DNA of 64,000 bases, taken from assembly GCA_022925895.1 (NCBI GenBank), contig JAKSYS010000094.1:1-64000 (forward strand). The letters run 5' to 3'. Of the stretch, positions 1 through 64,000 are shown one piece after another. This DNA is from Fragilaria crotonensis. Its lineage: Eukaryota > Bacillariophyta > Fragilariophyceae > Fragilariales > Fragilariaceae. Under the pieces are notes generated by a model. It made no database searches, was not told the origin of the DNA, and saw nothing but the letters and a program-made list of their open reading frames with translations. The position numbers were made by a program, and so were the translations under genes. How positions within the stretch are numbered: the stretch's first letter is position 1; every line of letters starts with the position of its first letter.

Positions 1-291
1 CAGGCAGAACAAGGAGATCAGGAGTAGGTCTAGTTATGAGATACTACTATGAAAGAATCTGACTGTTCATTGTCCATCTCCAGTGGAGTTGTTTATTGGG
101 AAATGTGGCAACATGACTGAATTCAAGAGACATATTTAGAAGTACTAAACAAAGGCTTTCCAGAATTGCTAATAGGTTTCATTCAGCCATTGTATGAAGT
201 ATGAAGTGAAATTTCAGAGAAGAGGTGTTCTTCTGATTCATCACAAGCTCTGCTTTATATGTGCTTGCAATTCATGGCTGGTTGTTCTTAC

Positions 292-334
292 TTAGGCATT
301 TGGTTGTTCACCAGTTAGGCATTTGGTTGTTCAC
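292..334. repeat. 20-bp direct repeat, two copies
   Basis: A 20-bp word beginning TTAGGCATTTGG occurs at 292-311 and again at 315-334, separated by 3 bp. The rest of 1-665 shows no recognisable gene. Confidence 0.8.
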
Positions 335-665
335 AGGTAGAGGAGTGAAGTCAACAAAATGTGTCACCAGCAGTTAATTACTAGAGTACTCACATTCAGT
401 GTTTTGCCTCAAAGGAATGTCAAACCCCTCTTTCAATTAGGTTATTTGGAACTCTATCAGGGTTATTCACACCTGTTGCGAATTGTCTGTAGGTTTTCAA
501 ACAACAGTGGAAGCAGTGATGAATGCATGCTGACAAACTGTGGTGTTGTTGCCATCACTGATGATCAATAGCGACCAAAGGACGGATGACCGAAAACGCG
601 CGCTCAGTAACGGTCGCGAACACCCTAAGTAAACCATTTTGCTAAGTAAGTTAAACCTGCTCTAA

Positions 666-817
666 TTTTGCACCCAGCCGAGTAAAGTGGAAACGCTTGT
701 AATGGGAGCTTCCTATACGGTATAGGAATCTCCCATTACAAGCGTTTCCACTTTACTCGGCTGCGTATAGGAAGCTCCCATTACAAGCGTTTCCACTTTA
801 CTCGGCTGGGTGCAAAA
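666..817. repeat. Foldback (MITE-like) inverted repeat with three arms
   Basis: An arm at 666-718 starting TTTTGCACCCAGCCG is answered by its near-perfect reverse complement at 766-817. A second, shorter reverse-complement copy lies between them at about 721-764. The result is one forward arm and two inverted arms of about 50 bp, able to form either of two alternative hairpins. There is no coding capacity. It is probably a non-autonomous DNA transposon derivative, but no clear target duplication was seen. Confidence 0.75.
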
Positions 818-2835
818 GTACGTTTCGGTCTGAAGCCCCTCGGTCATCAATAAAATTTTGGTAAATCCGGGTTAATCGTGATTTTCCGGTATCCTTTCTA
901 CGTAAGGGTCATTCTCCAAATGTCAATTTTGATGAGGTCTCTACTAACCAACACGCGAAAACAAAGGATACGAGGCAACTACATCCCACAATGATGTTAT
1001 GAGTACTTTGCATCAGCTGAGTACTTTGCAAAAGCAAAATACATCATACTTTTGGGGTACCATTTACAGCCTAGTAACCTATGCTAATTGCAACGCAGTT
1101 GCTCGTTGTCCATGTTTGGATAGGTCCTAATATCGACAAGCCATCCCCTCCTCTTGACATGAGTTTGTTATTCTCGCTCGCTGACAGAATGAAGTCAAAG
1201 ATTCCATTGTATAAATTTTGAATACATGCGGTTATGTCCTTCTCCTCAACAAAATGAGTTGACTTCTTGTGTGACAATGCAAGTCCGGATGCACTGAAGT
1301 CATCACTGCGTATTCGTGAGTCTCGTCTTGGCTGGTGGTGCTTTTACCATCACATGTTTGCACATGCCTTGTTTACATGAATTAATACTGCAGAGGAGAA
1401 ACATTGCGTCACAACAAAAGATTGCATACTAATCAGAATCGGAGCTTGGTGAAGCTTCCTTCTTCACCTTCCACGTCGCCATCTATCAGCAAGGCACAAA
1501 TATTGGCCAGGCAGCAGCACCACAAACACCGTTGATAGCAATATTGATTGCACCTCCAATGATATAATTCAAGTGTCCCGGCAAGTTTGTTGATCTCGGT
1601 CTTACTCATCGCATCCATTACATTGCATCACAGTTGAATAGTACCCAACAGCAGGGAATACATGAGTACGAATGACGCCAGGATATCAAACCAGGTATTC
1701 TGAAGGCGACCAACATAAACCACAAACAATTGCAATTCCGAGGCGACCAACCCAAGATAGCACGACAGAAAACAATAGCCAGCTCACACCGTTTGACAAC
1801 ATGAGCGTCCAATTGAACCTAGCACAGAAAGAGCACCGACTTCACATGCATTCATTATTTCTCACATTTTCCTTCGCCGACCTTGTCAACTTAAATCATG
1901 CATGGACTTGTGAATGCTGTGAACTCTTAGCAGAAGTTTGGTTTGATCCCGATGGAGGCTCTGGTGCTGTTTAGGGCTTTGCCATGCTCGTATGTGCAAG
2001 TATGACTCTTGTTGTAGAGCAATCGGTTCAGCTTTGATTAGCATGGAGGAGCACTCCTCCCCTCAGTAGTTTTCATAAGGAGGTTGGGGCTCAACCGTCG
2101 TGTCAATCCAGTCAGAGGTTCAATTTGCTGCCATAATGTGGGTGTGGAAGAGATGCAAAGGCGATCCATTGAGCAATGTATGACATACCGCTAGCATTTT
2201 GTACTCCGACTACTGCGAATGTTTGCCGAATCCCAACTGAGGCTTCAAGGTCACCCGACAACAAAACCGTTAAATCATTTTCCAGAATTCACTTAGATGA
2301 ACATGGTTAAAGGGTTAAATCGAAAAGAGTTACTTAACATCACCGGTAATTGTGGTTAACTAAGACACTGTAAATATTCGATGCGTATATGCCTATAAAG
2401 AGGCATTTCCGAAATGGTCGAGACATCCAACAAGGTCATTTTCCTTTGGTCGCTATTGTCATAGATGGATATTGCTCAAGTTCAGACAACAATGCCAGTG
2501 GCGGACGGAAACAAGGACTGTTTGATCATTTTCTTTGACAATTCAAGACCTATAATATGCACATACACGGCGCCTTTGACCACCATTGTTGTTTCGTCTT
2601 TTTCAGTATTGCAGAACCAGCTGTTTTTTAATCATGTTAATGCCACGAAACGAGTTGTAATCCACAACTTGATCCATTCTCTCACCGGACTGTATTGTGT
2701 CACAGGAGACTGCATTTCAAATCCCTAAAGAAAAGTGCAGAGGCTACATCACCGTGCTACCAAAATTTCCATGCATTGCAACTTCAAAATAGAATTGATA
2801 TAGCCGTTGGTGTATGACTAAGAAATGAGGAATAT

Positions 2836-3189
2836 TTAGTGGTCCATCATCAATAAAATTTGAAGCATGGGAAACACATCATGATATGAATCAATCAGTT
2901 TCACAACTTCTGGTTCGTTGCTGACATTTGAGAGCAACACAACATGATTTGTGCAGCCCTGACGATGCTTGGATATATGTTGTTTACACCTCAGAACGTT
3001 TGCTTTGATGCACGGGCAGAGCATGTCTGAGAGATGCTGCTTACAGGGAATACAATGATACTGAGCTGGATTAAGATGATCCATATTTTCAAACCGAAAG
3101 GATAGGCCAGCAGGAGATTGAAGCATTTGCGCAGACCCGAACTCACCAGAGATCCAGCAGATGCAAGTGCCTCTTGATTGTACGATCAA
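2836..3189 (-). CDS. Possible Cys/His-rich hypothetical protein (117 codons)
   Basis: This is a minus-strand open frame without recognised homology. Its middle third (about residues 45-80) has closely spaced Cys and His residues, including C-x2-C and C-P-C groups, that could bind zinc. No splice sites or neighbours support it, and it could be a chance open frame in transposon debris. Confidence 0.15.
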   Translation of the reverse strand: MIVQSRGTCICWISGEFGSAQMLQSPAGLSFRFENMDHLNPAQYHCIPCKQHLSDMLCPCIKANVLRCKQHISKHRQGCTNHVVLLSNVSNEPEVVKLIDSYHDVFPMLQILLMMDH

Positions 3190-3395
3190 GTAACAATGAT
3201 GATTAATACTACTCCCTGATACAAGCAGTGGCAGTTTTTAATAATTGATTGTACTGCACCAAGTACTCGTTGTCCTGGGGGGAGTCATCATTCGTCATAT
3301 GTCATATCCAATTTTGCCTCCTCTAGCAATATGGTGAGTTCCTTCAATCCTCTCGCCAATCAATGGTGCTCATTTAATCTCATTTTCGCTGTGCC

Positions 3396-3809
3396 TTACT
3401 TTCCATTTTTCTGTGTTGTTTTCGTCAATCTTTGTTTCTGTCGTCCCGTACAGTCAGAAACACAATCCTCCAGTAATACAGCTTGGTTACCATCAGCAGA
3501 CTTGTCAAAGTATGCGTTGGTGCTACTAGTAGATGCAGAAGTTGCAACTGCAGAAGTTGTCTCATCTTCTTGCCATTGCTTCAACTTCCTATTTTGTACT
3601 GATAATGTGTGCAATGAAAGATTATCGCTAAGATCAGTGAGTGATGTGGTTGTTTGCGAAAGCCTTGTTGCCTCTGTGCTGAATGGTTGGAAGTGAGCAT
3701 CAATATCAGGGACTTCTTTAAAGCTTGAATGAAATAGAACAGACCATTCTTGGCTACTCAGCTGGAACCCTCTTTTGCAGGGCACTTTCAACAAAGTTCC
3801 AGACCACAT
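3396..3809 (-). CDS. Possible hypothetical protein (137 codons), Ser/Thr-rich
   Basis: A minus-strand open frame whose product is Ser/Thr-rich in the middle and ends in a basic Lys/Arg/Thr tail. The composition is more protein-like than most open frames nearby, but no domain is recognised. An overlapping plus-strand open frame (3331-3696) is hydrophobic at its start and equally unproven. It may be an exon of a larger gene or a chance frame. Confidence 0.2.
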   Translation of the reverse strand: MWSGTLLKVPCKRGFQLSSQEWSVLFHSSFKEVPDIDAHFQPFSTEATRLSQTTTSLTDLSDNLSLHTLSVQNRKLKQWQEDETTSAVATSASTSSTNAYFDKSADGNQAVLLEDCVSDCTGRQKQRLTKTTQKNGK

Positions 3810-5315
3810 GATGGTTGTGAGTACCAGATAGACATTCTTTTTGGATTGATTGCCTCACCTTTAAGGAGGGTATTAGGACTTCGCTCTGCTGGAGGAGAAT
3901 TGTTCAGTGGCACACTGTGCTGATTGAGATTCATTGTCATGACAACTTTTGCTTACTGTTCAACAGTTTTGAAAGGAGCTGCACCACAACCCATCTTTGT
4001 CTTCAGCATCTTTTATATTGTTGTGGAATTATAGAACAAGGGTGCTCATGAAAAAAATCACCTCTTGACAATCCTTGCAGAACAAGAGAGTTTATCAAAT
4101 TATGCAAGGAAGATTGTTTATCAATTATGCAAGGATTTTTGGTCTAATGGGGCAAAGGGTAGTCTCAAGTCGATGAGCATGCATTTTGTATGAACAAGAT
4201 AGTGTCCTTGATAAAGATGATAAAGATGGGATGATTCTTGTGTGAACAGACAATCCTGATGACGACTCTCCTTGATGTAGCAAATTTATGCAGCCAAGAT
4301 ATGAAGATACTTGTGTCTTGAAGGGAGTAACAGCACTGCAATCCTTGACAAACAAGTTACAAAAAATGCAAGAAAGGTGTCAGAAGCAGCTTCATCACCT
4401 GAAGAGCAGCACAGCAAGTAGAAGTTCTGGAAAGATTCACTCCACAGCATGAACTTGCAGGTTGGATGAGCCTGGGTCTCCAGATGCTTGCTATGATGGT
4501 AAAGTGATAAACTCCTGTTAATCATGAGGATCAATGTTTGCGACGTGTATGGTACAAAACATTAAGTGTCGTACGTTGCGACAAGCAGACTTCTTCGTGA
4601 TGAGAATGCCTCTGTGAGGCATAATCAGGGGCAGGCAGGTAAACTCCAGTACGTATGAAGGTGAACTGGAGTACTCCAGTATTACCTGTCAAATACAATC
4701 CATGTTGAACTTCTCTTTTGGGATCTCGCTCATGGAATTTCTAGGTTTGCACAAGACTAACGGCCTGGTTCCCCTCGAAGTAGGGAACTATGACAACGGT
4801 TTTGTATGTTTTCGTGTAGAATACGAATTCCTGGGAATAGTTCCAGCAATTCCGATACAAAAACGGTTCATTGTGCCTGAAGTTGATTTGTTCTCCATGC
4901 AAATACAATGGAATTCAACATTGGCTATAGTAATGCATGCAATTTATTGGCCAAGGTATGGTATAAGTGCAATGGTAAAATTTTCAATTTCATTTGATTG
5001 CTCCTCGTGTTGATGAATCCAGCCACACAGCAGGTAGGGCTTGAGCACATTTGGGTCCATGACAGCTTCCTCTCGCTCTCAAGACACGGTAGAATTGGTC
5101 ACAGAATATTCAAGACAAACAAGAGGCACTGTGGCAGATTGTGTTGGGAGCACTCAATCCTGTATGTTGTGTCCTTTGCTCACTCAGATTGTGGCTCGAG
5201 TTGAATATCAAGATGCACCCGCCAGCAATACTAGATTCTCCATATGCTCATGCTTCACTGATGACAATTGGATTCCAGAAGAGGGACAGCAGAAGTAAAA
5301 GGTAAAGATTCATAA

Positions 5316-6126
5316 GATAGTAGCAAAGATGTTCAAACTGGAGGAATTCCAACTGGACAATGGCAAGGCAAAGTCTTTGTTGTTGGGCAGTCACAGTGTT
5401 CGAAAGTGCTATGCGACTTTGTTGGGCGGAGATGTGGAATGACGAAGGATGAAAGAGACATTTGAGGCCGATGAAGAGGCAAAAGAGCCTCTGATGTGTA
5501 TGCTGATGTTGAGTTACCTTACCCTGCTAATGCAAAGGTTGCAGAGAAACTGTGCGGTGGTGGTATTTCCTTCTATTTGCCTAACCACCCATGTACGACA
5601 GGTTATGTTGAACTTGTTCATCCTGAACCATGTTGTTCCGAATGTGAAGGAGAGACTTCCTGAATCTGCTTGCCTTGTTCTGGGAATAGCATAGGAGTGG
5701 CTTATTTGTTTGCTCATGGTGGATGAGTATGTTCCAGCCGACATGAACAAGGAAAAGGTGCTGGCAGATTGGGCTCATGTTCGCGGCAAGGCTGATGTTG
5801 ATCTGCCTAACAATGGCGATAATGATGAAGGAGAAATCCAATTCAATACAACAGGTGGCAGTGACCGTGTCAGGTGACCATGGAGCTGACTTATTGATAA
5901 GATTGGCAATTTAGAGGGCAAAGGTGCTTGCTGGGAAGTGATTGTTGGTGAGCAAGAGAATCTGGAATTAAAGAATGCTATGAACTTAATGAAGGTGAGG
6001 AATATGGAGCCAAACTTTCAGATGGTGAGTAGAAATATCCGACAACTTGCAATGCAACCCGTGAGAAATTTGGCGACAGCAACAGCAATGGTGGGACAGC
6101 AAGAACCAGTGCCACCACCGCAGTAG
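5316..6126 (+). pseudogene. Decayed Crypton-like tyrosine recombinase
   Basis: Short pieces in different frames resemble the catalytic C-terminal part of Crypton-type tyrosine recombinases known from oomycetes and diatoms. A H-x-x-R box (His codon at 5392, in SHSVRK) is followed by a segment reading DVYADVELPYP at 5493-5525 and then a Cys-rich stretch at about 5565-5655. After that comes a segment with HVVPNV and a tail (5938-6126) containing NIRQLAMQPVR, a Crypton-like C-terminal signature. At least three frame changes and several in-frame stops break it, so it is not functional. I cannot place its ends, because Cryptons lack terminal repeats. The family call rests on recalled motif similarity only. 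Confidence 0.55.
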
Positions 6127-6471
6127 CAAGGTACTGCTGCTGCTGGGTGCGACCATGCAATGATGCTTGCAACCCTGATGCTGACCCCCAGGAGAATTCA
6201 TGACCTCTGGCAGGAGTGTCAGCATGGGGTAGGTTGGAGAAAAGCCACGAGGCTTTTTTCCCACTCTGAGCATGGTCATTCCAAGCATCGGTGTTACAGG
6301 TGAAAGATTGTGTGGGATTGTTGGACTTGCCAGGCAAGGCCACACAGCAGATGCAGGCATAGATAGAATCTATGCAGTGTGTGGTGGGCACACTTCTGTT
6401 ACGAACATATCAATGGATTGAAGGGGGATAGAAAAAAATGGGACTCTGAGTTCCAGCAATCTTAGATTTTA

Positions 6472-6893
6472 GGGGAAATTGCAATTTAGTCCATAAATAA
6501 GTTTAAAGATTATAAAGTACAATGACCCTCTATCTAGTTTTGTACACTATTGCAATATAGTACATAATGATTTCACTATTTCAATAAAGTACACATGTTT
6601 TGGCCATGTTTGCTATGTAGTCCATTTTTTAATTATAACACCCATTTCTCAATTTCCGCGCCCGCCACGCCAAGGTTCCACTGAAGATATGGTACCCGTC
6701 GTGTAGATCAAACATAAATCAACCATGGTCACTACTTTTCATGGAGCCGTTCTCCATCATTTATTTTCTGATGATGGCATTGTTGGTTACAAACCTTTTC
6801 ATTCTGACCCTGTCCATCAACTTTAACAGTGGTCATAATTCACCTTGGTGTGATGCTCTTGTCACATTGTGTGCTATCCATGGTGTGTCAAAG
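6472..6893 (+). repeat. Left terminal inverted repeat of the MULE
   Basis: It begins GGGGAAATTGCAATTTAG and ends near GTGTGTCAAAG. It is the reverse complement of 9997-10418 with few mismatches. Confidence 0.92.
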
Positions 6894-7237
6894 TTCCCTT
6901 GAAAAAGAATTTGCGCGCGCAATTAGTACTAACGCTACTGGCGGTATACACTTACGTAGAAGTAACTGCGCCTCAACTTTGCACAATCGCACATTCATCC
7001 ATTATCATCCAGCCATAATCCATTTCACACACCATTTCAAACAACAACAAGCAAGCAAACAAAGCAGTTCCTCCCCTTCCTTTTGTCCTTTGTCCTTCCA
7101 CTGCAGTGCACTGCCTATTGTCTGATAGGGTACCATCCAGTACAAATCGACAAGAAAACAGTCAACTGTGACAGGCAGGTGACAAGAGGAGACTAGTGAC
7201 GGGAGACGGATTCCTGTATCTTCCATCACCTGGCTGA

Positions 7238-9206
7238 TTGGTCAGTATGCCTGATGACGAACCTTATGGCGGCCATTTTCCTGGTGATCCTCGCGTCCAC
7301 GGCTATTTGTTGATTCCCTCTGAACAAGGTGATGTTGACGCTTTGAAACGTACTAATGAATGGCTCAGCACTCACCTTCATGATGCAATAATTCAACGGG
7401 CTGGCTGGTTACCATCCATCAGATTCTGATGCCGATATCGTTGCTTATTGATCAAACTGGCAAAACCGAGCAGGTGGAGCCGACAAAGTTGTTTCGAAGA
7501 GCCCCAGCAGGAAAGCCGTTGAACACAAAGAGTGCAACAACGGACATCATGACTCCGATGTGTCCCTCGAGTCCGGAGAGATGGAGGAGTTGTTGCAGGA
7601 AGCCGTCAACCAGCATATTGAGGCAAAACAACTTCCCAATGAGCTTGTCATCAATGCCCCAGTGGTGTCCACTTTCCAAGACGGAGGAAAGTGATCTAAC
7701 GGGTGCATGATTCTTGTCGGACACTAGCTACCTTCTACAAGGTGATGGCGGAAGCCAACGTTGACTCTTTGCAAAGATGGAACACATCAACCCTCTCGTG
7801 GAAATCTATGTACAAAAACTGGCAAAATCTTGCGCATCAAGTGTTCCATCAATGGAAAATTTTGGTTGTATCAATGCAGGAACACATCAACTGTCCATTT
7901 GCTTGGGATTCGTGCCTTGAGGCACACCAGGAGTGATGGTATGTAGTATGCTATCTCTAGGAGGATGAAGACAATCCATGCTGGAGTTCATTGTGCACCA
8001 CTCGCAGCCGGATGGAAGGAAATCACGTTGTGGTGAGGACAATGGCAACAAACAAAAAAAGGATTCCCAGGTCGTTTTGTCCAACACAGTATGATGGCGT
8101 GCCGTCAACCGGGACACCACCATGGCTGATAACCAAAAGGTTGGACTGCAAGAGCATTCAGCTGGTTGGATCTTGCATTGAGGAGCTTGAAAGAACAAAG
8201 CCAGGGTCAGTGCTGATTGGGTTCACATGTTTGCCAACCTTTGAGATTCAGAGCATTCACCTCCTTCGTGGATTTGTGAAATATGCTCTTAAGTGTGAGA
8301 CCGGTGATTTTCCTTGATGCTACCCACCTTCGCAGTGAATTCAAGGGAACATTATATGTTGCATCTGTTCTGACATCAGGGGACAAGAACAATGTATTCC
8401 CCATTGGTTTCATGATTGCCAGCAATGAGGATCGGCAAACGTGGGTTCAGATGTTGACGTTTCTAAAGGAAGCGTGCCCCATTGTTTGTCAGCAGGGACA
8501 AGGATGCCAAGGCATGGCTGATGATGATGCTCCCCTTTGTGAAACACCATTTGTCTTTGGTGAAACAAGTGTTTCCAACAAATCTGGAATTCAGTTGTGA
8601 TCAGCACATATGAGTAAACGTGACACAGAGGTTTGGAAGAAACACTTCCCAATACTACAACATTATGGCAATTGCCAAAACATGCTCGGCCCGGCGATGA
8701 GGCTGTTGAGTTGCTAATTGACAAAATCAACTGACTGAAACCGCAGGCAGCAAACTGCATCCAAGATATTGAGGAAAGCGGTGTTCTGTGGAAGTCATCG
8801 CAGTGGCTTAGTTGGCAGCATCAGTATCCACCACAATTAGGGATACGAAATGACCTGACCTTTAGTATACAGTCAGAGCTAGTGGGTGATTGTCATAAGT
8901 TTGGGTACGTGCAAAAGACGCTCACCAAGCAGAACATTTATCCGGTGAGCACGGACTCTTTGAAATCTGATGGCAAAATGCTTCCGCCAGCCAATTGTTA
9001 AGAAGCGTGGAGCTGCGCGCCCCAAAACCAAGAGAATTTGGCATCGAACTGCTGAATACCAACTGGGTAAAGACTCTCGAATCATCTGTTTGAACTGCGA
9101 CCGCCGAGGTCACAATAAGAGGACATTTCCAAATTCCTGGCCCCTAACGCCCGGGAAAAGAGATTGCTTCCCGACGCGAAGGCTGAGGAAGCGACAAAAA
9201 CTTTGA
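7238..9206 (+). pseudogene. Broken MULE transposase gene
   Basis: The plus strand holds separated transposase segments. An N-terminal piece starts at 7238 (MVSMPDDEPYGG). The catalytic core lies at about 8283-8470, with VIFLDATHLRSEFKG carrying the first catalytic Asp, followed by NVFPIGFMIASNEDRQTW, which is typical of the MULE domain. A basic C-terminal piece (8970-9206) contains CLNCDRRGHNKRTF, a zinc knuckle whose last Cys is replaced by Phe. Several frame changes and stops separate these pieces. It lies wholly between the two terminal repeats. The remaining internal DNA up to 9996 has an Asp/Glu-rich minus-strand open frame (9453-9836) of unknown meaning. Confidence 0.75.
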
Positions 9207-9230
9207 TTACGAGCATAGCAAAGAGAAGCA

Positions 9231-9316
9231 ACATGAAGATTAAAACACATTCATAGTGAAGAGGAGCAATATGAAGACTAAAACACATTCATAGTGAAGA
9301 GGAGCAATATGAAGAC
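9231..9316 (+). repeat. Short tandem repeat of about 39 bp, just over two copies
   Basis: A unit containing AAAACACATTCATAGTGAAG and GAGCAATATGAAGA is repeated head to tail just downstream of the transposase remnant, inside the MULE. Confidence 0.75.
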
Positions 9317-9996
9317 GCACTAGATGCACTAGTCGCACTTGAAGAGGAAAGTGACAACTCAAGTAACCAAAGAGAAGTTCTTGAACAAGAATAAGCAAAT
9401 GACAAAAGTAACGTTACTAGTACTACTAGTTACATGTCCCGCAGCATCTATGTTACTTGCTGTGTGTTATGTCATCTTCTTCCGTTTTCTTGAAACGGCA
9501 TTCCACATCAACGAGGACGCCACCATTTTCATCGCAACCACTGTGAATTAAGTCTACCTCATTTCGAGGTACCTTGAGACAAAAATCCAACAAAAGAACT
9601 CTAGCTAGTACCAGCCCTGTCCCTGGTGTGGATGTACTTGATTGGCTGGGGTTGTCATGATCAGCGTTTGGAAAGACTCTTTCCATGTCAACCTTGCCGT
9701 AGTTGTCCAAAGCTACATCATCCTCCTTGATGACGTAGTCTTCATCAGCTTCATTGGAATTGGCTTCATTGTTGGAATTGTCATGTCTTTGTTCATCAGC
9801 CAGACTCCTTAATATAATCAACATCTTCACGGCCAATACTATTCTTCATGACGGTCAAGTTGTTCATGGCCACTTGGTTTCAATTTGCACAATTGTCATT
9901 GTGCGCCGCTTTCCAGCACAAAGATCTCCTCCACTCTACTGAATACGAGAAGTTGTGTAGAATACTGGTTCTAAACTTGAATTGTTTGTCAGTGAT

Positions 9997-10418
9997 CTTT
10001 GACACACCATGGATATCACACAATGTGACAAGAGCATCGCACCAAGGTGAATTATGACCACTGTTAAAGTTGATGGACAGGGTCAGAATGAAAAGGTTTG
10101 TAGCCAACAATGCCATCATCAGAAAATAAATGATGGAGAACGGCTCCATGAAAAGTAGTGACCATGGTTGATTTATGTTTGATCTACACAACGGGTACCA
10201 TATCTTCAGTGGAACCTTGGCGTGGCGGGCGCGGAAATTGAGAAATGGGTGTTATAATTAAAAAATGGACTACATAGCAAACATGGCCAAAACATGTGTA
10301 CTTTATTGAAATAGTGAAATCATTATGTACTATATTGCAATAGTGTACAAAACTAGATAGAGGGTCATTGTACTTTATAATCTTTAAACTTATTTATGGA
10401 CTAAATTGCAAATTCCCC
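9997..10418 (-). repeat. Right terminal inverted repeat of the MULE
   Basis: It begins CTTTGACACACCATGG and ends GCAAATTCCCC, matching the left repeat in inverted orientation over its whole length. The 9-bp target duplication follows directly at 10419-10427. Confidence 0.92.
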
Positions 10419-10571
10419 TAGATTTTAATAGAGATGCTGGTATGAAATGGTACGCCAGTATCGTAGTCCTGTAGAACATTTTCTTCTCTCCTCGTCTTCA
10501 AACCTAAGTACTGTACTCCAACGGAGCTCGTTTGTACTGTAACCTTTAGTTTTCTCCTATATCATATCTTA

Positions 10572-11315
10572 GAGCATCCCCACCCGTCGGGGTCTTTTTG
10601 GGACGCTATTTTTTGAGTAGCGTCATGAGAAGCTTATTTAGGACATTTCCGATATGTCCGATTAGATGCACTTCTCCAATTCCCACCCGATGCGCTATTA
10701 TTGGGTTCAAAAACGGGCGCGGACCCGTGCGCCGTAGAATACTTCAGTACCAGTATACGAGTACAGTACGATATTCGGATTTCATTCTTTCGTCGTCATC
10801 GTGGTTTCGCGTTCTATCATCATCATGTGATCATCATCATGGTTGTAGGATGGATCCACATGTCAGCAACGACAATTTGCTCATGAAGCACTTCGTTTTC
10901 AGGCGTGAAATCACCTCCTGGTGTGAAGAACAACATCATCACTAGGTCGATGAGGTCGCCATTGTCATCCCAAATGACGTCAATTTCGTTGCGATTTTGA
11001 AACGTAGTCAAGTACTGTACTACAGTACAAAGTATGGCGCACCATGCCTGAATCCAGCGTTGAATAGATCAAAAGTCTTGAATCGAGTTGATCAAATAGG
11101 ACATATCAAGCAACGCTATTTTATAGCCAGGAAGCAGAAATCATATTAATTCTGCCATATGGCAGAATGAATAGCGTCATATTCCAAGATATTCCATGAA
11201 CTTTTACGAAAATGTCCATCGGGCCCAACCGGTGGTGTGCCGATTTCCAAAAAAGACGCTAAATGACGCTAAAAGCCAAAATGTCCGAGAAATACCCTCA
11301 CGGGTGGGGATGCTC
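10572..11315. mobile_element. Harbinger-type MITE, 744 bp
   Basis: The ends are inverted repeats: GAGCATCCCCACCCGT at 10572-10587 and its reverse complement ending at 11315. They are flanked by the 3-bp duplication TTA (10569-10571 and 11316-11318). A TTA/TAA duplication with a GAGCATC start fits the PIF/Harbinger superfamily. Short motifs containing GACGCTA and AGCGTC recur near both ends. The short open frames inside (10598-10945, 11196-11417) resemble no transposase, so it looks non-autonomous. Confidence 0.8.
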
Positions 11316-11460
11316 TTATATCTTATTATGCATATGCAAGGTACAAGTACCGCCTTGTACCTTGTAGTGAAAAGGTTCACCAAAACTGGACACATCCGTA
11401 GTGTGTATGGTGTATAATGTATAAGCGTATGTCATATAGGATCTCTCCTACTATAGTACT

Positions 11461-12774
11461 GTGATAGTAGTCCTTTTTAATTCCACTCTCAGTACCACCA
11501 CGTGATAAGGGGTCGTGAGGTCGTGATGTCGTGCATTCAAGTGTTGCTCGATTACAGGTCGTACGGTATATAGCCTACTGTGCTACGGCTACGGACTTCT
11601 AAGTACATACTCCAGTACAGTATTTTTAACGTGAAGAATAAAACGAAATCTATGGCGGACTCTGAACGCTGACTATCCGGATAGATGTTGTTATCAATTT
11701 GCTCACATTGCAGTTTACCTTTACCTTTGATGATTGCTCACCACAACCCAACAAGTAGCAACTAAACATCTCTAGATGTGGCCATTTCACTCAATTGCAG
11801 TCCTTAGGCAGGGTAGCCATGGCAATTCCAAGTTTGCAGCTTGTGATGACGCCCATCTCCTTGATGGCATTCCAACAACATCACCAACCAGCATGCCTGT
11901 AAACCAGTCCTATGCAGTCCTGACAGTATGCCCAGCAATGATAACATAACAACACAATTTCCGGAGAACAGCAGTACAACCAATTCCAAATTACTGATGC
12001 ATTTGCCATCACAACAGCCAGCAATCCCACGGTTGCTCTGACAGAGAAGTCCACCATTTACCTGGCATCTCCATCAATACTTGCTTCTTGTTGTTGGGTA
12101 TGTTGTTGAGACTGCATACGTGAGCTGCTGGTTTGTGGGCGGCGGATTGGTTGCACCAACTTTGATGCCGCCAGCCAACAATTTGCTCAATGCTTCTAAT
12201 GCAACCAATGGACCAACCAGCATGAAAACCACTTCATTCTTACAAACCAGTACTCGTACATCCATGACTTCTCCAATGAAGCCTCCGTATACAGCGCAAA
12301 ACATGTTGTTGACAGGCCTGCAGTTGCCTCAAGCAACCCATGCACCAACATAGATGCCCACCAACATCTTAACTCGGATTCCATCTAACCAAGGCAGCAA
12401 TTCATCATGACCTCAGCCACCATCAAACTAAACAGCATCCCAAAAACATCCCAACCGGGTAGTTGTTGTATTCAACAAGATCAGTCGCTTATGACAATGA
12501 GGGTGATGATGCAGATGATGACAGTGGTACCAATATAATCCTTTATGATCGGAGTACTGTGAACAAAATGCGCGTAGGATGTTGAGATCCAGTACAAGTG
12601 GAATAGTGGATTTTTAATAGGAGGCTCTACGAAGGAAAAATCCACTCTCAGCGCCACTTGTGCAACAAAATTACCTAAATAATACCCACCCCAAAATTAG
12701 AGTACAGTAGAATTATACGGGACCCCGTTACACTCCCCTACATAATACCACTTCGGTGGAATTTCCGTACTTTT
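11461..12774 (+). repeat. Tandem 1.3-kb unit, copy 1 of 3
   Basis: The unit starts GTGATAGTAGTCC and ends near TTCCGTACTTTTG. It is nearly identical to 12775-14089 and 14090-15408. It contains identical short open frames on both strands that match no known family, and an inverted pair around a GTGGATTTTT motif about 190 bp from its end. Confidence 0.92.
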
Positions 12775-14089
12775 GTGATAGTAGTCCTTTTAATTCCACT
12801 CTCAGTACCACCACGTGATAAGGGTCGTGAGGTCGTGATGTCGTGCATTCAAGTGTTGCTCGATTACAGGTCGTACGGTATATAGCCTACTGTGCTACGG
12901 CTACGGACTTCTAAGTACATACTCCAGTACAGTATTTTTAACGTGAAGAATAAAACGAAATCTATGGCGGACTCTGAACGCTGACTATCCGGATAGATGT
13001 TGTTATCAATTTGCTCACATTGCAGTTTACCTTTACCTTTGATGATTGCTCACCACAACCCAACAAGTAGCAACTAAACATCTCTAGATGTGGCCATTTC
13101 ACTCAATTGCAGTCCTTAGGCAGGGTAGCCATGGCAATTCAAGTTTGCAGCTTGTGATGACGCCCCATCTCCTTGATGGCATTCCAACAACATCACCAAC
13201 CAGCATGCCTGTAAACCAGTCCTATGCAGTCCTGACAGTATGCCCAGCAATGATAACATAACAACACAATTTCCGGAGAACAGCAGTACAACCAATTCCA
13301 AATTACTGATGCATTTGCCATCACAACAGCCAGCAATCCCACGGTTGCTCTGACAGAGAAGTCCACCATTTACCTGGCATCTCCATCAATACTTGCTTCT
13401 TGTTGTTGGGTATGTTGTTGAGACTGCATACGTGAGCTGCTGGTTTGTGGGCGGCGGATTGGTTGCACCAACTTTGATGCCGCCAGCCAACAATTTGCTC
13501 AATGCTTCTAATGCAACCAATGGACCAACCAGCATGAAAACCACTTCATTCTTACAAACCAGTACTCGTACATCCATGACTTCTCCAATGAAGCCTCCGT
13601 ATACAGCGCAAAACATGTTGTTGACAGGCCTGCAGTTGCCTCAAGCAACCCATGCACCAACATAGATGCCCACCAACATCTTAACTCGGATTCCATCTAA
13701 CCAAGGCAGCAATTCATCATGACCTCAGCCACCATCAAACTAAACAGCATCCCAAAAACATCCCAACCGGGTAGTTGTTGTATTCAACAAGATCAGTCGC
13801 TTATGACAATGAGGGTGATGATGCAGATGATGACAGTGGTACCAATATAATCCTTTATGATCGGAGTACTGTGAACAAAATGCGCGTAGGATGTTGAGAT
13901 CCAGTACAAGTGGAATAGTGGATTTTTAATAGGAGGCTCTACGAAGGAAAAAATCCACTCTCAGCGCCACTTGTGCAACAAAATTACCTAAATAATACCC
14001 ACCCCAAAATTAGAGTACAGTAAAATTATACGGGGACCCCCGTTACACTCCCCTACATAATACCACTTCGGTGGAATTTCCGTACTTTT
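12775..14089 (+). repeat. Tandem 1.3-kb unit, copy 2 of 3
   Basis: This is a head-to-tail copy of 11461-12774, differing by a handful of one-base length changes in homopolymer runs and few substitutions. Confidence 0.92.
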
Positions 14090-15408
14090 GTGATAGTAGT
14101 CCTTTTTAATTCCACTCTCAGTACCACCACGTGATAAGGGGTCGTGAGGTCGTGATGTCGTGCATTCAAGTGTTGCTCGATTACAGGTCGTACGGTGTAT
14201 AGCCTACTGTGCTACGGCTACGGACTTCTAAGTACATACTCCAGTACAGTATTTTTAACGTGAAGAATAAAACGAAATCTATGGCGGACTCTGAACGCTG
14301 ACTATCCGGATAGATGTTGTTATCAATTTGCTCACATTGCAGTTTACCTTTACCTTTGATGATTGCTCACCACAACCCAACAAGTAGCAACTAAACATCT
14401 CTAGATGTGGCCATTTCACTCAATTGCAGTCCTTAGGCAGGGTAGCCATGGCAATTCCAAGTTTGCAGCTTGTGATGACGCCCCATCTCCTTGATGGCAT
14501 TCCAACAACATCACCAACCAGCATGCCTGTAAACCAGTCCTATGCAGTCCTGACAGTATGCCCAGCAATGATAACATAACAACACAATTTCCGGAGAACA
14601 GCAGTACAACCAATTCCAAATTACTGATGCATTTGCCATCACAACAGCCAGCAATCCCACGGTTGCTCTGACAGAGAAGTCCACCATTTACCTGGCATCT
14701 CCATCAATACTTGCTTCTTGTTGTTGGGTATGTTGTTGAGACTGCATACGTGAGCTGCTGGTTTGTGGGCGGCGGATTGGTTGCACCAACTTTGATGCCG
14801 CCAGCCAACAATTTGCTCAATGCTTCTAATGCAACCAATGGACCAACCAGCATGAAAACCACTTCATTCTTACAAACCAGTACTCGTACATCCATGACTT
14901 CTCCAATGAAGCCTCCGTATACAGCGCAAAACATGTTGTTGACAGGCCTGCAGTTGCCTCAAGCAACCCATGCACCAACATAGATGCCCACCAACATCTT
15001 AACTCGGATTCCATCTAACCAAGGCAGCAATTCATCATGACCTCAGCCACCATCAAACTAAACAGCATCCCAAAAACATCCCAACCGGGTAGTTGTTGTA
15101 TTCAACAAGATCAGTCGCTTATGACAATGAGGGTGATGATGCAGATGATGACAGTGGTACCAATATAATCCTTTATGATCGGAGTACTGTGAACAAAATG
15201 CGCGTAGGATGTTGAGATCCAGTACAAGTGGAATAGTGGATTTTTAATAGGAGGCTCTACGAAGGAAAAAATCCACTCTCAGCGCCACTTGTGCAACAAA
15301 ATTACCTAAATAATACCCACCCCAAAATTAGAGTACAGTAAAATTATACGGGGACCCCCGTTACACTCCCCTACATAATACCACTTCGGTGGAATTTCCG
15401 TACTTTTG
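14090..15408 (+). repeat. Tandem 1.3-kb unit, copy 3 of 3
   Basis: The third head-to-tail copy ends where the sequence changes to ACCGGAAGTGTG. The same three short open frames recur in each copy at constant spacing, so they are copied together and are not independent evidence of coding. Confidence 0.92.
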
Positions 15409-15850
15409 TACCGGAAGTGTGTTCTCAGAGTAGTATGCAAATATTCATATATGAATATATGGTGTATGGTACACACCTCGTACGTACTCCCAAACGTAAT
15501 ACCGTTTCAGGACATGACGACATGTCCCTATGCCCTGCGCAGTCTTATCACATAAAGTCGGCCGTAGAACTCGTACTGTACTCCGAAAATAACATAATCC
15601 CCTTTAGCGTCAGTCCACTCACGATTTGGCTCGCTTTAACGAGAGAGCCCATAGCACTGGAGTACGGAGTACTTGTAACTGGCTGTAGAGTGGCCACTGG
15701 CCGCACTTGCGAGGTCTTCAAATGGAACTCTCGATGTGAATGAAAAAAACCAAAACTGCACAGTTGGGGTCATCCGTCTTTGTCTCTCTGTTACAAAGAT
15801 ACATACAATTGCAGCGCATCGAAATTCTTCCGAAAGGAGACTAACTCGTC
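15409..15850 (+). other. Upstream region of the Zn2Cys6 gene
   Basis: No credible gene. It separates the tandem repeats from the start codon at 15851 and presumably holds the promoter. No specific promoter motif could be assigned. Confidence 0.4.
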
Positions 15851-18530
15851 ATGAAGCGCGAATCTGAGGTTGACGATCAGAAGAGCAAGGAGGACGACTC
15901 TGCCGGGCTTTTATGCGCATCTTGCGATCGCTGTCGCGCGAGAAAGACGCGCTGCGACGGACAGCGGCCGTGTTCGAATTGCTGCGCCAGATACATGAAG
16001 GCACACAAGCTTTCAAGGTAAGGCAAGACTGCACGTTCGTCGATCAACAAGTGCTCCTGTTCCAGTCGAACTACGCAATGTGCAAGGAGCGACATGTTGG
16101 TCTATAGGTCTTCTGCATTTCGCTGATCAGGGGGTTGTTTTGCACTGTGTTTTCGTCGTTGATGTACAGTATTGCGTTGCTTGAGTACCACGGTACTCCG
16201 GCATTCTAGTACTGTACTTCTGAGTCCTGTGCTTGTTGGAATATCTTCTGTTTTTCGTCGGTTGTACTTTACTGTAGTAGTGGTACAGCACCAGGTATAC
16301 TCGTACTACTCGAGTAATTCATCTGCAGTGTATTGAATACTCCGGGTGTATGACAATGATGTGATGAATCTCAAATTTGTGCTCCACTTTTATCCATAGT
16401 CTCGATGGAGTAGACCCAAATGAAATGGAATGCGTGTTTTCCCCTGCAAAGAAACGAGGACCAGTTCCTGGGCGCACGGGCCTAACGCGGAGGATAATCG
16501 ATGGCATGCAAGAAAGCGCGAACACGAACACCACGGGAATGGGTTCAGGCTCGAGCACGATGCAGCAGCAGGTTCTTTCAGGCGGAGGTGGATACGATGA
16601 ATTCGCTATGAGACAGGTCTTGCTGCAACAGCAAGGTTTGAGCGGATTTCGAGCGTCTTTGCGCTGCCGATAATTCTATGATGGTAACGTCCGCTGGTGG
16701 TTTGATGGATGCAGGAGGGGCATCGCAGCTTCAGCAACGCAATTACTTGCACCAACTTGGATCCGGTGCGATGCCCGGTGTTACGATCGAGAGCGATATG
16801 AACGTATCGCAGGGCCGTGCCCGACGCATCAAGACAGAGGATGTTGACGGAGAATACGCCAATTCTCCCGACACTGTCGCTGCCCATTTGCGTCTCCTTG
16901 GTAGTGACAGCGTCGATGGCAACAGACTGCGTGCCTTCTACCGCCTCAGCGTTGACGAACTTTACGTTCTTCCCCCCATCCCCTCCGATGAGGAATATTG
17001 TGCGCGCCACAATTTTTCTGTTAGTCTTCTGCCAGGGTCACATGAGCACGCTTTAAACGCTGCTCGTTTTGCTGAAATCGCTCTGGGTGCAGTTGTTCAC
17101 AATGAGATAGCCTTGGCCATGGAGCTTTGCAATGCCACTGTCCACAGTCTTCGGGAATGCATGAAAGATCCCGTGAAGCCAGAGTACGCCTTTGAGGTTG
17201 CTCGTGCGTATTTCTTGCTCGGTGTATTCCGCGCTTTCAGAGGTGACATGATGAGATATTTCAAGTATCGCCGTGCCTCGATGTTGCACCTTTCAAAGTT
17301 GAGGTAAGTTCATTTTCCTCAGACGGGTAGTGAACCATTTTCTAAATGTTGTTCGACTCTAGAATGAAAAGGGGTTGGAACTTCTGCTGGCGGCAATTGC
17401 TTACTTGATGCGTGGGCATACATGATGTATAATGCCGACGAGAATAAGCTACCAAACATTGATGATTCCATCCCCAGGATTCCGTGCCAAAACCCACAAC
17501 AAGGGAAAAGCCAGACAGAGATCGAATACGGGCTATGTTGCGGTGCCTCAGCGATCGCGTCGGACCCCAAGAATCAGATGTGGATCCAGGGTGCGCCTCC
17601 TGTCTACCTCAACAACGAGGCCCCGCTGAATGCTCGTTCCCTAGATGCTGTTGCTTGCGCGATTCGTTCTTGCTGTGACCAAGCCAATAATCGCTTCTCG
17701 ATGATTGCGCAAGCTGCGAATCCTGAGGACGCTGCAGAGAACCAGTTGGTATTAGTGACGCCAACGAGCACCGCGGTGTTGGCTCACGAGAACGAGCTTT
17801 GTAGTCGCAACATGGTTTTGTCTGCTTATACCCTCCTCCAACAGCACGAAGCGAGGACGGCGACGACAACACAGCACAATCAGGGTCACCACATGATTAT
17901 TTCCGCAATCGACGCTTTCTTGGACGAAGGCGATGAAGATGGTTCTGGCGGATTTACTGATGGCCAAGTCCAAGTCTACTCAGTGTTTGCAACACCGCGA
18001 TTGAGAATCCACTGCTGCTTCACCACGGTGGGCCAACTTACCACATGGTGAGTAATTCAGCGATCCTCTTGTGTCACCTGATGAATGGAATGCATGCTAT
18101 GGATGCCTCCGCCAGCAATGGATCGTCTAGGGAAATGGAAGCGGCTGTGTTCGAGGAGATTTTGGATACATTCTTGTCGGTTCGTAAGCTACTCAACATT
18201 CATCGGAGAAAACTGCCGGTGAGGCTTCGATGCCACGCAATCCACGACCCAGCATGCGCGGTCCACAGGAAGGAAAACCGTTTGTGGATCTGGGCGAGAC
18301 TTTGATGTGGTTGTCGCGGATGTCAAGGGTTCGTCTTGATGGCGTGCAGTCCATGTGTCGCCGCTGAGCGAGCTAAGAAAGCGAAGAGCATGAAGGAATC
18401 TGAATATGCTCGTGAAACTGATGCGATGATGGACGGTAATGACCTCGATAGGGCACTTCTCGATTTGAGAGTGAGTTCGACCTTGACGATGACGCGCCTC
18501 AGCATGCTGTCATCAATTATTGCAGCCTAG
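15851..18530 (+). CDS. Zn2Cys6 (fungal-type) zinc-cluster transcription factor, frame-disrupted
   Basis: Exon 1 (15851-16017) starts at ATG and encodes CDRCRARKTRC followed by PCSNCC, giving the C-x2-C-x6-C-x5-C-x2-C order of a binuclear zinc cluster. A GT-AG intron (16018-16399) follows. Exon 2 opens with VDPNEMECVF, which supplies the last Cys, then KKRGPVPGR, the basic linker usual after this domain. The last loop is therefore longer than in fungi. A second GT-AG intron is likely at 17304-17362. The downstream regions at 16678-17303, 17422-17990 and 18045-18210 look protein-coding, with helical segments, but lie in different frames. At least four frame changes (near 16640-16670, about 17400, about 17985 and after about 18210) are not explained by introns. 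Either the gene is decaying or the sequence has indels. The predicted role is sequence-specific nuclear DNA binding; the target is unknown. Confidence 0.7.
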
Positions 18531-18813
18531 ACGATACTACATAGCCAGGGTGCTCAATAGTAAAGGGTCGAATATTTCAGAATTTTAAAATGTTGAGCGA
18601 GACGTTGTTCTGATTTTTTCTCTCCGTGCTTTTACGTCGAATGAGACGTTTGTTGTCTTTGGTTTGCCAATGTTTTCAACCACATAACATTATAATCAGC
18701 GTATGGTGTAATATGCCGACACGAACCTAGAGCTCGACGAATTTCCCAACACATAGACAGCATTTTGTGATACCTTTCCACATCCAGATCTTTTTTAAGA
18801 CTTGCCGCCGGTG

Positions 18814-21800
18814 TTACGCGACGGCGAACGGAACTTCTGATTGATCGTTCCTTCGGTGGGACGGTTTACGATCCCGATCTGGGGCCCGCGGCGCTTTTGG
18901 TCTTGCTCTTCCGACGTTAACATCAGCGTCGACGATCTTGGAAGATTTCATCCTATGCTTGATTTGCGGCTCCTGCACATCACCACTACTATTTCCAGCC
19001 CTTGATGGGGTGGCGGAATTCTTGTCGACTTGTGAACCACCAATTCGCAAACGTTCTCCTGTGTTGGTTATCGCGCTGGCAGACACGGACATAAGCGTCG
19101 ACTGTCCATTAAGTTGGGCTTTCAGGACGAGGTGCTTGATTGTCTCTTCTCGTTGGCAGCAGATGAGGCAGTTGAAAGTGCATTGGAGTTTCTCGCGCGA
19201 ATGCTCGGTTGAGAAATTGATCTTCTAGATGGCGCCTTTCGAAACGTGGGCTTGGTGAATTTGATGCTGTCATCGTCGGATGACAGCGCAGTCGATCGTC
19301 GGCAGGAGCGGTTTGACTTGCAGGGTTTCAACGATCTAGATCGTCGCGTATCGATATTGACAGCCTGGTCCAGCTTAGGAGATCGAGCCGAAGAACTATT
19401 GGAAGACATCGCGCTTGACTTTCCTGACTTGCTCGGTGGTTCATCGTCGACGACAGCGACACAAGTTCGAGCTGTTCTCGTCGCTTCTTTAGTCCGAGTT
19501 TTCGCCGCCTTCGAAGCCGGCAAGGACGAAAGAAATGGTTGGGACGACTCACTCTTCAGCTCTGACGCAACAGGAGAAGCCCTTTGTGCCTTCCGGGCGG
19601 CACCGCCTCTCATTAAAGCCGCAAGGACTTCCTCCGGAGATATGGACAGCGACTTGAAGGGATCATCGTCGTACGCAGCGGGAGCTGGTAGTGTCTCGTT
19701 TCCTTGCCCGTCCTCATCTCGAGAGCCACCCGCGCTTCGAGAAGGCAACTTAGAGGACGCGTCGTCGCGTCTTCCTTGAGCCGGAGCAGGCTCTGAACCC
19801 CTTCCGTCCACGTCAGCTTGTCGAAAACTTGATGATTTATTGAAACCCGTCACAAAATCAGGCTTCACCTTCAAGGGGCCTGACAGCGGGGCGCGATTAG
19901 ACTGTCGAATATTCTCGGGCACCAAGTTGTCGCGTCTGCCGTTGAGGTCAGGTCCGCGATGTTCACTGCTACGCGACTGGACGCTGGTTCTAGTCGACCG
20001 GCCTGGTCTTTCGCTATTGACGTCTTTCGGCTTCTTTTGCCTTTTGTTGTTATTCCTGCTACTCTTGGACGAGAGTATGTGAGAACTTTCCGACTTCTGT
20101 GCTCGGTCTTCGTTTTCATCGGCCTGTGATGTTGATGGCAATTTGAGGTTGAGAGGTTCTGACACTTTAATATCCACAATCGGCTCAGCCATCATCATCG
20201 CAGGAGGGTTCATCACTGGTCGATGCACTGCAGTGTAGTCTTTTCGACTAGCATGCTCTTGGACGATGGCGTCGCAACGGTGGATGCCAACCCTTGCAGA
20301 CTGCCTTCGAGGCTTTACGTTCACGTAAAGGCTGCGGCTCCTTCAACGAAATCATGTTGGCAGGAAGCGCAGTTTGTTTGAATGGCGGTCTTTCTCGCTT
20401 CCTCCTCCTCGTTATTCCCTGGCGAATGAATTGTGGCAGCCAAACTTGTTCTCAGTAGAATTTCATCTGATATAGCGGAAGCCTGCTCTACAACTTTTAC
20501 CTTCTTTCGTTCGATATTCGTCTTCTTCTTGATTGCCAGGGCTCTTCCGCTGTCAGCTGCGACGTCATTTGAATGCGCCATGTGATTTCTATCCGATTTC
20601 AGTCTCTCCTGGGCGATGTCATAGAACGCTGGTGAATTTCCGACTTTACCTGCTTTCTTCTCATCTGCCACCATTTTCATGTCCTGCTGTGCGAAGTTGG
20701 GCACGACATCAAGGACCGCCAGGGAATCTCGGCTTGAAGAATTTGCGCCAAATGTCCCTTCCACATCATTCTTGGAATGCTGCCTGATTTCTAATTCCTC
20801 TGCCGTTTTTAAAGTCACGTTTGATGACAATCGCAGGTGCTTTGAAGTTGATGACAATCGCAGGTGCTTTGAAGTTGAAGACTCTTCCAAACAGTAAGAT
20901 GCTGGTTTCAGCGAGGAAGATACAACTACCATATCCTTGCCATCTTTCGTTCGCTGTTGTTCTGCAAGTTCCGAATCTACCGGTTCCGACTTGGAACAGC
21001 CTTGCGTTCCTGGCATTTGCGCAGAATCTGGATTTGAAACATTACCAACATTCAGCTCTCGGTTCATGTCACCGTCATACGTAGTCAACCACGATTCAGA
21101 CAATACAGCAGGGAGGCTGTTGTTCTGTTCAGAATAAAAACACATCTGCTCTGGAGAGCCGCTTGGGTGTACTGCACCTCTCGCTTCCATCCTCCTTGCG
21201 AAAACGCGATCGCTCTACATTGTCGATGTTGTCCTTTCGCTCCACTTGAAAACATCGGTGAGCTTCGCCTGGGCAGGCAATAAATCATTCTCAATAGTCA
21301 ACATAATGTTCTGGATGAACGCTTTCAACGCCAGATTATCATTCCGGTTGAGATCGTCCTTTGACTCAGCACTATTAGAACCGAATGACTGAAGCGACGG
21401 CATACCTCATACATTGCGTATTCATCGCGTCGCGGCTTGATTTTGGTTTGTTCCATCATTCTATTAAATGAATTGATCACGGCTCCTGCATGGTCAAGAT
21501 TTTCAAGTTGCTCTTCCGCATCTCGTAGCTCTTGGGATGCATCAAACATGTCATCTTCAACCTGCGCGTTTTCCTCCAGCGAACCAATCGACTCCTGCAA
21601 GAAAGGATGATGATCACGTTCCAAAATCTTCCAACGAATTCAGAGCGCCCAAGTTCGTCCATACTATCTAGCGACTTGGAGGAGCCGGCATCTGCCTCAC
21701 TGTTGGAAGATTGATCTAGTTCTTGTCCCTTATTGGGTAGTTTCCATTGCTCCTTCTCCATCCCTTGTCCTTGGACCTCAGGTAGCACCATCAAATTGGT

Positions 21801-22743
21801 CACAGGAGGCGCATCAACTTCATAATTTGATTTCTGCATCGACTTTGAGTTTGGCGTGCAAGCTCGATGCCCTGTCTAACCCTGATATCTTCGTAACTCT
21901 CCGCCTCTTCTTCTTGCAGACGGAAAAGTGATGTGAGAGTCGGCGGCTTTTCTTTGGAGGATCAACGCCGCGATGAAACGTCTTTTCTGGTTTAACATCT
22001 ACCGCATAGCCCATGAGAGAGGAGAAGACAGCCGAGGCAGTTATCGGGACAGGATCTGCTTGTCTTGCAGATGCGCGATGAGACTGATTTAGGTATTGAA
22101 CCGACTGGGATTGTTGAAAACTGAAACCAGCGGGTTTAACTTGTCGATCCGATGTTTGAGTATCGACAGAGGCATACCGTGTCCGACTCTGCGTGCTATG
22201 CGTGGACAACTCCAATCTTTCGTTCTCCGAGCGCACGTGCATAGAGTGATTTGCGGCTGTCCGCACTCTTGGAGGGCTACCGCTTGACGTTGTTGATACT
22301 GATCTTGAACTAGACCGTGTACGTAAGTCACGAGTCGGCCGTGTCGACCCGCCTCTCCAACGAATCCGATCAGGGTCATCACTTGCTTGAGAACCCAACA
22401 AGCTTTCTGCGCCACTAAGATGTTCCCAAGGATGTCTTTTCCGATGATGCTGTGATATGGAGACGCGAGACGAGCCCTGCGATGTCGCTATTGATGTTGC
22501 GACTGACGAAGTCTCACTGAAATTCAACCCATGACTCGTAGAGTCTTTATGAACGTTGCGACTGTGAATCGACGACTCACGATTGGGGAGGGAAGCTGCT
22601 GATGGGTTGGGCGAGTGGTTGAGTGAGCGTTGTGAGGGACGATCTTGTGCATCGTTGTCGTCGTCTTCGCTGTCCTCACGACCTCGCGAATGGAGGGCCG
22701 TCATCCCAGGGGCAAAATCCACATACGGCTGAGGGTATGGCAT
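18814..22743 (-). CDS. Long Ser/Arg-rich, probably nuclear protein of unknown function, frame-disrupted
   Basis: Five minus-strand blocks follow one another with similar composition: 22743-21820, 21839-21325 (two frames), 21190-20321, 20324-19122 and 19092-18814. Together they suggest one gene of roughly 1,200-1,300 codons starting at 22743 (MPYPQPYVDFAPGM). The first block is Ser/Arg/His-rich and ends with a basic bipartite cluster (KKSRR and KKKRRR), which could be a nuclear localisation signal. The second contains an acidic, coiled-coil-like stretch (ELRDAEEQLENLDHAG). The fourth is rich in Ser, Lys and Arg. Neighbouring blocks overlap by a few bases in different frames, and no convincing introns sit at the joins, so about four frame changes are needed. 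No catalytic domain is recognised. It may be more than one gene. It converges on the zinc-cluster gene, with about 280 bp between them. Confidence 0.5.
20821..20874 (-). repeat. Perfect 27-bp tandem duplication inside the Ser/Arg-rich gene
   Basis: Two identical 27-bp units (20821-20847 and 20848-20874) encode a doubled nine-residue motif (KHLRLSSTS). The unit keeps the reading frame, as expected if the region is translated. Confidence 0.85.
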
Positions 22744-22935
22744 TCTGAACGACCGGGTATTGACTTCCGAATTGTTCAGTGCCTCAGATGAAGGTGGTCA
22801 AGGGATCGGATCGAGGGCAGTTGTCCTCCGAGTATAGTATTATGGTGCCTGGCGTGTGGAGCACTCGAAGTACAATCAGCAAGGACGCTGACTAACTACC
22901 AGGTACTCCGAGTACCATAAGGACATGCACATCGC

Positions 22936-23493
22936 TGTCAGATCATACTGTGCTACCGTTGGTACTGTTGGTGGAATCGACGGTACGACCGTACGACGCG
23001 ACAACGATATCGAGCTCGACAGTACGACTGTACCAAAGTACGACTGTAGTAAAACTAATTGTTCGTGCGGATCGACGTCCAGCAATGTCTATCAAGAGGA
23101 GGATCTTGGTTGGACGATTGTGGGCAAAGGTTCAAAGAAGTACAAGACCAAGACCTGACATAAGGAGATATGCCTTGAAGGCTGGAACTGTATGAAAGCC
23201 TTATTAGGCATATGTCTCTTGGGATTTGGAGACTGGGTTGATGAACTTGGTTTGCTTTCGGTCTTGGAGTTGGTCTTGTTCCAACTCGGACTTAAGGAAA
23301 GCAATCTTGTGTTTGTGTTGTTTTGTTGGATGGGATGTGTGTTCAATCTTGGGAGCTTTTGGAGTCCAAGAACAAGATTGGAATCGATCTAGAAAATGTA
23401 ATTCTAGATCTCACAATATTCGAAAACGGTATTTAGTAGTGTCTAGGAGAACTACTGGATTAAGAGTCTACGGTATTGTTGAATTGTTTAACA
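22936..23493 (+). repeat. 5' LTR of the young Copia element
   Basis: 558 bp, starting TGTCAG and ending AACA. It is identical to 28156-28714 apart from a single one-base length difference seen by eye. Confidence 0.95.
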
Positions 23494-26400
23494 CGTTTTA
23501 AAACGATCAGTTAGATTGTAACGATGGAAGAGCAGAAGGAAGCTACGTTCGGGTCTACGATCAGGGCATTCGCCTTCGACGGCGATGAGACGAAGTTCAG
23601 GTCCTGGGAAGGGAAGACGATCGCTCTCGCCGGTTCGAAGGGCTTCCTCCTCGCTCTCACCAAGGCACCTACGGCCACTGGGTTGACTGCTGAAGAGTTC
23701 GAGAACGGCGAAGTCGTCGTGCTGGGCGCGCTGTTGACTGGCGGTGACGTGGATGCGACCGGAGCACCTCTTCGTGCTGCTTCGACGACTCGTACGCCTA
23801 CGACTGCGGAGAACAGGAAGTACAGCGCACGTGCGGCCGCTTGGACTTACCTTGTTGCTAGCTGCTCGGATAAAGCCTACGCTTTGATTGAGCGCAGCGC
23901 CGGCGATCCTTTCATGGCTTGGACGATCTTGCAGGAGAAGTATTGCTCTACGGACGCGGAAGAGAACTATCCAGATCTCGCGGAGGCTTTCAGCGCATGC
24001 AAGTTGGTGGAAGTCAAGCGTGACCCCGAGTTGTGGTTTAACGACTTGGATCATCTAAACATGCGCATTGGCAGGATCAACACGAAGTATGAGAAGGACG
24101 AACTACAAATGAAAGCCCACATCATGAACGCGATGTCTTCGGGATACGATCCGGTGGTGGTGAAGTTTCGCGGCGAACTTGCAGAGACTTCGCTTACCAA
24201 GCTCAGAAAGGAGATTGTTCTCCAGTATAAGTCTTTGGTGAAGGTGAAGGGCAAGTCCACTTCGGAGTCTGCTTTGTTGGCGAATGCGAACAAACATCCA
24301 TTCAAGAAGTTCAAAGGAACCTGCAGGAATTGTGGCAAGATTGGCCACAAAGCGGCTGACTGCACCTCGAAGGCAACCGAAGGGAATGGCGCATCCGGAA
24401 AGGGCAAAGGCACCGCTGACAAGTCTCACGTCACGTGCTACAATTGCGGCGAAAAAGGGCACTATTCTAACAAGTGTCCTAAACCCAAGAAGGATAAAGT
24501 CAAGGGTGAAGAAGCTACAGCTGATATGGCTATGTTTGTGGGCGTCGCTCGCTTCGTTACGGAGATCGGCGACGACAATGGCGGTCAGGAGGCGAGGAAC
24601 GGCGACAGGACCAACGATTGGGACGATTCTGAGTTTTTTGATTTTGGAGAAATATGTGGAGTCATTGGAGTCAGGTCCGACGGCACGATCCCCCATTTTG
24701 AAATTCCTACCATTGTCGCGGAGGACTCTGGTACGAAATTTGTCGGAGCTACGACCATTACGGTCATTAACCACCCTATCGATCATTATGCCGGCTACTC
24801 CGTGACAAGGGATTTTGTCGGAACTGCGGATGCTTCCTGTACGAATGGTATCGAGGAATGGTTACTGGATTCGGGTGCCACTTCGGGCGTTACTTACGAC
24901 AACAGTCATATGACTGATATGCGTCCATCAAACCGCAAGATCGAAATCGGAAACGGTGACATGATTGAGACATTTGGACAAGGTACGGTGACACTGTTGG
25001 ACAATGACGGCAAGTTGGTTTACTTCACAGATGTGTACTATGCGCCTGAGTTTACGAAACATATTGTCAGTTTTCGCCAGCTCATCGAAAAGAATTGGAG
25101 TCTCACTTCGGTCTCGCGTGACGAATTTGTCTGGGATGCTCCAATGTCTACTGAACCGGTACGATTCAAAATGAATGCCTCGGACAAATTGTGTTACTTT
25201 GAGGGTACGAGGACAACGGTGCCGGAGGAACACCTTACAGTAAATAGTTTAACTGCAAGTCCTGTGACTCTTGATATCAATGTTGCTCACGGACTGCTCG
25301 GTCATCCTGACACTCGGACTGTGAAGGCTATGGCGGCGCAACACGATTGGATTTTGACGGGTTCGGTTCAACCATGTGGATCGTGTGCACTTGCTAAGGC
25401 ACGAGCCAAAGCAGTTCCAAAGTCTACGTTGACGAAGGCGAAGGTTCCCGGAGAAAGACTCTTTTTGGACATTTCGGGACCATACGCCGACTCGCTGAAT
25501 CAAAATAAGTACTGGCTTCGGATCGTGGACGACTTTTCGAAATTCAGTTGGGACTGTTTTCTTCCTAAGAAGAGTGGAATTCAGATTCCGTTGGCGAAAT
25601 TACTTAAGGCTAATAAAGCCGCTGGAAAGCCCTGCAAATTCTTGCGCTGCGACAATGCTGGAGAAAATGAGTCTTATGTACAGGAGCTTTGTGTGGAATA
25701 TGATGTCATACTTGAAATGACTGCTCCTAACACTCCCCAGATGAACGGTGTCGTGGAACGGAGCTTCGTGACATGTCGTAATCGTGCTTTCGCTACTATG
25801 TACTGTGCGAAACTTTCTTTGGAGACCCAGGCATTGTTGTGGCCGGAGGCAATTAACACGGTTACCAAGCTGGGCAATTCACTACCTAAGAAGGGAGCGT
25901 CCGATGACCCGTATACTTTGTGGTACGGTGCGGAGGGTAAGAAGAACCGTATTCTGGACTATTTGCAACCTTTCGGACGTGTCGCGTACATCACGAATCG
26001 GTCGAAGCTCAAGGCTAAGTTGGATCCGAAATCATTTAAGTGCATCTTTGTCGGATATTCGGATGACCATTCTGGCGACACTTATAAGTTTTATAACCCT
26101 GCGACTAAGCAGACCATTTTGTCTCGTGACGTGCATCAGTGGATGGAGTGGCATGGACGAATCAGTGCTACGGATGACCTACCTCTGTTTGAACAGTTGA
26201 AGATTCTCGAGGACAGTTCGGTCATTGTGCCTGCTTCTGCGATTGTTCCTTATGTTGAAGATGCCGACGTTCGTGATGTTGATGATCTTCTGGACATTCC
26301 TGCCGCTACGCCTGGACCGGTCGCGGAGGATGTCATACCAAACGCGCCAGCTATCGTCGATGTTCCTGCACGGAGGAATTTGGCTGCCTCATTCTCGCCA

Positions 26401-28155
26401 GCGCATACGAGATCGAAGACGGCGAGAGCAGCTATGCCGGACATGGACGTTGCTGCGATGTCTGTTCTATGCGAGACGATACTAAGTGCGACGTTGCAAT
26501 CGGATCCACAGTTGGGAGTACCAAAGAACTACAAGGATTTAGTTAAGCAAAACGACCCTCTATGGATAAAGTCGATGCATTCGGAACTCGAGAATTTCCT
26601 GAAGCGTAACGCCTGGGAATTCCTACGTCGAAGCATGCTACCGCAAGGCCGTAAGACACTGCGAACTCGCTGGATATTTAAGGAGAAGACGGACGGGACT
26701 AAGAAGTCACGATCAGTCATACTGGGCTACGAGCAGGTACCTGGCGTAGATTTCAATGACTCTTACTCGCCACTTGCGTCGAATCCCACCATCAGACTTG
26801 TATTATGCATCACACTGGCAAACGGACGTAAGAAAGATTATTGGGTAACGGACATGATTGATGTTGAAGCTGCTTTCTTAAATGCTCTTATGGATCAAGA
26901 CATTTTTATCGAGCTACCTGAAGGGCTGTTGGAATACTTCCTAAGTAAAGGAAAGGACCTTCGTGATTTTATTATCAAGCTACGGAGCGCACAGTACGGA
27001 TTGGTTCAGAGTCCGAGACTCTGGATGGAAACTTTTGCTAAGATATTGATCGGACTCGGGTTAATACAGTGTAAAACTGATCCGTGCTTGTTTATGCTGT
27101 TTACAGATGGCGAACTTCAAGCTCTCGTGGTGGTTTACTGCGACGACTGCATCGTAACGGGCACTCCGTCAGCCGTTAAGACAATCAAGAAGGGGGTCGC
27201 TGGCTCTGTCACTATCTCGGACTTAGGCAGGCTAAAGCGACATCTTGGTGTTAATTACGAGTTCGGAACGGACAAAAATGGCGACTATATTCTGTCCGGT
27301 ATGACGGATTATCTTGAGGCCATTGTTCGAGACTACGAAGAGTACATCGGAAGTGACGTCAAGGAACGGTCGACTCCCGGTGCATCTCTGGTGCTCTACG
27401 CCCGAAGACGAAATCATCAATATGGAAATGTTTCGGTCATTTGTCGGACGAATTCTATTTGCATGTGGCAAGACGGAACCTACTATAGCTAATGCGTGCA
27501 GAGAACTGACCTCACACCTTACTGCCCCAAACGAAGAACATTGGAACGCTCTGAGTCATTTGGTGGGATATCTTAAGACTGCGTCACTTCAAGGAATCAA
27601 GATGAGGACTCCCGATGATTTAAGAGTGGTTGCCTATGTCGATTCGGACTATGCCGGTGACAGAAACGATCGGAAGAGTATCTCTGGTTACTTGGTCACG
27701 GTTGGAGGATGTCTTGTGTCTTGGATGTCTAAGAAACAGACTGGTGTCACTCTGTCCTCAACGGAAGCAGAGTTTGTGGCTATGAGCAACGTGGCGACTG
27801 AGGTAAAATTCATTGTGTCTCTACTCACGGAGATTATGGGAGGCGGACCTGACGGATCCGACGGCGAAGGGAAAGGTCCAATCATGCCGAGCATTCTACG
27901 CGAGGATAATACCGGGGCGATCTTTATGGCGAAGAACACTGCCATCACACCCAGGACGAAACACGTGGACATTCGAGCAAGATTCGTCAATGACATGGTT
28001 CAAGCGAAGGAATTGTCCGTGGAACACATTCGGAGTGAGGAAAACCCGAGCGACTGCATGACGAAGAATCTGCCGTTGGTATTGTTCAAGAAACACGCGG
28101 CACTTGTCTGTGACGGAATGTTTACACGACTTCACGAACCGACGAACACGGAGGA
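23494..28155 (+). other. Internal Gag-Pol region of the young Copia element
   Basis: Coding begins about 30 bp after the 5' LTR. Parts in order are a Gag-like domain, two zinc knuckles (CRNCGKIGHKAADC and CYNCGEKGHYSNKC), protease, the GAG-pre-integrase segment (HGLLGHPDTRT), the integrase core, reverse transcriptase (DVEAAFLNA and YCDD boxes) and RNase H (YVDSDYAGD, STEAEFVA, DIRARF). Coding potential runs up to the 3' LTR. GC content is higher than in the surrounding intergenic DNA. The region carries about one break. The minus-strand frames inside it are shadows. Confidence 0.9.
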
Positions 28156-28714
28156 TGTCAGATCATACTGTGCTACCGTTGGTACTGTTGGTGGAATCGA
28201 CGGTACGACCGTACGACGCGACAACGATATCGAGCTCGACAGTACGACTGTACCAAAGTACGACTGTAGTAAAACTAATTGTTCGTGCGGATCGACGTCC
28301 AGCAATGTCTATCAAGAGGAGGATCTTGGTTGGACGATTGTGGGCAAAGGTTCAAAGAAGTACAAGACCAAGACCTGACATAAGGAGATATGCCTTGAAG
28401 GCTGGAACTGTATGAAAGCCTTATTAGGCATATGTCTCTTGGGATTTGGAGACTGGGTTGATGAACTTGGTTTGCTTTCGGTCTTGGAGTTGGTCTTGTT
28501 CCAACTCGGACTTAAGGAAAGCAATCTTGTGTTTGTGTTGTTTTGTTGGATGGGATGTGTGTTCAATCTTGGGAGCTTTTGGAGTCCAAGAACAAGATTG
28601 GAATCGATCTAGAAAATGTAATTCTAAGATCTCACAATATTCGAAAACGGTATTTAGTAGTGTCTAGGAGAACTACTGGATTAAGAGTCTACGGTATTGT
28701 TGAATTGTTTAACA
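28156..28714 (+). repeat. 3' LTR of the young Copia element
   Basis: 559 bp copy of the 5' LTR, followed by the CATCGC target duplication at 28715-28720. Confidence 0.95.
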
Positions 28715-28720
28715 CATCGC

Positions 28721-30378
28721 ACATGCCACATGCGACATGCGACACTCACTCGAGATTATTTGGCCCTCAAGACCTAGCAGAGACAGCAAGAAGTACTTGT
28801 ACTGGTACCTGCTGCCTGCTGATAGTGGTATGTAGCAACGAGAAACACATCATAACGAATCGTACCGCGTACTTGTACTGGTACAAGTATCTCGTACTCT
28901 ACCCCACAGCCCACAGGTACGTGCATTCCTGCTCCTTGAACTCGAGTACGACGTTATGACATACCGGTACAGCTTTATGACTTAAGACTTATGACCCGTG
29001 CAACCAATTATTTACGACTCTACTTCTCGTAGACTCCTACTCAGAAATCCATAATACAGTATTGACGCCCATGACTCTTTAGTAGTACTCCGAGTACTCC
29101 AATACTTGTACTCTGCTGCTCTGCTGTGGTGAAGTAGGAGGACAGCCTGTGGGACAGCTGAGACCCGCGGAATGGCCCTCTGCGGTCTGCGGAATCCGTC
29201 CAGAACTTTGTAATGGTACTAAGTACTGTGGTACTCCGAGTACTTTCCGAGAGGAGCGAATATATGGATGCGACATCCGCAAACTGTCCGCCTAAATATA
29301 AGACAAACGTGTTTTTACTATTCGAATACTATGTATGATGTTATGCTGGAGCAATACATAGCCCACACATTGCAAGCATAGAAGCAACTAAGCAACTGTC
29401 TGTTCTTTTTTCAAGCTCTTTACTGTAGCGAGCTGTAGAGTAGAGGGAGTTGCGTTCGTATAACTTTTTACGTAAAGTACCAGTACCGAGTATTCCAAGT
29501 ACGTGGTACAGTACTCCAGTTAAATGTTTTATGATATGTCGTATGTCATACGTTCATCAGGAATCAGGACTAACAGCTCGACAGTACCTGGTACTATTGA
29601 GTTCTACTATAGTACTACTACTACATCTGTAATACCAACGCATGTATGCATATCATAGTGCATAATAGTAGGTGGATCGGCACAGTACAGTATCATATTC
29701 ATACAGTAGCTGCCATTGTCCGTCCATGTCAAACTTTCAAACCATCATTCCACAACAACACGACGTCCATGTGGCAAACTGGCGTCATGGTAGACTAGCA
29801 CACGGTCACCGGTAATGTACAGTTCGAGTGTTCGGGATGTATTAGGATTTAGGATGTAGGCGCTTGAAGTACAGTGGAGGTATAGTCCTTTCAGTTGTGT
29901 GGAAGAAACTGCGTGCTCCAAGTACCAGGAAGGTCCAGCAAATGATAGCTTTCGCTATCTTCACTCAAATTACAAGCCGTCGTTTGGCGGGGTACAGTTC
30001 GCAATACGCAACATACAGCGACTGACCACCAAGTGATGTTAGTCATGTCCAAATTTCGGGCACCTTCACAGTAGTCACCAGGGTCTATCGGTAGGCGACG
30101 CCGTTGTCGGAGCTAACCCGAATTGCACATCGTTACTGTCGAAACTTTGATCAGCCCATACTTCATATTCATGCTGTTCTGATGAATTGAAAGAAATCCA
30201 AAGATTCTGTATCAGGCCCCGTTGATCCCACACCATGGAAATGAAAGGAGTTGATCTCGAACAAATTGCGTCTCGGACCATTGGAATTGATCCACAACAC
30301 CTCAGCCAATTTCATTTTTATGTCACAGAGACAGGCATTCCCATCATCATCACATTCTATTTCGCCGCTGTCGCGTCG
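28721..30378. other. Intergenic DNA rich in GTAC/AGTACT words, no gene seen
   Basis: There are many occurrences of AGTACT, GTACTCC and TACAGTAC (for example 29084-29110, 29215-29245 and 29470-29520) and no open frame with recognisable content. A short minus-strand frame at 30075-30281 is not convincing. Confidence 0.5.
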
Positions 30379-31377
30379 TCATGATGAACTCTCTCCATCC
30401 TGGCAATAACTCGACCTTGCAGCGCAATCATAGACACGACATGTTTCTTCATTCAGTCGACATTCGACCACGATCTCCATCTCATCGACTCTAACATTGC
30501 AATAGATAGTATTCCCATTTTCACTTGTGATCTCTCTTACAATCGACATGTCTAGAATAGGAGCACGTTTTTCCTCTTGATTGAGAGCTGCTCTCGGAAA
30601 GTCAGGATCAGTTTTGACCAAGAGGATTAACTCGTCGGGATCCATGGGCGAGTCAATCAAGCCAATCAAGCGCGGCACTTCTTCCTTTTCGGTCGAGCCG
30701 GCGGTCGCACCAATTGTTCCGTGCACTGGTCCCATCTCCTTGGTAAAATTGACATCTCTGGTGGATGCGGCACTGTCAGTCTCGAGCAGTACAGCCGGAG
30801 GTGCTGAAAATGTGGTCGAGGAAGGGGCGACGGTAAATGTGGGAGATGAGGATGGTGAACTTGCGATCTGTCTTCGGTCACCATTGTTTCTGACTAACAA
30901 CAGAAGAACCAACGCAATGCACAGACATATGAGGGATGGGAGCGTCAACAGAAGGCATGATGAAAGGAGCTTGCGAAGTTCAGTCGTCTTGGGCGAGAAA
31001 CTGAATGGAGGATTATTCGATGATACAGCCTCATCCTCTTCTTTCAGGGAAGGATCCTTATCATTCTGGATCCCTTTCATTGTCTGATTCCTTTTCGCGC
31101 GTAGTTCGTTTTCACTTTTGATGGCAATCCTCTGAAACAAGAACGAAGGCTCCTTCTGGAGATTGCCTCTTCTGTCAACGCTTGCACCAGAAACTTCATA
31201 CTGCTTTACGCCATTTACCATGTCTTCCATGGACACTGATGTCTTGTTGTCGTCGGATTCGTCGTCCAACAAAACGTTATCAGAACTGCCTTCATCAGAA
31301 ATGTACCTATTGAACGAGACACGCGTCATTCCATTGGTTGGTTTGCAAACCAACTCATGCATAGAAGCGTCACTCAT
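30379..31377 (-). CDS. Single-pass membrane protein of unknown function (332 aa)
   Basis: An intact minus-strand frame. Residues 1-135 are acidic and polar with several Lys/Glu clusters. A strongly hydrophobic segment at about 137-162 (LLLTLPSLICLCIALVLLLL) is followed by Arg-Asn-Asn and a Ser/Thr/Pro-rich stretch. No N-terminal signal peptide is evident, so a type II or tail-out orientation is likely. The last 45 residues contain six Cys, suggesting a small disulphide-bonded extracellular or lumenal domain. No enzyme domain is recognised. The start codon lies 117 bp from the end of a Harbinger-type insertion, so its promoter region has been altered. It may be lineage-specific. Confidence 0.7.
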   Translation of the reverse strand: MSDASMHELVCKPTNGMTRVSFNRYISDEGSSDNVLLDDESDDNKTSVSMEDMVNGVKQYEVSGASVDRRGNLQKEPSFLFQRIAIKSENELRAKRNQTMKGIQNDKDPSLKEEDEAVSSNNPPFSFSPKTTELRKLLSSCLLLTLPSLICLCIALVLLLLVRNNGDRRQIASSPSSSPTFTVAPSSTTFSAPPAVLLETDSAASTRDVNFTKEMGPVHGTIGATAGSTEKEEVPRLIGLIDSPMDPDELILLVKTDPDFPRAALNQEEKRAPILDMSIVREITSENGNTIYCNVRVDEMEIVVECRLNEETCRVYDCAARSSYCQDGESSS

Positions 31378-31720
31378 GATGATAATTCACAATGATTTGC
31401 AGTTTGGGAAATCGGTCCACACTGGCAAGCAACACAACCACTCAACGTTGTCATCGAAACTCTTGGTGTCCATCTGAGCATTTTCGTTCATAATGGAGCG
31501 ATCCTAAAAGCACAAATCACATTTTTTATGCAACACATTTTCCATGTGTGAAGACCATGTGTTCTTAACGTCTTTTTTGTGTTTTGTTAACACAAAATGT
31601 AGATTTGTGTCGTATATTTGACGTCGTTCCTAAAAGCACATATCACATTTAATGTGATTTGTGTAATGGTGTTGGAAGCATTCCGTCCACTCCATTTCCG
31701 TCAAAGTCTAAATTGTCAGG

Positions 31721-32545
31721 ATGGTCTCTTCGGACTTCATGATGTTGTACTTAATGTACACACTTGTCCAGAAGCGCAAACGGCAGTTGAATTCTCAACG
31801 GAGATGTCACTCCAGGTATCGGAAAAGCTTTTACAACCAGCTTTCGGAGTACGAACGTCGCATCCGACGACGTTATATACCTCGACCATCACTACAACTG
31901 CCCTCACAGAGTGCGTGGCGAAGACTTTACGAAGCCAAGCAGGATCAAGCGTTGCTTGATAACACTAACAGGGTTTGATTTTGCAACATTTGATTGGTTA
32001 GTTTTGAAGTTCAATCAGTACTACGATTCGCATTTGCCTTTTGTTGACACCAAGTATGGTCTGATTGTTCCATTGACGCGACAAACAGGTCGTCCGAGGC
32101 ATTGTTCTGGCATTGAAATTCTCGGACTTTGTCTGGCATGGACAAGAACCCGAGGATCCTGCATGGTCCTGCAGATGATTTTTGGCATGACCGCGAACTC
32201 AGTAAGCGTGTACCTTCGCTTTGGTCGTAGGATTCTGATCGCGGTTCTTAACAAAGAACCAGACGCTCGAATCAAGGTCCCGGATGTTGAAATGATACGG
32301 CAATACCAGCGCCTTGTATCGTTCAGACATCCAATGTTGGATGGAGTATGGTGTACAATGGACGGGCTTAAGTTGCACCTACAACAAGCCCCAAAAGTTG
32401 ACACAGAGAATAGGTTCTTCAATGGTTGGAAGCATGACCATTATGTCGGGGCGGTCATTGTTTTTTGTCCCGATGGGACAATACCCATTGTATGTTTTAA
32501 TGTCCCAGGCAGCGTCCACGATAGTCTTATTGCCGACTGGGGCAG
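31721..32545 (+). pseudogene. Harbinger transposase (DDE_Tnp_4), 5' part only
   Basis: The first piece (31721 to about 31960) is basic and ends SAWRRLYEAKQDQALL. The second (from about 31965) reads FDFATFDWLVLKF and continues with the DDE domain. CTMDGLKLHL carries the first Asp and PGSVHDSLIADWG the second. The third catalytic residue and everything after it are missing, replaced by antisense Myb-gene sequence that keeps the frame open to 32609. One frame change separates the two pieces at about 31960. It is not functional as a transposase. Confidence 0.85.
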
Positions 32546-32658
32546 TGTTCTGCTAAGACACGGTCCCACTCGTTATGTCCAACTGGGAGGACCTTTTCAA
32601 CAGCACTGAGAAGGGCATCCACCTCTTGATGGCTGAAGCCAGGCCCCCTTTTTGGCAT
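32527..32658 (-). pseudogene. Harbinger Myb/SANT-like DNA-binding protein, N-terminal fragment
   Basis: The minus-strand frame starts ATG at 32658 with MPKRGPGFSHQEVDALLSAV and continues to HNEWDRVLAEH. It matches the opening of the Myb-like accessory proteins that bring Harbinger transposases to their ends. It breaks off after about 38 residues at the deletion joint. Only the first helix of the domain remains. Confidence 0.8.
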
Positions 32659-33002
32659 GGTGCTGGTTTTTGTCACCTGGTTTAAGGATGAGTGCAATGG
32701 AAGCAGGAGAATTGAACGCGAAGTTGAAGGCGGGAATTTGGATTTAAAGTCATAGCTGGTATGTTTCAGCTGTAGAAAACGGATGTAGATTTTGTGCAAT
32801 GCGATTTGTGTGTGCACAAAATTTATTCGAGGGCAAATGGTGGTCAAACAAATTTGTGGATTTGTGCAAGGATTTTGGGGCCTATAACCAGATAAATAAC
32901 AAATGGGTCGCACATTTTTGGCGCGCTACCGTTATGGAACGTACGAGATTTGTGTAATCGTCCGTTGAAAAATGTGATTTGTGCTTTTAGGATCGCTCCA
33001 AT

Positions 33003-33895
33003 CTCGTACTTTGAGGAGATTTCCGCATTGAGTAAAAATATCAATTCTACTACTGGTTACTGTACTACTGTCTGTCCCGAGTACATTTGTGTATTTATGC
33101 GCTTGTTTTTGTCTACCAGGCACTGTACTCCAGTACTACGAGTAGACTACTGCATCCCTGGTACCGTGTACTACTATCATAGAGTACTTGTACTCTTGTA
33201 CTACGTATCATAATGATACCGTACAATGTAGCACATCCATCGCCAATCATCAACGACACAGGACTGCGACGGGATACGTGTAATTGTATTGTCGCGAACT
33301 TGGAGTACATATATGCATAAGCATACATTTTGTTGGCTATACCGTACTGAAGTAGAGCAAGTACCAAGTTTCTGGTAGTGTTGGCTGTTGATTCCCGGGA
33401 TTCAGGATGGTCCGACCTCCGACCTACAATAAATGTACTGTACCTGGTATGTATAATACAGCTGCCTTCAATCAATGCAGTTCAACGATTTATTTAATAA
33501 AAAGATCCATGTGCAATCCAATTACTCCCATTGTAATAATTCGGAATAATTCAATATTAATCCATCTATTCTTTAGTAGGGGTTTACAGTAAATAAATCT
33601 TCTCATTCCCAACTCCCGACAAAGAATCTTCACTCCTTCACTTTGAAACATGCTTCGATAATACATGTGCCTCTAGTAGTAGAGCACTGCTGCATACTTG
33701 ATACAGCCCAGTAGAGAGTATGTCAACAGCCATGAACTCATATGCATGCTACAGTACCAGGTTGTAGTGTACTCCGAGGACAAGTAGTGAACATTGAACA
33801 ACCTGGGTATTGTCAAAATTGCTACAGGAATCAACAATTCCATTGCAGTTTACTTGCTTGTTGTAGGCTACCGCGTATTGCGTGTTGGCAGGGGA
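33003..33895. other. Intergenic region without recognised gene
   Basis: A spacer rich in TAC/GTA and AGTACT words between the Harbinger element and the three-exon membrane protein gene. Open frames are short and unconvincing. Confidence 0.45.
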
Positions 33896-35713
33896 ATGAT
33901 ACAAGATAGCGAAAGAGTCATGATGGATGGAGAGGATTTGTTTCTGCGGCGGTGGCTGCAAACGGCAAGTGAACTTTACGACGAAATCACCTTCAACGCT
34001 CCGAACGACGTGTACAACTATAAAGCTCCAGACCCGTGGATTTCGTTCATGATTGGAGCGGTAAGTTTTTGACCTCGATTCACGTCATGGATGCACTTCA
34101 GAGTGCTTTGCTTGAAGTGCACGGAGTGCACAATCGTGGGCTAACACCAATTGTCCGGATTTCTGTTGCACCAATAGATATTTAGCGCGATTGGATTTGG
34201 GATGTGGATTCGTCGATTATATTTGATCAAACAACGACGCGACGTTCCTTTCCGTGGGTCTTATCTCATTCGAGCCATGATATCGACCGCCATTGATTCG
34301 GAAGAACCTTTCTACACCATTGCCAGTTTTTCCGCATTTTCCTTTCTGTTTCTCGGTGGGCTCCAATTGGACTATCGGATTTCGTTCATTGTCATGCTAG
34401 GCATATTTGCCATGACGAGTGCGGGAGATTCGATTCGAGTCATCTTGGCCTTTCGGGATGCCACTTCCTTGTCAGACGCTTTCGTCTCTAGTGACATCAT
34501 GGAGAGTTCGATGCGTAAGGCGGTCGAGACGGAACTCAAACCGGCGAACGTCTATGAAGATCTAGGTCGAGGAAGGACCATCGTGATAATGGTATTCATT
34601 ACGCAGGCTGTTCTGATTTCATTTGTGGTACGTACTGCGTAGCACTCGCGCCTACTGCTTCCTTGGCCATTTGAATCCCTCTGATTATAGTGCTACGTGT
34701 CCCAGGTTATAGACATCATGTCCTCGCAGACTTTCAAATGCCCTGATGGCACTCCGAATTGCCCCATCTTTGGTACATTCGGTTCGTGGTCATTGTACGT
34801 GCTGGGAATCTTTATGGCTTGCGTTTATATTCTTGGTCCAAAGACCTCGTTTGGTCAATCCGAACAAAACCCGGCGTTTTGGTTGCAATTGCTCTTGATT
34901 TCCAAACGTGTTGGTGCGAAGTGTACGTGGTACGATCCTGTTGCAAACGTGACCAAGGAGCGATTCCTGCGTTCCAATGACAGTCACATTTGGGGTCGTT
35001 TTTTCATGTCGTTTTTGATTAACGGTGTCGGGTTTCACATATTGGTACATGCGTTGCCCATCCAAGTAGCGTATCAATCGACCTTGACCGGCGTTGTCAT
35101 TCGTGCGGTTGGTATGATGTACTTGGTGGATCTCGACGATACCACAGGTTACACCCTCACACTGGTGGAAGACAAAAAACCTGAAAAAGGAACGGAAGAG
35201 GTTAGCACGCCAGAGGATGATCCTACTCCTGACTGGTGTACACCAGAAGCCGAGGTCCCGTTCAACCCACCACCTCCACGGCAGATCAACACTTCGGAGC
35301 TATCCGATGAAGCAGAGCGCATCATTAATGAAGCCATGGAGAAGCTGAATGCATTGAAGCGCGGTGAAGCATCAACAGCCAACATTAGTATGCGAGACGT
35401 TGCGGGATCGTTGCTTATGATGCCTAGGGCAAAGGATGTTGCGAGTTTCCGTGTTGATGACAATGGCGATGGTGAACGGGCGATGCCGTTGTCTCAGAGT
35501 CAGAATCCCATCGAAGGGGCTACTTTGGTCAAAAACGGAAAGGGCATTGACGCAGGGGATGGCGACGGCGACGTCGACCCCTTGATCCCAGTGTCTCACA
35601 GTAAGAATCCAATTCAAGGGGTTGCTGTCGTCAATAATAGAAACGACATTGAAGGAGGTGGTGTTAAAAAGCCTGAAAAACAGTGGCTGAACGCGGAAAA
35701 CGGACCAGTGTAA
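33896..35713 (+). CDS. Multi-pass membrane protein of unknown function, three exons (545 aa)
   Basis: The exons are 33896-34060, 34178-34627 and 34691-35713. Both introns (117 and 63 bp) are GT-AG and in phase 0, and the joined frame is open. The first ATG in frame at 33896 is used; another lies at 33923. Hydrophobic segments occur in exon 2 (AFSFLFLGGL, FIVMLGIFAM and IVIMVFITQAVLISFVV) and exon 3 (LYVLGIFMACVYILG, FFMSFLINGVGFHILVHAL and VVIRAVGMMYLV), giving about six membrane passes. The last 190 residues are acidic, Pro-rich and cytosolic-looking, with a helical EAERIINEAMEKLNAL stretch. Two similar Gln/Ser-Asn-Pro-Ile motifs (SQSQNPIEGA and SHSKNPIQGV) form an imperfect internal repeat. 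No channel or transporter signature is recognised. Confidence 0.8.
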
Positions 35714-35918
35714 TGAGGAGAAGGCAAGTGATAGATGAGAAAAAGTTGATAGATAGAAGCGACGAGAACACAGCATGCTCCGACACGAAGGTCCTATCGC
35801 GTTAGAATGGGCCTTTCCAAGTGAGAAAAAGATTACATTAAGTATTATGGCGTCTGACTAGAAGCTACATATACAATATCATCCTTAATTTACACGAAGG
35901 TTGCGTAGGTGGCATTCA

Positions 35919-37085
35919 TCATGCCATCTTTCCGACTGCCCCAAGTCCCAGACGTTCCATGAGGCCCTCCAGAGTCCTTCCGATGGGTGCTTCAATTTTT
36001 GTGACACCCGGTAAACCTTCAGCCTCGGCGCGTGTCTCCCCCACGTTCAGGATGCACACCTCCGTACCTCTCGACGCGGCCAGCCTGGCATACCGAAATG
36101 CCGAATGCACAGATAGCGACGTACCAATGCAAAGCAGCCCGTCCGAGGCCTCAACGGCCGCTCGGCAGCGCGTCACGCGATGTGGTGGAACTGAGTCGCC
36201 GAAAAAGACTACATCGGGTTTGAGGAATCCAGTACCACAAGAAGTGCAGGGTGGAATGATCAAATCGTTGTAATTTTGAGACTTCAACTGGGCATCTCCA
36301 TCGGGACGCATATCATTGGCATCGTAGTCTGCCAACGCCTCCTCCAGCCATTCTCTATTCAAAGATTCCAATTTTTCAGTAAATACGTTTCGATCCTCCA
36401 AAGCTCCGCACTGCATACACTTGAGATGCGAAGTTCGACCGTGTAACTCGGTAACATCCACACTGCCGGCTCGTTGATGCAGGGCATCGACATTTTGAGT
36501 GACGATGGATAGAGTTTGCAGCCCATTGCCAAATAGATAGCGATTTTCGTCGCTGGTGGGAGAATGGTAGTCAGGTGAATCGTCAAAGGTGACGCCAATC
36601 TTTCGATTGCGTTCCAACTCGGCTAAAGCAACGTGTCCCGCATTTGGTTGGCGAAGATCAAACGAGCGCCATCCTACCAAGCCTCTGGCCCAATAACGCT
36701 TGCGATTCTCGGGTGAAGTCATGAATTGATCATGAATCATTGGCTTGTGTCCTTCGTGGTAGGATCCCCGATTCCCCCTATAGTCAGGAATTCCTGATTC
36801 AGTTGACAATCCAGCTCCAGTAATGGTCAGGATGGATCGCTTGGAAGACATCCAGTCGTGCAACTTGTCAATAGAATCTTGGAGCTGTTGAGGGGTCAGT
36901 AAGGTTTGCGGATCAGGAGGTCGAAGCTGCTCAGATGGTCCCCGGAGCAGGTGGGAGGTACGGAATCGAACTGTCGAGTGACCATGGACATTCACCATTC
37001 TATCAAAATCACTTATGCCAATCGAAAAGCACCAGAACCACAGCACCACATGCATCCGTGAGAGACCTTTAACTTTTCTATACAC
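35919..37085 (-). CDS. SIR2-family NAD-dependent protein deacylase (sirtuin), class II-like
   Basis: An intact frame of 388 residues. The NAD-binding loop ITGAGLSTESGIPDYRG lies at about 88-104, TQNVDALHQRAGS at 196-208, and the catalytic His at 215 (ELHGR). The structural zinc is held by Cys 223, 226, 280 and 283. KPDVVFFGDSVP and GTSLSVHS complete the Rossmann fold. GAGLSTESGIPDYR and KPxVVFFGD are closest to the class II sirtuins (SIRT4 type), often mitochondrial, which remove acetyl, acyl or ADP-ribosyl groups. The first 30 residues include a hydrophobic run (MHVVLWFWCFSIGIS) that could act as an organelle-targeting or signal sequence. A loop at about 165-185 (FDDSPDYHSPTSDENRY) is an insertion relative to typical members. 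Confidence 0.93.
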   Translation of the reverse strand: MYRKVKGLSRMHVVLWFWCFSIGISDFDRMVNVHGHSTVRFRTSHLLRGPSEQLRPPDPQTLLTPQQLQDSIDKLHDWMSSKRSILTITGAGLSTESGIPDYRGNRGSYHEGHKPMIHDQFMTSPENRKRYWARGLVGWRSFDLRQPNAGHVALAELERNRKIGVTFDDSPDYHSPTSDENRYLFGNGLQTLSIVTQNVDALHQRAGSVDVTELHGRTSHLKCMQCGALEDRNVFTEKLESLNREWLEEALADYDANDMRPDGDAQLKSQNYNDLIIPPCTSCGTGFLKPDVVFFGDSVPPHRVTRCRAAVEASDGLLCIGTSLSVHSAFRYARLAASRGTEVCILNVGETRAEAEGLPGVTKIEAPIGRTLEGLMERLGLGAVGKMA

Positions 37086-37505
37086 TACTGAAGTATACCT
37101 TAAGTCTACCCTCGAGTATAGTCTATCGTCTATACACCTTGGGTTCCTGCGCCGTTAAGTTGAAGAATCGTAGTAATGAATGTGGTAGTCCTGATAGATG
37201 TGATGTGCATCATCCTTTATTCTCGCCTGTTCTGAGTTCTTCGTTCATCACGAATCTCTCGTTTCTTCATTGGAAATTCGAAACGAATGCATTGGCACTG
37301 GCACTTGGCACAAGTAGTATGTACAAAGTACTCGGAATACTGGAGGAATCCTACTGTACGCCCCTATGCCATCTCTTCAGATTTCAGGAACGTACTCCTA
37401 TCATAGTACTCTAGTACTGGTAGTAGAGGTATTTACTATTTACTGTATGTGTCTATGTACAGTAGTTACTTGAAATGTACGGGAAAGTAGTATGTCTAGT
37501 TTGTA

Positions 37506-38269
37506 GTGTATCGTACTGTTTTCCGACTACCGTCCTCAAGGTATGAACAGATAACAGATGTCACAATTCAAGTTCGTCAAGGTTGGTTTGAATGTTTGAA
37601 TCTCTTTGATATGGAGCAAAAAGCATTCTTTGAAACCCACTTGCCAGCGTCAATCAAGTCTTCCACAGGGAATGATGCCATCATTCTGCATGTTGGGGCT
37701 AACTATCGCAGCGGATACGCACATCTCATGAGTGCGGCTTTGAGTATATCGCGAAACGGTGAGTCGACTCGCTGGCCCCAATATTCGTAGTGGAGCCCAA
37801 CATCGAGGATTGGCCCACAAGGAATGGACTGTTTTCAAGTACTCCATAAACCAAAAAAAGTGACTGCCAACCACTTACGAAGGAGCGCATGCTTGGCCGG
37901 GGAGAATTACATACCGATTTGACTTTTGGGGCGTGGGATCAATTTGAGCCGCTTAGCTTAAGTGTCTTTCACGATCTGTACCCCCGTTTGGCGTACGTAT
38001 CAGTGTTAGGAAATGACACGTACAAATGTTATCCAGACTGCACTCCTCAAAAATGGAGGTTGGACTTGGTACGACGAAAACTCGCAACTTCGAAAGTTCA
38101 TATTGTTCCAGTTTGGTGGCAAATGGCCTCATTGAGTTTGCAGCACGGGATGATGCCTGTACGAAAGCCTGGCGACTGCGGACACAAGGATATAAGCTCG
38201 CTAATCAACATGAACGATCAGCTCGTGCGAGCCATGATGAACACCCCCATAATCGCAAATTTGACATAG
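37506..38269 (+). pseudogene. Broken partial copy of the PC-esterase-like gene
   Basis: Two pieces (37506-37790 and 37889-38269) match the C-terminal half of the intact gene at 62537-63835. Shared segments include LFDMEQKAFF, NDAIILHVG-x-x-YRSG, SVFHDLYP, YKCYPDCTPQKWRLD and KPGDC-x-HKDIS. The N-terminal half, with the membrane anchor and the GDS serine motif, is absent. A frame change near 37790 breaks the rest. It lies in the gap between the SIR2 gene and ATE1, which point towards it from opposite sides as minus-strand genes. This is a truncated duplicate of a host gene. Confidence 0.85.
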
Positions 38270-38359
38270 CTTCATCGTGCGTTGGATAATCTGACTTTCC
38301 AAAAACCGATTCTGGTTGACGGTTCGATCAGGGCGATTCCTGCCGTCGATGATTACAAG

Positions 38360-40078
38360 CTACTCCATCCTGACAATACAATGACGACTCACGTCCGGAC
38401 CCACTTGTTGCACGAATTCTCGCACCATGGGCCGTACAATCGCTTGACTGCTAGGTTGCAACTTACTGATGGTCACAAGATTTGGCAGTCCAACATGGAG
38501 AAGCACGGATTCCGCTTCAGTAGCAACGTCAAACGCAAGCATGTCCGATGGTGCGTCAGCTTCGAATAGCTGGCAGCAGTGCCTTTCCGGTGACTCCTTG
38601 TCTAGCCTTTCCTGTGCCTCGCGAGCCCCGACCCATTGCAGAGTGACTGGACATAGGAGCTGTGATGGGTGGTAGTCAGCCTTGTATCGCATTTTTCCGC
38701 ACGAATGAATGTAGTAGCCAAGGTAGTAGAATGGTAAGTTTTGCTCCCGACAGTAGTCGATTTCCTTCAGGGTGAGAAATTTACCAAGAGGACACAAGGC
38801 GCGCGCAAAGGTGGCATTGTAAAACGCGTACACACTACTCAAACCATCCGCCAAGAAGTCCAAAACACCCACGGCAATCAGGGTTCCATTGATGCGATAA
38901 TGTTGATGGAACGTTCCCGTCTTGTTTCCTGTCGCCAATGGTGACTCCACCAAGAATCTGTAAAAGGATGAGAACGACGCCATCATATTCAGCAACTCCT
39001 TTGGCGTCAACCCCGGGTAAGTGTTTCTCAACATGGTTTGAGCTTGATCGACATATTCGGGAGTGGCATCGCCCCAGTCCGCCTCCTCCTGCTCCGCCAA
39101 CGGGGGAGGGTCACTGTGCACTTGTTGCTGGTAGTCAAAATAAAGCTGATGTACGTCTGGTAGCAAAGAGGACGCCAAAGCTGAGTGCGTGGTGATTTTC
39201 AAACTGTACGGTGGCACAGTGGCAGTATTTGGGAGATGATTGCGAAACCAATCGTACAGCAGGTCTTCGGGTGTCATTTGTGCGTCCATTGGTGATTCAT
39301 TTGAATGAGAAGCAGATGCATCGAGAAGACGCCTCGAGACTTTACACTTGATCTGCCCGCTTGCCTCGTGCGCTTCCAGATCGATCGCAGCACTTTTGTT
39401 CCTTAATCGTGCAACAACCAGACTCGACAAGACGCCTCGGTCGTACTTTCCCTTGGACGAACCGGACACTGCTGCGCAGATAGTTGACACAGCCGATATG
39501 GTATCATCATCATTTGCCGTGACTTTGTATCGTATTGGCTGAGAAATTTCATGGAGTTGTGTAATCTCTTGGAGAGTCTCGCGCGTCCAGTCAGCCAGCT
39601 GTTTCAGAATGGGTATCGAGTCTTCATCCAGGCGAGGCAATCTCTGCACATTCTTTGAAGAAACAGATTCCTCTGTAGCTGTACCGGTGTTTGATCCTGA
39701 CAACGCGCGCTGCATCTTTTTGAGCACTCGTCGTTGACTCTTCGAAGGAGTAAAATCAGCGACTGGCAAGCGTATAGTGAGAGCTGGACAGCAGGAGTCC
39801 CAATTATCAGGTTTATACAATTCCTGACCTGATCGGCGCCATCCACGGCGAATCAGTCGATAGTAGATTTCCGCAGATAAATCGGACGGTATCAGCATCC
39901 CATACGACTTCGACGAGTAGCGTCGTTCGCGCGACACCAGCGACGCGCGTCTTCCATGGCAATAACCACACGTTGAACAGCTCCATCCGCACAGTCGAAC
40001 GGTACAGTGTTGATCCTGAGATCGCCCATTCTCCTGCTGTTGCTTGACTTCTTGCTGTGCTGAGTCGGAACCATCCAT
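38360..40078 (-). CDS. ATE1: Arginyl-tRNA--protein transferase 1
   Basis: An intact 572-residue frame. It transfers Arg from Arg-tRNA to N-terminal acidic or oxidised Cys residues of proteins, feeding the N-degron (Arg/N-end rule) pathway. The N-terminal ATE domain (about 24-120) contains CGYCHGRR, YGM, GWRRSG, LYKP, a CC pair at 96-97 and FTPSKSQRRVLKKM. The CxxC and CC cysteines are the family's conserved metal/Fe-S ligands. The C-terminal ATE domain (about 370-540) has YRFLVESPL, GTFHQHYRINGTLIAVGVLD, SSVYAFYN and YYLGYYIHSCGKMRYKADY. The length fits eukaryotic ATE1. The middle region is a variable linker. It is a single exon, starting at 40078 (MDGSDSAQQ). Confidence 0.96.
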   Translation of the reverse strand: MDGSDSAQQEVKQQQENGRSQDQHCTVRLCGWSCSTCGYCHGRRASLVSRERRYSSKSYGMLIPSDLSAEIYYRLIRRGWRRSGQELYKPDNWDSCCPALTIRLPVADFTPSKSQRRVLKKMQRALSGSNTGTATEESVSSKNVQRLPRLDEDSIPILKQLADWTRETLQEITQLHEISQPIRYKVTANDDDTISAVSTICAAVSGSSKGKYDRGVLSSLVVARLRNKSAAIDLEAHEASGQIKCKVSRRLLDASASHSNESPMDAQMTPEDLLYDWFRNHLPNTATVPPYSLKITTHSALASSLLPDVHQLYFDYQQQVHSDPPPLAEQEEADWGDATPEYVDQAQTMLRNTYPGLTPKELLNMMASFSSFYRFLVESPLATGNKTGTFHQHYRINGTLIAVGVLDFLADGLSSVYAFYNATFARALCPLGKFLTLKEIDYCREQNLPFYYLGYYIHSCGKMRYKADYHPSQLLCPVTLQWVGAREAQERLDKESPERHCCQLFEADAPSDMLAFDVATEAESVLLHVGLPNLVTISKLQPSSQAIVRPMVREFVQQVGPDVSRHCIVRME

Positions 40079-40740
40079 TGTATTGAGCTGGCGCTACCGG
40101 TCGACGACAGTGCTGTTTCCTGTCTATTCTGTCATTTTTTGGCAGTGTGGTTTTCAAATGACCACACCGTATAGAATGCAAGGAAACGACGTCAAGCCGT
40201 ACCAATCAGCATGCTCTCATGCTCTCCCTATCTTACTGTCTTACTGGAGTACTGTATGACCGTAGGTAGTACGTGGAAGGGTTAGTACTGTGACGTCATC
40301 CTTGACGTCATTTCCTTGCATTCTAATCGAAACCGTACGCATATTCCTGAATCCCTCGACACGTTCGGTTGCCGTCGCGAAATGCTTCGAGCTTCGATAC
40401 CGAGTTCCTCCTTTTCGTGATCATGTGTCAGACATCAGACATCAAAAAACAGGCTACTTGTACCTGTTACTCGTACTCCAGTACAAATGTAGTTGTACCA
40501 GTGTCGTCGAGTGGGAGTACTAGTACTTAATAGGGTTCGGGTTAACGGAACCTGTCGATGCGAAGGTCGGCATAGGGTTCGGGTTAAGGACCAGGACGTG
40601 ACCGTTACGGGGCACGCCCCCAGTAGGTAAGTGTTTAGTACGACACTGACTACTGCTTAATGTATCTGTGTACCGTACAGCAATACAATGCTGTCTACCG
40701 CTACAGAGAACGATACGCATACTATCTGTCGGTCTATCGC
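40079..40740. other. Intergenic spacer between ATE1 and the DDE transposon
   Basis: Presumably holds the ATE1 promoter. It contains GTAC-rich words and a repeated GGGTTCGGGTTAA motif (about 40525 and 40565). No gene seen. Confidence 0.4.
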
Positions 40741-40742
40741 TA

Positions 40743-43700
40743 TGGCTGGGTGCACGAAAATGATTCGCAAGGTAGAGCTTTACGTACTAGTACTACTATT
40801 TATTTAGCGCGCGCATATTGAAAAAATTTTACACGCCGAATCACTTCCTTCTCCAACCATCGACAATGATAGAGCACATCTAAACCAATCCTTGATATAC
40901 CGTGGAGCCTTCCTGTACAAATATCATCCTCTTGCCCATCATGAGTGGAAATGCGTCGAAGCTCCTCTGTATTCGGACGCGTAATCAGTTTGTGATAAGC
41001 AGTTTCAACGGCGTTTTTCAAGATGTGCGGCTTCATGACGTATGGTGGCAAGCGCAGACATTGGTCGCCGAAATCAATACAAGATATCAACTTGAAGGCA
41101 ATATAGAGATCAAAAAGGCCGAACTCCTACGTATCATTAACAGGGTGTATCATGAGAAGTCCATCGAAGGCAACATTTTTGTGGGTGCTGATGGCGATGA
41201 AGGTCTCAAACTCTTCCGACACGACTTCAAGACAAGGGAAGAAGGCCGAAAGCAGGTGAAGTATGATTTCTTCCAAGTGACTACAAGAGTTGTTCCTCAA
41301 TCCTACCCAACCACATCCAATTCTTTAACTTGGAAAGACCAAAATGCGTCAAAGCCGCAGCCTCCAAGGACACGGCAGCATGTTGACTTCAAGTCCTCGC
41401 AATATACTATTCCAGATGGAGCTTCTGCAGTGGCAAGCAAACAAGAAACGCAAATTTAATGTTACTGGTGCCGATCAAGAAGCAATTGAGCCATCTGGGA
41501 GTTCTTGTTCGTTGTCAGTGACCGCAGAGGAAGCACTCTCCCCGCCTTCTTGTGCAATGTCATACTGGGATTCTGGTGATTCGAGAAACCTCTTTGCTCC
41601 AAAAGCATTGTATGGCATAGACTGCGATGTGCAGAAAATTGTGATTGATGGGATAGAGAAGCTTGAGAAAGTCAATTGTTATGCCGCTGATTGGAGGGAA
41701 GTTGTGGATGGTGGTGATCAAGATGATCTGTGTTCCGAACACGACATCTTCATTCTACGGCAAAGGAGTATGTACCTCGCCTGTGCATTGCGGAAATTTG
41801 TTGACGAGGTGACCAATCAATCAAGGTGGACTTGGCAGCTTTGTCTTGAACATGCCATCCAATTAATGAATGACATTGGAATTGAGACTTACTCCCATTG
41901 GCGGCCACTCGCGAGATGGCACCGACGATTGGCATACAGCCCAAAAGATGCCTTTATAAAGAGTCCTGCTCCGAAGAGTCGACTGCCTCCATTTTTTCTC
42001 GAGAATCCAGATGCGATGAATGCTTTCAAGAAGGGGTGAGCATTTTGAAAGAGCTGTCAGTGGAGAGGATGCACGCGTATGTGCTCGAAACATTAATTCC
42101 AATAATGAGAGCGAGAGTAGAGAGAGGCCTCGTCCAAGAAATTGAATCTTGTGACGACGACGAAGTATTACCGCAGCGGTCTGCTAATATAGATGAGCTT
42201 TCCCATGATACGAAGGACTTCCTTCAGAGTTATGGTTTGTCGAAAGTATCCATGGCCATGGTGTTGAGATGGATGCATTCGGCCGGTTTCCGATATAAAA
42301 ACCGGAGCAAGCATTACTTCGTTGACGGACACGAGAAGCCCGAAACTCTTGCATATCGCCCGGTCTTCACCAAGCGATACATTGCTCATGAAGTTCAGGC
42401 TTACCGATGGATTCAGCTTAGTCTTTTAACTGCTAAAATACTAGAGGCACAAGATCTCATCGCAAAGAACTGTGGCTATCGATATGTCGATCCTATCACT
42501 GACGTCGACATGGTGGAGTATCACATTGATTCCATTCCCAGTGATAAGATCGGCAATCTTGCGGGGCTGTTTGGAGGACAGTTGAGTGTGAGAAGGGACA
42601 TAAATAAGCCGATCGTTATGTTTATTGGACAAGATGAAGCAATCTTCAAGCAATTCTCGTTTGTTTCAAAGATGTGGACAGGTCCGAAGGGCGAGCGTCC
42701 TCTGCTTCCAAAGGACGAAGGAGCAGGGGTGATGATATCCTCATTCATCGGCAGGGAGTACGGCTTAATCCAGGAATTAGATCTAGACACACTCAATTCC
42801 GTGAACGAGATACGACGTGGAGCCAGATATGCAGACGAGGAAGCGGCTATGGACGTGTATGGCTCTTCCCTCAAACCGCAGCTTTCAGCTGGTAAGTCTC
42901 CATTCCTGACTTACTTCGACTTCGGAGAAAACAAAGAAGGCTACTGGGACTACAACCATATGGTCGTACAGTTTGAAGACATGGTCGACTGTCTAAAGGT
43001 TATGCATCCAAACTATCACTTTGTGTTTTTGTTCGACCATTCATCGGGACACGCCAAACAACGCCCTGATGGTCTGAATGCGTCAAGGATGAATAAGTCA
43101 TTTGGAGGCAAATCCCCAGCGATGCACCCGACAGTGATTGAAAGGGAGTCCGGCTTCCTTGGCCCTTATCCTCGTATCCTTGAACCTGGTCATACGCAGC
43201 GTCTGACGTTCACCGAAACAGACATTGGACCATTCTGGATGACTCCGAACGAGCGCATTTGCAATCGTCTAGACCAAGATCTTGATTCTGATCCAGCAAC
43301 AATCATTCCGAGGAACAAGTCTGAATTAATCCTTGAGCTGCATGCTGGCAAAGGAATAAAGACAAAAGGGAAGAACAAGAAGGAACTGGTTGTACTTTGT
43401 GTGAACAATGGCATTCCTATCAATCGCGGCGACGTCCCTAAAATCAAGGAAGGATGGGTGGGAAAGGCAAAGGGTTTGCTTCAGATTTTATGGGAACAAG
43501 GGTTTATTGGTACAAGCAAACTGTCGAGCTACACACTTACCGGAAGAAAGAACGAGCTCGGCAATGTGGATGTGAGCTTTAGCTTGAAGCATCTTATGGC
43601 CATGTGTCCAGATTTCTTGAATGAAGAAGGAATGATGGAACATAGCGGAACTTGGTGTGGAAGTCATGTTGACTCCCAAATGCCACGCTGAAATTGCCGG

Positions 43701-44148
43701 TGAAGGAGTGGAATATATGTGGGCATGTAGCAAAGGGGCTTATCGCAATCTTGCTTTGAAAGAGAAGAAAGGAAAAGAAAACTTCATTGCAGGAGTTACT
43801 AGACATTGTTTGTCGGCAGAAGTCATTTCAGTCGAGCGCATTCTAAAGTTCGCGAGACGAGCACGGCAATACCTGATTGCTTACCACGCTATTGACAGCG
43901 GTCAAGTCGGCGCTGAAATTCAACAAGACTGCTCCAAGTATGGTCCTGTTGGATTGGAGAAGCTGCTTGCAAAGTTCAGAACGCATCGATGTGCCATGGA
44001 CTTTGATTTCAAGTTTGTGATGAATCCTGATTAGAATTGAAAAATCTTTATGCAGTAGCTCTGCCGTAGGCTTAGTATGTTTTTGATGCCATCACTGTAC
44101 CAGGCCTACGCCCGGCTACCTAGTGTACCCAAAATCTGCACCCAGCCA
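40743..44148. mobile_element. Large DDE transposon flanked by TA, 3.4 kb
   Basis: The ends are the 12-bp inverted repeat TGGCTGGGTGCA (40743-40754) and TGCACCCAGCCA (44137-44148), each flanked outside by TA (40741-40742 and 44149-44150). A TA target and short ends suggest the Tc1/mariner-like group, although the element is long. Almost the whole interior is plus-strand transposase-like sequence. The superfamily is inferred from the ends and the DDE core. Confidence 0.75.
40902..44034 (+). pseudogene. DDE superfamily endonuclease (transposase), frame-disrupted
   Basis: Plus-strand segments at 40902-41459, 41344-42039, about 42030-43691 and 43657-44034 follow one another. The second ends KSRLPPFFLENPDAMNAFKK and the third continues GVSILKELSVERMHAYV, a helical N-terminal domain. 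HYFVDGHEKPETLAYR comes before the catalytic core. VMFIGQDEAIFKQF (Asp near 42633), FLFDHSSGHAKQRPDGLNA (Asp near 43035) and GVEYMWACSKGAYR (Glu near 43711) supply a D-D-E triad. The same layout (VDGHEKPETV, FDQSSAHA and E-Y-W) is known to me from fungal proteins annotated as DDE superfamily endonuclease. About three frame changes interrupt it (near 41450, 42035 and 43670), while all three catalytic residues survive. A C-terminal helical region follows. Confidence 0.8.
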
Positions 44149-44150
44149 TA

Positions 44151-44929
44151 CATCAATGTAGGAGAGACTGACTATAGCATTGCTATCGCTTTGGTCATTG
44201 TGGGCACTGTCTAATAGTCTATCGTTATGTATGGTAACGGTAGGCTAAGACATGCACGGAGCACGGACTATGGCTGGGCAAAGGAAGTGATGTGCAATGA
44301 GTACTGTTGTACTGATTGCCGTGTTGTTTGGTATTGTGATAGTAGTGAGTACCATCATACTGTGTACTGATGTTTGTACAGCACAGTGTATGTGACATCA
44401 TGACGACGGCGGGTAAAAACGCGTGATGGTCAATCATCATCATCGTGCAAAAAAATGTGCAGTAAGTTAAAAGGTGAGTGACACTAAAATATGTAAAAAT
44501 GACAATTGTGAGAGAAATGGAAAACAGAGGAGGGAGAAGTGAGGAGTGGTTCCAAGGAACACTAAGGAACACTCCTCACATCTCTGATGGTGAGCAGCGT
44601 ACGGCTGCGTTGTTTTTTGCAAGGGAGGCGTTGAGCGTCATTTGAAAATCAATGTTCAAACTCAAGGAACGAGATGAACATGATTTGAATCAACGTGAGT
44701 TTTGATTCCAGTCGTGCAGTGTTGCACTGGTTACTGGAGCACGGATGTAATGTTTTACTCAGCACACGGGCGTCAGTTAAGGTTAGGGATACCATAAATG
44801 ATGTAGGGCGATAGGGCGATACTGGATGTTTAACAAGTGGAGAGTGGAGTAAGGAGTACAATTATGGAGTATGTGTATTCACGCTCTATCCACATAGGAA
44901 ACCGAGTAGACCATTGAGTAGAAAGCGTT
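44151..44929. other. Intergenic, no gene seen
   Basis: Sequence with short repeats, for example TCTATCG and GGCTGGGC words near 44215-44280 that echo the transposon end. Open frames on the minus strand are low-complexity and unconvincing. Confidence 0.4.
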
Positions 44930-45114
44930 TGAATACTGACGATATGGTACTCATACGGGTGTACTAGCTACCGTTGTACGGTCAGAGAAGATACCGTGTG
45001 TTTTATCTCCTAATCTTTTGTTGTGTACCTGTTATCATTGCTTTTACTCTAGTTGTTATACTCTCGCTTTCCCCCTCACGATAAGATAGTACGTAACTGC
45101 CTGTAGATTCGTTC
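44930..45114 (+). repeat. 5' LTR-like repeat of the old Copia fossil
   Basis: About 185 bp. It shares its first 80 and last 60 bases with the repeat at 50567-51121, with scattered differences. Confidence 0.7.
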
Positions 45115-48100
45115 GGTTTATCAGCCAGACCCAAACAGCGTTGAAGGAAGTGGAACGATGTCAATAATTGACGGCGCAGATGGAACAACCGTCATGGTCA
45201 AATCAAATCCGCTCAGTCGGATGAGTCGTATCCGAATTTCGTCGAAACCACATGTACTATGGCCTACGTGATGCGCGAAGTGTCAGATCCTGTTGCGAGG
45301 TCCGAGAACGTGTTGTCCGACATAATCGTTGTTCGAAAATATAGTTTTGGCCCATGGCGGGCAACAACGGTCGGTATCACAGCGCACGTTTTATAATAGG
45401 TCTTTGACCACCGTGTTGCCCGTATTCGCTGAGGTCGGGACTGATCACCCCAGACCACCCGGTATGCGAACCCGCCTCGCAGGCCGGTCGTCGTAAAGCG
45501 TAGCGGTGACCAATTAAATCGACGACAGCATGAGTCAACCCACTCAGTGACTAATCACGGGCATTGTAAACAGATGGCTGATGATGCAGTTGACCCCATG
45601 TTCAATGAAGTTGTTTTTGCCAACCCTGTCCCAAACCCCGTCCACAATGTTTTGAACATGTGTGGTGTAACTGTCCCAGCAACCCATCTGATCTTCATTG
45701 ATATTAAAGGTCTGGATACTATTGATGCATTTGCAAATCTTAATGGCGATAGCAACATTACTGAAATGGCCAAGCGAATGGCCTCGTACGGCTGCTGTCG
45801 GTCGGGTTATCCTTGGAACCATGCAGATTAAGGTGTATTGGGTGAACGATCATCATAGGAAGAACCTTGATGTTGACCCTGAAATGTGGACAGAGGAGGA
45901 GATGTTTAAAGCGATTCAACGTAAGGAGGCCGAGCATAACTTTGAGAAAGTGGATGTCAACTTGATTGACCCCAGTAGGTGCCAAATGGATGCTGGCTGG
46001 GATGCCTGGCAGATTGCGTTCATGAACAAGCTTAGTGCAACCATGGGAGCGGCAAAAGTTCCGGTGGTTTATGTTGTGCACACCGACGTAGATGATTTGT
46101 ATGTTTTTGATGACAATGAGGAGAGCATTAAGAAGTGAGAACTTCAAACGTGATAATGAATTAGTCTACAACATGTTGAAGGCGGCGTGCGTCAAATCGG
46201 ATGCTTGGACGAGGATACAGGGATTACGACAAGAATGCAAACGGTCGCAAGGCTTGGCTTGCAGGCTTTGATTGCGCACCATGACGGAACAGGTGAGCTT
46301 AACAAACGCGTCAAGAGAGCCAAGGAGGAAATTGCAAGACTTCACTATAAGGATGAAAGAAGGGTATTCCCATTCGAGCAATATGTGACAAAATTGAAGG
46401 AAAAAGTCTTCGTATTGGCCAAGAAGTACAAGGATGAAAACTTAACTGATAAGCAGCGAGTCAATGTACTTATGAAAGGAATTAAATCGACCAATGCGAG
46501 TAGTGTGCGTGGCAGCGAAAACAAGCAAGTGTATTCAAGGATTATCGCTCGGACTTTAACGCGGCGACCAGTTTTCTGTCAGGTCTTATTTCAAATATAC
46601 ACTCAGGCGCTCACTTGGATTATGCAAATCGCCATTCTTCTGGTAAGAAATGATATGTCAGTGCGATGGATTCGAACTCTGGGCGCGGAGGCCGTGGCAG
46701 GGTGCGTCGTGATAGCGGCCGTTTCGGTCAACAAAGTGGTCGTGGACATGGCCGCGGTGGGCGTAATGGCCGAGGTGGACAAAGCCGCGGCGACCAAAAG
46801 GTACGTATAAACAATGTTGACGTCACGGATCCACACCGCAACTTCCAAGCCGAGTGGGAAAAGCTCGGGTCCAGTGGACGTGCGTACATCATACGTTTGC
46901 GTGACGCGCGGTCGCGGTGGTCGTGACAAAGGCCGCGGTGGTGGAGCCGGTCGATCGGCTGATGTACAACGAAGCGCAAGTGCAGTAACTAGCTACAGCA
47001 ATGAGTGCGAGTAGTAAAGCCGAACCAGGGACCCAGCAAGGCAGCAGCAACCAGAGCATTGTGTCCGAAATTACGGAGCGTGGATCTCAGCATGGATGCA
47101 ACTTTGGTCTTGGTGCGTATTGACATGAGGTTGGCACTGGTCATTACCGTGCAGCGATGCCTGTGATATCGAGTTTGCGTGTCACAGCCAGTGCCAATAT
47201 ATCGAATTACTCAAATACTATTGTCGGGACAATTGGTAAGAACGAGATTGATAACCATGCTGATACAATTTGTGCCGGACCAAATTGGAAGTTATTCTTG
47301 GAATTGTCAGGCAAATTATGCAGCATGACACCAATCTCAAACGACTGTCCCCGAAAACGAACGTGCTCGTGGCAAAATGCGCGACTGCGTACACGTGCCC
47401 GGAATCTGGACGATCTGTTTTGCTTGTGGCTGACCACGCCCTCTGGTTTGGCGCCAATCTTCATTGTTCGTTGTTGAACCCCCATCAGATACGGTTGTTT
47501 GGACACAGCGTATGCGACGACCCCTGGGACCCAAATCGTTCGCTGGGCTCGGATGTCGGAGACATTTTAATCCCACTTCTGGCGGCATCATCCGGTCCGA
47601 ACTTGTTCTTCGAAACTCGCTTGTGTACCCAGTGAATAGGAAATGTCCAACCTGCCAGTGATTGAATTAACTGCACCACATTGGGACCCGTCCAACTTGC
47701 ACATGCCTGAAAACACTACCCCCATTCCCCATTCTCGTACTGCGTATGCACTGAGCGGCTTGTCGGAATCAGGCACCCTTCTGGGCAATGTTACTTCGTC
47801 CCTCAACGCTCGAGAGTTGTATGCGCTGTACTCGTCTGCCGTTCATGTTCCCACGGACGCGCCTACGGGGACAGATCATGGTATAGTCGCGACCGTTACC
47901 GGCGAATGACATTCGAGTGTGACGCCCGATAACCTTGCTCGCATGAAGAGTATTGGTATCGAAACTGCATAACGAACGTTACGTGTGACGACTCAAGAAG
48001 GTGTGCGAACAGCAGTTCATCCGCTCCACCGAAGATATTGTGTTGACCATTTGCATTTGAATCGACGAGGACTGAATGAAGGTTGGTACTCCGATACAAT

Positions 48101-50566
48101 GTTTTCAAAGGTAATGAGTTTGCAATGTAATATGTGCGCAGGTGTTTCCGAATGGTAATTATACATCCATACACCCATTGAGTTAGCAATCTAAGGTTCG
48201 GCAAGTGCTGACAGAGTTCACAGACAATTTTGGCATCCCTGATTTGATGATGACGGACGGTGCTCCCGAGATAATCGATAAAGAGGTGAGTCGCTTGAAA
48301 ATCCGCATGCGAAGGTCCGAAGTCGGAAGATCAAACCAGAATCATGCTGCGGATCGGGAAATTGGAGAATTGAAGAAACGCTGGCGGAGCCGGAGGTTAA
48401 AGAAGAAAGTGCCGACGCGATTGTGGGATTATGGATTAGTTTACGCATCAAATATATTGAATCGTATCCCACAGGGTTCGCAGCAACGGACTGGACTTGA
48501 AATTGTAACTGGGCCGACACCCAATATATTGGAATGGATCGATTTCGAGTTCTTCGATTCTTGTGTGTGGTTTTACGACCAGAAGAAAATGGAAATGGAT
48601 GACACTGGGAGGAAACTTGCGAGGTGGCTTGCCTCTCGTGTTGGGAGCAACCTGTGTTATTGGTTATTGCTGCCTAGCGGTAAGGTCATTGCAAGAACAA
48701 CTGTGCAACATGTGAAACGTGAGGACATACTGAATGGCATTGCGGAAACGAAATCGTATTGTCGCCAAGATGAAGTCGAGGTGTCTGAGAACAACCCACA
48801 AGTTTGGGATGAATGTGCCGAAGAGGACGGTTCAAGAAGCGCTTGTGATCGATGAAGAGACTGGGACCGATTTTTTGGAGACGTGGTGCCATTGAAAAGG
48901 AGATGCACAAGGTAAGGGTAGCGTGGAAGCCAAAGGACGGCGGTACAACGCCCGATCAGGTTTGTACTGTGAAGGTCCAAGATATGATCGGTTTTCAAGA
49001 AGAAATTAAGTGTCATGTCATATTTTACGTCAAGATGGACTTCACACGTAAGGCCCGTTTTGGCGCAGGAGGTCATCTGACTGAGGCACCAGGATCATTA
49101 ACGTATTCGAGTGTCGTGTCCAGAGACAGTATTTGACTGGCGTTCCTCATTGCAGGGTTGAATGACTTGGATGTTTTGGCTGGTGATGTAACAAATGCCT
49201 ACTTGAACGCACCATGTCGAGAGAAAATATGTTTCGACCGGCAAATTGAGACAGGCGCAGACCATGGTAAAGTGAGGCTGACCCAGATGTTTGGATCCGG
49301 AGTGTAGGGACTCATTACGAAATGATACTGGTGTACGTGGACGACATATTGATATTTAACAAAAACCCAAGGACAATCATGAACAAATTGGGTGAGTTGT
49401 ATGAATTGAAGCCTGAGAGTGTAGCCGGACGTCTATCTCGGGGCAAACATTGAAAGATTTCAACTAGAGATGGTCGGACAGTTTGGGGGATGTCGAATAA
49501 ACGTGCCTGAAGAACTCGATCAAGGTCGTGGAAGCATTGTTACGTAAAGACAACCCAGATGCGAATTGGAAGTCGACGGCGAAGAATCCGTTTCCAAGTG
49601 GATATAAACCAGAGTTGGAAGTGATGTCGGAGTTGAATAACCATATGACATCCCGTCATTTACAGTTGATGGGCATAATACGTAGGGCAATTGAATTGGG
49701 CCGGGTTGAGATTTTTGTGGAGGTTTCTCAGCAGTTGTCACAGTTTCAGGTGCTACCACGGCAAGGGCACCTTGAGGCTGCGTATCATATCTTTGCGTAC
49801 TTGAAGCACCACGAGACGTCGAGACTGGCTTTTGACTCACCAAAGGTGAATGAAGCAGCTTTCAATACGGATGCAGACTGGCAAGATTTTTATGGCAATG
49901 TCCGAGAAGAATTGCCGCCCAAAATGCCAATGCCGTTAGGTAAACCTGTGTGTATTCTTTCTTATTTTGTTGATGCTAACCAAGCTGGTAGCTAATGTGA
50001 TTACTCGGAGGTCCCATACAGGGATATGATTTATGTGCAGAACGCCCCGATTATATGGTTTTTGAAACGTCAAAACACATTGGAATCATCAAGTTTTGGA
50101 AGTGAATTTGTTGCGGTGCAAATTGCAAAGGAAACGTTGGTAGCTCTACGGTATAAGATCCGAATGTTTGGCATGCCGATTGAAGGACCGTTTAACGTAT
50201 TCTGCAATAAAAGCGGTGTTGTCAAGAATGTGAGTATCCCAGAATCGACCTTGATGAAGAAGCACAATGGGATTAACTACCATGCGATACGCGAAGCTGT
50301 GGCAGCGGGAATTATACGAGTTCGAAAGGAAGACGGGTTGACAAATCTGGACGATGTATTTACCAAAGTCTTGCCGTCGGATCGTCAAAAGGCCTTACTT
50401 GAGCATATCCTCTACTCTTGAGTGATACCCTTGGTTCATCGGTGGATGCATGGGCACCCTGATTACCTCCTGGACAGCCAAATGTGCTGTGGGTTTAGTT
50501 TACCAGGTCGATGTTATTGGTGTTAGTTAAATCTCTAACGTGCGTTCATGATTTACGGGGACGGTG

Positions 50567-51121
50567 TGAATACTGACGATATGGTACTCGTACGGGTGTA
50601 CTACCGTTGTACGGTCAGAGGAGATACGGTGTGTTTTTTATCATATAATATATCATACTACTTTTTTTTCTTTTGTTGTGTATTTGTAGTCTACCTGGTA
50701 CCTGGAAACATCGAGAGGTGCCGGAATCCCACCAAATCTTCATCAAAAATGTCAGATGGATAAAGGGAATCCGTGAAAAAATAATGTCGCGCTGGCGAAT
50801 GAAAAGACGGAAAGTGAATATTTAAACTTGTCTTCTGATTATTAGAGTTACCCATGCATAGCTACCTTTCAGCGAGTGGAATTCAAATGACCTGACGTTT
50901 CAATGAAATGCCAGGATTTTTCTGCCAAAGGATAAAAATCGGCATTCATTTTTGAGTCGAGTGGTTCGAAAATGTACATAATTTTGGGAGTGGTGGGTAC
51001 AGGAATGTGAGGGGTACAAATCTCCGAGAAATACGGTACTTGTAGTAGAGAGTAGTATTTGTTACACTCTCGCTTTCCCCCTAACGTTAAGATAATACGT
51101 ATACGACAGTAGATTCGTTCA
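50567..51121 (+). repeat. 3' LTR-like repeat of the old Copia fossil, with extra internal DNA
   Basis: It matches the 5' repeat at both ends. It contains about 370 bp more in the middle (about 50690-51060), which is either an insertion here or DNA lost from the other copy. Confidence 0.65.
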
Positions 51122-51334
51122 AAAGGTTTTTCAAGAGCATCAACGCATCATGAACAGAAACTTGATGCCACTATTTTTTTGCTTGCACCTACGCCTATAC
51201 AAACGCATAACGCATGATAGCACGACACCAATCCTGATGCTTTGTTGGCTTAGTGCCTGTGACAAATCACAACATCGCAACTCACAACCGAACAGAATCT
51301 AGCACCTCATCTGACGATTCAGACTCAGACCAGC

Positions 51335-51886
51335 ATGGCCAAGCGTTTTGTCACATCTGCGACAATCCAAAGTCCTGTCGGCCCGATGCACCTTGCTGCC
51401 GCTGCCAACGGATTGACTTGCTGTATCTTTCTGTCGAGATCTTCTAGGCCTGACCCGACATCAGAGGGAGACTACTCAAGCAAGGGTCACGCTACACTTC
51501 ATCAAGCAACATTGCAACTACATGAATATTTCAATGGAACGCGTCATGACTTTACGGTCCCCGTCGCGCCGTTGGGGACTGCCTTTCAAAGGGCTGTCTG
51601 GGACGCCCTCCAAGCCACGATCCCGTATGGATCGACGGCGTCGTATTCGGATGTTGCAATCGCGATCCACAATCCCAAAGCGGTCCGAGCGGTGGGAATG
51701 GCAAACAATAAGAACCCTATTTGTGTTGTTATTCCTTGCCATAGGGTCATTGGAAAGAATGGCGCTATGGTGGGATATGGCGCTGGGCTGGAAATAAAAG
51801 AGAAATTACTCAAGTTGGAAGAAGCCAATGTTGGCAACTTCATGCAGCGTAAAGGGATTAGTGTGATTTGTCACAATATTTACTAG
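51335..51886 (+). CDS. Methylated-DNA--protein-cysteine methyltransferase (O6-alkylguanine-DNA alkyltransferase)
   Basis: An intact frame of 183 residues. The enzyme repairs O6-methylguanine by moving the alkyl group irreversibly to its own Cys. The active-site motif VVIPCHRVIG lies at about 131-140, with acceptor Cys 135. Upstream are GTAFQRAVWDALQATIPYGSTASY (81-104), the DNA-binding helix region, and RAVGMANNKNP (118-128), which carries the Arg-finger-type and Asn-hinge residues. The N-terminal part (TSATIQSPVGPMHLAA) fits the Ogt/MGMT N-domain. The length matches bacterial-type Ogt rather than long fungal Ada proteins, so an ancient bacterial origin is possible. It lies about 215 bp after the old Copia fossil and 97 bp from the end of the convergent kinase gene. 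Confidence 0.93.
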   Translation: MAKRFVTSATIQSPVGPMHLAAAANGLTCCIFLSRSSRPDPTSEGDYSSKGHATLHQATLQLHEYFNGTRHDFTVPVAPLGTAFQRAVWDALQATIPYGSTASYSDVAIAIHNPKAVRAVGMANNKNPICVVIPCHRVIGKNGAMVGYGAGLEIKEKLLKLEEANVGNFMQRKGISVICHNIY

Positions 51887-51983
51887 CAATCTAAAAGGTC
51901 GTTGGTTTGCAATGATGGCAATCACTTTCGTGCTGCGTCACTTCCAGGAATCCCCACGAGTCAGGAGGCAAGGTCAATACTGT

Positions 51984-54628
51984 TTACAGGACTTCGGATA
52001 TTGGATCACGGGCGACTGAAACACGCTTCCTGAGTGATGATGTGTGGCTATCGTCCGGAAGTGATTCTCGTGGTTTTTGGAACGCAATTGGACTGTCAGC
52101 GTCAGCGCCACTCTCTGATCGACAAGCCAATATTCGAGTCAATTCCATTTTCATGGTCGCCGGATTTGTCGGGAATGTTTTGAACATGAACGCATTAGCG
52201 CCTGCATCTTCGAATCCATGTTGAACATCATTTGCCGATAGGCCACATATGCGAGCTGATACTCCCATCGCGCGCATAGCTCTCACAGTCTGAGTTCCAA
52301 GCAGCTGTTTTTCTGCTGACGCCATGTACTGGTCGACAAAAATGAGATCAAATTGGTTGACGTCATCTTCGATTAACTTCAGCGCAGCCTCACCATTGGC
52401 AGCTTCCTGGAATTTCCAATGCGGCATGATTTTGGCGATGGCTCTCGCAAACAGCTTGCGCAGCACCATGTCGTCATCGACGAAGAGTAGGGACAATTCG
52501 TCGGGTAAATCAAATTCTCCTTCCGGTTTCGCATCAACTTTCGTTTGAATACTGGCAAGATGATGAGCGCTGCCGTGGAAGTCTTCCAGACAAATGTCCT
52601 TAACAGCAAGCGGTGGGCAGTTGAGTCGAATCACGAACCGCGTTCCAGGTTGACCGGGGATGCCACTATCGTACTCTTCATCCAACAAGATTTCCCCTCC
52701 CATGAGATCCACTAGGTTCAAGCACAGGCATAACCCAATCCCCGTGCCCTGGTGCAGCGAATCAAGACTCTCTTGAAACTTGGCAAACAACTTTTTTCGC
52801 TTTTCCACAGGTATACCTGGCCCTGAGTCTTCAATGTAAATCAAGACTGTTTGGTCGCCTTCGTCAACGATTGCCCGTAATCGAATGAAACCCTTGTTGA
52901 CAAATTTCAACGAATTACGACCCAGATTCAACACCATTTGTTTGAGTCGCAGTCGATCCGACATGACGACCAAATTTGGCGGACACTCCACCTGCACTTG
53001 TATGTCATCACCGCGTCGATACAGCATGGCATCGACAGGAGAAAAAACATCTTGCAAGATATCGACGGGTGCGTAGCTAATGCTAAGTTGATTGCTGTGT
53101 GCCCGTTGCATGTCCAACATATTGCGAAGTAGGTCATTAATGAAGTGCAGGGCATTGTCAATGATTCTCAAATCCTCGTTGACAGCAGCACGCAACAAAC
53201 TAAAAGGCTTGGTTTCATCGTTAACGCTGGCGGTGACGAAGCTCGACGCCGACATGGCAGCCGCTAGTGGATTGCGAACCTCGTGAGCGATGAAATCATT
53301 CAATTCTCGTTCTCCGCGCATTGCCTTCTGAGCTGCTTCAATGATAGCCGCTGGCTTTTCAGACTCCGTCTGCGCTCGCAGCTGGTTCATACGATTCTGC
53401 CGATCCGCATTAGTGTAAACCCAAACACTGAGGAAAAGGCCGGCACTCATGATCAAGATACCCCGGAGAAGAATGTATATGATAGTGGGGACAAAAGCCT
53501 GGTCCGGTGCCGCAAAGACATTTTCCATTTCCGGTCGAGAAATTCGAAGTCGCGAAGCTGCAAACGCAATCCACCATTAGTTAAGGATTCCAATGATACT
53601 TCAGGCAGAATCCGAATGCGACCGCAGTCCTTTGACTCGCAAAAATATTCAGCTCCACCTAAGAAATCGGATTGGCCGTCGAGAGTGATATCGTAAGCAT
53701 ATATAACCATGGGTGCAGGATACTCCTCAAAAGACCTTTCAAGGAGTGTCGCAATATGAATAGGAAGAATAGCCACATCTTAGCTTCCTGCTCCGGCTGC
53801 AGCGGATCAGGAATACCGGGATGCACCAGCACAACGCCGTACGAGACGACGCCCTCCGGCGGTTCCTCCACAATCGCTCGAAGCGTTGGAGTGCTGACCG
53901 CGAAACGTGAAGTGAGCGATGGTTTGCTCGTTGAGAGTGCCGATTCAATGGCAGTTCGTTGGATGCTAGACGAAAGCAAATCATAGTCTAAGTTTTCTTC
54001 GTTGTCATCAAAGGGTTCCAACCAGTGGACGGGAAAATAAAAGCCATGGATTGATCGATTTTGAATGGTTCCGTTGACATTCATTTGGTTCGTAACCTTG
54101 AAATCCATTGTAGACAAAATCTGGCCGATATTGGCGATAATACCTACGTGTTTCATCTTCGACTGCCTCTCTCTCGCCCTGGGTTACATTAGGGGCATAC
54201 CCTATCGATAGAATGCAGTCGCCCATGTGCAAGGAAGCCACATTATCGTATAAAAATCGAAATTCACGCCTCATCAGATCAGATCGCGAACTCGTGAGGC
54301 CAGTCGTATTGATTGAAACATTGAAATTTCGCGAAACAGCTTGATGCACCCACATTCCTGCAACGGTCACTTCTCGTGCCGAGTGTTCGACATCCTTTGT
54401 CAGGGCATCCGCTACAGAAGAAAATTGGAGTTCCACATCCGAGATGCTCGTCGAAAATCCTACGGTCCAAAAGGCACTGGCGGCTAGTAAGGTTACCAGA
54501 AACAAAACACCGGCGGTTGTGCGAGCTCGGCCAAGGTTGGCAGCAGTCATGCGGCGATTGCCAGACGAGCCTGATGTTGAAGGCGTGTCACTCAACGCAC
54601 TTCGCGAACTGCCATCCAGGGTATCCAT
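51984..54628 (-). CDS. CHASE-domain hybrid histidine kinase with receiver domain, frame-disrupted
   Basis: The N-terminal part (from 54628) has a membrane segment (VLFLVTLLAASAFWTVGF, about residues 41-58). A CHASE-like sensor follows, with YAPNVTQGERE, GFYFPVHWLEPFDDN and GVVLVHPG, then VAILPIHIATLLERSFEEYPAPMVIYAYD. CHASE domains bind small extracellular ligands, as in cytokinin receptors. The second part (53528-51984, 514 codons) is intact: a membrane segment, HisKA with H82 (FIAHEVRNPLA), the HATPase N box (LGRNSLKF) and G boxes (DSGPGIP and GTGIGLCL), then a receiver domain with acidic pocket DDD 351-353, phospho-acceptor D399 (FVDQYM) and K450. Three frame changes fall in the sensor half (near 54080, 53775 and 53535); no introns explain them. 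The predicted role is a plasma-membrane phosphorelay sensor. Confidence 0.85.
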
Positions 54629-54630
54629 GA

Positions 54631-55500
54631 TGACTGCGAACGGTGACTACACAATTTTGAGTTTGCAATCAATGATGCTGTTGATTTGAATTGCAAACTC
54701 TAGCCGAGTGTGGTACCTATCTTCTGTTGTATTCTTCTTCTCTGAATGTTTCAGACTTCTTACCTGATGTTGATTAATAGGCGCAAGGGGAGTACATACA
54801 ACATAGATATATTATTTCATATACTATGTACTGAGGATGCCAAAATGGGCTTAGAATTGATGTGTTCGTTCAAAATGCATTTACGCCAATCAGAATCCAT
54901 TGAGTCGTCATCATTTCGATTTTTCGTATACAATTATTGCAACCCCGACTGGTGCGTTCTATGCATTTCATGTCCAACGATACCTTTTTTCACTTCGTAA
55001 GAGAAAAACTTGTACTGTAGTATGCACATATGACATAGCTCTCTACTAGATAGTAGTAGAGTACCAGGTACAAGCACTGGACATTTATGTGCCTATATCG
55101 GATGGGTATGACACTATGTACCCCGGATGTTGTCATGATGATACGTACGCGAATACGTAAGGCCTTCCCGACATCTTTGACCACGTCTTGAACGCCCATG
55201 TACGCACAACGTACTATCGAATTGAATAATTGAATGAAAAGGAGACGATGACGACAGCTCGACGTTCCCAGGAAATAGTAATGACATGCAAACTTCAAGA
55301 ATGAAAACGATGTCGTATTCGTTCTGGCGCCATGGATGTGCAGATCTCGAACGTGGCGGCCACCGGTATGTACTTGAGTACTTGAGTGCTACAGGAAGGT
55401 CCGGCCCAAGCACACTTCCGAGGGTTACCTAGTAGAGGCCATTGAAATGAGGGGCACCAACAAGCAAAGTTTTTAGAAGTGGTGTTGATCCATCAAGCGG
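54631..55500. other. Intergenic region, no gene seen
   Basis: Upstream region of the kinase gene followed by GTAC-rich spacer. Short minus-strand frames (54990-55413) show no recognisable content. Confidence 0.4.
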
Positions 55501-55509
55501 ACAACGTTT

Positions 55510-55905
55510 TTAATCATCAGCAGATGTGTTTTTTTGTCAGATTCTGTCAGTAGTTTTTTTGTCAGCAGATTCTGTAGTACTAAGCAGATTTCTCTATTAC
55601 ATACTAGATATACTTCTGTCACCAGTTCTGTAAGCAGATTTCTTAAGTCAGCAGTCCCTTTTCTGTCAACTGATGCTGTTGACAGCTTTCTCTTGTCAGC
55701 CAATTTGTAGGCATAAAACTCAGTTGTGAGAGTTGTTGCTAGTGCTTCATGACTCTGTCTTGTCACAATTACCATATGTAATCTGCTGAGCAGGTTTTCT
55801 GGATGTTTCCATCATCAGAAGTTTTTCTTTTCATAAGCAGATTTTGTCAGAAGATGTTTCATGTCAGCAGATCTTGTTTTTGTAGGCAGATTATGTAAGC
55901 AATTT
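55510..55905. repeat. Degenerate minisatellite based on GTCAGCAGATTCTGT
   Basis: Variants of a 14-17 bp word (TCAGCAGATTCTGT, AAGCAGATTTCT, GTCAGCAGATCTTGT, GGCAGATTATGT) recur more than ten times over 400 bp at irregular spacing. Read on the minus strand the array keeps a 100-codon frame (55473-55775) with Leu-Leu-Thr-Glu/Lys repeats. This is more likely a by-product of the repeat than a gene. Confidence 0.65.
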
Positions 55906-58710
55906 TTTGTTAGCCAACACCTTTGCATACGTCATCAAAATGACGCAGGCATATGAAGTTTCTTCGCGCCAGCCTGTTTCTTGATGGAAACATTTTCTAC
56001 TTCGGCCGGCGCGCATTTTTGCTTCAATCACGATTGCAATGTTTGTTTTGCCGGACCTTCAAGTACAACAATCCAGCTTGTAAAACTACTTGAATAACCA
56101 ACAATTTAACACATGTTGTGACTCAGTTTAGTGTCCACTCAATTACTGTTCCATAAGCATTCTTCTCCTCATGATTTCATATGCTGCAAATGAATCAATC
56201 TTGGACTGGTATAGATATTCATTGAGGTATCGAACAATTTCATCACCTCCTTTCAGAATTACTGGCTCAAAATGAAATTTAAAAAAATTCATTCATGCAT
56301 GAAATGCAATTTATATGTATATGCATATCATGCTTATCCTTGTACTACTGTTATGCTGCTGTAGCATGCATGGATTGAAAGGTTGTCTTGCAACTTGGTG
56401 GGACACCTCCAATGGTGTTGTAATACATCAGCAGCAGATATCCTCATTCACACCAAACCAAGCAAAACAGCACCTATCAAAAACCTTGTTGACTTCATTC
56501 TTTACTTCACAAGAATGTGCACTCTGCTTTGTTGGTTGTTACAGTGGCAACTGCTGCCAGCAGGGCCTAAAGAATAGTGACTTCTAGAATTGAGCACATT
56601 TCTTATTTAGTAGGGAGTTTTTAATGCTTCGGACCAAACTTCATGGAGACATGTCATGTACATTCCAAAGTTGTTGATTACTTTGGGAATTTTCATTTTT
56701 TGCAACCAAAAATATAAAGATGCCAAAGACATGTCATGTCATTTCTTACAAAGGGACTTTTCATTTTTTGCAACCAATCATGATTTTGCACATGCAAAAG
56801 ACACATTGTATGACACTCCAAAGGATGACTTATGTTGGAGGAATTTTCTTTTTCTCAAACAAATATCCACCCCAAATCCCAATTCATGCTGCGTACATCA
56901 AATGTATCAACTGTCCTGGATGAATAATATGACCTATTGGTAGCGGAAGCTAATTGTCAACCAATTTGTTCAAAAGTGTCTCTGAAAGTCATTGCATATT
57001 TGTCATGACCATCAAAAATTCACCGAAGATTCCTCAAACCTGCCATTTACCAGTAATCTCACATTTACTGCTCATAGGCAATAGTTTCTCCTTGCTACCT
57101 CGTATCATAACTACAAAAAGATGGACAGAATAACCGCAAGTATTTCTTTCAACAGCATTGCTAAATGGCAGGCATGATAGGAGACTTTTCAAGTCGTTTC
57201 TCTGCTAGTAACCAATGACTGACACATCTTTAGAGACCCCTCGACAAATGAATGCTGACACCTCATCTGTACAAGCAGCAGCATCACAGCCACCAGCACA
57301 AGAACCATCATCACGACATGGATACACATTCTAAGCATTTGCAAGGCAGGGTGTATGCTGGGAATTTGTTGAAACATGTGGCGTGATCCTTGTTGCATAG
57401 TAAGTGTAGAATATGGTTGGATTGTTTGGATTTTGAATTGAAGCATAATGGGGCACAGTCCCTTTGTATGGTAGTTTTGCTGTTCACAATAGTCCGAGAA
57501 GTTGGGGAACAGTAGCCAAGAGTAAGATGGGTAAATTGGATTTGGTTCCCAGTTCCCAGTACTCCGAGTGCCTGGCTGGTATAAGTACTATGAATGTACC
57601 CCAATTTCATGAAAGAGATAGAGCAAAGAGCAACCACGTAGTAGGCCTTCGTATGTTCGTAAAGAAACTCCCTGCTTGGCACTGCTGTCACCGTGTTAAA
57701 AACTGAGTATTCGGAGTACAACAGTCCCGTCATACAATTGTAAAAGAGTATGTTTTGAACCAATACCCTAGCATAATTCTGAAGTTGCAATTGAGAGTCC
57801 TATCCTGCCAATAGTCTTACTACAATGAGCAAGAATGTAGTAAAGAGAACTTATAAAATGCACAATGCCCACCACATATTCCAGGAAACACACAATCGTC
57901 GCTTTTGTAACTCATCAACATAATTGACTCAATGCTGATGGCACCAAAGTGCTTGGTGCTGATGGCTGCCCAACAGCTTGATCGGGAAAGGCCCATGCTT
58001 GAAAACATTGCAATGTCGGTCCATTTTCCTAGTACAGATCACCAGGTTCGCTCATGCAGCATTCGATCCATTTCAGCATGCATTCCGGGCGGAACCATCA
58101 AGAAGAAAAACACCATCAAATCTCCTTCACTTGAAGGTGCCAGTGTATGCAGAAGATAAACTTGTTTCCCCCGACTCAATAATCTGGCATAAGCAAGCGA
58201 ATTGGTTTTTATAATCCAAGTTGTGCCTTTGCAAAATAGACATGACATGCATGGTGATTCCGAGGGAATGAAAGATGACGCTAAAATCGGCATCGGCATG
58301 GATAAAATTTTTCCAGGCCCACCACACCACCATTGTGTTCACCACAAGGTAATCCCAAACTTGAGACGTTAAGCAAGCAATCAGGACACCAAAGAGCAAT
58401 CTGAAAGTGATGTGAGATGCTTCCAGAGAGTCTTGGTGGGATAATTGCATAACCATATATTGGTCATGGCCAAACAACTGCTTACTGTAGACAGGTGGAG
58501 GTGCTTTAAAGTGGAACCACCACAACCTTGTTCGATGGCTGCAATCCCAATGGAAGCACCAGTAGCTGCTTTGCTTATGAACTGCCGTTGCTGCTGCCAT
58601 TACTGAACAGGCGATTTGACGTTGGCTTGTGCTTGATCAAAGTGGAAACAAGATTGTGAATCATGGTATTTGGAGAGGGGGGATGCACTTTTTTGTGTCA
58701 CCAGCATGTA
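55906..58710. other. About 2.8 kb with no recognisable gene
   Basis: AT-rich DNA with short open frames on both strands. The longest (minus 58127-58600 and minus 57311-57790) do not resemble a known family and have no supporting splice sites. A direct repeat of CATTTTTTGCAACCAA occurs at about 56693 and 56762. It may be old, unrecognisable transposon sequence. Confidence 0.4.
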
Positions 58711-58714
58711 ACAA

Positions 58715-58930
58715 ATGTACTAGTATTTTGTGATAACAATGAATTGGTGAAAAACACAACAATTCCTCCAGAATCCATGTTGGCCAAGAAACACAATGCA
58801 ATTAGCTACTATTTGCAGCAAAGATTTATGAGTGGGTAAAGAAGATGGGATGACAAATCTTGCTGATGTATTTACCAAAGTTCTCACAGCATTAGATCGG
58901 ATGCGCGCGATTTGTTGGCATACTATCATG
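58715..58930 (+). mobile_element. Scrap of a Copia RNase H region
   Basis: A short plus-strand stretch reads VFCDNNELVKNTTIPPES and then AKKHNAI, followed shortly by a segment around GATGTATTTACCAAAGT. It parallels the end of the RNase H region of the old Copia element (VFCNKSGVVKN, MKKHNGI and DDVFTKV at about 50200-50370). It is an isolated, broken fragment without LTRs and is old. Confidence 0.7.
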
Positions 58931-60440
58931 TATTTATCATGTTCTACGCCCTAGGTTCTCGTCGGCATTTGCATAGTAGGCACTGCCTTTTACCTTCTTT
59001 CATGGCATGTGGCCACGCTCATCGAAATAATTCATCAATTATTGATTTATGTAAAAGTGTGTAAGTAAAGACCGTACCGTACAAGAAACAATTACAAAAA
59101 ACAGGTAATGCACAACTTCATTGGTTATCATTTTAACTGTCACAGTAGCTTTTAGATCCCTTCGTAGTACAACCTTCTCAAGGTAATAACTCCACATCAC
59201 TTACGGATTAAACGTACTCCAGTAGTCTCTAGCCGACACAGTAAATGGGTGAATTGACTCAGTTCCCAGACGCGAGAGGTACTGTGCCTGCTAGCTTACG
59301 TATGTTGTCGCATCGATGGCAACAAACTGCTCGGTACATGCACTCACGTCTCACGTACCAGGTAATGATACCGGACTTCCCACTCCTTGCACAGCAATTT
59401 ACTACCATACTACATTTTGACAGTATTCCAGTGATCCATGCAAGTACTGGCTGACGTAGACTTAAGGTTAGTAGAACATAGAAGTATGATGTCGGACTTG
59501 ACGGGGGAGGAAGCAAACGTGATGGATTGCCCAGCCTTGCGAAGGAGTCCTCCAGCCATTTGTTGAAAAAAATATGTTGGAGATGTAGAACTAAGTAGCA
59601 AGGGCCTTTGCTGTTTTTGGATCTGAAATAGTATCAGTTAAAATGAAGATGAAAAATGAAGGTGAGATTTCCAATGTTAGTTGGAGTCTCACAAATGTTG
59701 TGTTGTCTTAATCCCACTTGCTGAGTGGTGTTTGAGTTGTGTTGTCCATAGTAAAAGTTGTGTCATCAATAAAATTGACAACACAAATGATTTGAATACT
59801 TAGGGAAACTGAGGACAACACTATTCAAATTGTGACTGTGGTATCGGGACTTAGAGTTCTGATTCACGGAACTACTGGAATGGGTCACAGGCAGACTAAG
59901 AAAGATAAAGGACTGTCTACTGTATTACCGTATGGTCTTTAAACTTACAGTAATTACGAATGACAGTGTGATAGCGAGTGACAGAAGATCTCTAACACAC
60001 GAGACACAAGGCAGCATTTGCTACCATGGTTCCAGGCAGGGGTCGGTGAAGTTAAACTTTAACTATAGTGGACTTACGCTGCCTTCAGCAGTTGTAACTT
60101 AGTACTGCGAGGTACGTATGGTTGGTTACTGGTACTGCAATACGCAATTCTCAGTAACTAGTCACCGGAAATACGTATGTTTTTTAGCCTCCAGTATTAA
60201 GTTATTTGTGAGTTTCGTAGTTAATTGCAGTTATACTGCAGACGGTACCAGTGGTGTAGTAGCATAGTACACAATACTATACCTACGTACGGTACCCGAG
60301 TTTTCAGGGATTCTGGTGAGTTCAGAAATCAGGGCATATGGCATACGTCATCAATATCCACTTAAACTATGTTGCGAACACCAATCATTTCCTACGCATT
60401 TCTCTACGTATCCCAAGCACATCAATACTCGCACCCACGA
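58931..60440. other. Intergenic DNA, no gene seen
   Basis: No open frame above about 70 codons with recognisable content. Contains scattered TAC/GTA-rich words. Confidence 0.45.
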
Positions 60441-61713
60441 CGGGGTTGCGGGAAACACCGATTTTTCACTACGGTTCCCGCAACCCCGGAAAATTCCGGT
60501 GTACAGCGCAGTACTGGTATCAGTAGAGAGTACTGAAATATGGAGTATGTATAAGAGTATAGCAACAATATATATATACTAGACTACGTATAAAATGAAA
60601 TAATATATTTGATTACGTGTGCTGCTTCCTCCTAAAAACCCAGAACTCTACTACAGAGAAAACCGTTTTCCAGGGTTTTTAACGGCGTCTTGGATCTCTG
60701 CCATTGATCAGTTTGTATAGTGTAGTAGTATGATATATGCATATATGTCATACCATGGTACTAGTACCTTTGATTACCATGTAAGAAAGGCAAAGGACAA
60801 AGCCGGCAGCTTTTTTAGGCGGGGATGCGGGAAACAGCTGGTTTCGATTTGTTGCTTCGTACTATTATCGAAAAATGGAGCTCGACAAAAATAGCGTCTT
60901 TCAGAGAATTTTCGAGTTGTCCGGAGGATTTTCGAGTTGTCCTTCTGGATCACTTCTTAACCCTATTTTTGTGTAGCTTCTGGTATAGGTCTACAGCGAT
61001 TAAAAAGAAGTGATCCCAATTCCGGATCACTCATTTCTTGAAACGACTTTTCAGAGCGATTTGACTTTTTGAAACTCGTTTCAGAGGATGAAAATACTTT
61101 TACATGGACTACTCTAGTGACATTCCTACACACCCTAGTACTCAGTACCGCTATGCATTAGGGATACGCTCTCGGAAAACTTCTCGGATCACTCGGACAA
61201 CTTCTCGGATCACTCGGACAACTTCTCGGATCACTCGGACAACTTCCTACATGATTGTCGAATCCGTGTTGAGCTCTCTCTGATGCAATAGCGTGACACC
61301 AGAGAATCAATTCCAGCCGGTTCCCGCAACCCCTAAAAAAACTGCCGACTTTGTCCTTCGCGTATCTTACATGCTCATCATAGGTATGACATATATGCAT
61401 ATATCATACGATAGCAATACAAGCTGTTTAATGGAAGCGCGATCCGAGACGCTGTTACGAACCCTGGAAAACGGTGTTCTCGCTAGTAGTAGAGTTCTGG
61501 GTTTTTAGGAGGAAGCATACGTAATCAAATATATTATTTCATTTAATGCGTAGTCTACTATATATATATATTGTTACTATACTCTTATACTACAGTACTC
61601 TGTATTCCAGTACAGTACTTGTATTCTGTACTGATTCCAGAACTGAACTGTACGCCGGAATTCTTCGGGGTTGCGGGAACCGTATTGAAAAATCGGTGTT
61701 TCCCGCAACCCCG
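60441..61713. mobile_element. Non-coding element with about 400-bp terminal inverted repeats
   Basis: The left arm (60441 to about 60840) begins CGGGGTTGCGGGAAACACCG. The right arm (about 61310-61713) is its reverse complement. They match in blocks: the GC-rich ends, an ATATATATA stretch, a CTCCTAAAAACCCAGAACTCTA block, an ATATATGCATATAT block and a CTTTTTTAG/GCCGGCAG block. The core (about 60841-61309) has no open frame of note. It carries inverted GGATCACTTCTT/AAGAAGTGATCC words and a 21-bp tandem repeat. It is probably a non-autonomous DNA transposon. The flanking duplication is unclear. Confidence 0.75.
61178..61240. repeat. Three perfect 21-bp tandem units
   Basis: AACTTCTCGGATCACTCGGAC is repeated three times without change in the core of the long-inverted-repeat element. 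The GGATCACT word also occurs elsewhere in the core (about 60949 and 61024). Confidence 0.9.
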
Positions 61714-62536
61714 ACCAGCCAGTTACCCTTTAACTTAGTTAACCCCGCCCTGTCTCAGTTGTATCCTACTGGACGTTGCAGTTTTTAGTTAAGTAACCAA
61801 CAAGTTTCAGTAGTTAGTTAAGTCACTCGAGTAGCCCCAGTAGTTGGTTAGTTAACTGCCGTGATTTCTTTAAAAGTTGCAGTTAACTAACTGCAGTTAA
61901 CCGGAGGTCCAGTAACTTATCACCGACCCCTGGCACCAGTACTGCCGTTAAAAAGATCGTCACTATTCCATCTACCGGTAGACGGTAGACTATGTTTCTG
62001 TATCATATTCCTTTTTTATATAATGTATGTGTGGTGTCAGACAACGGTATACGTACTTGTACTGGTAAAGGCGACATTTTCAGTTGTATGTGATAGTTGT
62101 CCCTGGTACTCCGAATACCGAGTATCACTCCGCGAGCATTCGTTTGCCCCATGTCAACGTAAAGAGTCATCTTTTGATGCCCCTCGCGAATGTGTCCGAT
62201 GTCCCCCGATTCCCGATGAAGTGTCAATTGTGTGTGTGTCCCACAAGAATTGGAATCTCCGGGCTATAGCCTAGTGCGCACAACCAGGACAGTAGACAGT
62301 GTGCTCACATGAGTTTGCTCTAGTAGCACTCTACTGGTTGCGCGTGCCAAGGCCGAAAAAGGCACGACCGGACCTTCTCTATTTAAAGAATAAAGAATCT
62401 CGATCGAAACAGATCTTCGAAAGACATCTGTGGCAATCCTTTCATACGCGGGTGGCATGCGGATGACGCTCGCACGTTTGTGCAGTTCGTGGATTCTTTT
62501 CCACCGTACAAACGCACTTCACGCACTTGTCTCCAA
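61714..62536 (+). other. Upstream region of the PC-esterase-like gene
   Basis: No gene recognised. Repeated AGTTAGTTAA/TTAACTAACT words lie at about 61735-61900. The promoter is presumably in the last few hundred bases; a CTATTTAAAGAATAAAG stretch at about 62378 could include a TATA-like element, but this is unproven. Confidence 0.35.
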
Positions 62537-63835
62537 ATGACGATCATGGCCACCACCATCATGCGACGAAAGCGACATGCGGCGACTGTTCGACCCTACT
62601 TTCGATTGCCACGGGTGAAGACAATTACTTTACTTCTAGTAGTTTTGTTCCTGTTATACCTGTGCTCGACGTTTTTGATTACCACACGCGGATTCTTGTT
62701 TGAAGATATCAAGCCTTCGAATTTCCAATCCGTTGCTGGACTGCCACGTCATTTGTCGAACAGAGTGTCTGTGTCAAGGACCACGGATGGATGTGGAATC
62801 GTTAAGAATCCCAAAAACATCCGCTGGCGAACCTACAATGCAGAGGATTGGGAAATGTACAATCGGATTGAGCAATGCATTAATTGGTATGATAGGGGAG
62901 CGTACCTTAGTGCTTACAACGCGACCAACTTCCGAAGGCTTGACTGCAATCAACAAGTCGATCCTGCCACCACTCTTTTGACCCTTCAGAAGTATCATAC
63001 TATATACATCTTAGGTGATTCGGTGCTGCAGCAACAGTTTATAGCGCTCATGTGTACTATTGACCCAAAGCACGAGAACGTGGACCCAATAGGGAAGTTG
63101 GACGTTCATCTTAAGGATTGGTATTTTTTCAACTACTCACATCCACAAGGTGTTACACAATTCAAGTTCTTCAAGGTCGGTTTACTCTTTGATATGGAGC
63201 AAAAGGCATTTTTTAAAACCCATTTCCCAGATTCTATCAAGGCTGCCACTGCGAATGATGCCATCATACTGCACGTTGGGGGGCACTATCGCAGCGGAAA
63301 TGCACAATATATGATGGCAGTTCTAAAATACATGTCGTTGCGGTCATTCGACTCGCTGGCCCCGATGTTTCTCGTCGAGCCCAACATCGAGGAGTGGCCC
63401 ACGCGGAATGGACTGTTTTCAGGTCCTACCTATAGCAATCTCAGTGATTGCCAGCCACTTACAGAGGAGCGCATGCTTGGACGAGGACAAATGGTAGCCG
63501 ATTTGACGTTCGATGAGAAGGATGAAATGGAACCTGTTAGCTTAAGTATTTTTCACGACCTGTACCCCGGTAAGGAGTATGAATCAGTGATGGGAAATGA
63601 AACATACAAATGTTACCCAGACTGCACGCCTCAAAAATGGAGGTTGGACATGGTAAGGCGACAACTCGCAGTTTCGAACATCCACATTGTTCCAGTTTGG
63701 TGGCAAATGGCCGCGTTGAATTTGCAGCACGGGATCATCACTGCGCGAAAGCCTGGCGACTGCATCCACAAGGATATAAGCACGCTGATCAGCATGAATG
63801 ATCAGCTCGTGCGAACAATGATGAAAGCGCAGTAA
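62537..63835 (+). CDS. PC-esterase-like (GDSL/SGNH acyl-esterase) type II membrane protein
   Basis: An intact frame with ATG at 62537 gives 432 residues; the frame is open further upstream without an ATG. A short basic cytosolic tail (MRRKRH) precedes one membrane anchor at about 29-50 (TITLLLVVLFLLYLCSTFLITT). The lumenal domain has ILGDSVLQQQF with the likely nucleophile Ser162, a second block LHVGGHYRSG and a C-terminal D408-C-I-H411 that supplies the Asp-His pair. GDS plus DxxH is the layout of PC-esterases (PMR5/TBL and Cas1-like), Golgi enzymes that add or remove acetyl groups on polysaccharides. Two conserved Cys pairs and YKCYPDCTPQKWRLD are likely family-specific. A truncated paralogue lies at 37.5-38.3 kb. 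Substrate and direction of reaction are unknown. Confidence 0.72.
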   Translation: MTIMATTIMRRKRHAATVRPYFRLPRVKTITLLLVVLFLLYLCSTFLITTRGFLFEDIKPSNFQSVAGLPRHLSNRVSVSRTTDGCGIVKNPKNIRWRTYNAEDWEMYNRIEQCINWYDRGAYLSAYNATNFRRLDCNQQVDPATTLLTLQKYHTIYILGDSVLQQQFIALMCTIDPKHENVDPIGKLDVHLKDWYFFNYSHPQGVTQFKFFKVGLLFDMEQKAFFKTHFPDSIKAATANDAIILHVGGHYRSGNAQYMMAVLKYMSLRSFDSLAPMFLVEPNIEEWPTRNGLFSGPTYSNLSDCQPLTEERMLGRGQMVADLTFDEKDEMEPVSLSIFHDLYPGKEYESVMGNETYKCYPDCTPQKWRLDMVRRQLAVSNIHIVPVWWQMAALNLQHGIITARKPGDCIHKDISTLISMNDQLVRTMMKAQ

Positions 63836-64000
63836 TCGCAGAGATGACACTGCTTTATGTTGCGTAGATTAATGCTCGACTCGCCTTGCACCGGTAGATG
63901 TTTTGCGCGTCAGTGTTCGCGTCGAATGATGGCCAATGTCGCACTCACGTCCATCACGACGACCCTTGTGTTGTGACACCAACGATTCGCAAATGTAATG
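63836..64000 (+). other. 3' flank of the PC-esterase-like gene
   Basis: Non-coding by inspection; no poly(A) signal could be assigned. Confidence 0.3.

Follow-up and report, generated by a model that had tools for sequence, protein, structure and literature searches.

The window analysed here, a 64,000-nucleotide stretch of Fragilaria crotonensis DNA that is part of contig C877, contains a short transposable element of 1505 bp at 31495–32999. The element is bounded by terminal inverted repeats of 32 bp (31495–31526 and 32968–32999) with 100% complementarity, and the triplet AAT is present on either side of it. Inside lie two gene fragments, one from a plus-strand transposase gene and the other, Myb-like and 38 residues long, on the minus strand. 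A first-pass annotation of this DNA had described the perfect inverted ends, the AAT duplication and two gene fragments stopping at about 32545, and all of these features were confirmed, with the common stopping place of the fragments at 32545–32549. The features are as follows.

31492–31494, no strand: AAT target site duplication, left copy (sequence)
31495–31526, plus strand: left terminal inverted repeat, 32 bp, beginning GGAGCGATCCTAAAA (repeat search)
31625–31650, plus strand: subterminal copy of the inverted end in direct orientation, 26 nt at 92% (repeat search; counterpart in the relative C111 at 152–173)
31721–31969, plus strand: 5' segment of the transposase gene, corresponding to residues 1–83 of the C111 protein, first frame (tblastn)
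31950–32549, plus strand: transposase fragment, residues 76–275 of the 402 of the C111 protein, 85% identical, in another frame than the preceding piece (tblastn and profile search)
32546–32549, no strand: putative deletion junction TGTT (shared by the two breakpoints in the longer relative; absent here are 2601 bp of C111 or 2414 bp of C209)
32545–32658, minus strand: first 38 codons of the DUF6818/Myb-like partner gene, read from 32658 to 32545
32968–32999, minus strand: right terminal inverted repeat, 32 bp (repeat search)
33000–33002, no strand: AAT target site duplication, right copy (sequence)

The repeat finder gave an arm length of 33 bp instead of the true 32 bp, because a T and an A flank the inverted ends by chance. 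Comparable inverted repeats, with arms within 2 kb, would be expected about 1e-11 times in a random window of the same composition. The sequence GGAGCGATCCYAAAA from the inverted end was found without mismatch at 27 places in the 62-Mb assembly (G000). When up to one mismatch was allowed, the number rose to 51, of which 24 carried a mismatch; with 6 places found in the backward control, part of the 51 end-like places is due to chance.

The plus-strand open frame at 31791–32609 (272 codons) matched positions 1–62 of the 158 positions of the profile DDE_Tnp_4 (PF13359; E=7e-7), indicating that the catalytic domain is represented in the fragment by its first part only. This frame remains open across the deletion junction. 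The transposase fragment is frameshifted in the region 31950–31969, since residues 1–83 and 76–275 were matched in different frames by tblastn. Over its 38 residues, the Myb-like fragment shares 74% identity with the partner protein encoded by C209, a longer relative, and the Pfam Myb profile matched the window frame containing the fragment weakly (E=0.25). The fragment stops inside the predicted second helix, and the predicted third helix is therefore absent.

The left flank has a second copy, 97% identical, on contig C386, which is probably the other haplotype; C386 breaks off 26 bp short of the insertion point, its position 1 corresponding to 31468 of the window. For the right flank (33000–33900), the assembly search returned, besides the flank itself, only two short matches in C476, of 117 and 77 bp. 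To the left of the element, an open frame on the minus strand (30379–31386, about 330 codons) has a likely start codon at 31377 and a hydrophobic stretch; it had no Pfam match at E values up to 1. The left end of the element at 31495 is 117 bp upstream of this start codon, and the insertion may sit in the promoter of the frame. Further to the left, retroelement frames at 23515–28378 carry a zinc knuckle, a Pol beta-barrel, SH3-like domains and RVT_2 in one frame of 1325 codons, which is followed by an overlapping frame of 357 codons. We take this RVT_2 to be of the Ty1/Copia type.

Longer relatives and the junction

The first-pass annotation had proposed that both genes lost their 3' ends in a single internal deletion, and had suggested a search for a longer element with the same 32-bp ends. 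Two longer elements with related ends, C111 (4170 bp) and C209 (3973 bp), were found in the assembly. C111 aligned with positions 1–1055 of the window element at 80% identity and with positions 1052–1494 at 72%, and C209 with positions 13–1055 at 80% and 1052–1494 at 74%; the interior of the relatives between the two blocks, 2601 bp in C111 and 2414 bp in C209, is absent from the window as one block at 32546–32549, as the proposal required. This extra block contains the 3' portions of two genes that converge. The C111 transposase has 441 open codons, 402 from the methionine of the protein query, and matched DDE_Tnp_4 over its entire length (1–158 of 158, E=3e-16), while the partner gene is open in C209 and its product matched Pfam DUF6818 (E=3e-11). 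The transposase of C209 and the partner gene of C111 are interrupted in the assembly, with matches spread over more than one frame. In the centre of C111 (L040) and C209 (L010), repeated stretches give acidic low-complexity sequence when read from the minus strand, and this repeat region differs between the copies. C111 and C209 lie at a common insertion site, and the roughly 1.5 kb of flank compared per side is about 98% identical; they are therefore probably two alleles, or else a duplicated segment.

The ends of these elements are related to those of the window element but differ in one respect: the inner part of the inverted ends of C111 and C209 is unlike that of the window element, owing to an inserted block. 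Judged by their identity of 72–80%, C111 and C209 are cousins of the window element and not its parent. In the assembly searches, no direct parent was found among the matches listed, the nearest junction-spanning copies being C111 and C209 with about 80% identity in DNA and about 85% in protein. The convergence of the two genes, also proposed earlier, was seen in all five longer relatives with both genes among the best candidates listed (C111, C209, C517, C314 and C560, with C111 and C209 counted apart); the partner matches are weak in C314 (E=4.5e-5) and C560 (E=6.1e-5), and only one inverted end was recognised in C517.

At the junction, the window reads GGGGCAG-TGTT-CTGC, and the counterparts in C111 read GGGGCAG-TGTT-TATG on the left and ACTCA-TGTT-CTGC on the right. 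Four or more shared bases occurred at 1.9% of 100,000 randomly drawn pairs of C111 breakpoints. The TGTT microhomology thus points to microhomology-mediated repair, short of proof; it is a hint because C111 is a cousin of the window element. With up to three mismatches allowed, the window junction was found once in the assembly, and there is therefore no sign that the window copy has moved since the deletion, which may have happened in place.

Target site duplications and family assignment

Target site duplications were compared among 15 members with two ends: the window element, C111, C209, C19, C116, C770, C526, C44, C1, C187, C194, C435, C437, C534 and C712. An exact 3-bp duplication was present in 10 of the 15, or in 9 of 14 sites when C111 and C209 are counted as the one site that they occupy. 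Each of the 10 was of the form ANT. Five were AAT/ATT and five ACT/AGT, the member of each pair depending on the strand. ANT makes up 7.4% of the triplets of the window, and TWA (TTA/TAA) was found in none of the 10 exact duplications. The remaining five members have unequal flanks (C19 TCT/ACT, C116 TAT/ACC, C194 ATT/AAT, C437 TGT/AGA and C712 ATT/AAA). Nine single-ended copies were left out of this count (C492, C764, C452, C314, C416, C852, C797, C517 and C134); their outer triplet is ANT in seven, the exceptions being C517 and C134, and C416 and C852 have an identical flank and may represent one site.

According to Han et al. 2015 (PMC4482050), duplications of the target ANT define the Pangu group of the PHIS superfamily, whose elements mostly have two ORFs, with inverted ends of 11–40 bp that usually start with AG or GG, and with an average length of about 3.5 kb for autonomous elements. 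The same paper describes the gene pair of PIF/Harbinger as a DDE transposase and a Myb-like partner. Pangu is called Harbinger2 in Repbase, as stated in PMC12730594. The inverted ends of the window element open with GGAGCG and fall, at 32 bp, within the range for Pangu; two ORFs with a DDE transposase are present in C111/C209, and the window holds fragments of both genes. Judged by its ANT duplications, inverted ends and two ORFs, the window family is probably a member of the Pangu group, whose transposases form a clade near bacterial IS5. The earlier label Harbinger should be narrowed to the ANT-targeting Pangu (Harbinger2) elements. The earlier remark that AAT differs from the usual TWA holds for the triplet itself, but the AAT target is no anomaly, because the ANT duplication is the hallmark of Pangu.

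Deletion derivatives and alternative explanations

Further short elements of the family were found in the genome. C116 (749 bp) and C492, whose right end is damaged, are 95–96% identical to the window element and 98% identical to each other; they lie at two sites and share a gap at about positions 435–1197 of the element, which overlaps that of the window element but is unlike it. C19 (818 bp) is 98.5–99.3% identical to C209 and has a deletion of its own. C770 (747 bp) and C526 (755 bp) are 99% identical and occupy two sites with the duplications ACT and ATT, and C44 (802 bp), with the duplication AGT, is a relative at 85–87%. In addition, a diverged lineage of 1562–1571 bp comprises seven two-ended copies with seven different flanks (C1, C187, C194, C435, C437, C534 and C712), and the 5' pieces of both genes were found on opposite strands in all seven. 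In C712 (L042, 430–2000), the sole copy of this lineage examined whole, the transposase matches halt at residue 198 and resume at 303–354, and the partner is matched over residues 3–95, indicating that sequence has been lost within the transposase and also in the stretch separating the genes. The presence of sister derivatives at several unrelated sites indicates that deletion derivatives of this family have moved. Derivatives of about 1.5 kb that have lost catalytic sequence and retain both 5' gene parts seem to have arisen at least twice, once as the window element and once as the lineage of 1562–1571 bp. A requirement for the 5' gene segments or the subterminal repeats in cis during transposition, or regulation of the active element by their short products, might account for their retention, a conjecture that we consider improbable.

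The short element might also be a recombinant that took its left arm from one copy and its right arm from another, instead of the product of a single deletion. The unequal identities of the arms to C111, 80% on the left and 72% on the right, would fit this explanation, as would the presence of related copies with several distinct internal structures in the genome. Faster divergence is, however, expected in the right arm, which is largely non-coding, and both arms are near-equally close (95–96%) to C116 and C492 of the same subfamily. The values for C116 are 95% on the left and 96% on the right, which counts against a chimaera of two subfamilies. The perfect match of the two ends and of the target duplication is likewise against recombination, which we consider very improbable. 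If the element were instead a canonical PIF/Harbinger transposon that targets TWA, its AAT insertion being unusual, this would account for the DDE_Tnp_4 transposase and the probably Myb-like partner, both being genes of PIF/Harbinger. This reading was set aside because the ANT pattern is family-wide, with ANT in 10 of 10 exact duplications and TWA in none, and we regard it as unlikely.

Truncated transposases in other families act as repressors, and this precedent, together with the 272-codon frame that is open across the junction, could be taken to mean that the fragments were retained as functional short proteins, such as a truncated transposase or a Myb-like repressor. Such a role was set aside because the transposase frame is broken at 31950–31969 and the predicted third helix is missing from the partner fragment; the junction also occurs only once in the assembly, and the probability that we assign to a repressor protein is close to negligible.

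We therefore return to a single deletion, so that the earlier interpretation is right in essence, and conclude with high confidence from the sequence comparisons that the element is a non-autonomous derivative of a two-gene, ANT-targeting Pangu transposon that underwent one internal deletion of about 2.4–2.6 kb, with the loss of both 3' gene ends. The ancestor would have carried its two genes tail to tail, the DDE transposase being encoded by the plus strand and the Myb-like DUF6818 protein by the minus strand. The deletion, whose size of roughly 2.4–2.6 kb is taken from the cousin, would then have joined the two sides at a 4-base microhomology. With the 3' gene ends, the transposase would have lost the last part of its catalytic domain and the partner its third helix, while both 5' gene parts and both inverted ends stayed in place. 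Such a deletion may have originated in the repair of a double-strand break, for example in interrupted gap repair following excision. Transposase and partner protein supplied in trans could presumably act on the intact ends, and the earlier suggestion that a full-length relative could still move the element describes a possible event.

Comparison with known systems

The window family resembles Pangu in its ANT duplications, its inverted ends starting with GG, its two ORFs, its DDE transposase and its length, 4.0–4.2 kb in the relatives found here against an average of about 3.5 kb for autonomous Pangu elements. Han et al. (PMC4482050) saw no known motif in the second protein, whereas the partner here matched DUF6818. 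In the brown alga Ectocarpus, all autonomous Harbinger elements are described as having two tail-to-tail genes, and one group has ANT duplications (PMC12477816). The likeness to the window family, in another organism and by description, extends to both features, and because both were reported in Ectocarpus (PMC12477816), the architecture and the ANT target were already known. On gene orientation, nothing was located in the part of the teleost paper PMC9179366 that was consulted. The rice element mPing arose from Ping by deletion and is moved by two element-encoded proteins, according to PMC2836001; its mobility has been proven experimentally, whereas mobilisation of the window element in trans is inferred. 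Internal-deletion derivatives of PIF/Harbinger in Medicago are plant elements with the duplications TAA/TTA, in contrast to ANT here. In the literature searched, judged by titles and the openings of abstracts, no description of Pangu elements in diatoms was found; Han et al. counted one heterokontophyte host, whose name is not given in the part of the Results consulted (PMC4482050). The Rubisco large subunit in the assembly has 490 residues, and its best PDB matches are 7yk5, 5n9z, 5mz2 and 5oya, which are diatom enzymes, in agreement with a diatom genome.

The window element is a clear but ordinary case of a known kind of transposon, and it leaves the general picture unaltered. It illustrates, in a clean and checkable way, the route by which two-gene transposons of the Harbinger type give rise to short non-autonomous elements, with a breakpoint that can be read to within four bases. 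In addition, our data suggest that a diatom is a host of ANT-targeting (Pangu) elements, and the match of the partner protein ties the second gene of these elements to Pfam DUF6818.
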